Assembly: GCF_018139545.1 (NCBI RefSeq)
Contig: NZ_JAGSPJ010000006.1
Span: 124,001 to 188,000, forward strand
DNA: 64,000 nucleotides
Direction: 5' to 3'
DNA from: Affinundibacterium fentianense
GTDB lineage: Bacteria; Pseudomonadota; Gammaproteobacteria; Burkholderiales; Burkholderiaceae_D
Part shown: piece after piece, positions 1 through 64,000 of the stretch
Layout of the letters: every line of letters begins with the position of its first letter
Position numbering within the stretch: the first letter of the stretch is position 1
The notes under the pieces: model-generated
Databases searched by the model: none
What the model was told of the DNA's origin: nothing
The model's input: only the letters and a program-made list of their open reading frames with translations
Translations under genes and position numbers: made by a program

Positions 1-1157
1 ACATTGGTAATCGCTTCCTGAACACAATAAAAAATACAGTGTGCAATGTGCATAGGAACTGGTGTCTTTAGCTCATCAAATTGCAGCGTAATTTTGGGTT
101 GGGGGATTGATGCGCACAAGATGCGCAAAGCTTGTTGCAAGTTGATTTCTTTATCGCTTTTTTCGCTACTGACGACACTACGTACTTCTGCAAGTAAATC
201 GTGCGCAAGTTCGCGCGACACTTGCAATGCTTGCTGTAGTCGCGTATCTAGCGATGGCGTTTTTGACTCTATATTTGATTCTGTATTCGACTCTGCACTC
301 GACGCCATATTCAAATCAGTACCCACGGCGGCGCTATGGCGCACTGCCAAGTCTAAATGCAAATTGAGTGCGGTCAATTGATGACCTAGTATGTCGTGCA
401 AATCACGGGCAATTCTTGTTCTCTCTGTTATGCGAACTGTGTCGCTGAGCATGATTTGAGTCGCTTGTAATTCTGCGTAGGCGATCTTGAGTTGCGCACT
501 CTGTTTGAAATAGCGTTTTACGGCGAGGACTGCAGCAAAACAAATACAGTAGAGCAGTAATTGTGCGATCAGATAGAACACCCCGATTTTCCAATGAGTA
601 CCAGCCAGTGCGGGATTGTTAAACACGTAAAAGAGATGAACTCCGCTATACGCTAGCATCAGCAAGACTAAAAAGCGGAGCGCACGTCGAAACGGGAGGA
701 AGGCTGCGAACTGTGCTGCCAACACAAGTAGCAATGCCGACATACTCAATGCCGCTAAGACTAATTGCACAGCGAATAAACCATCCGAGCGAAATGCACG
801 ATGCTGACTGCGCAGCCAAAGTAGGGCGGTAAATAAGAGGCTTAGTGCCGCAGAATAGCTTAAGTAGCAGAAATATTGCCATTCGATACGAGCAGCCTCG
901 GTATCCAGCGCAAGCCAATTACTTAATATCTCGCGCACCCACCATTGGCAGAAGAAACCTGCTGGCGTATGAAGATTAGCCTGTGCGGGCGCAGTGAAGA
1001 ATAGCTCAAAAAATTCAAAGCCACCAAAAATGATGCAAGCAAATAGGCCGCAGACAAGCGCTAGATGCGGTTTAAGTAAAGCGATAAATTGACTGAAAAA
1101 ACGACGGGAGGAAGTGTCTATATATTTGACAGAAAAACTGCTACTGACATGGGTCAT
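1..1157 (-). CDS. NarL-family sensor histidine kinase, C-terminus cut by window edge
   Basis: Open reading frame of 385 codons running off the left edge. The ATG at 1157 begins a protein with several hydrophobic segments in roughly the first 210 residues, so it is an integral membrane sensor. A HisKA_3 dimerisation domain follows, with the phospho-acceptor motif ARDLHDILGHQ. The visible end, QEAITN, is the start of the N-box of the HATPase domain. The rest of the ATPase domain, and possibly a cognate LuxR-type response regulator, should lie beyond the edge. An odd Ser/Glu/Asn-rich stretch (SAESNTESNIES) sits between the two DHp helices. The family is clear; the signal sensed is unknown. Confidence 0.85.
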   Translation of the reverse strand, partial: MTHVSSSFSVKYIDTSSRRFFSQFIALLKPHLALVCGLFACIIFGGFEFFELFFTAPAQANLHTPAGFFCQWWVREILSNWLALDTEAARIEWQYFCYLSYSAALSLLFTALLWLRSQHRAFRSDGLFAVQLVLAALSMSALLLVLAAQFAAFLPFRRALRFLVLLMLAYSGVHLFYVFNNPALAGTHWKIGVFYLIAQLLLYCICFAAVLAVKRYFKQSAQLKIAYAELQATQIMLSDTVRITERTRIARDLHDILGHQLTALNLHLDLAVRHSAAVGTDLNMASSAESNTESNIESKTPSLDTRLQQALQVSRELAHDLLAEVRSVVSSEKSDKEINLQQALRILCASIPQPKITLQFDELKTPVPMHIAHCIFYCVQEAITN

Positions 1158-1265
1158 ACACTAGCCTTACGTACACAGAAAATACAATACAAATATCGGT
1201 AAGCAGATAGGTAACTGGGTGGATGCAGTAACACCTATCTTGTCGCAAATATTGTCGATACCTTG

Positions 1266-1520
1266 CTACTTATAGATCAGTTTCATCACTAAAATGAAGG
1301 CAGACAGTGATAAGGAAATCACATTCGCCACAATAATAGGCCAAGCGCCGAGCATTAATCCGTAGATGAGCCATCCAATCGTACCGGCAAACATAATGCA
1401 ATACATGCCGAGCGAAACGCCTTCAGCGCGTTTGCGACGCCAAGTGAGCCATGCTTGAGGGATGAAAGCGCTTGTTGTTAAAAAAGCAGCGATGTAGCCG
1501 ATAATATCGATAGAATTCAT
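1266..1520 (-). CDS. SemiSWEET-type sugar transporter (MtN3/PQ-loop)
   Basis: An 84-residue protein with three predicted membrane helices, the size of a SemiSWEET half-transporter, which works as a homodimer moving small sugars across the inner membrane. The N-terminal helix carries the PQ-loop signature (TTSAFIPQAW) and a basic WRRKRAEGVS loop follows, as in the family. Its start overlaps the stop of the upstream flavin reductase gene by 4 bp (ATGA), so the two are probably translationally coupled. The substrate cannot be read from sequence. Confidence 0.85.
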   Translation of the reverse strand: MNSIDIIGYIAAFLTTSAFIPQAWLTWRRKRAEGVSLGMYCIMFAGTIGWLIYGLMLGAWPIIVANVISLSLSAFILVMKLIYK

Positions 1521-2053
1521 AAAGCTTTACTGGTCAAGAATTGCCCGTGGTGGTAGACAAGCGGAGCTTGGTTTTTAAATGCGCATTGTTCGACTTCGCC
1601 GACAAAAATGAGATGGTCGCCCTCAGGATAACGGCTGCGATTAAAGCATTCAAACCACGCAGAAGCGCCCTTGAGTATGGGAAGACCCGTACGCGATAAA
1701 GTGAATTCGACACCGGCGAAGCGATCTTCGCTACGGCTGGCAAACTGTTCGGCTAAATGGCGTTGATCGGCCGCCAGCACGTTAATCACGTAGTGTGTGT
1801 TATCAGTAAAGACCGGCATACTTTGCGCTTTGTCGCCTAAGCTCCAAATAACCAGTGGCGGATCGAGTGAAACAGAGTTGAAAGAACTCGCGGTCAGGCC
1901 AATAAACTTCCCTTGTGCAAGGCGAGTCGTGATGACAGTAATACCCGTTGCAAATTGCGATAAGGCATGACGAAAGTGGCGACTATCAAAATCAGGGGGA
2001 AGTGCGGAGCTGGTTGGGGTGGGCATTGGATTTCCAAAAACTTTTTTCATCAT
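1517..2053 (-). CDS. flavin reductase-like domain protein
   Basis: A 178-residue protein of the flavin reductase / FMN-binding split-barrel family (HpaC, NtaB, RutF type). Such proteins reduce FMN or FAD with NAD(P)H and often supply a two-component monooxygenase. Seen: the N-terminal HFRHALSQFATGITVITT, then GLTASSFNSVSLDPPLV, the usual flavin-binding signature, and a C-terminal GDHLIFVGEVEQC. Two ATGs (2053 and 2050) lie behind GGGATA; the first is used here. No monooxygenase partner is visible nearby; the only coupled gene is the SemiSWEET downstream. Confidence 0.88.
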   Translation of the reverse strand: MMKKVFGNPMPTPTSSALPPDFDSRHFRHALSQFATGITVITTRLAQGKFIGLTASSFNSVSLDPPLVIWSLGDKAQSMPVFTDNTHYVINVLAADQRHLAEQFASRSEDRFAGVEFTLSRTGLPILKGASAWFECFNRSRYPEGDHLIFVGEVEQCAFKNQAPLVYHHGQFLTSKAL

Positions 2054-2218
2054 TATCCCAGATTTTGCTTCTCAACAGCAGAAGCGACTTGAAGCTGACC
2101 CGCGTTTCTTACCCTGCAGCGATTATCCTGTCGGGCTGTGTTAAACTAGCACACTTTTTGTTGCACGATTCAATTTGTAACTAATTGATTTTTAAGCAAA
2201 TTTAACAGGGGCGCGAAG

Positions 2219-2566
2219 ATGTGGAATGTTAAACTGTGGCAAAAATTACTACTGTCCAGCCTTTTTTGTTTTTTTACTTGTGTTCACATGACGCAAGCGA
2301 TGCAAATTGAGCGTCGTTTTCCAGAAGAAGTGAAACGCGGGAAAATGAGTACAACAGTGCTCGCAGAAATTGTTATCGACGGCAAATTACGATTGCATAC
2401 AGCCGGTTTGCGTATCTATGGCGACGATAATTTGATTAAAACGCCTGCTAGCGTCGACGTGAGTAACGTGGTGGTCAATTACTTAGAAAATGAGTTTGGC
2501 GAAATTGAAAAAATTTGGATTTTGACTCTTGAAGAATCAAAAGTAGCTTTACCCAAGAAGAATTAG
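2219..2566 (+). CDS. small exported protein of unknown function
   Basis: A 115-residue protein preceded by an AGGGG ribosome-binding site. Residues 1-28 form a signal peptide with a hydrophobic core (LLLSSLFCFF) and a cleavage-like AMQ region. The mature part is about 87 residues, mixed alpha/beta in character, with no cysteine and no recognisable domain. It sits just upstream of miaB on the same strand, 72 bp away. I do not recognise a family. It is probably periplasmic. Confidence 0.65.
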   Translation: MWNVKLWQKLLLSSLFCFFTCVHMTQAMQIERRFPEEVKRGKMSTTVLAEIVIDGKLRLHTAGLRIYGDDNLIKTPASVDVSNVVVNYLENEFGEIEKIWILTLEESKVALPKKN

Positions 2567-2638
2567 GCGTGATCGATGCTATGAAGTATTGATGGCCATA
2601 TGAAATCATTTAAATAAAAGTAGGAAGAATAGAGTTCC

Positions 2639-3964
2639 ATGCAGAAGAAAGTATTCATCAAGACCTTCGGTTGCCAAATGAACGAGTATGACTCGGACAA
2701 AATGCAAGACGTGTTGGCGGCAACAGATGGCATGATCAAAACCGATAAGCCAGAAGAAGCCGATGTGATTTTGCTTAACACCTGTAGCGTGCGTGAAAAA
2801 GCGTCGGAAAAAGTCTTTTCGGATCTTGGTCGTCTGCGTGAACTGAAAAAGACGAATCCTGATTTGTTAATTGGTGTTGGTGGTTGTGTCGCATCGCAAG
2901 AAGGCGAAGCGATAGTCCGTCGCGCACCGTATGTCGATGTGGTGTTTGGTCCGCAGACTTTGCACCGCTTGCCGCAATTGATTAAAGACAGACGTGAATC
3001 TGGTCGCTCACAAGTCGATATCAGTTTTCCAGAAATTGAGAAGTTTGATCACTTGCCACCAGCCAAAGTAGAAGGTTCTACCGCGTTCGTGTCGATCATG
3101 GAAGGCTGTTCGAAATACTGTAGTTATTGCGTAGTGCCTTACACACGCGGTGAAGAAGTATCGCGTCCATTTAATGACGTGTTAGTCGAAGTCGCTGGTT
3201 TAGCGGAGCAAGGCATTAAAGAAATCAGTTTGTTAGGACAGAACGTTAATGCTTATCGTGGTGTGATGGACGATGGCGAGATCGCTGACTTCGCTTTGTT
3301 ATTGGAATACATCGCAGAATTTCCACAAATCGAACGCATTCGTTTTGTGACTAGTCACCCGAAAGAATTTAATCAACGCTTGATCGATGCTTACGCCAAG
3401 ATTCCGAAATTGGTGGATCACGTCTATTTGCCAGCGCAACATGGTTCCGACCGTATCTTAGCAGCGATGAAGCGTGGCTATACCTCACTCGAATATAAGT
3501 CCGTGATTCGCAAGTTGAAGGCGGTGCGCCCGAACATGCATATCTCTTCTGATTTTATCGTCGGCTTTCCAGGTGAAACGGATGAAGATTTTGAAGCATT
3601 GATGAAGTTGATTAAAGACGTCGATTTTGATAATAGTTTCAGCTTTATTTTTAGCGCGCGTCCAGGTACGCCAGCAGCTAGTTTGGAAGACACAACGCCA
3701 GCTCCTTTAAAGCTTAAGCGCTTGCAATTTTTGCAGTCGGTGATTGACGCGAATACCAAGAAGTACAGCAACGCGATGATAGGCACAGTACAACGTATTT
3801 TGGTAGAAGGCCCTTCTGTGAAAGATCCGAATGAACTACAAGGTCGTACCGAAAATAATCGTGTGGTGAATTTTTCAGGTGGCAAAGAATTGATCGGTAC
3901 CTTGGTGAATACACGTGTAACCGAGTCCTATAACTATTCATTGCGTGGTGAATTGGTCGACTAA
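2639..3964 (+). CDS. miaB: tRNA-2-methylthio-N6-dimethylallyladenosine synthase MiaB
   Basis: A 441-residue radical-SAM methylthiotransferase that converts i6A37 to ms2i6A37 in tRNAs reading UNN codons. The N-terminal UPF0004 domain starts [17 protein letters not shown] and contains the auxiliary-cluster cysteines in [14 protein letters not shown] and GGCVASQEG. The radical-SAM motif is CSKYCSYC, followed by [17 protein letters not shown] domain closes the protein. Length and order are standard. The start follows AGGAAGAATAGAGTTCC. phoH and ybeY follow on the same strand, the usual order in proteobacteria. Confidence 0.98.
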
Positions 3965-3967
3965 AAA

Positions 3968-3994
3968 TGTAAGGCGGGTTGCACCCGCTCTACA
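3968..3994. repeat. imperfect palindrome between miaB and phoH
   Basis: Inverted repeat with outer arms TGTA/TACA and a core GCGGG-TTGCA-CCCGC, giving an 11-bp stem with one mismatch and one wobble. It resembles the short extragenic palindromes scattered through many betaproteobacterial genomes. A T-rich stretch begins about 8 bp later, so it might also attenuate transcription between miaB and phoH. Confidence 0.5.
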
Positions 3995-4025
3995 ATACTG
4001 ATTTATTTTTGGAAAATAAAACACT

Positions 4026-5192
4026 TTGAAAACGAATACACCTGTTCCTGTTTTGTATTTTGTTCCGCAGCCTCTAGATAACTTACTGCTGGCGCATCTG
4101 TGCGGTCCTTTAGATGAAAATCTGCGTCAAATTTCTGCTGCCTTAGATTTAAGTATTTTCCGCCGTGGTGAGAAATTTATCGTGAGCGGGCACAATGCGG
4201 AAAAGGGTTTGGAGTTATTGGAAAAATTCTATGCGCAAGCGAAGAAAATCATCACGATAGATGAAGTTCAGTTGGCCTTGGTCGAGCAACGCGCGGTGAG
4301 TAGTTTGCAGAAAGCAACTGAATCAGGATTTGTGTCTAGTACCGAATCTGACGAGATCGTGCCGACAAAACGTCGCAGCGCTAAAACCGCGACGAAGTCT
4401 GCGACTACCTCAAAAAACATCGATAAAGAAGTTGCACCCGTCGAAGTTGAAGAAGCTGTAGAAAGCCCGATACTCAAGACCCGTCGTAGTGATTTGCGTG
4501 GCCGCACCCCACACCAAAATACCTATCTTAAAGCGATACTCGAACATGATATTACTTTTGGTATTGGACCTGCAGGCACAGGCAAAACTTATCTAGCTGT
4601 TGCGTGCGCGGTCGACGCTTTGGAACGTGATGCTGTTAAACGCATAGTGCTGACACGTCCAGCAGTCGAAGCGGGCGAGCGTCTTGGTTTCTTGCCAGGT
4701 GACTTGGCGCAAAAGGTCGATCCTTATCTGCGCCCTTTGTACGATGCTTTATACGACTTACTCGGTTTTGATCGTACCCAAAAAATGTTTGAAAAACAGG
4801 TGATTGAGATTGCCCCGCTGGCGTATATGCGCGGCCGCACCTTAAATCACTCTTTCATCATTTTGGATGAAGCGCAAAACACCACGCCAGAGCAAATGAA
4901 AATGTTTTTGACGCGCATAGGATTTGGCAGCAAAGCGGTGATTACGGGTGACGTGACCCAGATCGATTTGCAGCGTCATCAAAAAAGTGGCTTAGTCGAT
5001 GCTTGTCAGGTCTTGCGCAATGTGCGTGGCATCGCTTTTAATCAATTTACCAGCGTGGACGTGGTGCGCCATCCTCTAGTTGGACGCATCGTTGATGCTT
5101 ATGAGGAAGCGACTCAACATCAAGATCAGCAAGATGCAGAAATAGTTAGCTTGAAACAAGCTACCGCAATGACGAAACCTCGACGTCGATAA
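4026..5192 (+). CDS. ybeZ: PhoH family ATPase (YbeZ)
   Basis: A 388-residue PhoH-like cytoplasmic ATPase, thought to act with YbeY in RNA and ribosome metabolism. The N-terminal part ([12 protein letters not shown]) matches the family's RNA-binding-like domain. A low-complexity Lys/Thr/Ser/Glu linker occupies about residues 105-150. The ATPase domain carries Walker A ([11 protein letters not shown]) and Walker B (IILDEAQN). The start is TTG; no ATG gives a full N-terminus. ybeY follows after 20 bp. The linker is longer than in typical homologues and looks expanded. Confidence 0.95.
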
Positions 5193-5212
5193 AATAGATA
5201 GCGTAGAAAACG

Positions 5213-5677
5213 ATGGCAACTACTCCTAAACACAAATTAAACCTGTCCGTGCAATACGCTGATGAGCGTTTGAAGGACGTATTGACGCGACCTTTGCTGC
5301 GCAAAACGATACAAGCCGCGTTGTTCTTCCCCGCAGAACTGACGCTACGCATCGTTGATGCTGAAGAAGGGCAAATTCTTAATCGTGATTATCGAGGTAA
5401 AGATTACGCGACCAATGTATTAACTTTTGCTTACACGGAAGACAGCGACGCTGAAGTGACACAAGCCGATATCATATTGTGTACCGACGTGTTAGAAAAA
5501 GAAGCGAAAGAACAAAAGAAAACAGTGCTCGAACACGCTCAACATTTAGTGGTGCATGGCGTCTTGCATGCTCAAGGTTACGATCATGAAAGCGATGAAG
5601 AAGCGGAAGAAATGGAAGCTTTAGAAATCGAAATTTTAGCGAGTTTGGGATTGGCAAATCCTTACGCTGAATCTTAA
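5213..5677 (+). CDS. ybeY: endoribonuclease YbeY (rRNA maturation factor)
   Basis: A 154-residue metal-dependent RNase needed for 16S rRNA 3' maturation and late 70S quality control. The zinc motif is intact near residue 118 ([11 protein letters not shown]), with three histidines, and the upstream [12 protein letters not shown] motif is the conserved family signature. It lies 20 bp after phoH in the standard order. Unusually, corC does not follow directly: the next co-directional genes are sixA-like (8881) and corC (10118), with a minus-strand block in between. Confidence 0.96.
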
Positions 5678-5696
5678 TTTCTGCATTGGTGCTGTG

Positions 5697-5729
5697 CCAG
5701 ACCTCTGTAAAATTTGCGTCGAGGTCTGG
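5697..5729. terminator. hairpin between convergent ybeY and lytTR genes
   Basis: Perfect 9-bp inverted repeat, CCAGACCTC and GAGGTCTGG, with a 15-nt loop, placed 20 bp after the ybeY stop. No T-run follows, so it may be a weak or Rho-assisted terminator rather than a classical intrinsic one. Confidence 0.4.
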
Positions 5730-5855
5730 GCTGAATAGTACGTTTTGAATACATCACTTCATTTTTCACATCTATCAGTAGCGTCACACCTAAAATAAAC
5801 TAGACGATTTGCCCGATGTCCGACGCTTGGTTTGATTTATTGCCGATGGTCAGGT

Positions 5856-6644
5856 CTATCTTCCTGAAAAAAGATGTGCATAAAGTCTGCTGACCTTGAG
5901 TTGGTCGGCGTGTTGTCTCAAATGGATGATCAAGGTGCCAGATTCTTGACGGGTAGCGCGTTCTATCGCGTTGACTTGCACTAAAGTGGATCGATGGATT
6001 TGCCAGAATTGTTCAGGATCGAGTTGCGCTTTTAATTCTCTCAGAGTTGCGCGTATAAAGTATTCTCGTTCAGCTGTGACAACTTTCAGATATTTATCGA
6101 CAGCTTCGATATACAAAACATCGGCTATCGCAACAAAGTACACTGAATTGCCACTGCTTGCCTGCAGATTTTTAAGATAGCTGCGATTGTCATTTGGTAC
6201 AGAATTGAATAAGCCAGCGAGTTGCTCTAGCGTGGTGGTAGTCGGTACTGGGGTCTTTTGTGCCAAGGCCTGTTGCAGGCGCTGGCAGGTTTGCATCAGC
6301 CGTTCGCTTCTCAGTGGTTTGATGAGGTAGTCTAGCGCTGCTTTTTCAAACGCTTGCACAGCATATTGATCAAAAGCGGTAACGAAGACGATCATAGGGA
6401 AAGCTTTGCTTTCAAATGGCCATTCTTCTGCTAGTGCTTCCACTACTTCTAAGCCATTGAGTAGCGGCATGCTAATGTCGAGAAACAAAATATCGACTTT
6501 TTCTTTCAGCCCGGTTTCCAGCGCAGCGACGCCATTTCTTAGATTCGCAACAATTGTTAATTGTGGCCACAGCTTTTGTAGTTCGCGCTCTAAATGTTCT
6601 GCGAGCAAAGGTTCATCTTCAGCAATAAGGGCAGTAATGCTCAT
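5856..6644 (-). CDS. LytTR-family response regulator
   Basis: A 262-residue regulator. The N-terminal receiver has the acidic pocket (AEDEP), phospho-acceptor Asp in ILFLDISMP, and the Thr and Lys switch residues in VTAFDQYA and LIKPL. The C-terminal LytTR DNA-binding domain covers about residues 165-260 (YIEAVDKYLKV; FWQIHRSTLVQVNAIE). It overlaps the upstream sensor kinase gene by 4 bp, so the two form a LytS/LytR (YehU/YehT-like) pair. Target genes are unknown. Confidence 0.93.
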   Translation of the reverse strand: MSITALIAEDEPLLAEHLERELQKLWPQLTIVANLRNGVAALETGLKEKVDILFLDISMPLLNGLEVVEALAEEWPFESKAFPMIVFVTAFDQYAVQAFEKAALDYLIKPLRSERLMQTCQRLQQALAQKTPVPTTTTLEQLAGLFNSVPNDNRSYLKNLQASSGNSVYFVAIADVLYIEAVDKYLKVVTAEREYFIRATLRELKAQLDPEQFWQIHRSTLVQVNAIERATRQESGTLIIHLRQHADQLKVSRLYAHLFSGR

Positions 6645-7723
6645 GATTTTGTGGTTCCTTGAATAATCGGGAGTTGCAGAGTGACACTGTAGCCGCCGCT
6701 AGCAGGTGTGTTGATATCGAGTGCAGCGTTAGCGCCGTACATGTGTTGCAAACGTTCTCGCACATGCTGCAAACCATAACCCATCTTACTACTCGATTGA
6801 GGGTGATCTAGCCTTGTGCCGCAGCCGTTGTCTGCTACTTTAATGTGTAGATGTTGATGCACACGCTCCGCTTGAATGCTAATGGTACCGCCATGTTCGG
6901 TCGGTTCCAGCCCGTGTTTGATGGCATTTTCAACTAAGGGTTGGAGTATCATGGCCGGTATAGGAATGTGGGCAAGTTCGGGTGGTAGTTTGAGTTCAAT
7001 TTGTAGACGTTCGCGCATGCGAATTTGCATTAAGGCCAGATAGTCTTGAATGCGTAGAAACTCTTCTTCTAAGCTGTGATTTTGTGCGCGAGATCCATTG
7101 AGGCTGGCGCGTAGGAAGTCGTTGAGATGATCTAACATGCTTTGCGCGGCACGCGTATCGACTTCAATCAAAACACGTAAATTCGCCAGTGTGTTGAATA
7201 GCATATGTGGTTCTAACTGGGATTGCAGCAGACGTAAATGGCTTTCAGTAGCACTGTGTTGAATCGCTGCATTGCGCGCTTCCATGCTGGCAATGTAATT
7301 GCGACTATATAGGTAGATAGTGCTCATCAGAGCTGTGATCAAGCACACGCCTAAAATAATGATCACGCCATATCCTTGAATTTGTAATTTTCGCGTATCA
7401 CCGGTAAGTATCAGAGCGATGTTGCCGCCGATCAGATATCCGCCTAGACAAGAAATTGGAATCCAGACAAACATGAAGGGCCAGCCAGGCCAAGCGAAGT
7501 CTTGTTGCAGCACCAGTTTGGTGTACTTACGCAGAAAGTAGGTCGCTCCGTGTCGCCCCATTTCAATCAGTGTTTGTATACATAGCCCTACGCATAGCGC
7601 ATGGACTGCCATCATCCAAACTTTTTCCTTGAACAAGAAGCTTAAGAAAATCGATGCGATGAATATCAAGGGAGCACTAACCCGCAGTTCGCGCCATAGA
7701 AAATTCAGAATAATTTTAATCAT
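6641..7723 (-). CDS. LytS/YehU-type membrane sensor histidine kinase
   Basis: A 360-residue sensor with about four membrane helices in residues 10-150. It has a His_kinase domain (LQSQLEPHMLFNTLANLR, with the phospho-accepting His) and a HATPase domain (LQPLVENAIKHGLEP; VADNGCG; GYGLQHVRERL). It lacks the extracellular GAF or 5TM-LYT module of true LytS. The start ATG is at 7723. It is the partner of the LytTR regulator that overlaps its 3' end. Confidence 0.92.
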   Translation of the reverse strand: MIKIILNFLWRELRVSAPLIFIASIFLSFLFKEKVWMMAVHALCVGLCIQTLIEMGRHGATYFLRKYTKLVLQQDFAWPGWPFMFVWIPISCLGGYLIGGNIALILTGDTRKLQIQGYGVIIILGVCLITALMSTIYLYSRNYIASMEARNAAIQHSATESHLRLLQSQLEPHMLFNTLANLRVLIEVDTRAAQSMLDHLNDFLRASLNGSRAQNHSLEEEFLRIQDYLALMQIRMRERLQIELKLPPELAHIPIPAMILQPLVENAIKHGLEPTEHGGTISIQAERVHQHLHIKVADNGCGTRLDHPQSSSKMGYGLQHVRERLQHMYGANAALDINTPASGGYSVTLQLPIIQGTTKS

Positions 7724-7850
7724 GATGCAAAGTTAATTGGTCAGGGGCTTCATCCTAGATGGCATTACTGCGGTTGTCTGTGTCATGTGACGAAGTTAAC
7801 TATGAAGTCGTGAGTGGTCGTCAGAACGGTATGGACGGTTTACTATCGCC

Positions 7851-8087
7851 TTAGCTCGCATCATCCGGCGAATTGGCTGATACTTCACCATCGAACGCCA
7901 AAATATCTCCAGGCTGACATTGCAATACATGGCAAATTTTTTCTAAAGTGTCGAAGCGTATCGCCTTCGCTCGACCAGATTTGAGAACGGATAAATTTTG
8001 TGGTGTGATGTCGACTAATTCCGCCAAAGTATTGAGACGCATCTTGCGCTGCGCTAGCACCACATCTAAGTTCACAATGATAGGCAT
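7851..8087 (-). CDS. small XRE/Cro-type regulator (YozG-like)
   Basis: A 78-residue helix-turn-helix protein (LNTLAELVDITPQNLSVLKS) of the short Cro/CI type seen next to DUF2975 proteins, for example Bacillus YozG-YoaS. It follows the DUF2975 gene after 9 bp and is surely cotranscribed. The C-terminal DFDGEVSANSPDD-like acidic tail is unstructured. It probably represses its own operon. Confidence 0.85.
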   Translation of the reverse strand: MPIIVNLDVVLAQRKMRLNTLAELVDITPQNLSVLKSGRAKAIRFDTLEKICHVLQCQPGDILAFDGEVSANSPDDAS

Positions 8088-8096
8088 GCAGTTTCC

Positions 8097-8681
8097 TTAA
8101 ATGGTGAGTTCAGCTTCTTCGTTGAGGTCGGTACCGATTTCTAAGGCCCATAGGATCAGGCTTAGAAAGCCAAGTTCGATAAAAAAGACGATGGTGTTCC
8201 ACAACCAATTGAGGGTACGATCCAAATTACCATCAGCGAACTGAAAGCAGTAAATGAGTACGCCAAAGCTAGCGACTATCCAAGCAATGCCCAAATAAAG
8301 ATTGATTTTATACGCGGCTCTAGCATGGAAGAGGGCTCTTGCATTGAAGATGTCTCCATCGTGAAAGCATTGAATCAGCTTTTGGAGATGAAGAAGGATA
8401 TAAAAAAGCGGTACGGTAAGCGCGAGTAGTGCGAACGTGAAGAAAATCTTACTAGCGGTAGTTAATCCCGGCTTCACAAACTCAGTAAAATTAGTTGGAT
8501 CATCCATCACTTTTAGCATCGACTGATGGATGTCGACGTTTCCTGTCTGAACCGACAGTAGTCCAATGATGCCGATTAGCCCGCCAAGGCAAGTCACTAT
8601 CAGGAGTGGCATAGAGAACCAAAGCAAATACCCACTAACTTTGCGAAATGCTGCAATACGCTGATTGCGTTCTAGGTTCAT
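8097..8681 (-). CDS. DUF2975 membrane protein
   Basis: A 194-residue protein with four predicted membrane helices, of the DUF2975 family, normally encoded with a small XRE regulator as here. The start at 8681 is preferred over an upstream in-frame ATG at 8744 because TAAAGGA precedes it at good spacing. No biochemical role is established for the family; the pairing suggests a membrane protein that modulates or responds to the adjacent DNA-binding protein. Confidence 0.82.
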   Translation of the reverse strand: MNLERNQRIAAFRKVSGYLLWFSMPLLIVTCLGGLIGIIGLLSVQTGNVDIHQSMLKVMDDPTNFTEFVKPGLTTASKIFFTFALLALTVPLFYILLHLQKLIQCFHDGDIFNARALFHARAAYKINLYLGIAWIVASFGVLIYCFQFADGNLDRTLNWLWNTIVFFIELGFLSLILWALEIGTDLNEEAELTI

Positions 8682-8715
8682 ATATCGTTCCTTTAAAAAG
8701 ATCACTGATGCGAGC

Positions 8716-8744
8716 ATTGTATGAAGTTGCGATATGAGATGCAA
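8716..8744 (-). promoter_or_regulatory. sigma70-like promoter of the DUF2975/XRE pair
   Basis: On the minus strand TTGCAT, a 17-bp spacer and TACAAT, ending 35 bp before the chosen ATG at 8681. The hexamers and spacing are close to consensus, and the placement supports the downstream start. Confidence 0.5.
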
Positions 8745-8790
8745 TAAAAAATGATCGTTTATCGATACTTTTTTATTGTTGTGAGTTTTT

Positions 8791-8820
8791 TTGGACTGAT
8801 TGTTGGGATTTGCATATAAT
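8791..8820 (+). promoter_or_regulatory. sigma70-like promoter of the sixA-like gene
   Basis: TTGGAC, an 18-bp spacer and a perfect TATAAT, about 60 bp before the ATG at 8881. Divergent from the DUF2975 promoter. Confidence 0.55.
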
Positions 8821-8880
8821 CCGATTGCGAGTTTTTTCTGATGGTGAATTGATCATTGAGAGTTTTTGGAAGGTGAAGAA

Positions 8881-9363
8881 ATGAAAAATACATTACGTGC
8901 ATTGTTGCTAATCCTAGTCTGCCAAATAAGCGTCTCTGCCTGGTCACAAACCATCTTCATCGTCCGTCACGGCGAAAAAGTCGACGAAAGTCGTGATCCG
9001 ACTCTCAGTTTGAAAGGCAAGCAACGTGCTGCGAATTTAGCGATGATCTTGCGCGATGCGGAGATTAAAAAGGTCTACGTGACCGAGTTTCAGCGCACCC
9101 AAATGACGGCCACGCCTTTAGCGGAAACACGGCAAATAGCGTTGACGCCCTATGCGGCGAAAGAGTCTTTGAATTTTGGAAAAAGTTTACTTACGGCAGA
9201 GGTAAACACCTTGGTGGTAGGACATTCCAACACCTTGCTCGATATATTGAAGGGTTTGGGAATTAATGATGTGAAACCCGTCGCGGATGATGAATATGAT
9301 CGTTTGTTTGTTGTGACATTAAATAAAAATGCAAGCGCTAGTTACACTCTGCTGCGCTATTAA
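8881..9363 (+). CDS. exported SixA-like histidine phosphatase
   Basis: A 160-residue histidine phosphatase superfamily protein. The catalytic RHG motif is in FIVRHGEK, with a second histidine in VVGHSNTL. A signal peptide (residues 1-22, ending SAWSQ) indicates export, which differs from cytoplasmic E. coli SixA. The ATG at 8881 follows GGAAGGTGAAGA; an upstream in-frame TTG would spoil the signal peptide. Substrate unknown; periplasmic phosphate-ester hydrolysis is the general inference. Confidence 0.85.
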   Translation: MKNTLRALLLILVCQISVSAWSQTIFIVRHGEKVDESRDPTLSLKGKQRAANLAMILRDAEIKKVYVTEFQRTQMTATPLAETRQIALTPYAAKESLNFGKSLLTAEVNTLVVGHSNTLLDILKGLGINDVKPVADDEYDRLFVVTLNKNASASYTLLRY

Positions 9364-9440
9364 CCTGCGGTGCAGGAAGCTTATGAAAGCAGCGTAGCCT
9401 TATCGCCTTTAAGGCATTAAGAGTACAGACAACCCAAACA

Positions 9441-9476
9441 CTCCTCCTAATCTTCTTCTCCCGCTTATGGGAGAAG
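9441..9476 (+). repeat. REP-like extragenic palindrome
   Basis: A CTCCTCCTAAT-type lead followed by the hairpin CTTCTCCC-GCTTAT-GGGAGAAG and a short T-run. The same lead-plus-hairpin design (CCCTCACCCTAACCC then CTCTCCCGC) occurs twice between narH and narJ. It sits between the convergent sixA-like and DUF1294 genes and may also end transcription. Confidence 0.65.
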
Positions 9477-9546
9477 TGGCTTTTTAACCCAATCTAAATT
9501 GGTATCGTGGCCTATGTCTTGAGGGGAATGTCTAGAAGGGTGCGAA

Positions 9547-9876
9547 CTACGATGCCAAGGAAGTCAATCCCTTAGCACTGAAGATCTGTAAAAGTAGTAC
9601 GACATGTATAGCAAAACACAGCCAAGCAAACCATCTGAAAAAGGTTTTTTGTGTTTTGTGTCTAAACCAAGATTGGCCACATACAGCACCGAGCGCACCG
9701 CCTGCAAGAGCCCATCCATGCAAAGTTTTCTCTGAAATTCGTGATGTTTGCGCACGAGCTGAGGCTTTATCACAGCCGTATAGCGAAAAACAGAGAAGGT
9801 TCATGCAACTGTAATACGCAATCAAGAACAACGCGAGCGGGTGATTAACAAGGAACTGGAAAAAGTTGTCGAGCAT
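9547..9876 (-). CDS. DUF1294 membrane protein
   Basis: A 109-residue inner-membrane protein with the DUF1294 signature: MNLLCFSLYGCDKASA, RISEKTLHGWALAGG, then QSWFRHKTQKTFFRW. Some relatives carry an N-terminal cold-shock domain; this one is the membrane part only. The ATG at 9876 is preferred over a TTG 13 codons upstream, although neither has a strong ribosome-binding site. Function unknown. Confidence 0.82.
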   Translation of the reverse strand: MLDNFFQFLVNHPLALFLIAYYSCMNLLCFSLYGCDKASARAQTSRISEKTLHGWALAGGALGAVCGQSWFRHKTQKTFFRWFAWLCFAIHVVLLLQIFSAKGLTSLAS

Positions 9877-10117
9877 TGTGATGTGATCGGGTGAACGTAT
9901 TAATTTAAAGGTCAATTTGCATATATTAGTTGAGCTTGCTGCAATAAGTGATTGAATTATCTTTTAATTTTATTTCTATTTTTTTAATTCCTGCAGTGAG
10001 ATATGTTTGGCGATTCGAGTGCGATACGTGGTTTTCCAGATAAATGCCGTGCAAAATTTGGGAAATAGCTTCAGATGTTGTATCCTGTAGGATTGAAACA
10101 ACGGCGTTAAGCCCATT

Positions 10118-10999
10118 ATGCAAGAGCACTCTAGTAAGGTCAGACCAGCTGACCTTAAACCACATAGGTCATTGTTTGAACGATTGACCGCCCTAATTTC
10201 TCCCGAACCCGAAAACCGCGAAGAGCTGTTAGAAGTCTTGCACGACGCGCAAGAACGTAATTTGATCGACGCCGATGCCTTGGCAATGATCGAAGGGGTT
10301 TTTCAAGTTTCCGATTTATCAGCCCGTGATGTGATGGTACCGCGTTCCCAAATGGATGTGGTCGATATCTCCAAGCCGATTGCCGAATGGATGCCCGAAG
10401 TATTGGAAACCGCGCATTCACGTTTTCCTGCAGTTGACGGTGATCGTGATCAAGTCGTTGGGATTCTACTCGCCAAAGACTTGTTACGTTACTACGCAGA
10501 AGACAGTTTCGATGTGCGTAAAATGCTGCGCCCCGTTGTCTATATTCCCGAGTCGAAACGTTTAAATATTTTACTCCGCGATTTTCGTGCAAATCGGAAT
10601 CATATGGCAATGGTGGTCGATGAGTATGGCGCTGTCGCAGGTTTGATTACGATTGAAGATGTTCTTGAGCAAATTGTCGGTGATATTGAAGACGAGTATG
10701 ACTTTGATGAAGAAGAAGACAATGTGATTGCTCTGGAAAATCAGGGTAATGGTAAGCGCTGGCGCGTCAAAGGCTTAACGGAAATTGAACAATTCAATGA
10801 AGTAATAGGCACCGACTTTGAAGATGCTGACGCCGATACCATAGGCGGCTTCATTACTAACCATTTGCAACGCGTGCCACATAAAGGCGACGAATTTGCG
10901 ATTGGTCAATTGTATTTTGAAGTGTTGCGCGCCGACGCGCGACAAGTGCAGATCGTTTTAGTTGAGAAGCGCAGTGCAAACTACACGATGGAAGAGTAA
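10118..10999 (+). CDS. corC: CorC/HlyC family CBS-domain protein (YbeX)
   Basis: A 293-residue cytoplasmic protein of the CorC type, linked to Mg/Co efflux and, with YbeYZ, to ribosome biogenesis. Two CBS domains cover about residues 70-190 (DVMVPRSQMDVV; MAMVVDEYGAVAGLITIEDVLEQIVGDIEDEYD) and a CorC_HlyC transporter-associated domain ends the protein. It has no membrane domain, as usual for CorC. lnt follows after 6 bp. Its usual neighbours ybeZ-ybeY are about 4.4 kb upstream, on the same strand. Confidence 0.95.
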   Translation: MQEHSSKVRPADLKPHRSLFERLTALISPEPENREELLEVLHDAQERNLIDADALAMIEGVFQVSDLSARDVMVPRSQMDVVDISKPIAEWMPEVLETAHSRFPAVDGDRDQVVGILLAKDLLRYYAEDSFDVRKMLRPVVYIPESKRLNILLRDFRANRNHMAMVVDEYGAVAGLITIEDVLEQIVGDIEDEYDFDEEEDNVIALENQGNGKRWRVKGLTEIEQFNEVIGTDFEDADADTIGGFITNHLQRVPHKGDEFAIGQLYFEVLRADARQVQIVLVEKRSANYTMEE

Positions 11000-11005
11000 T
11001 TCTTG

Positions 11006-12580
11006 ATGCGAGGATTCGTATCGCATTTGCCATTATTGTCATTGCCACGAGCTTGTCTCGTGGCTTTGTTATTGGGGGCATTGAACGTACTTGCTTTCGC
11101 GCCGTATGCGATTTGGCCGATTCAGTTGATCACCCCAGCCCTGCTTTTGGTGATGCTGATGGATCCAGCAAAATGGAACCCAAAACAGGCCGCGCTCATC
11201 GGGCTGTGCTATGGATTCGGGCAATTTGTCTTGGGTGTCTGTTGGCTCGTTATCGCGATGTCGCGATATGGTGGGATGCCATGGGCCTTGAGCGTGATTG
11301 CCTTGTCTGCGTTGGCGTCGTTCATGGCGCTATTTCCCAGTTTGTGTTTTTTCCTCCTACAAAGCTTGCGCTTACGTTGGCGTGCTAGAGCATCCCTTAG
11401 TTATGTCGTGATTTTTCCTGTGTGTTGGGCATGCACCGAGTTTTTACGTGGTTATCTCTTTACGGGCTTTCCTTGGTTAGCCGTTGGGTACGCACATCAT
11501 CAAAGTCCTTTAGCTGGATACGCACCGATTGTTGGCGTATATGGCCTCGGCGCGATTGCAATGTTGTGTTCCGCATGTCTTGCTTATATTGTTGTTGGGC
11601 TTGATCGACGAACCCAACTCAAGGCCTTATTTGGGTTGGTGTTCATAATGTTCTGTGGAAGCGGTCTGCATCAAATGACCTGGACTAAGCCATATGGCCA
11701 GCCTCTTAGCGTACGTTTGACGCAAGGGAATATCGATCAGGGAATTAAGTTCACATCCAGCTTTTTGGAAGAGACCTTGGCAATGTACGCTGGATTGATG
11801 ACAGAGCAAGCAGCGGATTTGATTGCGACGCCCGAGACGGCGCTACCTCTTTTGGTATCCGAACTTCCGACCAATTATTTGCAGCGTTTACAGGAGTTCT
11901 CGCAGAAAACGCGAAGTCATCTCGTGATTGGCGTTGTCAGTGATGATGGAAACCAGCGTTATTCAAATAGTGTGTTGGGAATTGACGGCGGTGTGACCCC
12001 CTATCGTTATGATAAGCATCATTTGGTACCATTTGGTGAATATGTTCCATTTGGGTTTCGTTGGTTTGTTAATTTGATGCAGATACCTTTGGGCGAATAC
12101 AGCAACCCCGGTGTTGTCCAGCCAGCATTTGCGGTGAAGGACCAACGCGTGATGCCAAATATTTGTTATGAGGATCTCTTTGGCGAAGAAATTGCCGAGC
12201 AATTGCGTGTACAGGCTCGGAGCAAAGAGGGGGCGGCAACCATCCTGTTGAATGTGTCTAATCTGGCTTGGTTTGGCGACTTGAGTGCAATCCCACAGCA
12301 CTTACAGATTTCTCAAATGCGTAGCTTGGAGACTGGGCGTCCAATGCTGCGTTCGACGAATACTGGGGCAACTGCCATGATTGATGCGCGTGGTAATGTG
12401 ATTGCAGCCATGCCGGTCTTGAGCCGTGGCACCCTAGCGGGAGAGATTCAGGGCATGCAAGGATTGACGCCGTATATTCGTTTCGGTAACGGACTGTGGG
12501 GTGGCATCGCAGTGTTGGCACTTGCCTTCGTTTGGTGGAGTAGCCGACGTCAGACCGTTACGGAACGAAATTCAACTTAG
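11006..12580 (+). CDS. lnt: apolipoprotein N-acyltransferase
   Basis: A 524-residue inner-membrane enzyme that adds the third acyl chain to lipoproteins. About six to seven N-terminal helices are followed by a nitrilase-like domain, with catalytic Glu in ATPETALP, Lys in YDKHHLVPFGEYVPF and the Cys region PNICYEDLFGE, then a C-terminal helix. ATG at 11006 is used; the TTG immediately before it is in frame. The stop overlaps the convergent gene at 12577 by 4 bp. Length is typical. Confidence 0.96.
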   Translation: MRGFVSHLPLLSLPRACLVALLLGALNVLAFAPYAIWPIQLITPALLLVMLMDPAKWNPKQAALIGLCYGFGQFVLGVCWLVIAMSRYGGMPWALSVIALSALASFMALFPSLCFFLLQSLRLRWRARASLSYVVIFPVCWACTEFLRGYLFTGFPWLAVGYAHHQSPLAGYAPIVGVYGLGAIAMLCSACLAYIVVGLDRRTQLKALFGLVFIMFCGSGLHQMTWTKPYGQPLSVRLTQGNIDQGIKFTSSFLEETLAMYAGLMTEQAADLIATPETALPLLVSELPTNYLQRLQEFSQKTRSHLVIGVVSDDGNQRYSNSVLGIDGGVTPYRYDKHHLVPFGEYVPFGFRWFVNLMQIPLGEYSNPGVVQPAFAVKDQRVMPNICYEDLFGEEIAEQLRVQARSKEGAATILLNVSNLAWFGDLSAIPQHLQISQMRSLETGRPMLRSTNTGATAMIDARGNVIAAMPVLSRGTLAGEIQGMQGLTPYIRFGNGLWGGIAVLALAFVWWSSRRQTVTERNST

Positions 12581-12957
12581 TAATTTTTTGCAGGGGGATT
12601 CGTCGCTTCGATGTCTGCCAAGCAGTCACGTCCACGTTCGGTAATCGACCATTTTTCCTTCTCTTTGTCTTGTTCTATGTGTGCTTTTTTCGCCAAAAAA
12701 CTGGCAACCGGTGCGCTTAAAACGTAGTCGGGGTCATGTGCTATTGCACGCAGACCATCGATGCATTGTTTGATAAAGAGAATTTGTCGCCCGGCATCAG
12801 TCAACTCAAAACTACCATCGCGTCGATGTGCTATCAGTTTGATACCGACTAAACGTTTGGAGTTGCGCGAAATGCAAGCACTGGGGCGAGCCCCTTTCGC
12901 TAACTTAGTGATTTGCTCGAGGGCGTCGTACTCGTCGATACTGAGATTTTGATTCAT
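12577..12957 (-). CDS. small cytoplasmic protein of unknown function
   Basis: A 126-residue soluble protein. The pattern of two similar segments, RRDGSFELTDAGRQIL and KEKWSITERGRDCLADI, looks like two winged-helix wing-plus-helix ends, so a DNA-binding-like fold is possible. No signal peptide or membrane segment. Convergent with lnt, overlapping its stop by 4 bp. Family not recognised. Confidence 0.6.
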   Translation of the reverse strand: MNQNLSIDEYDALEQITKLAKGARPSACISRNSKRLVGIKLIAHRRDGSFELTDAGRQILFIKQCIDGLRAIAHDPDYVLSAPVASFLAKKAHIEQDKEKEKWSITERGRDCLADIEATNPPAKNY

Positions 12958-13082
12958 TGCTTTCTATCTGATGAAGTGTCTGTCAGACGACAGTTTAACA
13001 CTCTTGGGCTGAGTATAAAAATCGATGCCTACTTGGTTCAAACCACGCTGCTGCGCTTTACCGCATCAGATTGCGATAAGGG

Positions 13083-13099
13083 CTAGTTCTTTTGGCGTA
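13083..13099 (+). promoter_or_regulatory. nitrate-cluster motif, narK1 copy
   Basis: CTAGTTCTTTTGGCGTA, ending about 104 bp before the narK1 ATG. Close copies occur upstream of narK2, the dnr-like gene and moaA, and a related palindrome upstream of narG. Read as 7-2-7 it is TAGTTCT-TT-TGGCGTA, like inverted NarL heptamers (TACYYMT-N2-AKRRGTA). That NarL binds it is inference. Confidence 0.6.
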
Positions 13100-13203
13100 G
13101 GGCTAGCCTATTTAGCCTATCTGATCGCCTACTTCTGATGAATTTCCCGATTGCGTGAACTCCCCTAAGCTAAGAGCACTGATCAAAGTTGAGGGAGTAA
13201 ATA

Positions 13204-14463
13204 ATGACCACGCAGGTAAATAGTTCGGGAAAAGCCAATTCGGTGCTGGGTGCCAGTACCTTGGCTTTTACCATTTGTTTCACGATTTGGATGATGTTCG
13301 GGGTGATTGGCATTCCGATCAAAAAAACCTTGGGCTTAAATGAAACGCAGTTTGGTTTGCTGACCGCGATGCCCGTGCTGACAGGTTCCTTGATACGCGT
13401 GCCACTGGGTATTTGGACCGATAGATTTGGTGGTCGCATCGTGTTGTTTTTGTTGATGATCTCTACCGTGATTCCGATTTTTTTGATCAGCTATGCGACC
13501 GCTTATTGGCATTTTTTGGTCTTAGGTTTGTTCGTCGGTTTAGCCGGTGGCTCTTTCTCGGTAGGTACGCCTTATGTGGCGCGATGGTTTAAAAAAGATC
13601 GTCAAGGTCTGGCAATGGGTATTTTTGGCGCCGGTAACTCTGGCGCGGCGGTGAATAAGTTTATCGCGCCTGCCATTATTGCTTCGGCAGGCTGGGTCAT
13701 GGTACCCAAAGTCTATGCTGTCTTGATGTTAGCCGCTGCATTGATTTTCTGGGTTTTCTCGTCGACTGACCCTAGCCATAATGTGAAGTCCAGCGTCAGT
13801 TTCACCGCACAATTAAAAATGCTGAAAGACCCAAAAGTTTGGCGCTATTGCCAGTATTACTCTGTCGTCTTTGGTGGGTATGTGGGACTGAGTCTGTGGA
13901 TGGTCAAATACTATGTCACTGAGTATAACTTTGACATGAAAGACGCTGCTTTGTTGGCTGCTTGTTTCTCTTTACCTGGTGGTGTGTTGCGTGCTTTTGG
14001 TGGTTGGCTGTCAGATAAATACGGCGCGTATAAAGTGACCTGGTGGGTAATGTGGGTATGCTGGATCGCATTCTTTATGTTGTCTTATCCACAGACTGAG
14101 TTCACCATTAAAACGGTGACGGGTCCACAAGCATTCCATATCGCATTGACGCCTCTGGTCTTTACGAGTTTATTGTTCGTGGTCGGGATCGCGATGGCGG
14201 TGGGTAAAGCTTCTGTTTTTAAATTTATTTCAGACGAATATACACATAATATCGGTGCGGTGTCGGGAGTTGTAGGGCTGGCAGGTGGCTTAGGTGGGTT
14301 TGTATTGCCTATCATGTTTGGTGCCATGGTAGATTTGACAGGCGTGCGGAGTTCTTGCTTTATGCTTTTATATGGCACTGTATGTGTTTCCTTGGTTTGG
14401 ATGCATTTCCAATTCCGTCGGGAGATGATGCAATCGGCGCAGTTGGCATTAGCAACGAACTAG
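13204..14463 (+). CDS. narK: NarK1-type nitrate/nitrite MFS transporter
   Basis: A 419-residue inner-membrane transporter of the major facilitator superfamily, NNP family, with 12 predicted helices. Family signatures seen: GLAGGSFSVGTPYVARWF, FGAGNSGAAVNKF and VVGLAGGLGGFVLP. NarK1-type proteins usually move nitrate with protons, whereas NarK2 types exchange nitrate for nitrite; the assignment here rests on length and these motifs. The start follows TTGAGGGAGTAAATA. It is a lone gene, about 22 kb from narGHJI, but carries the shared upstream motif. A hairpin terminator follows. Confidence 0.9.
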   Translation: MTTQVNSSGKANSVLGASTLAFTICFTIWMMFGVIGIPIKKTLGLNETQFGLLTAMPVLTGSLIRVPLGIWTDRFGGRIVLFLLMISTVIPIFLISYATAYWHFLVLGLFVGLAGGSFSVGTPYVARWFKKDRQGLAMGIFGAGNSGAAVNKFIAPAIIASAGWVMVPKVYAVLMLAAALIFWVFSSTDPSHNVKSSVSFTAQLKMLKDPKVWRYCQYYSVVFGGYVGLSLWMVKYYVTEYNFDMKDAALLAACFSLPGGVLRAFGGWLSDKYGAYKVTWWVMWVCWIAFFMLSYPQTEFTIKTVTGPQAFHIALTPLVFTSLLFVVGIAMAVGKASVFKFISDEYTHNIGAVSGVVGLAGGLGGFVLPIMFGAMVDLTGVRSSCFMLLYGTVCVSLVWMHFQFRREMMQSAQLALATN

Positions 14464-14490
14464 GCTGACGCTGCAAACGGTATTACGACA

Positions 14491-14519
14491 AGGAAGGTCA
14501 GGCGAGTCCCTGCCTTCCT
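14491..14519 (+). terminator. hairpin after narK1
   Basis: AGGAAGG...CAGG and CCTG..CCTTCCT form an 11-bp stem with one bulged T and a 6-nt loop, 28 bp after the narK1 stop and before the convergent porin gene. It is followed by CGTTTGG, a weak T-run. Confidence 0.5.
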
Positions 14520-14550
14520 CGTTTGGCTGATGCCCGCTCCGGCGTTGGCG

Positions 14551-15825
14551 TCAAAAGTTTAAGTCGAAACGTATGCCTACAACGCTTGCATTGCTGACTG
14601 ATTTGGACATGTTCGGATTCATTACAAACTGAACAACCGGTTGAATCGCGAGATGTTGGTTATATTGATACTTGTACGTCATTTCCAGAATGGATTCATG
14701 GTTCTCAGCTTGTTGCGCGATTTGATATCGGCGACTGGTATGCGAATTGGTCATCGCCAAGGCTAGAACGTCATTCGGTCTCTCTGCAAGAAAGCCTGTG
14801 TAGTTGAAACCAGCGCTAAACGACCAGTCAACTTGATAGAGATTCGCATTCGCTGTACCAAAACGTAAAAAACCCGTGAGCTTTTTATCGCTAGCGTCAC
14901 TTGTTCCTAACAGGGAAAACTCGCCTAGCACATACCAACCATGATTTAAATGGGTTTGCGTAAAATTCAATAAATCAGGATAGGGACTCGTATATTTCCA
15001 ATAGCCGAGCGCGAGTTTGCTAATGTGCGGACTTGTTGCCCCTTGACCGCTGCTGAGCGTGCCGATTTCAACGATGCCAATTGTGCCATCACCCTTCGCC
15101 AATTTGACATGGGTACCGTGGTGATTGTCTGGATCGCCTGGAACACCATCCATCAAAGCAATTTGTGCATAGCTTTGTGATGGGAGTTGATACTTAAGTC
15201 TGAGTCCCAAGGACGTTCGTGGAAAAATCGGTGGACCATTCTTGCCGGTTTGGCCGATCGATGTACCTATCCCCAGTGGCGGTTGTAAAAAAATACCAGA
15301 TGACTCGGTGACATAAAACTCGGAATCGAGTGCATATAATCCACCAAGTAGACTCAAGGCACCGTCGGCACTGACTTTTTCCAGCCAAAATTGGGATAAT
15401 TGTGCTGTGTTTGTGTTGACTTCAATATTGTTGATTCCCATATAGCTACCGACGAGTTGGGCGTTGGGTTTGCCACCGAGCTCGCTATGAAACTGGGAGT
15501 AGAAACGGGTATTTGAAAGCGCTATCGTACGTTCCAAATCGATTTCTAATTTTAAATCGGTATACCCAAGCCAACTAGAGCCTTGCTTTAAGCCCCCCCT
15601 TAGATTGCTAATCAAGTCACTGCGATGATTCCCATGAAGACTGAGCGATGGCTTTGCATCCAATTCCGTGGATTGTGCAGGAGTTTCTGCCGCAGGAATC
15701 GAGGACTGCGCAGTCGCCAAGTTTGGTAACAGCACCAAGGCAGCGAACCAGCGGGCAGCGCTCAAGCGTCGTTGCGCTTGAAAGCAAGTGTAGCGTCTTG
15801 AGGTGGCTAGTTGATAATCAATCAT
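14551..15825 (-). CDS. OprB-like carbohydrate-selective porin
   Basis: A 424-residue outer-membrane beta-barrel protein. The leader (RRLSAARWFAALVLLP then NLATA) looks like a signal peptide. The mature part has alternating strands, the OprB-type segments SWLGYTDLKLEIDLE and SFSAGFNYTGFLAERPNDVLALA, and ends in aromatic Phe (GIRFDLNF), as outer-membrane proteins do. ATG at 15825 is used; a TTG at 15849 is in frame. No sugar transporter or catabolic genes are next to it. Confidence 0.83.
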   Translation of the reverse strand: MIDYQLATSRRYTCFQAQRRLSAARWFAALVLLPNLATAQSSIPAAETPAQSTELDAKPSLSLHGNHRSDLISNLRGGLKQGSSWLGYTDLKLEIDLERTIALSNTRFYSQFHSELGGKPNAQLVGSYMGINNIEVNTNTAQLSQFWLEKVSADGALSLLGGLYALDSEFYVTESSGIFLQPPLGIGTSIGQTGKNGPPIFPRTSLGLRLKYQLPSQSYAQIALMDGVPGDPDNHHGTHVKLAKGDGTIGIVEIGTLSSGQGATSPHISKLALGYWKYTSPYPDLLNFTQTHLNHGWYVLGEFSLLGTSDASDKKLTGFLRFGTANANLYQVDWSFSAGFNYTGFLAERPNDVLALAMTNSHTSRRYQIAQQAENHESILEMTYKYQYNQHLAIQPVVQFVMNPNMSKSVSNASVVGIRFDLNF

Positions 15826-16158
15826 ACAAGTAGGTGTATTGAGATCCAATAGGGAGAAACCAAAATGCCGAACAGAAGAGTTGCCTGAAAGAATATGTTA
15901 AGGGTAGTTAGTCAAAGACAATATCAATTTTTTTAAATTTGATGCTGTAATGCTATGAATGTTGTTGTTTTATCGTAAGTGGTCTAAGCATTTCATAGGA
16001 AAACGCCGATTCGACCCAAGGATTTTAAAGGATAGAGGCCGACAAGATTTATGATGGGGCAGCGGTGGTGAGGGAACTATATCGACACAATCTGTTCATA
16101 ACAACAGTTCGCTTCCCATCAATCAAGTAACAGAAATTTAATAGGAATAAAGCCACTT
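15826..16158. other. 333-bp divergent intergenic region
   Basis: Lies between the oprB-like gene (minus) and the M20 peptidase gene (plus). It is AT-rich in the middle, with an A/T palindrome-like ATCAATTTTTTTAAATTTGAT region near 15925. It must hold both promoters, but no confident hexamer pair or coding sequence is seen. Confidence 0.4.
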
Positions 16159-17595
16159 ATGATGCAAAAATTGTCTACATCGATCGCAGTTTCTGGCGCC
16201 TCTTTATTATTCGCTGTGGTCTCGAATGCAATGCCAGTTCAGCCTCCATCGGGATTAAACGCGGAGCAGAAACAATTGCGTGCGATCTACCAAGAACTTG
16301 TGGAGATCAATACAAGCAATTCCGTTGGGAGCTGTACAGCAGCGTCAAAAGCGATGGCAGCCCATCTGAAAAAGGCCGGTTTTAGTGAGGCTGACATGCA
16401 CGTCATTGTGCCGCCCGGTGGTCCTAAGAAGGGAAACTTGGTTGCACGTTTGAAAGCAACAGAAGGTGCGACACAGAAGCCCTTGCTATTGCTCGCGCAC
16501 ATCGATGTTGTTGAAGCGAAACGTGAAGACTGGATCCGCGATCCATTCAAGCTCATTGAAGAGGATGGTTTTTTCTACGCACGGGGTTCCTCTGACGATA
16601 AGCCGATGGCGGCGATTTTTGTGGCGAACATGATGCGCTACAAACAAGAAAAACTGAAAACCAAACGTGACATCATTATGGCGCTGACATGCGATGAGGA
16701 GTTGGTTCCAGCAGAATTTAACGGAGTTGAGTATCTGCTGAAGAATCATCGCGATTTGATTGATGCCGAGCTCGCTTTGAATGAAGGCGGTGGTGGCAGT
16801 TTGGATAAAAATGGTAAGCCTGTACGGAATGGCATACAGGCGGGTGAAAAAATATTTCAAAGCTTCAGTTTAGAAGTGACGAATACAGGTGGGCATAGTT
16901 CTGTACCACGCAAAGATAATGCGATTTATCAATTGTCAGATGCCTTATCGCGTTTGGGTAAATTTGAATTCCCATTCAGACTTACACCGACAACACGGGG
17001 GTTTTTCGAAACGATGGCGACCTTGGAAAGTGGTCAATTGGCAGCTGATATGAAAGCGATTTTGCGCGAACCAGTGGATATGGACGCACTGAATCGATTA
17101 GGCGCAACAACCCCATTTTATAACGCCAGCTTGCGTACCACTTGTGTCGCTACGATGGTCAATGCGGGTCATGCGGCCAATGCTCTGCCACAACGTGCAC
17201 AAGCCAATGTCAATTGCCGTATTTTGCCAGGCGAAACCGTTGAACAGACGCAAGCAAGAATTCAATCCGTGCTCGCTGATGATGCCATCAAAGTCACGCC
17301 AGTTGGCAAAGCAACGGTCTCACCTGCGCAACCATTGCATCCAGAGTTAATGAAAGCCGTGACGGATCTGACCAATCAAATGTGGCCCGGTATCCCGGTA
17401 GTGCCAACCATGTCGCCTGGTGGAACCGATGGTCGTTTCTTAAATAATGCGGGAATTTGGACTTATGGTGTGAGTGGAATTTTTCATTATCCCGAAGGCT
17501 CGAATGCGCATGGCTTGAATGAACGCTTACCTGTGAAATCGCTGTATGAAGGTCAGCGGTTTTTATATGATTTGGCGAAACGTCTTAGTCAGTGA
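16159..17595 (+). CDS. exported M20/M25/M40 family metallopeptidase
   Basis: A 478-residue zinc-dependent exopeptidase or deacylase with an N-terminal signal peptide (residues 1-24, ending SNAMP), so probably periplasmic. Metal-site motifs: LLLAHIDVVEAKREDW (His, Asp), YARGSSDDKPMAA (bridging Asp), TCDEELVP (Glu pair), and a C-terminal His in NAHGLNERLP. A dimerisation domain (TNTGGHSSVPRKDNAIYQL) lies in the middle. The gene is single and ends at a strong bidirectional terminator. Substrate unknown, probably di- or tripeptides. Confidence 0.9.
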   Translation: MMQKLSTSIAVSGASLLFAVVSNAMPVQPPSGLNAEQKQLRAIYQELVEINTSNSVGSCTAASKAMAAHLKKAGFSEADMHVIVPPGGPKKGNLVARLKATEGATQKPLLLLAHIDVVEAKREDWIRDPFKLIEEDGFFYARGSSDDKPMAAIFVANMMRYKQEKLKTKRDIIMALTCDEELVPAEFNGVEYLLKNHRDLIDAELALNEGGGGSLDKNGKPVRNGIQAGEKIFQSFSLEVTNTGGHSSVPRKDNAIYQLSDALSRLGKFEFPFRLTPTTRGFFETMATLESGQLAADMKAILREPVDMDALNRLGATTPFYNASLRTTCVATMVNAGHAANALPQRAQANVNCRILPGETVEQTQARIQSVLADDAIKVTPVGKATVSPAQPLHPELMKAVTDLTNQMWPGIPVVPTMSPGGTDGRFLNNAGIWTYGVSGIFHYPEGSNAHGLNERLPVKSLYEGQRFLYDLAKRLSQ

Positions 17596-17637
17596 AACTG
17601 ATTTCATATAGCTAAGAAAATAAATTCCCGTTGAAAC

Positions 17638-17676
17638 AAAAAGCGCCTCGTGCATTCATACACAAGGCGCTTTTTT
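17638..17676. terminator. bidirectional intrinsic terminator
   Basis: AAAAAGCGCCTCGTG, an 8-nt loop, then CACAAGGCGCTTTTTT. Only one position mispairs on the plus strand, and it becomes G-U on the minus strand. A-tract and T-tract flank the stem, so it serves both the M20 peptidase gene and the convergent cusS-like gene. Confidence 0.9.
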
Positions 17677-17704
17677 ATTATAGTTCTGCTTGGTTCTACA
17701 AAGC

Positions 17705-19111
17705 CTAATTCTGCCGCGGGAGATGGATGGTAAAACAGGTTAGTTGATTTTCCGAGCTTGCGCTGATTTGTCCACGATGCCCATCGATAATCGCCTTCAC
17801 GATCGCTAATCCTAGACCAGAGCCTTCGCCATCGGCATGTTGGCGCGCATGATCGGCGCGGTAAAAACGTTCAAAGATACGACTCAGATGATGGGCTGGA
17901 ATGGTGCTGCCGGGATTGCAAATCTTTAGCTCGATACACGAGGATTGTTGCTGTAGATGTACTTGGATACTGTTATCTTCCGGTGTATAGCGTAGGGCAT
18001 TAGATAAGATATTGCTGAGTGCTCGCCTTAACATCAAACGATCACCGCGTATCACCCAACTTGTGGTGCTTGATGGTTCAATTTGTAGATCAAATCGAAT
18101 TGATTTTTCGTCCGCTAGTGCTTCATAAAATTCAAACAAATCGCGTAGTTCACGCACGATATCGACTGCTTCCACATTCACTAGACTTAGGCCATTTTCT
18201 GCTTTGGCAAGAAATAACATATCCGCAATCATGCGCGCTAAGCGGCTGTATTCTTCGGCATTTGATTCTAAGATTTCGCGATAGCTTTGTGCATCCCGCG
18301 CTTGTGACAAAGATACTTGGGTTTGCGTCATTAAATTGCTGATAGGTGTCCGCAACTCATGCGCAAGATCAGAAGAAAAGTCAGATAAGCGTTGAAACGC
18401 TTCTTCTAGTCTTGCTAGCATTTGATTTAAGCTCTGTGCCAAGTCGGCTAGCTCTGGCGGCACGGATTCTAACGGCAAACGTTGATCTAATTTGTTGGCC
18501 GTTACTTTGGCTGCGCGTTCGCGCATGATGCGCAATGGACGTAAGCCGCGACTGGCAGCAAACCACGCTAACACACTCGTCAGTGCAGCCGCTACAAAGA
18601 CAAACAGCCACAAAGTCTTACGAAAGCTCGCCATGAATTCTTGGTGATGCGCGATGTCGGTCGCAATCGCCACGGTGATGGGGGCATATTGCGGATCTTT
18701 GGTAGTAAAAATACTGACCAAGCCGCGATAGTGATCGCCATTGGCTTCCCAAGAAAACAGGGTGGGGCTGGTTTGGCTTCGAGCCTGTTGTAAATATTCA
18801 GCGGGAAATTTGACGGCATCTGATGCCAAAATCACTTGCCCTTGCTTATCTAAAATGGTGATCGCCAAATCATGATGCCCTACCAAGGCATCACTGAGCT
18901 GATCGGCTAAATTGCGTACTTCTTGTTCGCTATTCACACGTTCAATGATGTGCTGTGCAAGTTCTAATTTGCCACTCAAGGCATGGTGATCTTGCTCTTT
19001 AAAGTGCGCATCGATGGACGCACCAATCAACCAGCCCAAGCTGAGCAAAACGATACACGATAGGCTGGTGAAAAATAGCGTTAAACGCGCTGTCAGTGAG
19101 AGTTGTTGCAT
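17705..19111 (-). CDS. heavy-metal sensor histidine kinase (CusS/CzcS-like)
   Basis: A 468-residue inner-membrane kinase: N-terminal helix (about 10-30), periplasmic sensor, second helix (about 165-185), HAMP, HisKA with DLAHELRTPISNLMT, and HATPase with GSGLGLAIVKAIIDGH. The organisation and the phrase FSSDLAHELRTPISNL are typical of the CusS/IrlS/CopS group. The start overlaps the cusR-like stop by one base (TAATG). It is divergent from an RND metal-efflux operon that it probably controls. Copper/silver against zinc/cadmium cannot be decided from sequence. Confidence 0.92.
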   Translation of the reverse strand: MQQLSLTARLTLFFTSLSCIVLLSLGWLIGASIDAHFKEQDHHALSGKLELAQHIIERVNSEQEVRNLADQLSDALVGHHDLAITILDKQGQVILASDAVKFPAEYLQQARSQTSPTLFSWEANGDHYRGLVSIFTTKDPQYAPITVAIATDIAHHQEFMASFRKTLWLFVFVAAALTSVLAWFAASRGLRPLRIMRERAAKVTANKLDQRLPLESVPPELADLAQSLNQMLARLEEAFQRLSDFSSDLAHELRTPISNLMTQTQVSLSQARDAQSYREILESNAEEYSRLARMIADMLFLAKAENGLSLVNVEAVDIVRELRDLFEFYEALADEKSIRFDLQIEPSSTTSWVIRGDRLMLRRALSNILSNALRYTPEDNSIQVHLQQQSSCIELKICNPGSTIPAHHLSRIFERFYRADHARQHADGEGSGLGLAIVKAIIDGHRGQISASSENQLTCFTIHLPRQN

Positions 19112-19791
19112 TATGTTTCTTTCACTTCCATCACATAGCCCATGCCGCGTAGTGTGTGAATTAACTTCGGTTCAAAAGCGTCATCGATCTTGCTACGTAA
19201 GCGGCGGACTGCCACTTCAATCACATTGGTATCGCTATCAAAATTCATGTCCCAGACTTGTGAGGCGATCAGTGACCGCGTCAGCACTTCGCCTTGACGG
19301 CGCATGAATAATTCGAGTAATGAAAATTCTTTGGCGGTTAATTCTATTCTTTGTCCATTTCTTGTGACCCGATGTTTGAGTCGATCTAACTCAAGATCAG
19401 CTACGCGCAAAGTGGCGGATTCGATTTGATTTTTGCCGCGTCTAAGTAGAGTTCGGACGCGTGCGACTAATTCCGAGAATGCAAATGGCTTGACCAAATA
19501 ATCATCAGCACCGAGTTCCAAACCTTTGACGCGATCTTCGACTTGGTCTTTTGCGGTCAAGAACAAGACAGGGGTTTGTAAGCCTTGACGGCGCAAGGTC
19601 TCTAACACTTGCCAACCATTCAGCTCGGGCAGCATGACATCGAGTATCAATAAATCATAGTCGCCTGATTTGGCTAAATGCAATCCGTCTAAACCATTGC
19701 GCGCGAGATCAACGCTAAAGCCGAATTCGCTTAAGCCTTGTTTAAGGTAATCGCCAGTTTTTTGTTCATCTTCAACGATTAGGATTTTCAT
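19111..19791 (-). CDS. heavy-metal response regulator (CusR/CopR/CzcR-like)
   Basis: A 226-residue OmpR-family regulator. Receiver with the acidic pair ([11 protein letters not shown]), phospho-Asp in LLILDVMLP and Lys in YLVKPF. The winged-helix domain contains [13 protein letters not shown] and [32 protein letters not shown], the diagnostic signature of the heavy-metal regulator subfamily. Cotranscribed with the kinase. The 20-bp palindrome at 19981-20000 is its likely operator. Confidence 0.94.
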
Positions 19792-20142
19792 GTAGGACTT
19801 GGATGTTTGATGTGATTTTGATGCGGTTGTGATGCGATTGCTATCCGATAGCTACGGAGTTTGGCAAATTTTTCCCCTTTTCGCCAATTTTACCCGCGAA
19901 GTTCCACTTCACTCCAATAAATTCCCCTTTAATCCCCAGAATGCCTTAGCTAACTTTAAGAGTCTCAGTTTTGCACCCGCAGATTACAGATTTGTAATCT
20001 TGCAGTCAGCTAACTGTCGTGATGCGAAAGCGATAATAGTGGCTATTTTTAACATGGTTGATGTTGTTGATTGTCATTTTGCTTTGGTTTGTTTTGCTTT
20101 GCGCAAGTTTGACGACGATTTCACGCTAACAAGGAGTGAGTT
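19792..20142. other. 351-bp divergent control region of the metal locus
   Basis: Lies between the cusR-like gene and the efflux operon. It contains the perfect palindrome at 19981-20000 and two direct copies of AGCTAACT (about 19949 and 20009) flanking it. The first efflux gene has a strong AAGGAG ribosome-binding site at 20131-20136. No small coding sequence is supported. Confidence 0.5.
19981..20000. promoter_or_regulatory. palindromic operator, probable metal-response-regulator box
   Basis: AGATTACAGATTTGTAATCT: perfect 8-bp arms around GATT. The ATTACA-N4-TGTAAT core resembles palindromic operators of CusR/CopR-type regulators, which bind as dimers between their own operon and the efflux genes. 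Assignment is inference from position and symmetry. Confidence 0.6.
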
Positions 20143-20697
20143 TTGAAATCCTTTTTTTGTTTAATTGTTTTTTTTCTGAGTGTGCAGATCGCTAGCACGG
20201 CAATCGCACACGGTAATGATGACCACGAGCATACAACGCCTGCCGCACCCACGACGCAAGTCGCGCCGCGCGCTACTGCCCAAACCGAAGATTTCGAGTT
20301 AGTCGCGGTGTTGCAAGGCCGTTCTTTGATCATTTATTTAGATCGTTTTGCCGACAATAGTTTGGTCGCTGATGCGCAGATTGAGGTTGAGAGCGGTAGC
20401 GTATTGAAGGCCATCGCCAAGCAGACTACACCAGGCGTGTATGTGATTGAGGTGGCGCAAGGTGTGATGGAAAAAGTAGGCAAATATCCCTTGTCGATTT
20501 CGGTACAGGCGGGTGAATTAGGGGATGTGATGACGGCGAGTTTAGAGATCCCTGATCTCAGCGAGCAAGCGCATGATCATCCAGAAACATCGAAAACAGG
20601 TTGGTGGATTGGACTGGGCTTACTGTTAGCAGTGATATCTTTCATTGCTATGTTGATGTTCAAGCGTCGCCAAAACCGTTCTGCTTGGGGAGCGTAA
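20143..20697 (+). CDS. histidine-rich exported/membrane protein of the metal-efflux operon
   Basis: A 184-residue protein starting at TTG behind a perfect AAGGAG at 6-bp spacing; no ATG would keep the signal peptide. Residues 1-22 are a signal peptide. The mature end begins HGNDDHEHTT, a likely metal-binding segment, followed by a beta-rich domain of about 100 residues and a C-terminal helix (residues 150-172) with a basic cytoplasmic tail. It resembles accessory proteins found before CzcB/CusB adaptors. It probably presents periplasmic metal to the pump; this is inference. Confidence 0.75.
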   Translation: MKSFFCLIVFFLSVQIASTAIAHGNDDHEHTTPAAPTTQVAPRATAQTEDFELVAVLQGRSLIIYLDRFADNSLVADAQIEVESGSVLKAIAKQTTPGVYVIEVAQGVMEKVGKYPLSISVQAGELGDVMTASLEIPDLSEQAHDHPETSKTGWWIGLGLLLAVISFIAMLMFKRRQNRSAWGA

Positions 20698-20700
20698 GTC

Positions 20701-21906
20701 ATGCAAACACGATCCATTTTGAAATCCGCCATGAAATTATCGACGTTTTTTTCTGCACTATTATTGTTGACTCACGCTAATGTAGTACAAGCGCATGGTG
20801 ATGAAGATCATAGCAAAAAGCCGAACAAAGCTGCTGCAAAACCTAATACTAGTCCAAACGCCAAGCCAAGCCTTTTAGATGCGACAGCAGCGCAGCGTTT
20901 ATCTGACGGTAGTTTGTTTGTACCTAAGATTGTGCAAAGACAGTTGGCGTTGCGCACTCTGCTTACCGAGCAAGCAGAATTGCCAAATACGATAGAACTC
21001 AACGGCAAAATTATCGCCGATCCAAATGCGGGTGGCCGTGTGCAGGCTAGTCAGCCAGGTCGCTTAGAAGCAGGGCCAACTGGCTTACCTAGTCTGGGTC
21101 AACGTGTGAGTAAAGGCCAAGTCTTAGCGTATTTACGCCCCGTGATGAGTAGTTTGGATCGGGGTAATAGCCAATCAATTTTGGCGGATATCGATTCACA
21201 ATTATCGATTGCCGAACGTAAGGTGCAACGCTATGAACAATTATCCGAAGCTTTGCCCAAAGCCACGGTGGAAGCGGCACGTTTTGATTATGAAGCGCTG
21301 AAAAAACGTAAAACAGCGGTTGAAGCGAGTCTGTCAAAAAGTGAAGCCTTGATTGCGCCGGTGTCAGGCATCATCAGTGTCGCGAATGCGGTCACAGGAC
21401 AGGTATTGGATGCCAAAGAAACCCTGTTCGAAATCATTGATCCGAATCGCTTGATGGTAGAAGCTTTGGCCTACGATCCTATTTTGACCGCAGACATTGC
21501 GAATGCAACCGCGACTTGGCAGCAGCAAAAGATCTCGGCGTCAGCAAATGCACCAGCCAGTTTATCGCTGAATTTTGTTGGTGGTGGTCAGCAAATGCGT
21601 GAGCAAGCAATACCTTTACTGTTCAGAGTTTCAGGCAAACCGACCCCAGTAGCCGTTGGGCAGGCGATAAAAGTGATGATTCAAACCAAGCGCTTAACGA
21701 CAGGATTTGCCGTGCCTAATTCCGCTGTGATGAAGTTGACAGGCGGTGAGTCAGCGGTATGGGTACATACGGAAGCGGAACGTTTTGTACAACGTAAGGT
21801 GGTGGCGCATAGTCTGGACGCGGAGCGTGTCGCTATCGTCTCTGGCATAAAAGAAGATGAACGCGTGGTGACCGCTGGCGGAAGCTTGTTAGCGCAAGTG
21901 AAGTAA
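20701..21906 (+). CDS. RND efflux periplasmic adaptor (CusB/CzcB family)
   Basis: A 401-residue membrane-fusion protein. Signal peptide (ending VVQA), then HGDEDHSKK, a histidine/acidic metal-binding start. The barrel-sandwich hybrid carries PGRLEAGPTGLPSLGQRVSKGQVLAYL, the hairpin lies at about 155-210 and the second lipoyl half is ALIAPVSGIISVANAVTGQVLDA. Beta-barrel and membrane-proximal domains follow (FAVPNSAVMKLTGGESAVWV). The start is 3 bp after the previous stop. It bridges the pump to an outer-membrane channel that is not encoded here. Confidence 0.92.
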   Translation: MQTRSILKSAMKLSTFFSALLLLTHANVVQAHGDEDHSKKPNKAAAKPNTSPNAKPSLLDATAAQRLSDGSLFVPKIVQRQLALRTLLTEQAELPNTIELNGKIIADPNAGGRVQASQPGRLEAGPTGLPSLGQRVSKGQVLAYLRPVMSSLDRGNSQSILADIDSQLSIAERKVQRYEQLSEALPKATVEAARFDYEALKKRKTAVEASLSKSEALIAPVSGIISVANAVTGQVLDAKETLFEIIDPNRLMVEALAYDPILTADIANATATWQQQKISASANAPASLSLNFVGGGQQMREQAIPLLFRVSGKPTPVAVGQAIKVMIQTKRLTTGFAVPNSAVMKLTGGESAVWVHTEAERFVQRKVVAHSLDAERVAIVSGIKEDERVVTAGGSLLAQVK

Positions 21907-21918
21907 GGAAGCCCGCTT

Positions 21919-24900
21919 ATGTTCCAATTCATTATTAACACCAGCTTACGCCAAAGGCTGATCGTACTCGCCGCCTCGATCTTGTTGATCGTGTATGGCT
22001 TGCTCAGCATGCGCCAAATGCCAGTCGATGTCTTTCCAGATTTGAATAAACCAACGGTGACTTTGATGACGGAAGCAGGCGGTATGGCACCGGAAGAAGT
22101 CGAGCAACTAGTGAGTTTTCCGCTTGAATCAACCATGAACGGCATGCCCGGCGTGACGCGCGTGCGTTCGGTATCGGGTGTCGGTTTATCGATCATCTAT
22201 GTTGAGTTTGATTGGGGTACCGACATCTACCGCAATCGTCAGCAAATTGCCGAACGTTTGAGTTTGGTGCGTGAGCAATTGCCAGCTGGCGTGACACCGC
22301 AAATGGGACCGATTTCTTCTATCATGGGAGAAATCTTGTTGATTGCATTGCCTATCAGTACAAATCCTAAAAGTGCAGATTCTAATAGTGCTGATACCAA
22401 AAGCACCGATGCTACTTCAACCAATGCGGCTGCAAGTACATCCGCGATGCAAGTACGTGAATATGCCGATTGGGTGATGCGGCCACGTTTATTGAATATT
22501 CCGGGCGTAGCGCAGGTCACGCCGATTGGTGGCGAAGTTCGTCAGTATCGGGTTGAGATCAAGCCCGCGCAATTGCAGTCATTGGGCATCGAGCTCGATA
22601 AAGTCGAAGCCGCACTCAAAGATTTTGGCGCAAATACCAGTGGCGGTTTTGCTGAGGCAAATGGGCGCGAATATTTAATTCGCCAAATCGGTCGCACCAG
22701 TCGTATTGAAGATTTGCAAAATGTCGTGGTAGCGGTGAAGCAAGGGCAAGCGATCTTATTGAAACAAGTCGCCGAAGTGGCGATTGCGCCCGCTTTTAAA
22801 CGCGGTGATGGTGGTTATAAAGGCAAACCTGCAGTCATCCTCTCGGTGCAAAAACAACCAACTGCAGATAGTGTGAAGTTGACTCGCGAAGTTGAACGCG
22901 CAATTGCTGAATTAGGAAAGAATTTGCCGCAAGGGGTAGAGCAACCGCAGTTCCTATTTCGTCAAGCCGACTTTATTAAGAATTCTCTCGATAACGTCAA
23001 TGATGCCTTGCGTGATGGTGCGATCATGGTGGCAATCTTATTGTTCTTGTTCTTACTGAATATTCGCACCACGATCATTTCTTTAGTAGCGATTCCTTTA
23101 TCCTTGTTGGCGACCATCTTAGTATTCCGCTATTTGGATTTATCCATCAATACCATGACGCTGGGCGGATTAGCGATTGCGATTGGTGAATTGGTCGACG
23201 ATGCCGTGGTGGATGTGGAAAACGTATTGCGACGACTGAAAGAAAATAGTTTGCTAGCACAACCTTTACCTAGCTTGCAGGTGATCGCCAGTGCATCGGG
23301 TGAGGTGCGCAGCGGGATTGTGTATGCGACTGTGATTGTGGTGTTGGTGTTCGTGCCCTTGTTTGCGTTGCCGGGGATTGAAGGCAGTTTATTCACACCA
23401 CTTGGGATCGCCTATGTCGTATCGATTCTGGCTAGTATGGCAGTGGCGATGACGGTAACCCCCGTGTTGTGCTACTTCTTGTTGCCAAAGATGAAGCAGT
23501 TAGGTCATGGCGATAGTGCGCTCGTGGTCTGGTTGAAAAAGTGGGACACGCGATTGTTGAATTGGTCTTTTCAACATGTACGTAGCTTGTTTGCAGTGGC
23601 AATGGTCGCAGTGGTTTTGGCGGCGATCAGCGTGCCATTTTTCCCTCGTGCGTTTTTGCCTGCGTTTAATGAAGGTACCTTGACAGTCAACTTGGTGTTG
23701 AATCCTGGCACTTCATTGGAAGAATCGAACCGCCTCGGTAGTCTAGCTGAGCAATTGATGTTAGCCGTACCAGAAGTAACCCAAGTTGGGCGTCGTACTG
23801 GTCGCGCTGAGTTGGATGAACATGCAGAAGGCGTGCACTATAGTGAGATGGATGTCGATTTAAAGAAATCCAAACGTAGTCGTGATGAGATTATTCAGGA
23901 TATTCGCGAACGTCTCAAAGTCTTGCCTGCCAATAGCAATGTCGGTCAGCCGATCTCGCATCGTTTAGATCATTTGTTGTCTGGTGTGCGTGCGCAGATT
24001 GCTTTGAAAGTGGTTGGTGATGATCTCGACACACTGCGTAATATCGCCAATGATTTACGCGAACGTTTGAGCCGCGTTCCCGGTATTACCGATCTGCAAA
24101 TTGAGAAGCAAGTCTTAATTCCGCAAATTAAAATTCATGTGGATTACGATCAAGCGGCGCGTTACGGTATTGCGCCCGGTGCGCTATTACGTAGCTTGCA
24201 GCAACAAATTGAAGGTGAAAAAATCACGCAGATCATTGAGGGAAATCGACGCTTCGATATGTTATTACGCTTGCCAGAAAATGGTCGCGATCTACAAGCA
24301 TTACAGCAATTGTTAATAGAAACGCCGCGCGGCTTTCTACCACTATCGCAACTCGCCAAGGTAGAGGAAAGCGATGGTCCAAATCAAATTAATCGCGAAA
24401 ATTCGCGTCGTCGCATCGTTTTGTCGGCAAATACCGATGGTCGCGATATGACCGAAGTGATTAAAGATATACGTGAAGAGTTAGCGGCAAAGGATTTGCC
24501 AGTTGGTTATTCGACTTCTTTAGAGGGGCAATTTCAAGCACAAGAAAAAGCCTCGAATTTGATTGCCTTGTTGTCGCTCGTGTCTTTGTCTTTGATGTTC
24601 TTGGTGCTGTATAGCCGTTATCGTTCGATTGCTTTAACGATGATGATTATGGGGAATATCCCGCTGGCTTTGGTTGGTGCTGTCATAGCGCTATGGTTAG
24701 CAGGACAAACTTTGTCGGTTGCTGCTTTGGTTGGCTTTATTACTTTGGCGGGTATTTCAACGCGCAATGGCATTTTGAAAATTAGCCACTATATTAATTT
24801 GTGTGCGTTTGAAGGCGAGCAATTTGGTAAACAAATGATTATTCGTGGCTCACTAGAACGCTTAACGCCAGTCTTGATGACGGCTTTAGTCGCGGCGTTT

Positions 24901-25104
24901 GCTTTGTTACCTTTGTTGATTTCAGCCGACGCACCGGGTAAAGAGATTTTGCATCCTGTGGCAGTAGTCATCTTTGGTGGTTTGATCAGTTCTACTTTGC
25001 TGGATACCGTGTTAACCCCATTGATGTTCTGGCGCTGGGGTGAGAAACCATTGTTGAATTTGTTGGCTGCGACAAAAAATAAAGAACAGCAAGAAGTATT
25101 TTAA
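21919..25104 (+). CDS. heavy-metal RND efflux pump (CusA/CzcA family)
   Basis: A 1061-residue inner-membrane proton antiporter of the HME-RND group with 12 predicted helices. Seen: N-terminal MRQMPVDVFPDLNKP, the TM4 acidic motif GELVDDAVVDVENV that carries proton relay residues, YSEMDVDLKKS in the periplasmic part, and TM9-12 (GFITLAGISTRNGILKI). Residues about 149-178 are an unusual Ser/Asp/Thr/Ala/Lys repeat (SADSNSADTKSTDATS) in the first periplasmic region, absent from ordinary homologues. The gene follows the adaptor by 12 bp. Confidence 0.94.
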   Translation: MFQFIINTSLRQRLIVLAASILLIVYGLLSMRQMPVDVFPDLNKPTVTLMTEAGGMAPEEVEQLVSFPLESTMNGMPGVTRVRSVSGVGLSIIYVEFDWGTDIYRNRQQIAERLSLVREQLPAGVTPQMGPISSIMGEILLIALPISTNPKSADSNSADTKSTDATSTNAAASTSAMQVREYADWVMRPRLLNIPGVAQVTPIGGEVRQYRVEIKPAQLQSLGIELDKVEAALKDFGANTSGGFAEANGREYLIRQIGRTSRIEDLQNVVVAVKQGQAILLKQVAEVAIAPAFKRGDGGYKGKPAVILSVQKQPTADSVKLTREVERAIAELGKNLPQGVEQPQFLFRQADFIKNSLDNVNDALRDGAIMVAILLFLFLLNIRTTIISLVAIPLSLLATILVFRYLDLSINTMTLGGLAIAIGELVDDAVVDVENVLRRLKENSLLAQPLPSLQVIASASGEVRSGIVYATVIVVLVFVPLFALPGIEGSLFTPLGIAYVVSILASMAVAMTVTPVLCYFLLPKMKQLGHGDSALVVWLKKWDTRLLNWSFQHVRSLFAVAMVAVVLAAISVPFFPRAFLPAFNEGTLTVNLVLNPGTSLEESNRLGSLAEQLMLAVPEVTQVGRRTGRAELDEHAEGVHYSEMDVDLKKSKRSRDEIIQDIRERLKVLPANSNVGQPISHRLDHLLSGVRAQIALKVVGDDLDTLRNIANDLRERLSRVPGITDLQIEKQVLIPQIKIHVDYDQAARYGIAPGALLRSLQQQIEGEKITQIIEGNRRFDMLLRLPENGRDLQALQQLLIETPRGFLPLSQLAKVEESDGPNQINRENSRRRIVLSANTDGRDMTEVIKDIREELAAKDLPVGYSTSLEGQFQAQEKASNLIALLSLVSLSLMFLVLYSRYRSIALTMMIMGNIPLALVGAVIALWLAGQTLSVAALVGFITLAGISTRNGILKISHYINLCAFEGEQFGKQMIIRGSLERLTPVLMTALVAAFALLPLLISADAPGKEILHPVAVVIFGGLISSTLLDTVLTPLMFWRWGEKPLLNLLAATKNKEQQEVF

Positions 25105-25143
25105 TTTGAAGTAAAGTGATCATTTTTTAGAAAGGGAAATAAT

Positions 25144-25653
25144 ATGAAAATCTCCAAATTCGTTTTGACAGCTTTAGCGAGTGTAGCAATTGGTGCAGCT
25201 AGCGTTACCAGCGTACACGCTCATGATGACAAATACTTTGATTCGATCAAGTCACCGAATGGCGGTCAAACTCGCATGGCGGGTGTGTATCACTTTGAAT
25301 TGGTGTTGGCACAAGACAGCAAAACTGCGAAAGAAAATCCAGTCACGGTGTATGTAACTGATCATGCGAATAAAGGTATTTCTACTAAAGGAGCAAGCGC
25401 AAGTTTGACTTTGGTGCAGGGAACAAAGAAAACAACGGTTGATTTAGTACCAGAAGGTGATAATCGTCTTGTTGGTAAAGCGACGTATGCCTCAACCGCG
25501 AATTTGAAAGGCGCATTGACTGTGACGATGGCAGGTAAGCCAGCGGAGCAAGCGCGTTTTACACCATTTGCTTTGGCGAAAAAAGTCAACGCAAAAGCAG
25601 CAGACAAGGGAAATCATAAGGAAGCTGAACATACGCACGAACATCAGCACTAA
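25144..25653 (+). CDS. small exported protein with histidine-rich tail
   Basis: A 169-residue protein with a signal peptide (residues 1-26, ending VHAHDD). The central part is beta-rich (VTVYVTDHANKGISTKGASA; GKATYASTANLKGALTV), an immunoglobulin-like arrangement. The C-terminus EAEHTHEHQH is a metal-binding tail. It is the fourth gene of the efflux operon, behind GAAAGGGAAATAAT. A periplasmic metal chaperone or buffer is the simplest reading. Family not named with certainty. Confidence 0.75.
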   Translation: MKISKFVLTALASVAIGAASVTSVHAHDDKYFDSIKSPNGGQTRMAGVYHFELVLAQDSKTAKENPVTVYVTDHANKGISTKGASASLTLVQGTKKTTVDLVPEGDNRLVGKATYASTANLKGALTVTMAGKPAEQARFTPFALAKKVNAKAADKGNHKEAEHTHEHQH

Positions 25654-25654
25654 G

Positions 25655-26101
25655 ATGATGTGCTTTAAATTCTCAAACCCTAAAATCACCGCTCTCCGTT
25701 TCGCCACCGTCTGTGTGGCGATCGCTGCAAGCTTGGGTTTGTCAGCTTCGGCAAATGCCAGCTTGGTCGAATTGAAATGGGATGAACAAGGGCGTTTTCA
25801 GCATCGCGGCGAAATTAAAGCAGGTGGCATACTCGAAGTCTGCGGGACTCTGATGACCGGCGCCAAAATTGATTGGCAGTATCAAAGTACGCAGGTGGTG
25901 GATTTTAATATTCATTATCATCAGGGAAATCAAGTGATCGCCCCGGTCAAATTACGGGCGCGCAAAACCGCAAGCAGTTCAAGTATTGCAAGTAGCGCGA
26001 GTAAGCTGTTTGAAGTCGATCAAACGAATGACTATTGTTGGATGTGGTCAAATAAATCGAAGCAATCGACAAAAATTCATCTACGACTAAGTCTGAGATA
26101 G
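25655..26101 (+). CDS. small exported protein at the end of the metal operon
   Basis: A 148-residue protein starting one base after the previous stop, so translation is probably coupled; an upstream in-frame start would overlap the previous gene by 87 bp. Signal peptide of about 30 residues ending SANAS. Two cysteines (LEVCGTL, DYCWMWSN) could form a disulfide. His and Trp residues (NIHYHQGNQV; DYCWMWSNK) suggest metal or ligand binding. A Ser/Ala-rich run (ASSSSIASSAS) interrupts the domain. Family not recognised. Confidence 0.7.
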   Translation: MMCFKFSNPKITALRFATVCVAIAASLGLSASANASLVELKWDEQGRFQHRGEIKAGGILEVCGTLMTGAKIDWQYQSTQVVDFNIHYHQGNQVIAPVKLRARKTASSSSIASSASKLFEVDQTNDYCWMWSNKSKQSTKIHLRLSLR

Positions 26102-26292
26102 CGTGGAATAAATGCATTCGAAGTGCACAGGCAGGGCGTTTTGGGGTATGTGTTGGATCGAGTTGTGACGCTTGCTGGCCTATTTCCTGCAATCATGTAC
26201 CTTCCTAAGCGTTATTGTCAAAAGAGGAATCAATCCGTTTATACTATTTGTTTTGTTCCGTGTCTCCTCCTCTTTTGCAGGGTTTGTTCGTG

Positions 26293-27549
26293 ATGAAACT
26301 ATTACTGTCTCTGATTGGTATCTCGATGTCGTGCATGACGCTTCCTTTGCATGGTTCGGAGCGCGTGATCCAGCAAGTCAACGCACAATCGAAGTCGTCG
26401 ACCCATTATCCTCATCAACGAGAAGCAATCGGCACGGTCAGGGAAATGTATGATGGCAGCTTGAGTACAGCAACGGCAGTGAGTACGTTTCGGAACATAC
26501 ATCGATTATTTCCAAGTGCCACTATTCCAAAGTCGAATAAACCTTTTCCGCTGAAAGCCGCAGCGAAGCCGCTTTCTAGCTTTGTGTTTACCGACCGTGG
26601 TCGGCAAGTGAGCTTGGATCAATATCTTGAATTGAATCAAATTGCCGGCCTATTGATATTGAAGGATCGTCAGATTTATTTGGAGCGCTACCGCTTTGGT
26701 AACACAGAGAAGACGCGCTGGATGTCGATGTCGATTGCCAAGTCTATTACTTCGACTTTGATTGGCGCTGCGCTGAAACAAGGAAAGATCAAGAGTCTTC
26801 AAGACCCAGTCGTCAAATATGTTCCTGAGTTAAAAACGAGTGCCTATGCGAACGTTAGCATCCGAGACGTTTTAACGATGAGTTCGGGTGTGCGTTGGAA
26901 TGAAACTTATACTGATCTGCGCTCTGATCGGCGACGTCTGTTAGAAGCACAGATAGCGCAGAAACCTGGAGCAGCTTTAGCCGTTTTACAGCAATTACCG
27001 CGGCAGGCCGAGCCTGGCACACTCTTTAATTACAATACTGGAGAAACCCAAGTCGCAGCGCAGGTTTTGCGAAATGCAGTCGGAATGCCACTCTCGCAGT
27101 ATTTAGGTGAACGCATCTGGTCGCGCTTCGGAATGGAGGCGGAGGCAAGTTGGTGGTTAGACTCGCCAAATGGAGTGGAAATTGGGGGAAGTGGCATGAG
27201 CGCGACCCTGCGTGATTATGGTCGATTCGGACTATTCATGTTAGCTGGAGGTTTGGCTGATAATGAGATGATTTTGCCAACAGCATGGACTTATGAAGCG
27301 ACTACGCCTAAAGCCTTGAAGAACGGCGAACTGATTCCCTATGCTTATTTGTGGTGGCCAGTGGTCACGCGTGATGGGCTGCGCGACGGTGCCTATAGCG
27401 CAATAGGGATACATGGTCAGTATTTATATATCAATCCAAAACAAAATATGGTGATCGTTGTTTGGGGGGCGCAAACACGCCCTGTTGGTGGTGCGCAAAT
27501 CAATGATCAAGCTTTTTTTTCGGCCGTGAGTTTGGCGCAATTCAATTGA
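26293..27549 (+). CDS. exported serine hydrolase (class C beta-lactamase fold)
   Basis: A 418-residue protein of the beta-lactamase-related serine hydrolase family (AmpC, EstB, D-aminopeptidase). The catalytic SxxK is SIAK in WMSMSIAKSITSTLIG. The YxN-like motif is LFNYNTGETQVAA, and HGQYLYINP takes the place of the KTG strand. ATG at 26293 gives a normal signal peptide (residues 1-22); an upstream in-frame TTG would add 26 residues. Probably an esterase or peptidase rather than a resistance enzyme. Convergent with the FimV-like gene 13 bp away. Confidence 0.86.
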   Translation: MKLLLSLIGISMSCMTLPLHGSERVIQQVNAQSKSSTHYPHQREAIGTVREMYDGSLSTATAVSTFRNIHRLFPSATIPKSNKPFPLKAAAKPLSSFVFTDRGRQVSLDQYLELNQIAGLLILKDRQIYLERYRFGNTEKTRWMSMSIAKSITSTLIGAALKQGKIKSLQDPVVKYVPELKTSAYANVSIRDVLTMSSGVRWNETYTDLRSDRRRLLEAQIAQKPGAALAVLQQLPRQAEPGTLFNYNTGETQVAAQVLRNAVGMPLSQYLGERIWSRFGMEAEASWWLDSPNGVEIGGSGMSATLRDYGRFGLFMLAGGLADNEMILPTAWTYEATTPKALKNGELIPYAYLWWPVVTRDGLRDGAYSAIGIHGQYLYINPKQNMVIVVWGAQTRPVGGAQINDQAFFSAVSLAQFN

Positions 27550-27562
27550 TGATTTGATCTGG

Positions 27563-29044
27563 TTAATACCCCGAGTGATGGCGTATTGTAATGTCTTGTG
27601 CCGCTCGTTTCGCCTCAATCTCAGCTAATAGTTGACGTGCTTGGGCTTGCTGTTCAGGCCCAGCTTCACGGATGACGTCCTCCAATAACAAGCAGGCACC
27701 TTCACTGTCTGCCATTTCTAGATAAGCAGAGGCTAGTTGGATGCGCACTTGGTTGGCATTGGCACGACTGACATGGTCGAGACGTACAGTATAATCGGAC
27801 GCGGTATTCGCATTGGCGAGGGCAGCTGTTGAAACCTTCGGTGTCAATAATTCGTCTTGTTTACTGACTGATAGTGGACCTGTTGCGTTTGATGTAGCAG
27901 CAATCGAGGTCGGTGAGTTGAATTGCGCTGCTAAAGAGGAATCGATAGTTGACGTCGCTGTATCTTTATTCTGTTGCGAAACGTAAGTGCGCTTCCCCCG
28001 CTGATCTGGATGGATCAAATATTCTGCGATCGGATGACTCTTCAAATCGCTGACTGTTTTTGGACGATTGTCACTATTCACTAGGCTTAGCAATTCCTCT
28101 AGCTGCTGAAAAATATGTAGATCAAAACCTTCACGTGGGCTTAGGCGGGAATTGTTCAATAGGCGTTCGAGGTAAACAGTAATGTCATTGGTATGCCAGC
28201 ATTCGAAGATTTTTTGTACGATATGTGGATAGTCATACAAATTTTGATGTTGCACATCATTCGACGCATTCCAAGGCATGACTTTGAGATTAAAAAATTT
28301 TTTAATCTCTTTACGGAGTGATTCAAAACCAATTTGGTCGTTATTTTGGCGCAGACTTTCTAGCATCTGCAGCCAAGATTTTGGTGAGCTCGGTTTGCTC
28401 GCAGCTGCTTGTGCTTGCTCATAACGAGGATCGCCAGGCTTATAAACATTTAACCACGCGTCAACGAATCCCCGAATGTCAGAAAACTCGTCACGCGCAA
28501 TAACAGCATGCTTGGAACTGGTGCGTTGAAACCCATGTATCGTTGAGTTTGCTTGCTGACTGTGTGTATCGTCTAAGTCTAGATCAAAAGAGGAAATGCC
28601 ACCTACTGTGCTCAACTGCGAGGTGTCGATAAAAGAAAGAGTGAAAAGTGAGTCCTGAAAATGCCTGAGTGAAGTCGTCAGTGTTTCGATCCCATCTTGA
28701 ATTTTGTGTTGTACATGGAGTCGCCAGAAAGATACCAATGCTGCCAATAGCGCCAAGCTTAAAAATCCGATTAGCAACTTAGTCCAAAAGACGCGCTTGG
28801 ATTGTGCTTCAAGGACTTGAATTTTTTCGTGATTAATACGTTTGTTTTCAGCGAGTAAATTACGTAATTCTTGTTGGAGTTTTTCTTGCTGAATTTGTTT
28901 AGCGGTCTGGGATGTCACATCACTTTGATTGCTGTTCGCTTGCATATCTGCTTGCTGCTTTGCGTGTACAAGCATTGAACTTTGTAATGCAAGGCAAATC
29001 AAACCGATGAAGGCAGCACGTGCACTAGAGGCGATGAAGTTCAT
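27563..29044 (-). CDS. FimV-like inner-membrane protein
   Basis: A 493-residue protein. Signal or anchor segment (1-28), coiled coil (about 45-85), one membrane helix (about 86-107) and a long acidic cytoplasmic region. The C-terminal 60 residues match the FimV C-terminal TPR motif: QVRIQLASAYLEMADSEGACLLLEDVI then EQQAQARQLLAEIEAK. The central FIHG-like segment around residues 210-290 also resembles Oxalobacteraceae FimV relatives. There is no LysM domain, so it is shorter than FimV proper. It may act in pole organisation or type IV pili; no pilus genes are adjacent. Confidence 0.7.
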   Translation of the reverse strand: MNFIASSARAAFIGLICLALQSSMLVHAKQQADMQANSNQSDVTSQTAKQIQQEKLQQELRNLLAENKRINHEKIQVLEAQSKRVFWTKLLIGFLSLALLAALVSFWRLHVQHKIQDGIETLTTSLRHFQDSLFTLSFIDTSQLSTVGGISSFDLDLDDTHSQQANSTIHGFQRTSSKHAVIARDEFSDIRGFVDAWLNVYKPGDPRYEQAQAAASKPSSPKSWLQMLESLRQNNDQIGFESLRKEIKKFFNLKVMPWNASNDVQHQNLYDYPHIVQKIFECWHTNDITVYLERLLNNSRLSPREGFDLHIFQQLEELLSLVNSDNRPKTVSDLKSHPIAEYLIHPDQRGKRTYVSQQNKDTATSTIDSSLAAQFNSPTSIAATSNATGPLSVSKQDELLTPKVSTAALANANTASDYTVRLDHVSRANANQVRIQLASAYLEMADSEGACLLLEDVIREAGPEQQAQARQLLAEIEAKRAAQDITIRHHSGY

Positions 29045-29314
29045 AGGAAATCCGAGCTAATAAAATGAGTTGAATTTTAAGTTAGATCCTTTGATAAATC
29101 TGATATATCCGCGCATGTTTGCGTAAACGACACAGATGCATTCATTGGACCATCTGGATTTCGTTGAGGTGCGGCAATTTGCGTGCTCTAGGGTAATATT
29201 CACACAGCAATAGATTGCAATCGATTCCGGTCGATGACGGCCTTAGGCAGAACTCCTTGCCTGTCATGTACTCACGTCAAAAGCAGTTTATCTGTATCGA
29301 TAGGAGCGAGAAAT

Positions 29315-29698
29315 ATGGTCTACTCTGGCAGTTGTCACTGCGGTGCTGTGCAGTTTGAAGTGGAAGCAGGAACAGCCGTTGAGGTTGAAGAGTGCAATTG
29401 TTCGATATGTCGCATGACAGGTTTTTTGCATTTGATTGTACCTTTACGGGCTTTCACCTTGTTGTCTGGTGCGGATAAATTGACGACATATCGATTCAAC
29501 ACAGGGGTTGCTGTGCATCAGTTCTGTCAAATTTGTGGTGTTAAACCTTTCTATGTTCCGCGTTCCAACCCAGACGGCATGGATGTGAACTTACGTTGTC
29601 TCAAGCAACAGCCTGCGTTAGTCAAGATTGTTGCTTTTGACGGTCAGAATTGGGAAGAAAATGGCCCAGCCTTGCTTGGTAAGTCGCGCCCGATTTAG
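29315..29698 (+). CDS. GFA (CENP-V) family zinc protein
   Basis: A 127-residue protein of the glutathione-dependent formaldehyde-activating enzyme-like family. Zinc cysteines are in GSCHCGAV, CNCSICRMTG and HQFCQICGVKPF. Many members do not act on formaldehyde, so no reaction is assigned. ATG at 29315 follows TAGGAG; an upstream in-frame start would add 27 unconserved residues. Confidence 0.88.
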   Translation: MVYSGSCHCGAVQFEVEAGTAVEVEECNCSICRMTGFLHLIVPLRAFTLLSGADKLTTYRFNTGVAVHQFCQICGVKPFYVPRSNPDGMDVNLRCLKQQPALVKIVAFDGQNWEENGPALLGKSRPI

Positions 29699-29779
29699 GT
29701 CTAGGAAAAAAATAGTGTAAGCAGCTGTAATTGGTAGTCACTGCCAACTTAATGTAATCAATTAGAGATTGGAAGATTC

Positions 29780-31036
29780 ATGCATTGGAAAAATTTATGC
29801 TTGCTGGCATTCATGATAAATGGGGGCGCTTTCGCTGCTGATTCAGATATGCTGCTCAAACCTGATCGGGTATTTGATGGCCAAAATATGCGCCCAGATT
29901 GGGTGGTTCTTGTTCGCCAGAACAAAATCATCGAGGCAGGACCGATGCGGTTTAAATTGGCCGCTGATACACGAGTAATTGAGTTAAAGGGCATGACATT
30001 ACTACCGGGTCTGATTGAAGGACACTCACACCTATTGCTACATCCCTATAATGAAGTCAGCTGGGATGATCAGGTGTTGAAGGAAAGTCGTGCCGAGAGG
30101 GTTGTGCGCGCTGCAAACCATGCGAAAGCGACTTTGAAAGCTGGTTTTACGACCGTGCGTGATTTAGGCACAGAAGGCGCAGAGTACGACGATGTCGGCG
30201 TAAAAAAAGCGATCGAAAAAGGCGTGATCCCCGGCCCTCGCATGATCATTGCGACCAAAGCATTGGTGGCAAAAGGAGCTTATGGACCGAAGAGCATGAA
30301 TCCTGACTTGGATTTGCCGCAGGGGGCTGCGGAAGTGTCAGGTCTAGAACAAGTGTCACAAGAGGTTCGTAGCCAAATCGGTAAAGGTGCGGATGTGATT
30401 AAAGTCTATGCGGACTATCGAGCAGGACGCGATGGTGAGTCGGTACCCATCTTTTCAGTCGAAGAAATGAGTTTGATGGCAAAGATCGCGAATAGCGGCA
30501 AGCGGCAGCTAGTGGCGCATGCATCGACGCCCGAAGGTATGCTGCGTGCAATTGAAGCTGGAGTGTCAACAATCGAGCACGGTGATCATGGCACGCCAGA
30601 GGTCTTTAAACGAATGAGAGAAAAAGGTGTCACCTTATGTCCGACCCTGGCCGCTGGTGATGCGATAGAACAATATCGTGGTTGGAAAAAAGGCATACAA
30701 CCTGAACCAGCACGCATTTTGGCAAAGCGCCAAAGTTTTAACCAAGCATTGCAGGCCGGCGTCAGCATCTGCATGGGGGGGGATGTCGGAGTTTATGCCC
30801 ATGGCGACAATGCGCGTGAAATGGAATTGATGGTTGATTATGGTATGAGCGCTATCGATGTGTTGCGTTCAGCGACGTCGGTCAACGCACAAGCATTTGG
30901 TTATGCCGATCGAATTGGTAGAATTGCGCCCGGTTTACTCGCCGATTTGGTCGCCATTCAAGGAGATCCATCTCAAGACATCAAGTTGATCCGTCAAGTC
31001 AAGTTAGTCATGAAGGACGGTAAGATTAATCCATAA
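29780..31036 (+). CDS. exported amidohydrolase / Xaa-Pro-type dipeptidase-like
   Basis: A 418-residue metal-dependent hydrolase with a signal peptide (1-19, ending GAFAAD). The amidohydrolase barrel shows HxH in EGHSHLLLHP, a likely carbamylated or bridging Lys in ADVIKVYAD, histidines in LVAHASTPEGM and TIEHGDHG, and metal Asp in CMGGDVGVYAHGDN. The closest type is the imidazolonepropionase-like or prolidase (YcjX/PepQ-unrelated) exported group. It precedes a DUF885-like peptidase gene by 57 bp, so a shared role in peptide breakdown is possible. Confidence 0.85.
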   Translation: MHWKNLCLLAFMINGGAFAADSDMLLKPDRVFDGQNMRPDWVVLVRQNKIIEAGPMRFKLAADTRVIELKGMTLLPGLIEGHSHLLLHPYNEVSWDDQVLKESRAERVVRAANHAKATLKAGFTTVRDLGTEGAEYDDVGVKKAIEKGVIPGPRMIIATKALVAKGAYGPKSMNPDLDLPQGAAEVSGLEQVSQEVRSQIGKGADVIKVYADYRAGRDGESVPIFSVEEMSLMAKIANSGKRQLVAHASTPEGMLRAIEAGVSTIEHGDHGTPEVFKRMREKGVTLCPTLAAGDAIEQYRGWKKGIQPEPARILAKRQSFNQALQAGVSICMGGDVGVYAHGDNAREMELMVDYGMSAIDVLRSATSVNAQAFGYADRIGRIAPGLLADLVAIQGDPSQDIKLIRQVKLVMKDGKINP

Positions 31037-31093
31037 AACGACTTATCCCGTACGGCGATCGGTTTCTCTAATTAATGAAAAGAGGCTAGGAAT

Positions 31094-32785
31094 ATGTTGA
31101 AAAGAATCGGCGTGTTACACAGTGTATTCGGGAGTATCTTGTTACTCTCTTTTCATGCTTCGGCGTATTCCACCTCTTCGAATGCCCTAGGCACGAGCAC
31201 AGGCATGGGCGCTTCATACGTCGCGCAGTCAACACGGATAGATGGTCGTGATGATTACGAAGCATTGGTCAAATTGTTTGAAGAGTGGCGACGAATTGAA
31301 CGACCAATTTTGAAGGAGGGCGCACCAGACTATACCTTGCAAGCAAGAGCGCGTGCATCTGAAAAAGTACGCAAATTGCATGCTCAGTTATTGGCGATGA
31401 AGACAAAAAACTGGACTAAGGCACAGCAAATCGATTGGAAGATCGTGAATGCAGAAATGAATGGTTATGAATTCAACCAACGTGTATTGCAGCCGTGGGT
31501 GCGCGATCCCGCCTTTTATCAAAGTTTGTACACCGAAGCGAGCGACACGCCAGCTAGGGAAGGGCCGACGAATCACGCGACAATCGAGTTGTGGAAGTAC
31601 CGATTCCCGCTGTCTGAACAAGATCAAATGAAGTTGGCCAAGGAATTGGCGGTAGTACCACCGTTATTGACACAGGCAAAACGTAATTTGACTGGTAATG
31701 CGCGTGACTTGTGGCTCGCAGGTATCAATACATTTGAATTGCAGGGACAAGAACTTCAAGCGTTAGAAAAAGACCTCGCTCAGAGTATCAGCCCCGCTCT
31801 AAAGTTGGCGCTTGGTGCCGCAAAAAAGGCGAATGCAGAATTTATTTCTTGGCTCACCGCACAAGCGCCACATAAAACTGGTCCATCCGGCATCGGTAAA
31901 GACAACTACACGTGGTATCAACAGAACGTGCATTTGGTGCCAATGACTTGGCAGCAAGAAGTGGATTTGTTGCAGCGTGAGTTGGATCGCGCTTGGGCGA
32001 ATTTGAAATTGGAAGAGCAACGTAACAAAGATTTACCACCGATGCACGCTGCGAGTACCGATGCTGAGTACAAAGCGATGGCAGATCGCGCCGCTAGCAA
32101 GTTGATGCGTTTCTTGGCGGATAAACAAGTGATGCCAATTAAAGCGAACATGGAGCCTGCTTTGCGTGAACATCTGCAAAGCTTTGTTGCTGAGGACAAG
32201 CGCAATTTTTTCAGTATCACTCTGCACTATGATCCTGCTGCATTGTATTGCCATTGGTATCACTGGTTTGATTTGGCGCAGATGCGTGACGAACCACATA
32301 CGAGTCCGATACGTCGTGGACCGTTGTTGTACAACATTTGGGATAACCGCAACGAAGGTATCGCGACAGGTGTCGAGGAGATGTTTATGCATATGGGATT
32401 GCACGATGATAGTCCACGTTCGCGCGAACTCGTCTGGATATTGTTGGCCCAACGTGCAGCGAGAGGATTGGGATCTTTGTATGCCCATGCAAACTTAAAA
32501 AATATGGAAGAGGCGAGTCGGGTTCATCTTGATTGGACGCCTCGCAATTGGATGCGACGTGAGCCGCACTTGCTCAAATTTGAACAGCATCTATATCTGC
32601 GTCAACCAGGGTATGGGACGAGCTACGTAGTCGGAAAATATTTGATCGAACGCCTGATGACACAGCGTGCCAAACAACTAGAAGTGGAGAATAAACCGTT
32701 TCTTATGCAAGATTTTTTTAAGACATTGAATGACTTAGGAAATATACCGATTATGCTTACTAGCGAACAACTGCTGGCCAAGTGA
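31094..32785 (+). CDS. exported DUF885-like protein, divergent metal motif
   Basis: A 563-residue, mostly helical protein with a signal peptide (1-24, ending SAYS). The C-terminal layout resembles DUF885 metallopeptidase-like proteins, including NEGIATGVEEMFMHMGL and LLAQRAARGLGSLYAHANLKNMEEA. The usual HExxPGHH motif is not visible; the matching position reads CHWYHWFDLAQ. It follows the amidohydrolase and is 22 bp ahead of fhs. Either a non-peptidase relative or a diverged enzyme. Confidence 0.65.
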   Translation: MLKRIGVLHSVFGSILLLSFHASAYSTSSNALGTSTGMGASYVAQSTRIDGRDDYEALVKLFEEWRRIERPILKEGAPDYTLQARARASEKVRKLHAQLLAMKTKNWTKAQQIDWKIVNAEMNGYEFNQRVLQPWVRDPAFYQSLYTEASDTPAREGPTNHATIELWKYRFPLSEQDQMKLAKELAVVPPLLTQAKRNLTGNARDLWLAGINTFELQGQELQALEKDLAQSISPALKLALGAAKKANAEFISWLTAQAPHKTGPSGIGKDNYTWYQQNVHLVPMTWQQEVDLLQRELDRAWANLKLEEQRNKDLPPMHAASTDAEYKAMADRAASKLMRFLADKQVMPIKANMEPALREHLQSFVAEDKRNFFSITLHYDPAALYCHWYHWFDLAQMRDEPHTSPIRRGPLLYNIWDNRNEGIATGVEEMFMHMGLHDDSPRSRELVWILLAQRAARGLGSLYAHANLKNMEEASRVHLDWTPRNWMRREPHLLKFEQHLYLRQPGYGTSYVVGKYLIERLMTQRAKQLEVENKPFLMQDFFKTLNDLGNIPIMLTSEQLLAK

Positions 32786-32807
32786 ATTGTAATAGAGAGA
32801 AGTAATA

Positions 32808-34523
32808 ATGAGTGAGCAAATCCCACAAGGAAAAAATATGTCATCCATGATCGTCAAAAGCGACTTAGAAATCGCCCAAAGTGCACAACTTAAACATATC
32901 AATGAAATCGCGAAAGTATTGGGCGTGGATATCGATGAGCTTGAGCACTACGGTAAGTACAAAGCCAAATTGCCCTTGCACTTGATTGATCCAGAAAAAA
33001 TCAAAAAGAATAAATTGATTTTAGTCACTGCTATCACGCCAACGCCACCTGGTGAAGGCAAAACTACCACCTCGATTGGTTTGACCGAAGGTCTCAATCG
33101 CATAGGTAAGAAAACGACCGTGGTCTTGCGTGAACCTTCGTTAGGACCGGTGTTTGGAATTAAAGGCGGTGCCGCAGGGGGAGGTTACTCGCAAGTTGTG
33201 CCGATGGAAGATATTAATCTGCATTTTACTGGAGACTTTTCCGCGATCGAAAAAGCGAATAATTTATTAGCTGCCTTGATCGACAATAATATTTACTTTC
33301 AAAAAGAAAGTCTGGGCATCGATCCGCGTACCGTCAAATGGAAGCGCGTGATGGATATGAATGATCGTTCCTTGCGTAGCATCATAACGGGCTTGGGCGG
33401 TCGCCCCGGTGGCAATCCTCGTGAGGCGGGTTTTAATATTACGGCCGCGTCCGAAATCATGGCGATCTTGTGCTTGGCAGAATCCTTCCAAGATTTAAAA
33501 ACCAAGCTTGGTAATATTTATGTTGGTGATACCTACGACAATAAGCCGATTTATTGCCGCGATCTGAAAGCACAAGGTGCAATGGCGGCTTTGCTGAAAG
33601 ATGCCATTAAACCGAATTTGGTGCAGACTTTAGAAGGCAATCCCGCGATCATCCATGGCGGTCCATTCGCGAATATCGCGCAAGGCACTAACTCCGTTTT
33701 AGCCACCAAACTTGGCTTGTCCTTATCCGATTATGTAGTAACCGAAGCGGGTTTCGGTGCTGATTTAGGCGCAGAAAAATTTCTGGATATTAAATGCGGC
33801 TATTCAGGCTTAAGCCCATCGGCAGTAGTCATTGTTGCGACAGTGCGTGCACTTAAATACCACGGTGGACAAGATCTCAAAACGCTCACTACGCCCAATT
33901 TAGAAGCACTCAAAGCAGGTTTTGCGAATCTCGAAAAGCATTTAGAGAACATCGCTCAATTTGGATTACCCGCAGTGGTGTCGATCAATCGTTTCAGCAG
34001 CGACAGCGATGAAGAACTCGCTTTCTTAAAACAAGCGTGTGCAGCACGTGGAGCCAAAGTGGCACTCTCAGAAGGCTGGGCAAAAGGCGGTGAAGGAACA
34101 ACCGACTTAGCCCGCGCGGTCGTCGAAACTGCAGAAAACTTCAACGGACGCTATACGCCAATTTACGATTGGAATAGCGATATCAAGACCAAGGTCGAAA
34201 CCGTTGCCAAAAAAATCTACGGCGCTGGCTCCGTGGTTTTCCAAGCGAAAGCGCTAGCCGACATCAAACATATCGAAGGTTTAGGCTTGGGTCATCTACC
34301 TATTTGCATCGCCAAAACACAAAAGTCTTTTTCGGATAATGAAGCCTTAATCGGAAGACCGAGTGGCTTTGAACTCACTGTACGTGAATTTGAAATCGCC
34401 GCGGGTGCAGGTTTCTTAGTGCCCATCACAGGCGCGATCATGCGTTTACCTGGTCTGCCTGCAGTACCTGCTGCCTTGCATATTGATATTGACGATAATG
34501 GGGTGATTAGCGGGTTGTCCTAG
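32808..34523 (+). CDS. fhs: formate-tetrahydrofolate ligase
   Basis: A 571-residue enzyme making 10-formyl-THF from formate, ATP and THF in one-carbon metabolism. P-loop TPPGEGKTTTSIGL and the signature FGIKGGAAGGGYSQVVPMED are intact, with FTGDFSAI and VTEAGFGADLGAEKF. Two in-frame ATGs near the start (32808 and 32838); the first follows AGAGAGAAGTAATA. No folD or purU is nearby. It may cope with formate from nitrate-linked formate oxidation, which is speculative. Confidence 0.97.
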   Translation: MSEQIPQGKNMSSMIVKSDLEIAQSAQLKHINEIAKVLGVDIDELEHYGKYKAKLPLHLIDPEKIKKNKLILVTAITPTPPGEGKTTTSIGLTEGLNRIGKKTTVVLREPSLGPVFGIKGGAAGGGYSQVVPMEDINLHFTGDFSAIEKANNLLAALIDNNIYFQKESLGIDPRTVKWKRVMDMNDRSLRSIITGLGGRPGGNPREAGFNITAASEIMAILCLAESFQDLKTKLGNIYVGDTYDNKPIYCRDLKAQGAMAALLKDAIKPNLVQTLEGNPAIIHGGPFANIAQGTNSVLATKLGLSLSDYVVTEAGFGADLGAEKFLDIKCGYSGLSPSAVVIVATVRALKYHGGQDLKTLTTPNLEALKAGFANLEKHLENIAQFGLPAVVSINRFSSDSDEELAFLKQACAARGAKVALSEGWAKGGEGTTDLARAVVETAENFNGRYTPIYDWNSDIKTKVETVAKKIYGAGSVVFQAKALADIKHIEGLGLGHLPICIAKTQKSFSDNEALIGRPSGFELTVREFEIAAGAGFLVPITGAIMRLPGLPAVPAALHIDIDDNGVISGLS

Positions 34524-34617
34524 CTTAATTCATAATTTTCATCTGATGTTCTTGTTAAGTTCATTATCGAGGCTCTGTGTAGAGAGGCATTACTTCTACA
34601 TGGGGCTGGTTGTTGAG

Positions 34618-35148
34618 TTAGTGTACTTTCCGAAACCCATAGAATCCCCATTCAACATACGCATAGTATTGAGTTTTGATATAAGGTTTCCATGGAAAAG
34701 GCTTCACACCAGATTCCATCAAAATTTTATCGACAATTTTTTTCTTTTCAGGATCTTTGGAATAGTCAGGGGCAGGGTTTCGAATTCCATTCTCGGCGAA
34801 CACAAGTATTGGAAACTTCAATTTATCCGTACTACATAGCGCTTCTGCTTTTCCTTCTGGACGACCGTTTAAATAATCTACATATTCTGGGATACATGGA
34901 GTGCCTTCCAATGTATATTTAAGTTTGCCGTTTTGAGAGATAGTTATATTGAAAATTTTGTGCGACTCATTGAAAGTGACGGCAATTTCGTACTCCCCCA
35001 GTTTATCTCTACCAAAATTCTCTCGGGTTTCAGAAAGATACCTTCCAACAAATAGATTATCAGCGAAAGTCGGCGTTGAAAGACATCCGAAAAAAGCAAG
35101 CATGCAGTAAGTTAATATTTGTTTTTGGAATGACTTGAATGGATTCAT
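34618..35148 (-). CDS. secreted orphan protein
   Basis: A 176-residue protein with a clean signal peptide (1-29, ending PTFADN) behind AAAGAG. It has Cys in GTPCIPEYVDYL and EALCSTDKLKF that could pair. The gene is AT-richer than its neighbours. No family recognised. It lies opposite in direction to fhs and narG in an AT-rich stretch. Confidence 0.65.
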   Translation of the reverse strand: MNPFKSFQKQILTYCMLAFFGCLSTPTFADNLFVGRYLSETRENFGRDKLGEYEIAVTFNESHKIFNITISQNGKLKYTLEGTPCIPEYVDYLNGRPEGKAEALCSTDKLKFPILVFAENGIRNPAPDYSKDPEKKKIVDKILMESGVKPFPWKPYIKTQYYAYVEWGFYGFRKVH

Positions 35149-35308
35149 TAATGCTCTTTCAGAATAAGTAGTTTGGTTCGTAGAAAATATGAAATTTATC
35201 TCTTATTTGAGCTCTTGAACATGTGAAGTAATCATATTTATTTCCTGTCTGTTTCTTTTGATGATTGGCGGTAAGTATCGGCAGATTCTTAGCTATCAGT
35301 CGTGATTT

Positions 35309-35560
35309 CTATTGGTCGGACTTGCAAGCAGCTCTCGCTCCTTTGATAGCGAGTGCTGGGATAACACAAAGCACAGAAATATAAATTCGAACCAGAGCAT
35401 CTTGCTCGTTGACTGTACCGTTAGCGATGAAGAGAGTGTAGAGAATTTGATTTGACCATTTGATGGCATTAACGAAGGCGACCACCCAACAAGCAATTTC
35501 TATCACTTGCAGTACTTTCTTGAACTTATCCATACGTTTATTCACATTCAGGTGATTCAT
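35309..35560 (-). CDS. small membrane protein, probable
   Basis: An 83-residue protein with two hydrophobic stretches (VIEIACWVVAFVNAI; IYISVLCVIPALAI). No clear ribosome-binding site; an internal ATG at 35533 is possible. An overlapping frame at 35296-35496 is less protein-like. AT-rich, orphan. Moderately supported only. Confidence 0.45.
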   Translation of the reverse strand: MNHLNVNKRMDKFKKVLQVIEIACWVVAFVNAIKWSNQILYTLFIANGTVNEQDALVRIYISVLCVIPALAIKGARAACKSDQ

Positions 35561-35563
35561 AGC

Positions 35564-35578
35564 TTAATATTATATTAA
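35564..35578. promoter_or_regulatory. A/T palindrome before the small membrane gene
   Basis: TTAATAT-T-ATATTAA, a 15-bp perfect palindrome 3 bp before the ATG at 35560 and 230 bp before narG. It could be an operator or overlapping -10 element, or base-composition chance in an AT-rich stretch. Confidence 0.3.
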
Positions 35579-35658
35579 TAAAAATACAAAATGTAAATAT
35601 TTTGAAGTTTTGTAAAAAGCGCCAAATGATCTGATTCTTTTAGTCACTTATATCCACC

Positions 35659-35674
35659 TAGTTCCAAAGAACTA
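35659..35674. promoter_or_regulatory. narG upstream palindrome related to the nitrate-cluster motif
   Basis: TAGTTC-CAAA-GAACTA, perfect 6-bp arms, or TAGTTCC-AA-AGAACTA in 7-2-7 form. The minus-strand reading begins TAGTTCTTT, the same left heptamer as at narK1, narK2 and moaA. It lies about 135 bp before the narG ATG. Confidence 0.55.
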
Positions 35675-35807
35675 TTCCACCCTAGTGCCAATGCTGAGCG
35701 CTAGGCACCGCTCCGAAGAATGGGCGTCACGCTATCCAATCTCTAAAATTTGATCATGTCAAAGTGGCGTGAACCTTTGTTTGCGTGCACAAATTAAGGA
35801 GCTTGAG

Positions 35808-38800
35808 ATGAGTCATTTTCTGGATAGATTGAAGTTCATGTCTAAGGTGAAATCCACCTATTCTGACGGACATGGTGCGGTGGTGGATGAGGATAGACAG
35901 TGGGAGAACGCTTACCGCAGTCGCTGGCAGCATGACAAGATTGTGCGTTCTACGCACGGCGTGAACTGTACAGGTTCTTGCTCTTGGAAAGTGTACGTCA
36001 AGAACGGTTTAATCACCTGGGAAACCCAGCAAACAGACTATCCACGCACTCGTCCTGATTTGCCTAACCATGAACCACGCGGTTGCCCTCGTGGTGCTTC
36101 GTATAGCTGGTATGTGTATTCTGCACAGCGCGTGAAATATCCGATGATTCGTGGTCGCTTGATGGAGATGTGGCAAGAAGCGCGTAAGACTATGGGCCCA
36201 ATTCAAGCGTGGGAATCGATTAGTCAAAATCCAGAAAAAGCTAAACGCTATAAATCTGTGCGCGGCCTCGGCGGATTTGTGCGTGCTGATTGGGATACGG
36301 CGCAAGAAATTATCGCAGCGGCGAATGCATTCACCGTGAAGAAATTCGGCCCAGACCGCGTGATTGGCTTCTCACCAATTCCAGCGATGTCGATGGTGTC
36401 GTATGCGGCCGGTGCGCGTTACTTGTCATTGATCGGTGGCGCTTGTTTGTCTTTCTACGATTGGTATTGTGATTTGCCACCAGCGAGCCCACAAATTTGG
36501 GGTGAGCAAACTGACGTGCCAGAATCTGCTGACTGGTATAACTCCACTTACTTGATGGTATGGGGTTCCAATGTGCCACAAACACGTACGCCTGATGCGC
36601 ACTTCTACACAGAAGTGCGCTACAAAGGTACGAAAACAGTTGCTGTGTCGTCTGACTTCGGTGAGATGGTGAAATTTGGTGACATCTGGATGGCGCCAAA
36701 ACAAGGTACCGATGCAGCCTTGGCGATGGCGATGGGTCATGTGATCTTGAAAGAGTTCCACCTCGGTGGTAAGTCGGATTATTTCCGCAGCTATGTAAAA
36801 CAATATACCGACATGCCGATGTTGGTTCGCTTGGTCGAGCGCAATGGATGTTTTGTGCCAGATCAAATGCTACGTGCTTCCCAATTACCAGGTGGCTTGA
36901 ATGAGGCAAATAACGGTGATTGGAAGACACTTGCGATTGATGCGAACACTAACGACATCGTCGCACCGAATGGTTCGATTGGTTATCGCTGGGGTGAAGG
37001 CAAAGTTAACGATGGCGAAAAAGTAGGTCGCTGGAATTTGGAGCCAAAAGATGGTGGCTCAGGTCGCGAGATTGATCCGCAATTGAGTTTAGTGGCTAAG
37101 CATGACCAAGTGGTGAGTGTGGGCTTTAACTACTTCGGCGGTGCAGATGCGAATGACATGGTGTTGCGCAATGTGCCAGCACGTAAAGTGCAATTGGCAG
37201 ATGGCTCTGAGATTTTAGTCGCTACCGTGTATGACCTCTCGATGGCAAACTACGGTGTCGATCAAGGCTTGGGCGGTGCAGTTGCTACCTCCTACGATGA
37301 CGACGTGCCATACACACCAGCATGGCAAGAGAAGCATACTAGCGTTAAACGTGAATTAGTGATTCAGGTAGCGCGTGAGTTCGCACAAAATGCACACGAT
37401 ACTCATGGTAAGAGCATGGTTATCGTCGGTGCGGCATTGAACCACTGGTACCACAACGATATGATTTATCGCGGCATCATCAATATGCTGATGATGTGTG
37501 GTTGCGTTGGTCAATCTGGTGGCGGTTGGGCGCACTATGTGGGCCAAGAAAAACTCCGTCCACAGTTCGGTTGGGCGCCATTAGCGTTTGCGTCCGACTG
37601 GACTCGTCCACCACGTCAAATGAACGGTACTAGCTTCTTCTATGCGCATACTAGTCAATGGCGCCATGAGAAATTGCACATCGATGAAATTCTCGCACCA
37701 ACGGCGGATAAGTCCAAAGTCAGTCATATGAGCATGATCGATATGAATGCTAAATCTGAGCGTCTCGGTTGGTTGCCATCTGCACCGCAGTTGGAAACAA
37801 ATCCATTAGATGTGTGTGATGCAGCGGCCGCAGCGGGCATGGAACCACAAGAATACTTGAAGCAAAGCTTGAAATCTGGCGCGGTTAATATGAGCTGCGA
37901 TGATCCTGATAATCCTAAGAACTTCCCACGCAATATGTTCGTATGGCGTTCGAATATTCTGGGTAGTTCAGGAAAAGGCCATGAGTACTTCTTGAAGTAT
38001 TTGCTTGGTACACAAAACGCCTTGTTTGATGACCCAGATGAAGCGGTGAAACCTTCTGAAGTCAAATTCCGTGAAGAAGCAGCGGAAGGTAAGTTGGACT
38101 TGTTGACGGTGTTGGATTTCCGTATGAGCACGACTTGCTTGTATGGCGACATCGTGTTGCCAACCGCGACTTGGTATGAAAAAGATGATTTGAATACCTC
38201 CGACATGCACCCATTCATTCACCCATTGAGTGAAGCCGTGCAGCCTTTGTGGGAAAGTAAAACCGACTGGGAAATCTACAAAGGTATCGCCAAGAAATTT
38301 ACTGAAATCGGTGGCGACTATCTTGGCACACGCAAAGACATCGTCTTGCAACCATTGATGCACGATACACCGGGTGAATTGGGTCAAGCGTTTGAGCCTA
38401 AAGATTGGAAAAAAGGCGAGTGTGATTTAATTCCTGGTAAGACAGCGCCAAACTTTGTTGTGGTTGAACGTAACTACAAAGAGATCTACAAAAAGTTCAC
38501 CTCAATTGGACCTTTGTTAGACAAACTCGGCAATGGCGGTAAAGGCATTAACTGGAACACTGAACACGAAGTCCATGAAATCGGCGGTATCACCAAAGTG
38601 GTGACAGAAGAGGGCGTATCAAAAGGACGCCCACGTCTGGAAACAGCGATTGATGCCTGCGAAATGATTTTGACCTTTGCACCAGAAACCAATGGTCATG
38701 TCTCCGTCAAAGCATGGGAAGCTTTATCAAAAATCACTGGTCGCGATCATACGCATTTAGCGGTGGGCCGTGAACATGACAAGATCCGTTTCCGCGATGT

Positions 38801-39542
38801 ACAAGCGCAACCACGCAAGATTATTTCTGCACCGACTTGGTCAGGTTTGGAATCGGAAGAAGTCAGCTACAACGCTGGTTACACCAACGTACATGAATTG
38901 ATCCCATGGCGCACGCTTACTGGTCGTCAGCAGTTCTACCAAGATCACCGTTGGATGCTCGATTTTGGTGAAGGTTTGTGTGTGTACAAACCAGCGATTG
39001 ACACCAAGACTGTGGCACCAATGTTGAATAAATCGCCGAACGGTGAAAAAGAGATCGTGTTGAACTGGATTACACCGCATCAAAAATGGGGTATCCACTC
39101 TACTTACTCTGACAACTTGCGGATGTTGACCTTGAGTCGCGGTGGCCCCCACGTCTGGGTTTCTGAGATCGAAGCAAAAGAAGCAGGCTTGGTGGATAAC
39201 GATTGGGTCGAAGTATTTAACAGTAACGGTACATTGACAGCACGTGTGGTGGTCAGCCAGCGTGTGCCAAAAGGTATGTGCTTGATGTATCACGCCCAAG
39301 AAAAAATCGTGAATACACCAGGTGCAGAACTCTCCGGTATGCGTGGTGGTATCCATAACTCGGTGACACGTGCGGTGTTGAAACCAACGCATATGATCGG
39401 TGGTTATGCGCAACAGGCGTACGGCTTTAACTACTACGGCACGGTGGGTAGTAACCGCGATGAATTTGTGGTCCTGCGCAAGATGAAAAAAGTGGATTGG
39501 TTAGAAGGTAAGTTGGAAGAATCTGAAGGAGCAGCGTCATGA
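35808..39542 (+). CDS. narG: respiratory nitrate reductase alpha subunit NarG
   Basis: A 1244-residue molybdenum (bis-MGD) subunit reducing nitrate to nitrite on the cytoplasmic side of the inner membrane. The FS0 4Fe-4S motif with its unusual histidine is HGVNCTGSCSW, plus a later Cys in PRGCPRGASY. Strong family blocks: ADWYNSTYLMVWGSNVPQ, QSGGGWAHYVGQEKLRPQ, PTATWYEKDDLNTSDMHPF and FNYYGTVGSNRDEFV. No twin-arginine leader is seen, fitting NarG. ATG at 35808 follows AAGGAG; a TTG 13 codons earlier is rejected. narH starts inside its last codons. Confidence 0.99.
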   Translation: MSHFLDRLKFMSKVKSTYSDGHGAVVDEDRQWENAYRSRWQHDKIVRSTHGVNCTGSCSWKVYVKNGLITWETQQTDYPRTRPDLPNHEPRGCPRGASYSWYVYSAQRVKYPMIRGRLMEMWQEARKTMGPIQAWESISQNPEKAKRYKSVRGLGGFVRADWDTAQEIIAAANAFTVKKFGPDRVIGFSPIPAMSMVSYAAGARYLSLIGGACLSFYDWYCDLPPASPQIWGEQTDVPESADWYNSTYLMVWGSNVPQTRTPDAHFYTEVRYKGTKTVAVSSDFGEMVKFGDIWMAPKQGTDAALAMAMGHVILKEFHLGGKSDYFRSYVKQYTDMPMLVRLVERNGCFVPDQMLRASQLPGGLNEANNGDWKTLAIDANTNDIVAPNGSIGYRWGEGKVNDGEKVGRWNLEPKDGGSGREIDPQLSLVAKHDQVVSVGFNYFGGADANDMVLRNVPARKVQLADGSEILVATVYDLSMANYGVDQGLGGAVATSYDDDVPYTPAWQEKHTSVKRELVIQVAREFAQNAHDTHGKSMVIVGAALNHWYHNDMIYRGIINMLMMCGCVGQSGGGWAHYVGQEKLRPQFGWAPLAFASDWTRPPRQMNGTSFFYAHTSQWRHEKLHIDEILAPTADKSKVSHMSMIDMNAKSERLGWLPSAPQLETNPLDVCDAAAAAGMEPQEYLKQSLKSGAVNMSCDDPDNPKNFPRNMFVWRSNILGSSGKGHEYFLKYLLGTQNALFDDPDEAVKPSEVKFREEAAEGKLDLLTVLDFRMSTTCLYGDIVLPTATWYEKDDLNTSDMHPFIHPLSEAVQPLWESKTDWEIYKGIAKKFTEIGGDYLGTRKDIVLQPLMHDTPGELGQAFEPKDWKKGECDLIPGKTAPNFVVVERNYKEIYKKFTSIGPLLDKLGNGGKGINWNTEHEVHEIGGITKVVTEEGVSKGRPRLETAIDACEMILTFAPETNGHVSVKAWEALSKITGRDHTHLAVGREHDKIRFRDVQAQPRKIISAPTWSGLESEEVSYNAGYTNVHELIPWRTLTGRQQFYQDHRWMLDFGEGLCVYKPAIDTKTVAPMLNKSPNGEKEIVLNWITPHQKWGIHSTYSDNLRMLTLSRGGPHVWVSEIEAKEAGLVDNDWVEVFNSNGTLTARVVVSQRVPKGMCLMYHAQEKIVNTPGAELSGMRGGIHNSVTRAVLKPTHMIGGYAQQAYGFNYYGTVGSNRDEFVVLRKMKKVDWLEGKLEESEGAAS

Positions 39543-41092
39543 AAATTCGCGCACAAGTAGGCATGGTGTTGAACCTTGATAAATGTATTGGTTGCCACAC
39601 CTGTTCCGTGACCTGTAAAAACGTATGGACCAGTCGTGATGGCGTTGAGTACGCTTGGTTCAATAACGTCGAAACCAAGCCTGGCATTGGTTATCCTAAA
39701 GAATGGGAAAATCAAGCTAAATGGAAAGGCGGCTGGCATAGAAACGAGGCTGGCAAATTAGAGCCAAAACAAGGTGGCAAATTGCGCATCTTGGCGAATA
39801 TTTTTGCCAATCCTAACTTGCCACAGATAGACGATTACTACGAGCCATTCACCTATGATTATGAGCGTCTGCAAAACGCGCCATTGTCACAAACACCGCC
39901 AACAGCACGTCCTATCTCTGTCATCACTGGCAAGAAAATGGACAAGATCGTCTGGGGTCCGAACTGGGAAGATGACTTAGGCGGTGAATTTAGTTCACGT
40001 AGTCGCGATCAGTTATTCGAAGGCGTACAAAAAGAAATGTACAGTACCTTTGAATCGACTTTCATGATGTATTTGCCACGTTTGTGTGAGCACTGCTTGA
40101 ACCCAGCGTGTGTGGCGTCATGCCCATCTGGTTCGATCTACAAACGTGAAGACGACGGCATCGTGTTGGTCGATCAAGATAAGTGCCGCGGCTGGCGTAT
40201 GTGTATCTCTGGTTGCCCTTACAAAAAGATTTACTACAACTGGAGTTCAGGCAAAGCGGAAAAATGTACCTTCTGCTATCCACGTATTGAAGCAGGCCAA
40301 CCTACCGTTTGTTCTGAAACATGCGTAGGCCGTATTCGCTACTTGGGCGTGTTGTTGTATGACGCCGACAAGATTGAAGCAGCGGCATCCACACCGAATG
40401 AGCAAGATTTGTATCAAGCGCAGTTAGATTGCTTCTTAGATCCGCACGATCCAGAAGTCATCGCTGAAGCGCGCAAACATGGTATTCCAGAAAGCTGGAT
40501 TGAATCTGCGCAAAAATCGCCTGTGTACAAAATGGCGATGGAGTGGAAGATTGCGTTCCCATTGCATCCTGAATATCGCACTTTGCCTATGGTTTGGTAT
40601 GTGCCACCTTTATCACCAATCCAAAAGGCGGCAGAAGCAGGCCATATGGGCATGAACGGTATTATTCCTGATGTGAAATCCTTGCGTATTCCTGTGCGCT
40701 ATTTGGCAAACTTGCTGACAGCAGGCAAAGAAGAGCCAGTCTTGGAAGCGCTGGAAAAAATGTTAGCGATGCGTGCGTACAAACGTTCTGAAGTCGTGCA
40801 TGGTGAACTCGATCATGAAGTCTTGAAACAAGTCGGTTTGACAGCAGCGCAAGTCGAAGACATGTATCAAACCATGGCGATTGCGAACTACGAAGACCGT
40901 TTCGTGATTCCATCCTCCCATAAAGAAATGGTGGAAGATAGTTTCAACGAAAAAGGTAGTTGTGGATTTACCTTTGGTAATGGTTGTTCAGGCGGTACTT
41001 CTGATGGCGCTTTGTTTGGTAAGAAGCCGCAGGGTAGTGTGATTTTTGTGGATATGCCGAAGTCGCGGAAGAAACTCTCAACGACGGAGTAG
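39539..41092 (+). CDS. narH: respiratory nitrate reductase beta subunit NarH
   Basis: A 517-residue iron-sulfur subunit passing electrons from NarI haem to NarG. Four Cys groups: CIGCHTCSVTCKNVW, CEHCLNPACVASCPSG, CRGWRMCISGCPYKK (Trp replaces one Cys, giving the 3Fe-4S cluster) and CTFCYPRIEAGQP then CSETCVGR. ATGA overlap with narG. The C-terminal tail is Gly/Ser/Cys-rich (SCGFTFGNGCSGGTSDG), longer than in E. coli NarH. A 199-bp gap with two REP elements separates it from narJ. Confidence 0.99.
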   Translation: MKIRAQVGMVLNLDKCIGCHTCSVTCKNVWTSRDGVEYAWFNNVETKPGIGYPKEWENQAKWKGGWHRNEAGKLEPKQGGKLRILANIFANPNLPQIDDYYEPFTYDYERLQNAPLSQTPPTARPISVITGKKMDKIVWGPNWEDDLGGEFSSRSRDQLFEGVQKEMYSTFESTFMMYLPRLCEHCLNPACVASCPSGSIYKREDDGIVLVDQDKCRGWRMCISGCPYKKIYYNWSSGKAEKCTFCYPRIEAGQPTVCSETCVGRIRYLGVLLYDADKIEAAASTPNEQDLYQAQLDCFLDPHDPEVIAEARKHGIPESWIESAQKSPVYKMAMEWKIAFPLHPEYRTLPMVWYVPPLSPIQKAAEAGHMGMNGIIPDVKSLRIPVRYLANLLTAGKEEPVLEALEKMLAMRAYKRSEVVHGELDHEVLKQVGLTAAQVEDMYQTMAIANYEDRFVIPSSHKEMVEDSFNEKGSCGFTFGNGCSGGTSDGALFGKKPQGSVIFVDMPKSRKKLSTTE

Positions 41093-41101
41093 CTTTTAGC
41101 T

Positions 41102-41140
41102 CCCTTCTTCCGCAGGCGGGAGAAGGGTCGGGGATGAGGG
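41102..41140 (-). repeat. REP-like palindrome, first of an inverted pair in narH-narJ gap
   Basis: 12-bp stem CCCTTCTTCCGC / GCGGGAGAAGGG with one G-U and a 2-nt loop, then the lead TCGGGGATGAGGG in reverse orientation. It begins 10 bp after the narH stop. Confidence 0.75.
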
Positions 41141-41201
41141 ACGTTGACCAAGTTGATCAGAATTTATTTCGTGATGTCAAATAGTTCGGATTTCTCAACG
41201 C

Positions 41202-41237
41202 CCCTCACCCTAACCCTCTCCCGCTTGCGGGAGAGGG
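41202..41237 (+). repeat. REP-like palindrome, second of the pair
   Basis: Lead CCCTCACCCTAA, then a perfect 11-bp hairpin CCCTCTCCCGC / GCGGGAGAGGG with a TT loop. Opposite in orientation to the first, so the two form a BIME-like unit inside the narGHJI operon. Confidence 0.8.
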
Positions 41238-41291
41238 GATATCCAAAGTAGAAATGACGCTAACAACGCCACAAAAAATAGAGGAAATCGT

Positions 41292-41978
41292 ATGCAAATT
41301 TATCGCATTTTATCCGCACTACTGAGTTACCCGCAGCCAGATTTGATCGCTGCTTTGCCTGAAATTCGTGCTGAGCTGGGTGCAGATCAAGAGACTGCGG
41401 ATGCTCTCCAGCCTTTGCTGAATTATTTGCAAGAGAGCGATTTGATCAGTGTGCAAGAAAACTACGTGGGAACCTTCGATCGTACCCCTTCAGTCGCCCT
41501 GCACTTGTTCGAGCATATTCACGGTGAAAGTCGTGATCGTGGTCAAGCGATGGTCGATCTTATCTCAGAATATCGCCGTTATGGTTTTGAGCCAGAAGCG
41601 AGCGAATTGCCAGATTATGTACCGCTATTTTTAGAGTTCTTAAGTCTGGTCGATGCTGAAACTGCAGAGAAATTACTCGGTGAAGCGATCCATGTATTAG
41701 CCGCGATTGGGATCCGCTTGCAACGCAAAGGCAGCCCTTATGCTAACGCATTCTTATTGTTGACTGCATTTACTGACGTGGTGCCGCAAGAACAAGGTGA
41801 GCCTCCTGTGCGCGATATGGACGACGCGATGGAAACCTTCGGCCCAGGTGTCGATGGTGTTGAGCCTTTGTTGAAGCCAGGCTTGTCGTGTTCATCGAGT
41901 GCTGCATCTGGTGGCGCGCAGGCTGTGAATTTTTATCCACGTCAACCCAAGGCTGCGAGTCAAGCAGCTGCAAATTAA
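41292..41978 (+). CDS. narJ: nitrate reductase molybdenum cofactor assembly chaperone NarJ
   Basis: A 228-residue cytoplasmic TorD-family chaperone that holds NarG for cofactor insertion. Seen: ILSALLSYPQPDL near the start, YVGTFDRTPSVALHLFEHIHGESRDRGQAM (the NarJ signature), and LPDYVPLFLEFLS. The last 40 residues are Ser/Ala/Gly-rich with one Cys and look disordered. It starts 199 bp after narH, an unusually large gap for this operon, behind AGAGGAAATCGT. Confidence 0.96.
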   Translation: MQIYRILSALLSYPQPDLIAALPEIRAELGADQETADALQPLLNYLQESDLISVQENYVGTFDRTPSVALHLFEHIHGESRDRGQAMVDLISEYRRYGFEPEASELPDYVPLFLEFLSLVDAETAEKLLGEAIHVLAAIGIRLQRKGSPYANAFLLLTAFTDVVPQEQGEPPVRDMDDAMETFGPGVDGVEPLLKPGLSCSSSAASGGAQAVNFYPRQPKAASQAAAN

Positions 41979-41996
41979 ACTTTTTGGGAGTCAGTG

Positions 41997-42680
41997 ATGG
42001 ACTACTTACATCAATTTATCTACGGGATTTATCCCTATATCGCTTTAGCGATTTTCTTGTTCGGTAGCTTGGCACGTTTCGAGCGCGAACAATATACGTG
42101 GAAGAGTGATTCTTCTCAAATGCTGCATGCCGGTAATCTGCGTGTGGGTAATATCTTGTTCCACATCGGCGTACTTGGCCTGTTCTTCGGTCACATGGTC
42201 GGTTTGCTGACACCTGTGATCGTCTGGGATACCTTGGGTGTATCACATGGCTTCAAACAAATGATTGCGATTGTGATGGGTGGCGTGTTTGGTACTTTGT
42301 GTATGGTTGGCTTGCTGATTTTGATGCACCGTCGTTTTACCGATGCGCGTATCTCTGCCGTGACCAAAACCGGTGACAAAGTTTTGTTGTTGTGGATTTT
42401 CATCACCTTGGGCTTGGGTTTGTCGACGATTTTTGAATCCTTGCATCATACCGATGGGCACATGATGGTTTTATTGATGACTTGGGCACAGCACATTGTG
42501 ACTTTTAAAGGCGACGCAGCGACCTTCATCATTGGTGCACCATTCCTGTTCAAGGCGCACTTGTTTATGGGATTGAGCTTGTTCGTGATCTTCCCATTCA
42601 CTCGTTTAGTGCATGTGTGGAGTGGCTTTGCATCAATTGCTTATTTGAGCCGTGCATGGCAGTTGGTACGTCCACGCTGA
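41997..42680 (+). CDS. narI: respiratory nitrate reductase gamma subunit NarI
   Basis: A 227-residue membrane cytochrome b that oxidises quinol and anchors NarGH. Five helices. Haem-ligand histidines are in FHIGVLGLFFGHMVG and in WAQHIVTF and KAHLFMGLSLF. ATG at 41997 sits 6 bp after GGGAG; the GTG just before it is in frame. A basic end (YLSRAWQLVRPR) is typical of the family. Confidence 0.97.
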   Translation: MDYLHQFIYGIYPYIALAIFLFGSLARFEREQYTWKSDSSQMLHAGNLRVGNILFHIGVLGLFFGHMVGLLTPVIVWDTLGVSHGFKQMIAIVMGGVFGTLCMVGLLILMHRRFTDARISAVTKTGDKVLLLWIFITLGLGLSTIFESLHHTDGHMMVLLMTWAQHIVTFKGDAATFIIGAPFLFKAHLFMGLSLFVIFPFTRLVHVWSGFASIAYLSRAWQLVRPR

Positions 42681-42762
42681 TCAAAACTTTTAGCTTGTCG
42701 TTTCTGCCTAATCGGGAGCGACAATGAATCAAATTGCCAGCATAAATTTTTAGGAGGCAATC

Positions 42763-43506
42763 GTGCCCGTCATAGTCAATGGTTACGAACTCAGCGATGC
42801 TGAGATGGAAAAAGAACTGCCAGAGCATCAAGGCACGGCAGATCCGATGAAGAGTGCGATGACGGCTTTGGTCTTGCGTCGTATCTTATTAGATAAAGCC
42901 AATGAACTCGGTTTGTCGGGTGAAGATGAAGACAAAATTGAAGCTTTGTTAGTACGTGAGGTCGTTGTACCTAAGCCCAGTTCAGAAGAATGTCTGCGTC
43001 ACTATCAAGCGCATCCACAGCGTTTTACTGTGGGTGAATTAGTTGAAGCAAATCACATTTTATTCCAAGTGACACCTGCGCTCGATCTGGATAATTTGCG
43101 ACGTCATGCCGAAGTGGTGTTACAAGATTTGTTGGACAATCCAGCCAATTTTGCCGCGATGGCGAAAGTAAATTCAAACTGCCCATCGAGTGAAGTCGGT
43201 GGCAATCTCGGACAATTAACGCGTGGCGATACCGTTCCCGAATTTGAAAAAGTGATTTTCTCCGCAGAAGAACACAAGATCGTGTCACGTTTGGTGGAAA
43301 CCCGATTTGGTCTGCACATCGTGCAACTAGGACGTAAATTGGCAGGAAAATTACTGCCATTCGAGCAAGTTGAAAGCAAGATCGCTGACGCGATGCAAAG
43401 AGCGAGCCACGATCATGCGATGCGCCAGTATCTGCAATTGATGGTTGGACAAGCCAAGATCAGCGGTATCGAGTTGGAAGGTGCTGATACGCCTTTGGTG
43501 CAATAA
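42763..43506 (+). CDS. parvulin-type peptidyl-prolyl isomerase (PpiC/NifM-like)
   Basis: A 247-residue protein starting at GTG behind AGGAGGCAATC. N-terminal helical SurA_N-like region (residues 10-95), then a parvulin domain: EANHILFQVTP, SEVGGNLGQLTRGDTVPEFEKVIF and TRFGLHIVQLGRK. No signal peptide, so probably cytoplasmic. Such a gene commonly follows narI in betaproteobacteria, and a role in folding nitrate reductase is inferred from that context. Confidence 0.9.
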   Translation: MPVIVNGYELSDAEMEKELPEHQGTADPMKSAMTALVLRRILLDKANELGLSGEDEDKIEALLVREVVVPKPSSEECLRHYQAHPQRFTVGELVEANHILFQVTPALDLDNLRRHAEVVLQDLLDNPANFAAMAKVNSNCPSSEVGGNLGQLTRGDTVPEFEKVIFSAEEHKIVSRLVETRFGLHIVQLGRKLAGKLLPFEQVESKIADAMQRASHDHAMRQYLQLMVGQAKISGIELEGADTPLVQ

Positions 43507-43557
43507 AAATTTTTACTGCAGAGGCGTAGAGCCTTGCAATTTAAGTAGGAGTAAATC

Positions 43558-44007
43558 ATGTCTCAAGCAATGATGAGTTTAGTAAAGCAGCACCAAGAAT
43601 GTGACGATCAATTAAATCGTGTCGAAGCCGCTTTACATAAAGCCGATCTGTCCTCGGCTGGTAGAAATTTCCGTTTGTTTGATGAGCAGTTAGAGCATCA
43701 TTTTCGTTTGGAAGAAGAACGTTTATTCCCTGCATTTGAAAAAGCCACAGGCATGACGGATGGACCGACGGTGGTCATGCGTAACGAGCATGCGGAGATT
43801 CGCCAGCTACGAGATCAGGCAATGGGCGAAATCGAACAGGGGAAAGTAGAAGCAGCTTTGGCGACGCTTGACACTTTGAATGTCTTAATTCAACAGCACA
43901 ACGTCAAAGAAGAAAACATACTCTACCCTATGTGTGGCGGCAGTATTCCCAATCTCTTGTCGATACTTGGATTAGGCGGTTGTGGTGGTGCTTGCTCTTG
44001 CTCTTAG
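43558..44007 (+). CDS. hemerythrin-domain protein with Cys-rich tail
   Basis: A 149-residue four-helix protein with a di-iron binding pattern: VKQHQECDDQ, LEHHFRLEEERLFP, RNEHAEIRQL and IQQHNVKEENILYPMC. Hemerythrin-like proteins bind O2 or NO or repair nitrosylated Fe-S clusters. The last ten residues (GGCGGACSCS) hold three cysteines, plus MCGGS before, which may bind metal. It follows ppiC by 51 bp in the nar cluster, so NO or nitrosative stress is a reasonable link. Confidence 0.88.
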   Translation: MSQAMMSLVKQHQECDDQLNRVEAALHKADLSSAGRNFRLFDEQLEHHFRLEEERLFPAFEKATGMTDGPTVVMRNEHAEIRQLRDQAMGEIEQGKVEAALATLDTLNVLIQQHNVKEENILYPMCGGSIPNLLSILGLGGCGGACSCS

Positions 44008-44154
44008 TTACTAGCATATAGCCAGGTGTACTGTCACTGGTAATGACATGTTATGTGCTTGGCTTGACGACAATCCATCATTTCAGAATGTGCCTTTCTG
44101 AACGATCTATCTCACTTACCGAGTTTGTTGTGTCACTTGAATAAAAGAGCGTTC

Positions 44155-45483
44155 ATGTCTGCACCAAAAATTCTTAACTACCAACTTGCTCCGTCTCCGG
44201 CTTTGATATTTGGCTGTCTACTTCCTGCACCGTGGATGGGGGTAGCGGCCGGTCTTTTACTGGCGTTCGGTCCCGGTAACGGAATGCCTGATCGGTTCTC
44301 GCCCTTGGTATTGGCCGTCACTCATGTTTTAGTCTTGGGAATGTTGGTGCCAATTATACTTGGCGCCTTATTTCAATTATTTCCAGTGGTTGCAGGACAA
44401 ACTGTCCCCGCGGCTCGTTGGCTCGCACCTTTCGTCGCAGTTGGTTCAATGGCGATTGCAATCGGTTTAAGTGTGGGATTTTTAAGCGGCGCAGCAGTGG
44501 GATTTGCGGTTGCCGCCATCCTTGCCACCATTTTATATGGTGCAATTACTCTCGCGTTTGTGCAAGCAGGATGGCGCATGGCTTGGTCGAGTCGAGCAGA
44601 TTTGACTTTAAAAACTTTGCAGGGGAGTGCGCTTCCCTTGTTTTTTGTTTTTGCCTTTGGCGTAAGCCTTGCTGGAACATTCGCTGGATGGTGGCAGCTT
44701 GATATGCAATATCTATTGCAACTGCATGTCGCTTGGGGCCTTATCGGCTTGCTCGCAAGTTTGTTGCTTGGTGTGGGATCGACTGTAGTCCCGATGTTTT
44801 GGCAAGCGAAGCGTCCAAGTAGCCTGTGGCAAGCTAGTTTGCCTTGGTCGCTGTGGTTTGGTGTAGGGATGTTGTTGATTCCTTTATCTGAGGACTACAT
44901 GCGTTATTGGCTTCTGGTCCTGTCGTTTTGGGTTTTTCTATTTGCGACCAGTGCTTTTGTTTATTTGTTGAAAGCGAAACGTCGTTTTGATCCAGCTTGG
45001 ATATTGTGGATTGTTTGTTGCTTGAGCTGGATGAGCGCGGCGTTCATCTTTTTCCTTTATTTGCTTTCGATGCCGAATTTGGTGTCGCCATTTTGGCGTG
45101 GTTTGGGATGGATTCTTGGCGTCTTTTGCCTAGTTGGCGGGGCGGTGATGCCAATTAACGCGATGTTGGGGAAGATCATTCCTTTTCTTGTCTTTTTGCA
45201 TTTGCGTCGTCGCATACCTTTGGGTCAGCGTGTGCCTAGTATGCAAGTTGTTTTACCGCCTTCACGTTTGCGCTGGCAAGCTCGTTTCCTAATCGCGAGT
45301 TGGATCTGCTTACTCGTACTACCGTTCGCGCCAAGCATTCGAGTCTTTGCTGGACTCTTGTTTTCATTTTCACAAGGAATGTTGGCACTCTTTCTTTTTC
45401 TTGCATTACTTCGTTATAGGAAAGAACTTCAACTTGTTTTGCATGTTGAAAAGAAAAGCCAAGAGATAAATATTTTGAAATAG
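44155..45483 (+). CDS. polytopic membrane protein, NnrS/haem-copper-oxidase-like
   Basis: A 442-residue protein with about 12 predicted helices. Conserved-looking His in AVTHVLVLGMLVPIILG and LQLHVAWGLIGLLASLLLG and a late FLVFLHLRRR recall NnrS-type or cytochrome oxidase subunit I-like membrane proteins seen near denitrification genes. ATG at 44155 follows AAAGAGCGTTC. The name is tentative; a haem-binding, NO-related role is inference from helices, His and context. Confidence 0.55.
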   Translation: MSAPKILNYQLAPSPALIFGCLLPAPWMGVAAGLLLAFGPGNGMPDRFSPLVLAVTHVLVLGMLVPIILGALFQLFPVVAGQTVPAARWLAPFVAVGSMAIAIGLSVGFLSGAAVGFAVAAILATILYGAITLAFVQAGWRMAWSSRADLTLKTLQGSALPLFFVFAFGVSLAGTFAGWWQLDMQYLLQLHVAWGLIGLLASLLLGVGSTVVPMFWQAKRPSSLWQASLPWSLWFGVGMLLIPLSEDYMRYWLLVLSFWVFLFATSAFVYLLKAKRRFDPAWILWIVCCLSWMSAAFIFFLYLLSMPNLVSPFWRGLGWILGVFCLVGGAVMPINAMLGKIIPFLVFLHLRRRIPLGQRVPSMQVVLPPSRLRWQARFLIASWICLLVLPFAPSIRVFAGLLFSFSQGMLALFLFLALLRYRKELQLVLHVEKKSQEINILK

Positions 45484-45657
45484 ATGGTAGGTCATTTGGA
45501 AATAATCCGTGACATCATTCTTGTCTGCACGATTGCCTTAATTTGTCTGCTATAGTTTTGCAGTGGCAAGAAATTGCCCAATTTTGTGACAAAAAGAGGA
45601 GTGCTAGCCTTGCGGACTTGTGCTGATTACCATTCTGGTTTTGCGCAATATTTTCGA

Positions 45658-48600
45658 ATGAAGACAGCGTCATTCATCTTGCATCGCTTGTTTTGGCTTG
45701 CCATTTTTATTCTCAGTCTTTTTCAAACTCTAACTCCTGCCTCTGCTGGTGCTTTGCATCGTCTTCGTTTTGATCATTTCAGTATTGACCAAGGTTTGCC
45801 AAGCACCGGTATTCTGAGTATCTACCAAACTCGCAATGGATTTGTTTGGCTCGGAACATCGAACGGGCTGACACGTTATGATGGTCGGCATATTCGTCTG
45901 TATTCCCATGTACCGGGAAACGCTGGAACGATTAGCCACGATAGAATTTTTAGTTTATTTGAAGACTCGCAACAGCGGCTTTGGATCGGAACCCGACGTG
46001 GCATTGATGTCTTGGATCTCAAAACGGATACGATACGTCGTATCGCGATGCCAGCAAGTTTCACAGCGAAGGAAATGGTCGTCTACGGGATCGTGCAAGA
46101 CGGTACGGATGCCCTGTGGATAGCCAGCGGCGCTGGGTTACTCCGATTCAATATCACAGCGGCATCATTTACTCGTTGGCGCTCTCAGTCCGAATTCGAT
46201 TCCTATTTGAGTGGTGAAGCGCGATCCATCATTGCTGATCCTCAAGGCGGAATTTGGTTTGGGCAAGGACAATGGGTCGTTCATTTGGGACGAGATGGAC
46301 AATTGTTATCTCAATTTAAAGCGGCGGAGGCTGAGCCCAATTTGCAGCAAAATCCGACTCAACGATTGGTCCGAAGTTTAGCTTTAGATGATCAAGGTCA
46401 ATTGTGGGTTGGTTTGACTGGCGGATTAACCTTGTGGAACGTCAAGAACACCGCACCGAGAAGTGTCGCACTTCCATTACAGTTGAAAGTACCTAGTGCA
46501 ACGGTTGCGGCAATTTTACAAGACCATGAAAAGTCAATCTGGCTTGCGATGGGGAATGATCAAGGACTGTTACGTTGGAAATCCGATAAAAATACTTTAG
46601 AAAGATTTGTCAATCTGCCCTCTGTAAGTAGTAGTTTAAGTGGCGATAATTTGACTGCATTGATGCTGGATGCAAGTGGTGGACTTTGGATAGGAACCAG
46701 TGACTATGGTGCAAATTTGGTCGACCTGAAAGGACGAGGCTTTACGACCTATTTGAGTATTCCTGGGGATCCGCGTAGCTTGTCGCAACGCTTGGTAACA
46801 GCGGTTTTGGCGGATAGTGATGAGTACGCTTGGATTGGTACTTTAGGTGGAGGCTTAAATCGATTGCATTTACCTTCTGGCGATACGCAACGGATTCCAA
46901 AACAAGTGGTTGGGGTTGAATATATCCGAGCGTTGATGTTGGATGAACAAAAACAATTGTGGATTGGTGGCGAGCGCTTGCAGATTTTTGATCCTAAGAC
47001 ACAACGTAGTCGCGAGATTGAGCTAGAAAAGAATTTTCCTGTCGGCGCACGTATCACGGCGATAGTGAAAGCTAGAGAAGGTCTTGTATGGGTAGGGACT
47101 TCGAATGGTCTATATCAAATCAACTCGGCAGGAAAGGTGACAATTTTCCGAACGGATACGCGACCACAAGATCAACGTGAGAATTGGCTACAAGACGATG
47201 CTGTCGATAGTCTATTAATTGATCGCGAGCAAACCTTATGGGTTGGGACGAAAGGAGCGTTGTATCGGTTTCATCCTACGACCCAAGATTTTCAAATGAT
47301 TCGACACCCAAGTCATCATTTTGCGGCATCCGAAAAAATGGGTATTACTAGTTTGCGTCAAGACCAGCATGGTCGTATTTGGGCGGCGACGATACTAGCG
47401 GGACTGGTCGAAGTGAAACCAACATTAAATCCGCAGCAAACAATGGAATGGGAATACGTCCTATGGAAACCTAGCCCTGCCTTGCCAGATGACGTGATCG
47501 AGGCAATGCAAGATGCTGAGAATGGGGAAATTTGGATGAGTAGTGAACGCGGCTTGATGCGGCTCGAACCTGCTCTCAATCGGGCGCGAAATTTCCCAGC
47601 ATTTGGACGATTTGAAGGGGCATTCAATTTTGCCTCAGCGACGCGCGCGCGGGACGGTGCATTACTTTTTGGTGGCGTCGGATTAGTTTATTTTCACCCA
47701 GAAGCTATTTGGGAGAATCCAATTCCACCACGTGTCGTGTTGAGTGATATTTTACTGTTCAATAAATCGCTCTCGATATGGAGTTCGAAAGATGCACTTG
47801 CCAAGACCCAACGAGTACCGAGCCCAAACGGCACAGCAAGTCGTTCAGGCGCAAACGATGATTTAGCTAGCATTGGTGTGACAGGGCCGTTGAGTGCAGC
47901 AAAGCGAGTCCAGCTGAACCATCAACAGTCCATGGTGAGTTTTGAACTCGCGGCACTCCATTTTTATAACAAAACGCATCTTCGCTATGCCTGGAAATTG
48001 GCTGGCTATGATCAAGATTGGATCTATGGTCAATCTGATCGAAGTATTGCGACCTACACTAATCTAGATGCAGGAACCTATCACCTCGTCGCAAAAGCGG
48101 CGAACCCAGATGGCGTTTGGAGCGAAGGCACTGAAATCTTGGAACTTGTGGTGTTGCCACCTTTTTGGCGAACCTGGTGGTGGTATGGCATGTGGATCAT
48201 GGTTGTTCTGTTGGGATTGCGCTACGCATACCACCGTAGATTGGCGTCGGTGAGAGCGAATCAAGTCTACTTAGAGCAGCAAATCAAGAGTCAAACACAA
48301 GAAGTGCTTGAACAGAAAAAGTTGGCAATCGCGCAAAGGGAGATTGCTGAACAAGCGCGCAACGATATTGGAAGATTGAGCGAAATAGGCTTAAAAATGA
48401 CATCCTCCCTAGAACGTCAGCAAATCCTTGATACGCTTTATGCCAACATTAAAACGATGATCCCTGCATCGACTTTTGGTGTTGGTATTGTTGATTGGGA
48501 CAAGCGTAGCATTGCGTTTGACTATACGATTCAAGGTGATCAAGTAATACAGCCGTATGAACGCAGCCTTGATGCATTGGAGCAGCCTTCTACGCGATGT

Positions 48601-49692
48601 GTCTTAACCGCACAAGAATTAATTATCAACGAGATCGAACATGATAGTCGTAAATTGGATCAGGTGATCGCAGGTCGAACGGGTGAGTCGGACGTAAAAT
48701 TAGTCGATGGCACTGTGAGTGAAAATTCTCGTTCAGGCATCTATGTACCGATACTGATGAATGGTCGTGTCATGGGCTTGATTGGCGCATTGAGTGTTGA
48801 AAAGAACGTATTCGGCTTGAATGATTTGAATATCTTGCGAACGCTAGCAGCCTATACAGGTGTTGCGCTTGATAATGCCGACGCCTATCGCCGTTTGAAA
48901 ATCACCCAATCCAAATTGGTTGAACAAGAAAAATTAGCGGCCCTCGGTTCACTCGTTGCTGGCGTAGCGCACGAGCTCAATACACCGATCGGAAATAGCT
49001 TATTGATGGCGAGTACGATGCAAGAACTGAGTCAACAGTTCATGAGTCAAGTGAAGCAGAATCAAATAAAGCGATCAGACTTGGAAAATTATTGCCTGAG
49101 CTCGGTGGAGTCTTCCGATCTAATGGTTCGTAGCTTATCGAGTGCGGCGAACCTTGTGAGCAGTTTTAAACAGATTGCTGTCGATCAGACCTCAGATAAA
49201 CGACGTGAATTTGATCTTCGGTACTTTTGCGAAGAAGTCGCGCTAACATTGTCAAATCGCAGTAAACGCGAAGGACATGAGATAGTGCTCGACGTGGCTT
49301 CGGGTTTGAATCTTGATAGTTATCCAGGATCACTGGGGCAGGTGCTGAACAATTTGATTCTCAATGCGATGATACATGGTCTCAACGAGCATCCTCAAGG
49401 AAAGATACAAATTCGTGCCAATCCAATCGATCTGAAGACGGTTTCATTGGTCGTTGAAGACAATGGTGCTGGTATTGCTCGAGACAATATTGAACGTATT
49501 TTCGAGCCCTTTTTTACAACGAAATTAGGCACTGGTGGTAGCGGCTTGGGTTTGCATATTGTTTATAACATCGTGCACTCGGTTCTTGGTGGAAGTATTC
49601 AAGTCGAGAGTGAGGTCGGAAGAGGAACCCGATTTACAATACAGATTCCATTCGTGGCACCGATGAGAAAGCAAAACGACGAGGAAGCCTAG
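45658..49692 (+). CDS. giant sensor histidine kinase with beta-propeller sensor
   Basis: A 1344-residue kinase. Signal peptide (1-30); periplasmic two-component-regulator propeller repeats (about 35-700; GLPSTGILSIYQTRNGFVWLG and many LWIGT repeats); Y_Y_Y domain (about 760-830); membrane helix (about 840-858); coiled coil; GAF (about 905-1080); HisKA with GVAHELNTPIGN; HATPase with NNLILNAMIHG and GGSGLGLHIVYNIV. No receiver or output domain, unlike many propeller hybrids. ATG at 45658 gives the signal peptide. The regulator it phosphorylates is unknown. Confidence 0.9.
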   Translation: MKTASFILHRLFWLAIFILSLFQTLTPASAGALHRLRFDHFSIDQGLPSTGILSIYQTRNGFVWLGTSNGLTRYDGRHIRLYSHVPGNAGTISHDRIFSLFEDSQQRLWIGTRRGIDVLDLKTDTIRRIAMPASFTAKEMVVYGIVQDGTDALWIASGAGLLRFNITAASFTRWRSQSEFDSYLSGEARSIIADPQGGIWFGQGQWVVHLGRDGQLLSQFKAAEAEPNLQQNPTQRLVRSLALDDQGQLWVGLTGGLTLWNVKNTAPRSVALPLQLKVPSATVAAILQDHEKSIWLAMGNDQGLLRWKSDKNTLERFVNLPSVSSSLSGDNLTALMLDASGGLWIGTSDYGANLVDLKGRGFTTYLSIPGDPRSLSQRLVTAVLADSDEYAWIGTLGGGLNRLHLPSGDTQRIPKQVVGVEYIRALMLDEQKQLWIGGERLQIFDPKTQRSREIELEKNFPVGARITAIVKAREGLVWVGTSNGLYQINSAGKVTIFRTDTRPQDQRENWLQDDAVDSLLIDREQTLWVGTKGALYRFHPTTQDFQMIRHPSHHFAASEKMGITSLRQDQHGRIWAATILAGLVEVKPTLNPQQTMEWEYVLWKPSPALPDDVIEAMQDAENGEIWMSSERGLMRLEPALNRARNFPAFGRFEGAFNFASATRARDGALLFGGVGLVYFHPEAIWENPIPPRVVLSDILLFNKSLSIWSSKDALAKTQRVPSPNGTASRSGANDDLASIGVTGPLSAAKRVQLNHQQSMVSFELAALHFYNKTHLRYAWKLAGYDQDWIYGQSDRSIATYTNLDAGTYHLVAKAANPDGVWSEGTEILELVVLPPFWRTWWWYGMWIMVVLLGLRYAYHRRLASVRANQVYLEQQIKSQTQEVLEQKKLAIAQREIAEQARNDIGRLSEIGLKMTSSLERQQILDTLYANIKTMIPASTFGVGIVDWDKRSIAFDYTIQGDQVIQPYERSLDALEQPSTRCVLTAQELIINEIEHDSRKLDQVIAGRTGESDVKLVDGTVSENSRSGIYVPILMNGRVMGLIGALSVEKNVFGLNDLNILRTLAAYTGVALDNADAYRRLKITQSKLVEQEKLAALGSLVAGVAHELNTPIGNSLLMASTMQELSQQFMSQVKQNQIKRSDLENYCLSSVESSDLMVRSLSSAANLVSSFKQIAVDQTSDKRREFDLRYFCEEVALTLSNRSKREGHEIVLDVASGLNLDSYPGSLGQVLNNLILNAMIHGLNEHPQGKIQIRANPIDLKTVSLVVEDNGAGIARDNIERIFEPFFTTKLGTGGSGLGLHIVYNIVHSVLGGSIQVESEVGRGTRFTIQIPFVAPMRKQNDEEA

Positions 49693-49801
49693 TTTTTGTG
49701 AGAACAAGCGGGATTCGATGTAGATATCGGAAGCAATGACAAATTGCAGAAATCTTTCTGTATGAACTTCATCGGGATATCGTGTGGTGAGGGGCGCGTG
49801 C

Positions 49802-51838
49802 CTAAGCTAAGGGTAAGCTAACGCTAAAGCAACACCCCTCTCCCAATTGACTTTTACAACGAACATTTCCCCCCATGGCCTCGGTGAGTTTTTTCACTAT
49901 CGAGAGCCCGAGTCCGCTGGAATGCTCGCCCGCAGTCGGTGTACTAGACAATTTAGTAAATTTTTCAAACAGGCGCTGCTGATCATGCTCGGATAATCCA
50001 GGCCCTTGGTCTTGTATGGAGACCGTAGCGAAGTGTTCGTCGGTATGCAACTCAATATAGATTTGTTTGCCGATCGGGGAATATTTAATGGCGTTGGAAA
50101 TTAAATTATCTAAGACTTGGAAACTGGCATTCGGATCGGCCAGCACAAAGTAAGTAGATGGGTTGGAAAATGGATCGCTATCCGCATAGGAAAACGAATG
50201 CCGAATATCTTTGGCGCGCATGGTGTGTTCATATTGCATCAGAACTTGATGACTCAGCTCATTTAAATTAACTTTTTGTTTGACGAGTTTTGTATTGCCC
50301 GATTCCAAGGCATTGACGTCTAATAGATTGGTAATGATATGCATCATGCGTTGCCCGCTACGACTGATGCGTTCTAAATAGCTGTAGCGCTGTTCGGGCG
50401 AGATATTGTTCTCGAGTTTACGCATCAAGTCGCTTAATCCGATGATTCCCGTTAAGGGGTTTTTTAAGTCGTGTGCCGCAATCCCGAGGAATTCATTTTT
50501 TTGCTGATCTAGTTTTTCTAGGCGCTGTACCGCTTCGGCTAATTCATTGGTTCGCGTCTGGATTTTTAATTCTAGTTCTTGTTCGGCATGCTTTGAAATC
50601 GACAATAATTTTTCTTGAGTCAACGCGTTTTCATTCTTGATGTAATTGATTCGATCGGCCTGGGCAAGTGCGAGCAAGATGATTTCAATGGCTGATCCGA
50701 TTTGGTAACCGAACTCGGTAATCCACGTACTTTCAATGATTCCTAAGTTGCGGAAAATAATCAGAACGCCGCCAGCGATCCACGCGGTCGTAGCGGCGAC
50801 CACGATGTAGCCAGGACGAAATCCACGCCAACCGATGGAAATACCAATCGGCAGCACCAAGAGCATTTGAATAAATGCGACGATTTGTACCATTGAGGCT
50901 ATCTTCGCGTTTAAGCCGAATAGCACACCAATAATCGCTGCTAGAGCGAACACTTGAATGAAAGTGAAAACATCTGCCATCAGAGGCATACTTTTATTCA
51001 GGCGGAGAAAGTGAGTCACAAAGAGTGAGTAGAAAAATAGCAGGGTTGCGACGGCAAGACTTTGGATGGTCTCAATTAACCACGGACTAGTGCTTGGAAA
51101 ATATAATGCTAAGTGTCCATTGTTGTTCGCAGAAACCAATAAAGTGACGCAGGAAAACAGAAGGTAAAGAACGATCGCTTTATCTCGATAGCTCCATGTG
51201 AGTATGAGATTGTAAGCGATCATCGCTAGCATAATCCCATAGTAAATCCCCATCAAATTGGATTCGCGGTTGCTCGCTTCAGCGAAGGACTGCGGCGTGA
51301 AGAGCTTTGCGCTGAGGTACATTGCGCTGGTCGTTTGTAGGCGCAGATAGATTGTATGAATCTCTTGGTCATGAAATTGAAATCGGAATACAGCGAGTCG
51401 ATGTTTTGTTTCTGCATCGCTAGGTTTTTGGTGGTCGCCCGATTGATGCGTACTGATTATTCGTCCTTGACTCACTTGGTAGGCGCGCACGTCATCAAGC
51501 ATATTGGGTGTAATTTCTAACCACCAGTCAGCAAGGCTCGTATTCTTCGGTCTTTGGATTGAAAGTTTCAACCAATATACCGAGTCCGTGTATGAAGCTG
51601 ACAAATTACCTTTCAACTTCGCAAACTTGTGCGCATTGACTTCGTTGAGAATCTGCTCAATTCCGATTGTTGCGCTTTTATCTTCGAATATTTGCCAATG
51701 GCCGTTTAAATCAAACGAGGTGCGATCCAATTGGATTGCTAAGGGCAGAGGACGCTCTTGCTCTCGCGCGAGAGCGTTCGCCCAAGGGAGCATACAAAAA
51801 AGAAAAAAACAGAGCGCTGCTTTTTTAAGTTGGTTCAT
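49802..51838 (-). CDS. 7TMR-DISM sensor histidine kinase
   Basis: A 678-residue kinase. Signal peptide (1-24), an extracellular 7TMR-DISMED2 jelly-roll domain (about 35-185; DSVYWLKLSIQRP), seven helices (about 190-390), coiled coil, HisKA (FLGIAAHDLKNPLTGI) and HATPase (LDNLISNAIKYSP; HSSGLGLSIVKKLTEAMGG). The extracellular fold usually binds carbohydrate-like ligands. No receiver is adjacent. Convergent with the propeller kinase gene, 109 bp away. Confidence 0.92.
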   Translation of the reverse strand: MNQLKKAALCFFLFCMLPWANALAREQERPLPLAIQLDRTSFDLNGHWQIFEDKSATIGIEQILNEVNAHKFAKLKGNLSASYTDSVYWLKLSIQRPKNTSLADWWLEITPNMLDDVRAYQVSQGRIISTHQSGDHQKPSDAETKHRLAVFRFQFHDQEIHTIYLRLQTTSAMYLSAKLFTPQSFAEASNRESNLMGIYYGIMLAMIAYNLILTWSYRDKAIVLYLLFSCVTLLVSANNNGHLALYFPSTSPWLIETIQSLAVATLLFFYSLFVTHFLRLNKSMPLMADVFTFIQVFALAAIIGVLFGLNAKIASMVQIVAFIQMLLVLPIGISIGWRGFRPGYIVVAATTAWIAGGVLIIFRNLGIIESTWITEFGYQIGSAIEIILLALAQADRINYIKNENALTQEKLLSISKHAEQELELKIQTRTNELAEAVQRLEKLDQQKNEFLGIAAHDLKNPLTGIIGLSDLMRKLENNISPEQRYSYLERISRSGQRMMHIITNLLDVNALESGNTKLVKQKVNLNELSHQVLMQYEHTMRAKDIRHSFSYADSDPFSNPSTYFVLADPNASFQVLDNLISNAIKYSPIGKQIYIELHTDEHFATVSIQDQGPGLSEHDQQRLFEKFTKLSSTPTAGEHSSGLGLSIVKKLTEAMGGNVRCKSQLGEGCCFSVSLPLA

Positions 51839-52150
51839 GCGAAACGATTCAAGTCAAGCTGAAAAGGCATGTGGGCGAGTGCTAATCGCGTTTCTTAGCA
51901 CAAGAACCCTCAATACGAATGTTTCAGCGTAGCAAGTTTCCTTAGGGAGGGCAACGGAAATCTGCGGAGCGGTATGCATTTGAGAAAAAATCGAAATGGT
52001 TCGTTGTGATGATGCCAATTTTGATATTTTTTCATCGATATTCTGCTCACGTTTCTTGATCCGGGACAAATTTCATCCCCCAAAAGAACTAGAGAAAATT
52101 AGCTTGCCGGCGAATTGTATTGGGGGCGGAAATCATTGACACTGAATAGT
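51839..52150. other. 312-bp divergent region between kinase gene and moaA
   Basis: Contains the nitrate-cluster motif in reverse (52076-52092), about 60 bp before the moaA ATG, and imperfect hairpin-prone sequence around 51930-51975. No molybdenum-cofactor riboswitch fold was recognised by eye, and no coding sequence is supported. Confidence 0.45.
52076..52092 (-). promoter_or_regulatory. nitrate-cluster motif, moaA copy
   Basis: Minus-strand reading CTAGTTCTTTTGGGGGA: the first 13 bases are identical to those at narK1 and narK2. Located about 60 bp before moaA, which would fit an activator site. Confidence 0.55.
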
Positions 52151-53173
52151 ATGGAGAATCAACTATCAATTATGTCGACCAGAGAAACTACGCCTCCCAA
52201 GCTGATTGATCGCTTTGGCCGCACGCTCAGTTATCTGCGCGTATCGGTGACTGATCGATGTGATCTACGTTGCAGTTATTGCATACCCAAAGGTTTTAAA
52301 GGATTCGAGGAACCAGAAAATTGGCTCACTTTTGATGAGATCGATCGGGTTGTTGCGGCTTTTGGACGCATGGGCGTGACGCGTATTCGGTTGACCGGGG
52401 GAGAACCTTTGCTGCGTCGTGATCTTCCAAGTCTTGTGGCTAGATTGGGGCAGCATACGCAGATTCATGATATTTCCTTGTCGACCAACGCGACGCAATT
52501 GCAAAAGCATGCGGTGGCACTGTTTCAGGCGGGAGTGAGAAGGATCAACGTCAGTCTTGACACCTTAGATCGAGCATGTATGCAAAACATTACTGGGCGT
52601 GATAGTTTTCATAGCATCATGTCGGGACTGCAGGCCGGTAAGCAAGCGGGATTCCAACCGATCAAACTGAATATGGTTGTGATGAAAGGCGTGAACGATC
52701 ACGAGGTGCTAAAGATGGCGGAATATTGCTTTGAGCAAGGATTTATTTTGCGCCTGATTGAAGCGATGCCGATGGGAGTGACGGGGCAAAACGCCCAGTT
52801 TCTCGATCTTGCTGGTTTGCGAGAAGAGCTTGTACGAGAGTTCAATTTGCGTCCAGCTGCGGCGGAATTGGGTGGCGGGCCTGCACGTTACTGGACAACT
52901 CAAGATGGGCGCGCGACGCTTGGATTTATTTCTCCTTTAAGTCAGCATTTTTGTGCAAGCTGTAATCGCCTCAGAATGGGCGTGGATGGCACACTGTATA
53001 TGTGTTTGGGGCAGGAGCAAAGTGTCCCCTTAAGGCCGCTATTGCGCGCGGGGATCAGTGATCAAGACTTGGAGCAGGTGATTCGTCAAGCAATAGAACT
53101 GAAACCTGAGCGGCACGAATTTAACACTGATAAGCATAAGATTATCCGTTTTATGTCGCAAACAGGTGGATAA
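52151..53173 (+). CDS. moaA: GTP 3',8-cyclase MoaA
   Basis: A 340-residue radical-SAM enzyme for the first step of molybdopterin synthesis, needed for NarG. Radical-SAM cluster CDLRCSYC, GGEPLLRRD for SAM, C-terminal cluster CASCNRLRMGVDGTLYMC, and the required C-terminal Gly-Gly (SQTGG). Start choice is uncertain between 52151 and 52172. No moaC/D/E are here, so this may be a nitrate-dedicated extra copy; the shared upstream motif supports that. Confidence 0.96.
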   Translation: MENQLSIMSTRETTPPKLIDRFGRTLSYLRVSVTDRCDLRCSYCIPKGFKGFEEPENWLTFDEIDRVVAAFGRMGVTRIRLTGGEPLLRRDLPSLVARLGQHTQIHDISLSTNATQLQKHAVALFQAGVRRINVSLDTLDRACMQNITGRDSFHSIMSGLQAGKQAGFQPIKLNMVVMKGVNDHEVLKMAEYCFEQGFILRLIEAMPMGVTGQNAQFLDLAGLREELVREFNLRPAAAELGGGPARYWTTQDGRATLGFISPLSQHFCASCNRLRMGVDGTLYMCLGQEQSVPLRPLLRAGISDQDLEQVIRQAIELKPERHEFNTDKHKIIRFMSQTGG

Positions 53174-53196
53174 GCGCATTTGATTCGGAGAATTTG

Positions 53197-53880
53197 ATGG
53201 AAGTACGAAATATTCACCAATTTATAGAAGGTTTTCAACGCTTTCAAAGCAAGTATTTTTCAGGCGAAAGACCACTTTACAATAAGCTGAATAATGGCCA
53301 AAGTCCAACGACCCTATTGATCGGTTGTTGCGATTCCCGAGTTGACCCTGCACTTTTGCTTGATTGTGATCCTGGCGATATTTTTGTGATTCGCAATGTT
53401 GCTAATCTTGTTCCACCTTGTAATGAATCGGGTAATCAACAAGGGGTTAGTGCTGCCATACAATTCGCAGTCGAGGCTTTGAACGTCAAACGTATTATTG
53501 TGATGGGCCACGAAAAATGTGGCGGTATTCGGGCATTGATGCAGGGCTATCAGCCGAGTCGAAAGATTGATTTTATCGGACGTTGGATGCGTATCGTCGA
53601 ACCTGTGAAACAAAGAATCTTGACACAACTCGTTGATTGCTCGGTGGAGGTGCAAAATCACGCATGTGAGTTAGGGGCAATTATCTTGTCATTAAATAAC
53701 TTGCGAAGCTTTCCATGGGTGGCTGAACGAGAGCAGCGCGGCGAACTTGCACTGCACGGCTGGTATTTTGATATGACGAACGGTGCATTGCTGGCATACT
53801 CAGAGCGCAGTGATTGCTTTTTGCCGATGGTATGTCCTTTAGTGGGAACACAGCAGCATGAATTGGTAGAGACAATTTGA
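53197..53880 (+). CDS. beta-class carbonic anhydrase
   Basis: A 227-residue zinc enzyme interconverting CO2 and bicarbonate. Zinc ligands and the Asp/Arg dyad are in CCDSRVDP and HEKCGG; FVIRNVANLVPP is the usual strand. ATG at 53197 is 6 bp after CGGAG. It lies 23 bp after moaA and before narX, so it is likely cotranscribed with moaA. Why a carbonic anhydrase is in the nitrate cluster is unknown. Confidence 0.95.
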   Translation: MEVRNIHQFIEGFQRFQSKYFSGERPLYNKLNNGQSPTTLLIGCCDSRVDPALLLDCDPGDIFVIRNVANLVPPCNESGNQQGVSAAIQFAVEALNVKRIIVMGHEKCGGIRALMQGYQPSRKIDFIGRWMRIVEPVKQRILTQLVDCSVEVQNHACELGAIILSLNNLRSFPWVAEREQRGELALHGWYFDMTNGALLAYSERSDCFLPMVCPLVGTQQHELVETI

Positions 53881-53891
53881 TCATTGCAAAA

Positions 53892-53904
53892 TGAACTGAG
53901 TTCA
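53892..53904. promoter_or_regulatory. short perfect palindrome before narX
   Basis: TGAACT-G-AGTTCA, 13 bp, 25 bp before the narX ATG and 12 bp after the carbonic anhydrase stop. It shares the AGTTC half with the nitrate-cluster motif but not the rest. Possible operator; weak. Confidence 0.3.
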
Positions 53905-53928
53905 GCTATTTCTAGATAAAAAATTCTC

Positions 53929-55869
53929 ATGCCGACATCGCCTATTTCTACTTCAGCCAGTTTGCCTATGGGCAAACGATTAACCTTTCGAATCTTACTG
54001 ACGACGATTCTCGGTCTGGCATTAACGCTCGCTGCGATTGGCTACACTTTACTTTTGTCTTGGCAATTAGAAGGCGGGGGAGCCGCGATTAACGAAGCGG
54101 GAAGTCTACGAATGCGCTCTTATCGGTTAGCGACAATGTTAGCGCAAACCAGCCCTACGAATATCGTACAGCAAGAGTTGCTTGACTTTAATCGTACTTT
54201 GGCCGATTTACAGACAGGGGATCCAAAACGTCCTCTATTTTTGCCACAGACGACATTGATTCGCGAACAAACTAAAAAAGTACAAAATGCATGGCGAATC
54301 ACTGTGCAAGAACAAGTATTGAAAGTGTTGGCCGAAAAGGATCCCTTATTGCGTCGGCAGGCGCTCACACTTTATGAACAGGATCTACCCGGCTTTGTTC
54401 AAGATATTAATCAGTTAGTGAGTCTGGTCGAAATTGAATTGGCGGAGAAAACAACGTGGCTTCGCCTTTGTCAAACAGCACTGATCTTTATGTCGCTCGC
54501 GGCCAGTGTCGCCCTATTGTACTTGTTGTACCTTTGGATCGTTGGACCAGTAACGCGCATGCAAACAGGCATCGCGCGTATGACCAAGGACGATCTCAGT
54601 GTACGCTTACCAATCGAGACTGAAGATGAGTTTGGAGTTCTCGCTCAAGCATTCAATCAAATGGCGGACCATGTGCAAGGTGTACATAGAACACTCGAAG
54701 TGCGCGTATTGGAAAAGACCGCAAAGTTACAGGCGCAGAATCATGAGATGAGTACCTTATATGAGATCGCGGGCTTTTTGGCTGGTCCGCATCCAATCGA
54801 AGAACTGTGTCGCGGTTTTCTCCATAGAATTATGCACCGCATGGAGGCCGATGGTGGTACCGTGCGAATACTCGATACGTTGACCGACAACATGCACATT
54901 ACTGTGCATGAGGGCATTTCAGAGAAAATGATTGAAGAAGAGCATTGCATCAAGAAGGATGATTGTTTATGCGGTGCGGCCGCGCAGCAGGGAATTATTT
55001 TGGTCCGAGATTTTCGCTTGCTTGATCAACAAAAACGGTATCGTTGCCAAGAAGAAGGTTACGTCTCACTTGCTGTATTTCAAATCGTCACCCGTGATCA
55101 GGTTATCGGCAGCTTTTCATTACATTTTGCGAAAGAACGTATTGTCAGCAGCGAAGAGCGACGCTTGTTAGAAATCTTGGGCAAGAATTTAGGCTCCGCG
55201 ATTGAGAATCAACGATTAATTGCGAAGGAAAAAGAGTTTGCTGTATCACAGGAACGCAATCTCTTAGCGCAAGGTTTGCACGATAGCATTGCACAAGGTT
55301 TAAATTTCCTGAATTTGCAAGTGCAAATGTTAGAAGACTCGTTAAAGCGCAACGATACTGACGAAATTCGTGATATTGCCCCCTTGCTGCGCGCTGGTGT
55401 CCAAGAAAGTTATGAGGATGTGCGCGAATTATTATTGAATTTTCGGACCCGCTTGCAAGACAGTAATCTTGAGTCAGAAATGCGGAATGTGGTCGCCAAG
55501 TTCCAACGGCAATCTGGTGTACAGAGTGACATACATTTTAGTGGGAATGGGGCACCTTTGCCGCCAGAGCAACAATTGCAAATTCTGTTTATTTTGCAAG
55601 AAGCCTTATCAAATGTGCGCAAACATGCACAGGCGAGTACGGTCAAGGTATTGATTGAAAATGGGCGCGATTTTTCGATGACGGTGACCGATAATGGCAT
55701 CGGCTTTGATCTAGATACGATTCACGAAAAAGGTGAAGGTCATGTTGGATTGCGTATCATGCGAGAGCGCGCCGAACGTCTCTCTGCACAATTTACAATC
55801 ACGACCCTTAATACGGTAGGAACAAGTATCCGCCTACAATTGCTGCGTCAAGAGCGTCAAGTGGCATAG
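53929..55869 (+). CDS. narX: nitrate/nitrite sensor kinase NarX
   Basis: A 646-residue sensor. First helix (about 17-40), periplasmic region with the nitrate-binding P-box (AINEAGSLRMRSYRLA), second helix (about 185-205), HAMP, then a GAF-like central domain with a NarX-type Cys group (EEHCIKKDDCLCGAA; RYRCQEEG), HisKA_3 (LLAQGLHDSIAQGLNFL) and HATPase (ALSNVRKHAQAS; DNGIGFD; GHVGLRIMRERAERL). Followed by narL on the same strand. Ribosome-binding site is poor. Confidence 0.95.
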   Translation: MPTSPISTSASLPMGKRLTFRILLTTILGLALTLAAIGYTLLLSWQLEGGGAAINEAGSLRMRSYRLATMLAQTSPTNIVQQELLDFNRTLADLQTGDPKRPLFLPQTTLIREQTKKVQNAWRITVQEQVLKVLAEKDPLLRRQALTLYEQDLPGFVQDINQLVSLVEIELAEKTTWLRLCQTALIFMSLAASVALLYLLYLWIVGPVTRMQTGIARMTKDDLSVRLPIETEDEFGVLAQAFNQMADHVQGVHRTLEVRVLEKTAKLQAQNHEMSTLYEIAGFLAGPHPIEELCRGFLHRIMHRMEADGGTVRILDTLTDNMHITVHEGISEKMIEEEHCIKKDDCLCGAAAQQGIILVRDFRLLDQQKRYRCQEEGYVSLAVFQIVTRDQVIGSFSLHFAKERIVSSEERRLLEILGKNLGSAIENQRLIAKEKEFAVSQERNLLAQGLHDSIAQGLNFLNLQVQMLEDSLKRNDTDEIRDIAPLLRAGVQESYEDVRELLLNFRTRLQDSNLESEMRNVVAKFQRQSGVQSDIHFSGNGAPLPPEQQLQILFILQEALSNVRKHAQASTVKVLIENGRDFSMTVTDNGIGFDLDTIHEKGEGHVGLRIMRERAERLSAQFTITTLNTVGTSIRLQLLRQERQVA

Positions 55870-56017
55870 CGAGCGCCCATTTATTGATGTTCGTGTTCAC
55901 AAGATGGTAGCTTAGTTGGTTTGGATTCCCGATGTAAGCAGTTGCTGTAAGAAGTGACAAACTGTGACTAAACATCCAACATGAATTTTCTTGAAGTCCA
56001 CAACAGAAAGTGAAGTA

Positions 56018-56662
56018 ATGACAATTCGTATTTTGCTGGTTGATGACCATACTTTGTTTCGCAGCGGGATTCGTCTCCTGTTGCAACGAAATCCCGAATT
56101 TGAGATTGTCGGAGAGGCCTCCGATGGATTAGAAGGAGTCAAACGCGCGAAGCAACTGAAACCCGATGTCGTCCTGATGGATCTCAATATGGCGGGCTTA
56201 TCCGGTTTGGAAGCGATGCAATTGATCATCGAAGATTTGCCTGAAACAGCCGTGTTGATGCTAACAGTGTCAGAAGAAGCTGAAGACTTGAGTAGTGCCC
56301 TGCGGAATGGCGCTCGAGGTTATTTATTAAAAAATATCGAAGCAGACTATTTAACCCAAGCAATTCGACGTGCTGCAGCGGGCGAGCCCGTGATTGCGGA
56401 ATCGATGACGGCCAAGCTGGTGATGCAATTCCGTTCTGGAAATAATACGAGTACTGCGCCAGAAAAAGAAAAGCTGACACCGCGTGAACGTGAAACCATG
56501 ATTTGTCTTGCAAGAGGAGAGAGTAACAAGGAAATCGCGCGGAATCTGGATGTGGCGGAAAGCACAGTGAAAATTCATGTACAAAATATCTTAAAAAAAT
56601 TAAATCTCACTAGCCGTGTGCAAATCGCGGTGTATGCGGTTGAACATGGGATGGATAAGTGA
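56018..56662 (+). CDS. narL: nitrate/nitrite response regulator NarL
   Basis: A 214-residue LuxR-type regulator. Receiver with VDDHTLFRSG, phospho-Asp in VVLMDLNMAGLSG and Lys in YLLKNIE. GerE-type HTH in LTPREREMICLARGESNKEIA-like order (key: ESNKEIARNLDVAESTVKIHV). ATG at 56018 is used; a TTG at 55991 is in frame. Partner of NarX. The best candidate to bind the shared 7-2-7 motif upstream of narK1, narK2, dnr-like, moaA and narG. Confidence 0.95.
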   Translation: MTIRILLVDDHTLFRSGIRLLLQRNPEFEIVGEASDGLEGVKRAKQLKPDVVLMDLNMAGLSGLEAMQLIIEDLPETAVLMLTVSEEAEDLSSALRNGARGYLLKNIEADYLTQAIRRAAAGEPVIAESMTAKLVMQFRSGNNTSTAPEKEKLTPRERETMICLARGESNKEIARNLDVAESTVKIHVQNILKKLNLTSRVQIAVYAVEHGMDK

Positions 56663-56734
56663 CTGGCAATTTTTGTAGGTGGTAACGCATTTGCCAGTTA
56701 ATGCAAGTTGACCCCCTACATTTGCATGCGATAA

Positions 56735-56751
56735 CTAGTCCTTATGGCGTA
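56735..56751 (+). promoter_or_regulatory. nitrate-cluster motif, dnr-like gene copy
   Basis: CTAGTCCTTATGGCGTA: 15 of 17 bases identical to the narK1 copy, including the whole GGCGTA end. It ends 61 bp before the dnr-like ATG at 56813. Confidence 0.6.
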
Positions 56752-56812
56752 TAGAGATGTTTTGATCAGAGCCCTACACTGCAACCTGAACTTCAACAGT
56801 TGGGGAGCCGAT

Positions 56813-57586
56813 ATGAGCAAAATTAATCTCGATGGATTGCTAACGAATCAAGCCTTATTTCGGCATATTTCGCCTTTTGAGTTAGAAGGATTGAAACGTG
56901 AAGTTGCCAAACTTGAATTGGATAAGGGCTTAAGTCTTTTTCAAAAGGGTGACAAAGCAGAAGCCTGTTTTATCCTCGTATACGGATTGATCAAACTTGT
57001 GATTCCTTCTTCCAATGGGAGCGACAAGATTGTTGAATTGATTCGCCCAGGACAATGTTTTGGTGAAGCGATGATGTTTCTCGATGAAAGCTATCCCTTC
57101 TACGCAGAAGCCTTAGAAAATTCTTTGATTCTTCGTTTACCCAAGAATGCGATTTTCAAATTGCTGGACCAATCGCCCTCCATTGCTAGGCAAATGATGA
57201 CGGGATTGTCAGCTCGGTTATTAGGGTTTATTCGGAGTGTTGAACGGCAGTCGTCACATAATGCAATGCAACGCGTGGTAGATTATTTGGTGCAAGTTGC
57301 CATCGCCCAAGATAGAACGGACATTCGACTTGAATTGAAGAAAAATGTCGTTGCATCATTATTGAACCTGACACCAGAGACCTTTTCGCGCATGCTGCAT
57401 CATCTAAGTGAATTGGGGCTGATACGTGTGAGTGCTTCACGTATCCAGATTACTTCCCTACGCGCATTGCAAGATTACCCGAATGGACATGTGGAATCAC
57501 CACAAAAAGAAAAATCAGAGATTGATCTTTCGATGATGAAACAGGCTATTTCTGCCGTTCAACTGCAAGGATCGAATGCTTGCTGA
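56813..57586 (+). CDS. Crp/Fnr-family regulator, Dnr/NnrR-like
   Basis: A 257-residue regulator. cNMP-type sensor domain (GDKAEACFILVYGLIKLVIPS; GQCFGEAMMFLD), long dimer helix, and winged helix with recognition helix LTPETFSRMLHHLSE, whose E-xx-SR residues read TTGAT-type half-sites. It lacks the N-terminal Cys set of Fnr, so it is not a 4Fe-4S O2 sensor. The GEAMMFLD segment is close to Pseudomonas Dnr, a haem NO sensor. ATG at 56813 follows TTGGGGAG; an upstream in-frame ATG at 56744 would lie inside the shared motif. Confidence 0.88.
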   Translation: MSKINLDGLLTNQALFRHISPFELEGLKREVAKLELDKGLSLFQKGDKAEACFILVYGLIKLVIPSSNGSDKIVELIRPGQCFGEAMMFLDESYPFYAEALENSLILRLPKNAIFKLLDQSPSIARQMMTGLSARLLGFIRSVERQSSHNAMQRVVDYLVQVAIAQDRTDIRLELKKNVVASLLNLTPETFSRMLHHLSELGLIRVSASRIQITSLRALQDYPNGHVESPQKEKSEIDLSMMKQAISAVQLQGSNAC

Positions 57587-57704
57587 GACACGCATAGTAT
57601 TCCGCTAGAACCAGTGAAATGCGGTTGCATTGTAGAGAGTGCGTGTTGATGCGTCTCTTTCGTAGTGTTTCGTCGACGTGTTTATCTTCACTAATTTTTT
57701 CTCT

Positions 57705-57725
57705 TGCGCGGCTCCCTGCCGCGCA
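57705..57725 (+). terminator. GC-rich hairpin after dnr-like gene
   Basis: TGCGCGGC-TCCCT-GCCGCGCA, perfect 8-bp stem. Followed by GCAATATTTGTT, only a weak T-run. 118 bp after the dnr-like stop, so it may end that transcript. Confidence 0.4.
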
Positions 57726-57776
57726 GCAATATTTGTTCCTCTCAATTGCTCTCGTTGATTTCAGACTTTGCCTAGA

Positions 57777-57793
57777 CTAGTTCTTTTGGCTAA
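57777..57793 (+). promoter_or_regulatory. nitrate-cluster motif, narK2 copy
   Basis: CTAGTTCTTTTGGCTAA: the first 14 bases are identical to the narK1 copy. It ends 149 bp before the narK2 ATG at 57943. Confidence 0.6.
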
Positions 57794-57818
57794 GACCTTC
57801 CCACCATTTGCGTCACTG

Positions 57819-57839
57819 AATTATCCCAACGGGATAATT
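57819..57839. promoter_or_regulatory. perfect palindrome upstream of narK2
   Basis: Arms AATTATCCC and GGGATAATT around AAC, 9-bp perfect. It lies 25 bp after the nitrate-cluster motif and 103 bp before the narK2 start. No T-run, so an operator is more likely than a terminator. The binding protein is unknown; it does not match an Fnr/Dnr box. Confidence 0.5.
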
Positions 57840-57942
57840 GGCAAGTTTGTGTGCACTCCTTAATCTTGGCATGGTAGCGATAGAAACCTGAATACGTCAG
57901 CTTGTGACACCGCTGTCGTGCGTTTAATTTATGGAGAACAAG

Positions 57943-59325
57943 ATGAGTCATGTTTTGAGCAGATGGGAACCCGAAGATGGGCATTTTTGGAGCAAAGAGG
58001 GGAGTAGTATCGCGAACCGAAATTTGTGGATATCGATTCCTTGCCTTATGTTGGCATTTTCGGTTTGGATGCTTTGGAGTGTCGTTGCCGCCAATTTGGA
58101 CAAGGCTGGATTCAAATTTACCAAAGATCAGCTATTTTTCTTGACAGCACTTCCGGCGCTGTCAGGTGCCAGCTTGCGCATTTTTTACTCTTTCTTGGTG
58201 CCAGTTTTTGGTGGGCGCCGATTCACGGCGATTTCGACCGCGAGTTTATTAATTCCAGCGATCGGGATGGGTTTTGCACTACAAGATCCGACGACAAATT
58301 ATTCCACCTTATTGATATTGGCACTCTTGTGCGGCTTGGGTGGGGGCAATTTTAGTTCGAGTATGGCAAATATCAGTTTTTTCTTCCCAAAATCAAAGAA
58401 AGGCTACGCAACGGGAATGAACGCTGGGATTGGTAATTTGGGCGTTTCGGTTGTTCAGTTCGTGGTGCCGATGGTGATCTCATCCGCTGTCTTTGGTGCA
58501 GCAATTTCAGGCGATGGGTTTTTATACCATAACGTCAAAAATAATACCGATGTCATGTTTTGGTTGGCGAATGCGGGATTTATTTGGGTGCCATTTATTT
58601 TGGCAGCAACGGTTGCGGCTTGGTTTGGCATGAATGATATTGCGTCCGCTAAGGCCTCATTTTCTGATCAAGCGATCATCTTTCGACGTAAGCATAACTG
58701 GCTGATGTGTTGGCTCTACATTGGCACTTTTGGTTCATTTATCGGTTTTTCTGCTGCATTTGCTATGCTGATTAAGGCACAATTTCCCGAAGTTGATGTG
58801 GCGAAGTTTGCTTTTTTAGGTCCATTGGCTGGGGCTTTGGCTCGTCCCATTGGTGGCATTTTGTCGGACAAACTAGGTGGCGCACGTCTCACGTTTTGGG
58901 TTTTTGCAGCAATGGCGACGACCATCGCATTGGGTATTTTGCCGGCGCTACATGCACATCAATTTAGTGTTTTCTTGATCTCCTTTATTGGCATGTTTAT
59001 TTTGACAGGACTAGGAAATGGTTCGACTTTTTGTATGATCCCGATTATTTTTCAAACGGAAAGGGAACGTGCTTGTTCAGGCCAGGGCGACGCTGCGCTC
59101 AAACAGGCTCGCTTGGATGCCGCGAAAGAATCTGCCGCTGTATTGGGATTTTCAGGTGCAATCGGTGCCTATGGTGGATTCTTTATTCCACAAGGTTTCG
59201 GTACGTCGATCAAAATCACAGGCGCTCCAGACATGGCGCTGTACACGTTTATTGGTTTTTACGTGAGTTGCATGGTGATTACTTGGTGGTTCTATTCGCG
59301 TAAAAAAGCAGAAATGCCTTGCTAA
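57943..59325 (+). CDS. narK2: NarK2-type nitrate/nitrite antiporter
   Basis: A 460-residue MFS transporter of the NNP family with 12 helices. Longer than the NarK1-type gene, with a family N-terminus (SVWMLWSVVAANLDKAGF) and signatures LCGLGGGNFSSSMANISFFFP, GYATGMNAGIGNLGVSVVQF and GAIGAYGGFFIPQ. NarK2 types exchange nitrate for nitrite. ATG at 57943 sits 6 bp after GGAG; the ATG at 57931 overlaps that site. Stop overlaps the convergent peroxidase gene by 4 bp. Confidence 0.93.
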   Translation: MSHVLSRWEPEDGHFWSKEGSSIANRNLWISIPCLMLAFSVWMLWSVVAANLDKAGFKFTKDQLFFLTALPALSGASLRIFYSFLVPVFGGRRFTAISTASLLIPAIGMGFALQDPTTNYSTLLILALLCGLGGGNFSSSMANISFFFPKSKKGYATGMNAGIGNLGVSVVQFVVPMVISSAVFGAAISGDGFLYHNVKNNTDVMFWLANAGFIWVPFILAATVAAWFGMNDIASAKASFSDQAIIFRRKHNWLMCWLYIGTFGSFIGFSAAFAMLIKAQFPEVDVAKFAFLGPLAGALARPIGGILSDKLGGARLTFWVFAAMATTIALGILPALHAHQFSVFLISFIGMFILTGLGNGSTFCMIPIIFQTERERACSGQGDAALKQARLDAAKESAAVLGFSGAIGAYGGFFIPQGFGTSIKITGAPDMALYTFIGFYVSCMVITWWFYSRKKAEMPC

Positions 59326-60236
59326 TCATGGTGGTTAGCGCTGGATAGTGTGCTCAGGGCGTCAAAATTGAGGTGCCCATCGCGTGTCGGTGGGCACCAG
59401 AAGTAGCTACTCATGATGGGTGTGGAGATCTGGAAGAGCGCATCAACGATGCCATCTTCGAGTCCCAACATGCGACGTAATTGCGCTTCGAAAGCGTAAA
59501 AAGAATGGCCGAAGGCAGTGAAATACAGTCCAGCCTTATTTTGCTCCATCCACGGCATAGAACGGCGTAAGAGAAATGCTTCCGGAGTAAAATCTTCTTG
59601 AGCCGTACGTTTGACGTGCGCGCTCTCTGGGGCATCGTCGAGTTCGGCGTTGTCGTGTTTTTGACGCCCTATCATGTGATTTTGTTGAAGCGTAGACATG
59701 GCATCAAATGCATGAAAATTATGCTGCCATTGTTGGATCGCGACAAAACTACTGCCATCTAAAGGATTTCCTGCACATTGTACAAATGCTGCCTGTATTG
59801 CTGCCTCATTCTCTGGATTTTCAGTCCCATCTTCGTAGCCGGTCAAATCGCGCCCCTCTTGATAGCGAAATGCTGGGAGAGATTTCACCAATTCGAAATT
59901 GACCTCCAATAGCTCGCTCGTTGATCGGGTAAGATCAAATAATGCACTGGGATTGTCAGTCTTCAGCCAAATCCATACATCGAAGTTTTCTGGATGCTGG
60001 GGAATAGGTGCTGAAGCAATGTCAGGAAAATCTTTCGCGCCATCGATTTGGACTTGGAGAAAATTCAAAAATTGATTGCCTAAACCGACGACTGCTTGTT
60101 TTTGAAATAAATGATCGGCCAGTTGATTCAGCTTAGTGATTAAGTCAAGACGATTCGAATTGGCACGGCGGCGAAAGTGGAGGTATTGTGCGTGCTGAGT
60201 GACGGGATGAAGGATGTCGGCTTGAAAAAAATTCAT
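59322..60236 (-). CDS. Dyp-type haem peroxidase
   Basis: A 304-residue dye-decolourising peroxidase. Signature GxxDG in LTGYEDGTENP, proximal haem His in ESAHVKRTA, distal Arg in LLRRSMPW, and a C-terminal FQISTPIMSSYFWCPP. No signal peptide or twin-arginine leader, so cytoplasmic or encapsulated; no encapsulin gene is next to it. Convergent with narK2. Confidence 0.93.
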   Translation of the reverse strand: MNFFQADILHPVTQHAQYLHFRRRANSNRLDLITKLNQLADHLFQKQAVVGLGNQFLNFLQVQIDGAKDFPDIASAPIPQHPENFDVWIWLKTDNPSALFDLTRSTSELLEVNFELVKSLPAFRYQEGRDLTGYEDGTENPENEAAIQAAFVQCAGNPLDGSSFVAIQQWQHNFHAFDAMSTLQQNHMIGRQKHDNAELDDAPESAHVKRTAQEDFTPEAFLLRRSMPWMEQNKAGLYFTAFGHSFYAFEAQLRRMLGLEDGIVDALFQISTPIMSSYFWCPPTRDGHLNFDALSTLSSANHHD

Positions 60237-60273
60237 AATTTGTATTGATTGAGTACCGAATATTATTGGCTAT

Positions 60274-61104
60274 TTATTTGGCAAAAATGCGCTCCAACTC
60301 GCCACTCTTCTTGCCTTGAATAAGTGCTTTGTCTATTTTGTCGAGAATACTCCTATCTGCCTGTAAGCTCAGCGCAAAATGAGCATCGATAACCGAGACA
60401 GGATGGGGATTAATGCAAAAAATTTCCTGTTTTTTCTTCCGGTATTCATCGAATTCGGATGCATAAAGTTGGTTGAGTTCTCGTTGAACTTCTCTTAAGT
60501 TTGTACGTGGCTCGTACAATAGAAACGCGTCCATGCGTTTTTGGTAGAGCTTGGAAAATCGTCCAGCCAAGCTACTTGTATTGTATTCAGCTTTAAAGCT
60601 GACATTCACTTGACTGTCAAATTCATCACCAGCGCTCGAGCCTTGCACGATGCCGATAGTTTTGTTTTTTAGATCTTGAATAGAATTGAAAACAAAAGGA
60701 TCTTCACATCGGTAAACCAGCCACACTTTGTCAGAATAGACAGGCTCTGAAAAGTGAAAAATTTTTAATCGTTCTGGTGTTTTGTAAATGCCGAATATGA
60801 GTCCTTCGCCGTTCTCGCCATTGTGTAAAACGCGACGCCACGGATAACGTCGGATATCGATTTTTACTCGTGCCGATTCTTCGATAAAATTAAAGAGTAG
60901 TAAGATATTTTTCGTCAATGGTAAGACTTGATCGCGATCCCCTTTTTGCTCAGCCATGAGGACAGCGACACTGGTAGTTTGTTTGGGCAGGGCTTGTGAG
61001 GAACCAGCAGAGAACGCGACAGCCGTCCTTGCCACGATTAGCGAAAGAAGGCACAGCGTTGCGAAAAGAGAGTGGGTCAGACGACGCAAGTTATCGTTTT
61101 CCAA
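60274..61104 (-). CDS. periplasmic solute-binding-like protein (SBP_bac_3)
   Basis: A 276-residue exported protein with signal peptide (1-33). Features of family-3 binding proteins: FSEPVYSDKVWLVYR, LKNKTIGIVQGSSAG and the C-terminal LDKIDKALIQGKKSGEL. No transporter genes are nearby. Such lone proteins in this group are often of uncertain role. It is 37 bp from the peroxidase gene, same strand. Confidence 0.8.
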   Translation of the reverse strand: MENDNLRRLTHSLFATLCLLSLIVARTAVAFSAGSSQALPKQTTSVAVLMAEQKGDRDQVLPLTKNILLLFNFIEESARVKIDIRRYPWRRVLHNGENGEGLIFGIYKTPERLKIFHFSEPVYSDKVWLVYRCEDPFVFNSIQDLKNKTIGIVQGSSAGDEFDSQVNVSFKAEYNTSSLAGRFSKLYQKRMDAFLLYEPRTNLREVQRELNQLYASEFDEYRKKKQEIFCINPHPVSVIDAHFALSLQADRSILDKIDKALIQGKKSGELERIFAK

Positions 61105-61257
61105 GAGCTAGATAGGTTTTATGTGTCTATATTCTAGCCGATATTTTGGCGTGGTTTGCTAAAACGCCTATGACTTGTGGTATTCGATTCTGCTCGTGAA
61201 TTGGCCAATGAATGCATGAGCAGAGAATGTATTGTTCGAGTATTGAAATGATATAAA

Positions 61258-62751
61258 TTATAGTAGGGGCGTTGGTACGGCTAAATTGGTGCGTTTGCCA
61301 TTGCCTAATTGACCCTCGATATTGCGCCCCCAAATCCACAAAGTTCCATCCGTTTTAATACCTAAAGTATGGAATTGTCCCGCTGATACCGCTTTCCAGT
61401 TTTTCGCATCGCCAATTTGAATGGGAGCTAATTGATTGAGCGTGTCTCCCAACCCCAGTTGACCGTCAACATTCAGGCCCCAAGACCAAAGACTGCCATC
61501 GGTCTTGAGTGCTAGGCTATGTTTAGATCCAGCTGAAACCAAGGCCCACGTGGTTTGGGTTCCGATTTGGCTGGGATTGAGCCTATCTGAAAGGGCACCG
61601 TTACCGAGTTGGCCGGCATCATTTCCACCCCATGTAAACAACGCACCATCCGCGCGAATGCCTAAACTATGATTTTGTCCTGCTGATATGGAAACCCAAG
61701 TTGCTGTTCCGATTTGGGTAGGGGACAAGACGGTTAAACTCGGACCAACACCAACTTGACCATTGCTATTGTTTCCCCAGCCCCAAATCGTGCCATCAGC
61801 TCGGCGGGCGATCGAATGGCTTGCTCCAGCGGTTACTGTTGTCCAGTTTTTTGCGGTACCGATTTGTACCGGTTCGATTCGGTCGATAACTGTACCATCA
61901 CCGAGTTGGCCATTAAAATTTCGCCCCCATGCCCACAATGTACCGTCTTTTTTGACCGCCAAAGTGTGCGATTTCCCTGCTGCGATTGCACTCCAAGTGC
62001 CACTACCGATCTTAGTTGGATTGAGTTTGTCGACAAAGCTGGCATCACCAAGTTGCCCATTTTGATTAAAACCCCAAGTCCAAAGTGAGGCATCGCTGCG
62101 AAGCGCAACTGTATGAAATTCACCAGCTGCAACCAAAGTCCAAGTCGAAACTGTGCCCAGTTGAAGCAGATCTGCTTGGTCATTGGCTGTACCGTTGCCG
62201 AGTTGCCCCGTACGATTTAATCCAGTACTCAATAGACTACCATTCGCTTTCAGTATTAATGAATGGCTACCGCCAGCCGCAATCCCGACATACGGTGCTT
62301 GGACATTTAATTTGGTAGTGCTCGTGATTTTTCCGACGGTGGCTGTGATGGTTTCGCTACCGATAGCCTTGCTGGTTGCCACTCCTGTTGTCTGCACGAT
62401 GCTAGCCACGGTACCTGGGGCACTCCATACCAAGTCTTTGGTAATCGCCGCACTACTGCCATCGGAATAGCTGCCACTTGCTGTGAATTGCTGGGTCAGA
62501 CCTAAAGAGATCGTCGGATTGGCTGGACTAATTGTAATGGAGACGAGGCTTGGAGCTGGTGTGGTTGGTGTGGTGGCATCTTTACTGCCACCACCACAGG
62601 CACTTAGGATTGCAGCGAAGAGCAGAAAAAGCGCTAAATGCCATGCTAGTCGGTATGAATTTGCTAATTGGATCGCACGATGCATTGTTTGCATAATGCA
62701 CTGAGCTTGATGCGAGTGGGCTGCGTGGCTGCGCTTGAAAGGTATAGTCAT
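61258..62751 (-). CDS. RCC1-repeat lipoprotein with Big_2 domain
   Basis: A 497-residue protein. Lipobox LSAC followed by GGGSKD; bacterial Ig-like Big_2 domain (about 65-150; SVSITISPANPTISLG-type start); then seven RCC1 blades, each with AG..H(S/T) and WGxNxxGQLGxG patterns, forming a beta-propeller. Start is uncertain: ATGs at 62760, 62751, 62694 and 62685 are possible, and the last gives a normal-length lipoprotein signal. Probably displayed in the envelope; ligand unknown. Confidence 0.85.
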   Translation of the reverse strand: MTIPFKRSHAAHSHQAQCIMQTMHRAIQLANSYRLAWHLALFLLFAAILSACGGGSKDATTPTTPAPSLVSITISPANPTISLGLTQQFTASGSYSDGSSAAITKDLVWSAPGTVASIVQTTGVATSKAIGSETITATVGKITSTTKLNVQAPYVGIAAGGSHSLILKANGSLLSTGLNRTGQLGNGTANDQADLLQLGTVSTWTLVAAGEFHTVALRSDASLWTWGFNQNGQLGDASFVDKLNPTKIGSGTWSAIAAGKSHTLAVKKDGTLWAWGRNFNGQLGDGTVIDRIEPVQIGTAKNWTTVTAGASHSIARRADGTIWGWGNNSNGQVGVGPSLTVLSPTQIGTATWVSISAGQNHSLGIRADGALFTWGGNDAGQLGNGALSDRLNPSQIGTQTTWALVSAGSKHSLALKTDGSLWSWGLNVDGQLGLGDTLNQLAPIQIGDAKNWKAVSAGQFHTLGIKTDGTLWIWGRNIEGQLGNGKRTNLAVPTPLL

Positions 62752-63064
62752 GGTTCTCATGGTGTTCAGGCAATTCGGATTTCGCTTGTGCACGGTATGT
62801 GCAGTATTTTTGTCATAGTGTACTGAAAGATTCTTTTGCGTATCAATTGATTAGACGGGTTTTCCTTACTCTATTGAAGAAATTGAAATTCGTCGACCTT
62901 GTGCATGATCTTGAAAATCGGCATAAGTGAGCATATTGCAAGCTAAATTGTTACAGATGGATAAAGACCTTGCAAAACACAATATTTCTATAAAGAAATG
63001 CTTGTTTTCTGCCGTATACTGAAAGACGAGTGGTATTGAATTTTGATATGAACTGAGAGTCATT
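62752..63064. other. 313-bp divergent intergenic region
   Basis: Between the RCC1 lipoprotein and DUF4214 genes. AT-rich. It contains TGCAC-GGTAT-GTGCA (62789-62803) and a TATACT at 63015-63020 that could be a -10 element for the right-hand gene. No coding sequence is supported. Confidence 0.4.
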
Positions 63065-64000
63065 ATGGCGGGCGTAAACTACCAATATGAATTAACCAAA
63101 TTGTACTTGGCTGCTTTCATTCGTCCTCCTGAAAAGAGTGGTTTGGAATATTGGCTTTTGCAGTTGGAAAGTGGCAAGTCATTTGACAGTGTCTTGGAGA
63201 CGGTATTCAGTCTCGACATTGTGAAGGAGATTTATCCCAGTAATTTGCCGTATGAATCGTTCGTCACCTTAATTTATGTGAATGTTTTCGGTAAGTCTCC
63301 AGACTTAGAGGGCTTGTCGTATTGGAAACAACAGATGATTGATGGGCGTAGTCGTGGCAATCTGGTAATGGATATGATCAACGCTGGGCTGAATACCTTG
63401 GATGGTACGCCAGGCAAAGCTTATATCGTTAATCGCATGGCAGTTTCACAGGCCGCAATTGAACAGCAATATGCGCAACGCGCAGATTTTCAGCCTGCCT
63501 ACTTAAAGAGTTTGATGGCGACGGTGAATAGTGATGTTAGTACCGTCACGACGGCAACCAAAGCGATGAATTCAAGTGTGACGGGAATTGGGATTGGTGC
63601 GCCATTGAACGCAATTACCGTGGTGGCCGCTGCTGGTGGAATTAGCGCGGCGGAGGTGAAAGCAGGGGTGGCAGTCGTTATCGATTTAAAAGGGACGAAT
63701 GCGGTCGCCAACAATGTGGTTGAACTCTTGATCAATAAAGTCGCCTTTACCACACCGATTACGAAAGTGTTAACCGACACCGAAGTGAAAGCGCAAAAGC
63801 TCACGATCACGATACCGAGTACAGTGAACTGGGGAGCAGATGGTATCAAGGTCTTGAGTGCCTATGTGAAAGATGCGTCGGGCAACAAAGGTCTTCCCGG
63901 TGGCGATTTGGCGGTTGAACTCAACATGGTTGCGCCAAATGCTCCGGTTAATCCTATCGTCATTCCCGTTGCATTGAATGGAATTAATACCGCAGAAAAA
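63065..64000 (+). CDS. DUF4214 surface/secreted protein, cut by window edge
   Basis: The first 312 codons of a protein running off the right edge. No signal peptide. Two DUF4214 repeats: YLAAFIRPPEKSGLEYWL and YVNVFGKSPDLEGLSYWKQQM. A Thr/Val/Ala-rich stretch follows, then an Ig-like segment (LTITIPSTVNWGADGIKVL). DUF4214 proteins are often type I secreted or surface-layer-like with Ca-binding repeats further on. ATG follows GAGAG at good spacing. Confidence 0.8.
   Translation, partial: MAGVNYQYELTKLYLAAFIRPPEKSGLEYWLLQLESGKSFDSVLETVFSLDIVKEIYPSNLPYESFVTLIYVNVFGKSPDLEGLSYWKQQMIDGRSRGNLVMDMINAGLNTLDGTPGKAYIVNRMAVSQAAIEQQYAQRADFQPAYLKSLMATVNSDVSTVTTATKAMNSSVTGIGIGAPLNAITVVAAAGGISAAEVKAGVAVVIDLKGTNAVANNVVELLINKVAFTTPITKVLTDTEVKAQKLTITIPSTVNWGADGIKVLSAYVKDASGNKGLPGGDLAVELNMVAPNAPVNPIVIPVALNGINTAEK

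Follow-up and report, generated by a model that had tools for sequence, protein, structure and literature searches.

A TAGTYC-type variant of the NarL operator proposed for nitrate respiration genes of Burkholderiales and some Neisseriales

Nitrate genes of the window and their shared motif

The window, a 64,000-nucleotide stretch of the Affinundibacterium fentianense genome, holds narGHJI, narX, narL, a gene for a Dnr-like regulator of the CRP/FNR family, two narK-type transporter genes and moaA (Table 1). NarL scores 225 bits against an NCBIfam equivalog cut-off of 250, and we therefore regard it as a relative lying just under the cut-off of that model. It aligns over its full length with E. 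coli NarL (PDB 1a04, E 1e-52) and is closest to Undibacterium entries, with 91-93% identity. The narX product contains the segment GSLRMRSYRL, which we take to resemble the NarX P-box.

The original prediction had placed a 17-bp motif ahead of narK1, moaA, the Dnr-like gene and narK2, and we found all four sequences at the positions and on the strands that it gave. All are intergenic, and their distances from nitrate-related start codons, predicted to be 60-150 bp, measure 58-149 bp: from site end to start codon there are 104 bp for narK1, 149 bp for narK2 (ATG 57943), 61 bp for the Dnr-like gene (ATG 56813), and 58 bp (ATG 52151) or 79 bp (ATG 52172) for moaA. For narG, which had been named without a coordinate, an inverted-repeat search revealed a perfect palindrome, TAGTTCCAAAGAACTA, 133 bp ahead of the NarG ATG at 35808. 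The genome contains no other exact TAGTYC-N4-GRACTA, and this site is the best of the five in the window. The other four are asymmetric, a good half being paired with a poor right half, and depart from the palindrome at 2-3 of 12 positions. Both narX and narL are present, and the sites lie before nitrate respiration genes, as in a NarL regulon.

Table 1. Genes, candidate operators and predicted minus-10-like hexamers of the window
Feature	Position	Strand	Remarks
narK1	13204..14463	+	NarK-type MFS transporter; below NCBIfam cut-off
narG	35808..39542	+	nitrate reductase alpha
moaA	52151..53173	+	molybdenum cofactor synthesis
narX	53929..55869	+	sensor kinase; PilJ-type sensor domain, HAMP, GAF, HisKA_3
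narL	55991..56662	+	response regulator, helix STVKIHVQN; proposed binder
Dnr-like gene	56813..57586	+	CRP/FNR-family regulator
narK2	57943..59325	+	nitrate/nitrite transporter
Operator before narK1, CTAGTTCTTTTGGCGTA	13083..13099	+	exact before narK1 in three congeners (L062, L068, L069)
Operator before narG, TAGTTCCAAAGAACTA	35659..35674	.	perfect palindrome; equivalent position before narG family-wide
Operator before moaA, CTAGTTCTTTTGGGGGA	52076..52092	-	block kept in 13 aligned moaA upstream regions
Operator before Dnr-like gene, CTAGTCCTTATGGCGTA	56735..56751	+	kept in genus
Operator before narK2, CTAGTTCTTTTGGCTAA	57777..57793	+	CTAGTTCTTTTGGCTGA before narK2 in congeners
Minus-10-like TAAGCT, narK1	13166..13171	+	predicted; 74.5 bp from dyad centre
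Minus-10-like TAAAAT, narG	35744..35749	+	predicted; 77.5 bp from dyad centre
Minus-10-like GACACT, moaA	52138..52143	+	predicted; CACAAT/CAAAAT in congeners; 54.5 bp from dyad centre
Minus-10-like TACACT, Dnr-like gene	56775..56780	+	predicted; 31.5 bp from dyad centre
Minus-10-like TTAATC, narK2	57860..57865	+	predicted, weak; 74.5 bp from dyad centre

A pattern merged from the four 17-mers matches the window four times at up to two mismatches, as compared with a mean of 0.19 and a maximum of 1 in 100 dinucleotide shuffles, a test that is partly circular because the same four sites had supplied the pattern. Throughout the genome (4,232,143 bases, 65 contigs), the exact matches are precisely these four sites; the three matches with one mismatch all lie inside ORFs, and the ten with two mismatches are divided between ORFs (seven) and the spaces between them (three). 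The random scatter that would have spoken against a regulatory motif is thus not seen for near-exact copies. At up to three mismatches there is no enrichment in this genome (187 matches; reversed control, 387), and the information is thus confined to near-exact copies of the motif.

We sampled ten other genomes of the genus, six with narL and narG and four without. The six contain 12 exact sites, every one of them directly upstream of narK1, narK2 or moaA; in two of these cases (L065 and L071) the site extends into the 3' end of the preceding ORF match. The exact 17-mer was found in none of the four sampled congeners lacking narL and narG. Genus alignments reveal that the site is kept while the surrounding sequence has diverged, and the expected conservation before orthologous narK1, narK2, moaA, Dnr-like and narG genes was borne out. 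Upstream of the dnr-like genes of Janthinobacterium, the counterpart of CTAGTCCTTATGGCGTA is TAGTTCCTTTGACGTA. Beyond the genus, two more genomes (G009 and G181) contain the exact 17-mer, in neither case near a nar gene. We discarded it as a family-wide probe: it matches 48 of 195 genomes at up to one mismatch, and control counts are as high or higher, which makes it uninformative outside the genus at that threshold. One such 1-mismatch match in genus g16, CTACTTCTTTTGGCGAA, was counted 23 times in G015 and 13 times in G078 by pattern, and is apparently a dispersed repeat.

Consensus and distribution of the dyad

We enumerated all 4096 hexamers, each joined through N4 to its reverse complement, and counted the upstream regions that contain the resulting dyad at up to two mismatches. 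The regions were those upstream of narK1, narK2, narG, moaA, narX and the Dnr-like gene, with malformed ones (2 of 166) dropped and dinucleotide shuffles serving as the expectation. For loci with a KIHVQ-type NarL, TAGTCC ranked first at N4, being present in 30 of 125 regions and in 0.5 of the shuffled ones. With the window and all Undibacterium-like loci removed, TAGTCC again came first (26 of 78 regions, 1.0 in base shuffles); CCGCCG equals it in raw count (26), but 8.0 were expected. When the spacing differs from N4, dyads rich in G+C are present in as many as 32 regions, for an expectation of at least 6 (GCCGGC at N6: 32, with 6.0 expected), which we take to reflect the composition of overlapping coding sequence.

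As a positive control, the identical enumeration was conducted using 33 narK and narG upstream regions from 20 loci with an E. coli-type NarL. TACCAC and TACCCC came first, in 10 of 33 regions each, with 0.2 and 0.5 expected. These correspond to the NarL heptamer TACYYMT as given in the accessible text of PMC4886647, indicating that the enumeration yields the known operator at loci encoding the known type of NarL and a shifted one elsewhere.

The ideal operator that emerges is TAGTYC-N4-GRACTA. It has the 7-2-7 layout of a NarL site, with inverted heptamers 2 bp apart, found de novo as a hexamer dyad at N4 and perfect at 35659, and it has TAGTYCT in place of TACYYMT. The NarL-like 7-2-7 form of the original prediction therefore stands, but its consensus is better written as this palindrome, which the four sites it had listed match well in one half only. 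Likewise, the proposed change of the heptamer is supported, but it involves two positions of TACYYMT and not one: the third base is G, and the fourth is fixed as T.

Among 42 distinct narG upstream regions of the family, the dyad is present with at most 2 of 12 mismatches in 30 and with three mismatches in 6; the remaining 6 precede more distant NarG proteins (65-67% identity) and have a site with four mismatches or none listed. The five listed narG regions of the Janthinobacterium group have a best site with three mismatches. When only non-redundant narG regions are counted (NarG at least 70% identical), 22 of 25 contain the dyad with no more than 2 of 12 mismatches, and 60 rounds of dinucleotide shuffling gave a mean of 0.63 and a maximum of 2. 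Outside the genus, the dyad precedes moaA in 8 of 27 cases and narK2, which there mostly follows narK1, in 0 of 12. The palindrome also lies before narG in Pusillimonas (Alcaligenaceae), before narK1 in Chitinilyticum and before moaA in Jeongeupia (Neisseriales).

These data bear on the possibility that the sites reflect chance similarity or the common descent of whole upstream regions. The circularity of the window-derived pattern and its loosening to background at three mismatches would fit such an explanation. It is opposed by the persistence of the site within diverged surroundings, by the non-redundant regions and their shuffles, and by conservation across orders, and we consider it barely credible.

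Of the 56 family genomes that have a NarL match, 33 contain the exact palindrome; of the 139 that lack one, 16 do (Fisher p 4e-11). Twelve of the 33 belong to genus g6 and have one common site, located before mscL in the two examined; removal of this genus, which is the only correction made for kinship, leaves 21 of 44 narL-bearing genomes with the palindrome (p 1e-6). Some genomes without narL carry it as well. In the A. fentianense genome, the palindrome at up to one mismatch is not enriched (12 matches, and 58 for the reversed control); the 11 further 1-mismatch copies comprise 9 in ORFs and 2 between ORFs.

Palindromes were also observed away from nar genes. They precede mscL in two Janthinobacterium-group genomes, the ones examined out of 12 with this palindrome, PEP-CTERM protein genes in G035 and G016 (of which one has narL and the other does not), and other genes in G001, G155, G166 and G144; loci L317, L318, L311 and L322 represent the PEP-CTERM and mscL cases. 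We set all of these aside as chance occurrences or as serving another function.

Promoter geometry and the NarL recognition helix

Minus-10-like hexamers, which we picked after the alignments had been looked at, lie downstream of the sites at a few recurring distances. Within the genus, the dyad centre is 31.5 bp from the hexamer for the Dnr-like gene (32.5 bp in 2 of the 12 listed), 53.5-54.5 bp for moaA, 73.5-74.5 bp for narK2, 74.5 bp for narK1 (87.5 bp in L142) and 76.5-77.5 bp for narG. Across the family, 31 of 36 narG regions have a hexamer resembling TAGACT, TACACT or TAAAAT at 74.5-77.5 bp from the dyad, and three have it at 86.5 bp. From these distances, NarL would sit near -44, -67 and -87 to -90. 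The spacings of about 31.5 and 54 bp parallel those in derivatives of the E. coli ogt promoter, where NarL is placed 32, 55 or 65 bp ahead of the minus-10 element in the accessible text of PMC9314961. Similarly, the spacing of 74-77 bp parallels the high-affinity NarL site that available portions of PMC4549865 assign to the -89 region of E. coli narG. At moaA, no more than some 8-10 bases separate the minus-10-like hexamer from the ATG in the genus (window 52138-52151), which suggests that the moaA transcript is almost without a leader or that translation starts at a codon further downstream.

Most narG promoters of the family contain a second element, GACTTCTTGC[GC]AAT, at a distance of exactly 22 bases upstream of the minus-10-like hexamer (21-22 bases when other promoters are included). 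It lies near -41 (window 35715-35743), roughly the position that FNR occupies in E. coli narG, and 32 of 34 family matches to the element plus TAGACT, at up to two mismatches, are directly before narG. At this position, the narG, narK1, narK2 and moaA promoters of Undibacterium have only ...GAAT in common. Two repeats were also observed. Directly after the minus-10-like hexamer of narG lies TTTGATCATGTCAAAG (35748-35763), an FNR-like repeat whose arms are one base too close together, which is kept in several congeners. Between the narK2 site and narK2 lies the inverted repeat AATTATCCC-AAC-GGGATAATT (57819-57839), which is not kept in congeners, only CCC..ACG..GAATT being common there.

In E. 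coli NarL, residues 188, 189 and 192 touch bases. The NarL of the window lacks the E. coli-type helix TVKVHVK and has STVKIHVQN, with STVKIHVQNILKKL where the E. coli protein has STVKVHVKHMLKKM. A K-I-H-[VI]-Q helix was found at all 79 parsed NarL loci (of 80), a set in which the I and H were selected, and the Q was not, because the search was seeded partly with AESTVKIH. Five more distant family NarL proteins (41-53% identical) also have the Q. At the E. coli-type loci (L271-L290; segment TVKVH-K), the same position is K in 19 of 20 and R in one. Helix 9 is described, in the accessible part of PMC3246441, as the main determinant of specificity in the response-regulator family of NarL.

The type of helix correlates with the type of operator. 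We counted TAGTYC and TACCMC dyads at up to two mismatches. Before narK1, E. coli-type loci have TACCMC in 10 of 10 cases and TAGTYC in 2 of 10, whereas KIHVQ-type loci have TACCMC in 1 of 14 and TAGTYC in 9 of 14. Before narG, KIHVQ-type loci have TACCMC in 1 of 18 and TAGTYC in 15 of 18; E. coli-type loci have essentially neither (1 of 10 and 0 of 10, respectively). Four distant NarL proteins of KIHVQ or KVHVQ type adjoin narK1: L339 has a perfect palindrome and L335 a site with two mismatches, and L331 and L334 have no site better than three mismatches. The best reading of these comparisons is that operator and recognition helix may have changed together in Burkholderiales and some Neisseriales, although cause is not separable from kinship because helix type and operator type both follow phylogeny.

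Candidate regulators and comparison with known systems

Taken together, we judge it highly probable that the sites are operators of a NarX-NarL nitrate regulon with a shifted operator, NarL being the predicted binder. The regulon operator with a changed heptamer that had originally been proposed is thereby supported, and the recognition helix of NarL is changed as well. Nitrate would be sensed by NarX, leading to the phosphorylation of NarL, a dimer of which would then bind the inverted repeat TAGTYC-N4-GRACTA, that is, two TAGTYCT heptamers two bases apart. From positions near -44, -67 and -87 to -90, NarL would activate narG, narK1, narK2, moaA and the Dnr-like gene. Relative to the E. coli type, the heptamer of this lineage would have changed from TACYYMT to TAGTYCT and the helix from KVHVK to KIHVQ, and the helix change may have caused the operator change.

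The sites could instead be used by another response regulator or a nar-specific regulator, with NarL retaining its classical operator. In its favour, the link of NarL to the sites is a prediction, as is a factor that would read the conserved element near -41. However, the sites have the features of NarL sites (the 7-2-7 layout, the outer TA and the inner YC), and before the nar genes of KIHVQ-type loci hardly any classical TACCMC dyads occur (1 of 14 for narK1, 1 of 18 for narG). Furthermore, narL encodes the only NarL-type regulator in the window, and the palindrome follows the presence of narL. We thus regard this alternative as improbable.

Even less probable, in our view, is binding by the Dnr-like protein, whose gene lies between narL and narK2. 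That gene is within the cluster and itself carries a site, and CRP/FNR proteins also bind inverted repeats. However, FNR and DNR proteins with an E..SR helix pattern read TTGAT-N4-ATCAA, and the Dnr-like helix TPETFSR keeps this pattern, which points to a different repeat. The dyad also precedes narG, narK1 or moaA in Pusillimonas and Chitinibacteraceae, counted regardless of whether a Dnr-like gene is present. A reading of the sites as FNR/DNR boxes was rejected, since they do not match TTGAT-N4-ATCAA; at up to one mismatch, the window has no intergenic copy of that box, and all six matches are in coding sequence.

Returning to NarL as the likely binder, we tentatively propose, with somewhat less than even confidence, a wider view for Burkholderiales and some Neisseriales. 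Their narG-type promoter would keep the E. coli geometry with its operators rewritten: NarL and heptamer would have been altered jointly, the protein by K192 to Q and V189 to I and the DNA by TAC[CT] to TAGT, and in most genera the place of E. coli FNR near -41 would be held by GACTTCTTGC[GC]AAT, read by another putative activator.

NarL is a textbook response regulator. In the openly accessible papers searched, we found no published description of this operator variant, and a search for the literal motif returned only unrelated matches; judged from sequence, the TAGTYC operator would be a variant of the known NarL site that is apparently undescribed there. Scans for NarL sites use the E. coli consensus and would therefore miss nearly all of the sites reported here. 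If our interpretation is correct, it defines the operator through which a large group of environmental bacteria controls its nitrate genes, and the two naturally occurring NarL types allow a test of which helix residues set specificity in the family. It would also place the Dnr-like regulator under NarL, tying nitrate sensing to a second regulator.

The DNR/FNR boxes of beta-proteobacterial denitrification genes, as covered by the accessible text of PMC1274295, resemble the present sites in serving nitrogen-oxide respiration genes in the same bacterial class; both the repeat (TTGAT-N4-ATCAA) and the protein family differ. The NarX-NarL regulon of E. coli is alike in its narX-narL pair, its target genes and its inverted heptamers two bases apart, with the outer TA and inner YC bases in common with the operator given in available portions of PMC4886647 and PMC4549865, and with sites near -89 at narG and near -44 and -67 as at the ogt derivatives. 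In contrast to the E. coli regulon, the window has no intergenic TTGAT-N4-ATCAA box at up to one mismatch, and the proposed targets include a Dnr-like regulator gene and moaA. Positions 3-4 of the heptamer are GT here and CY in E. coli, and the recognition helix is KIHVQ here and KVHVK there.
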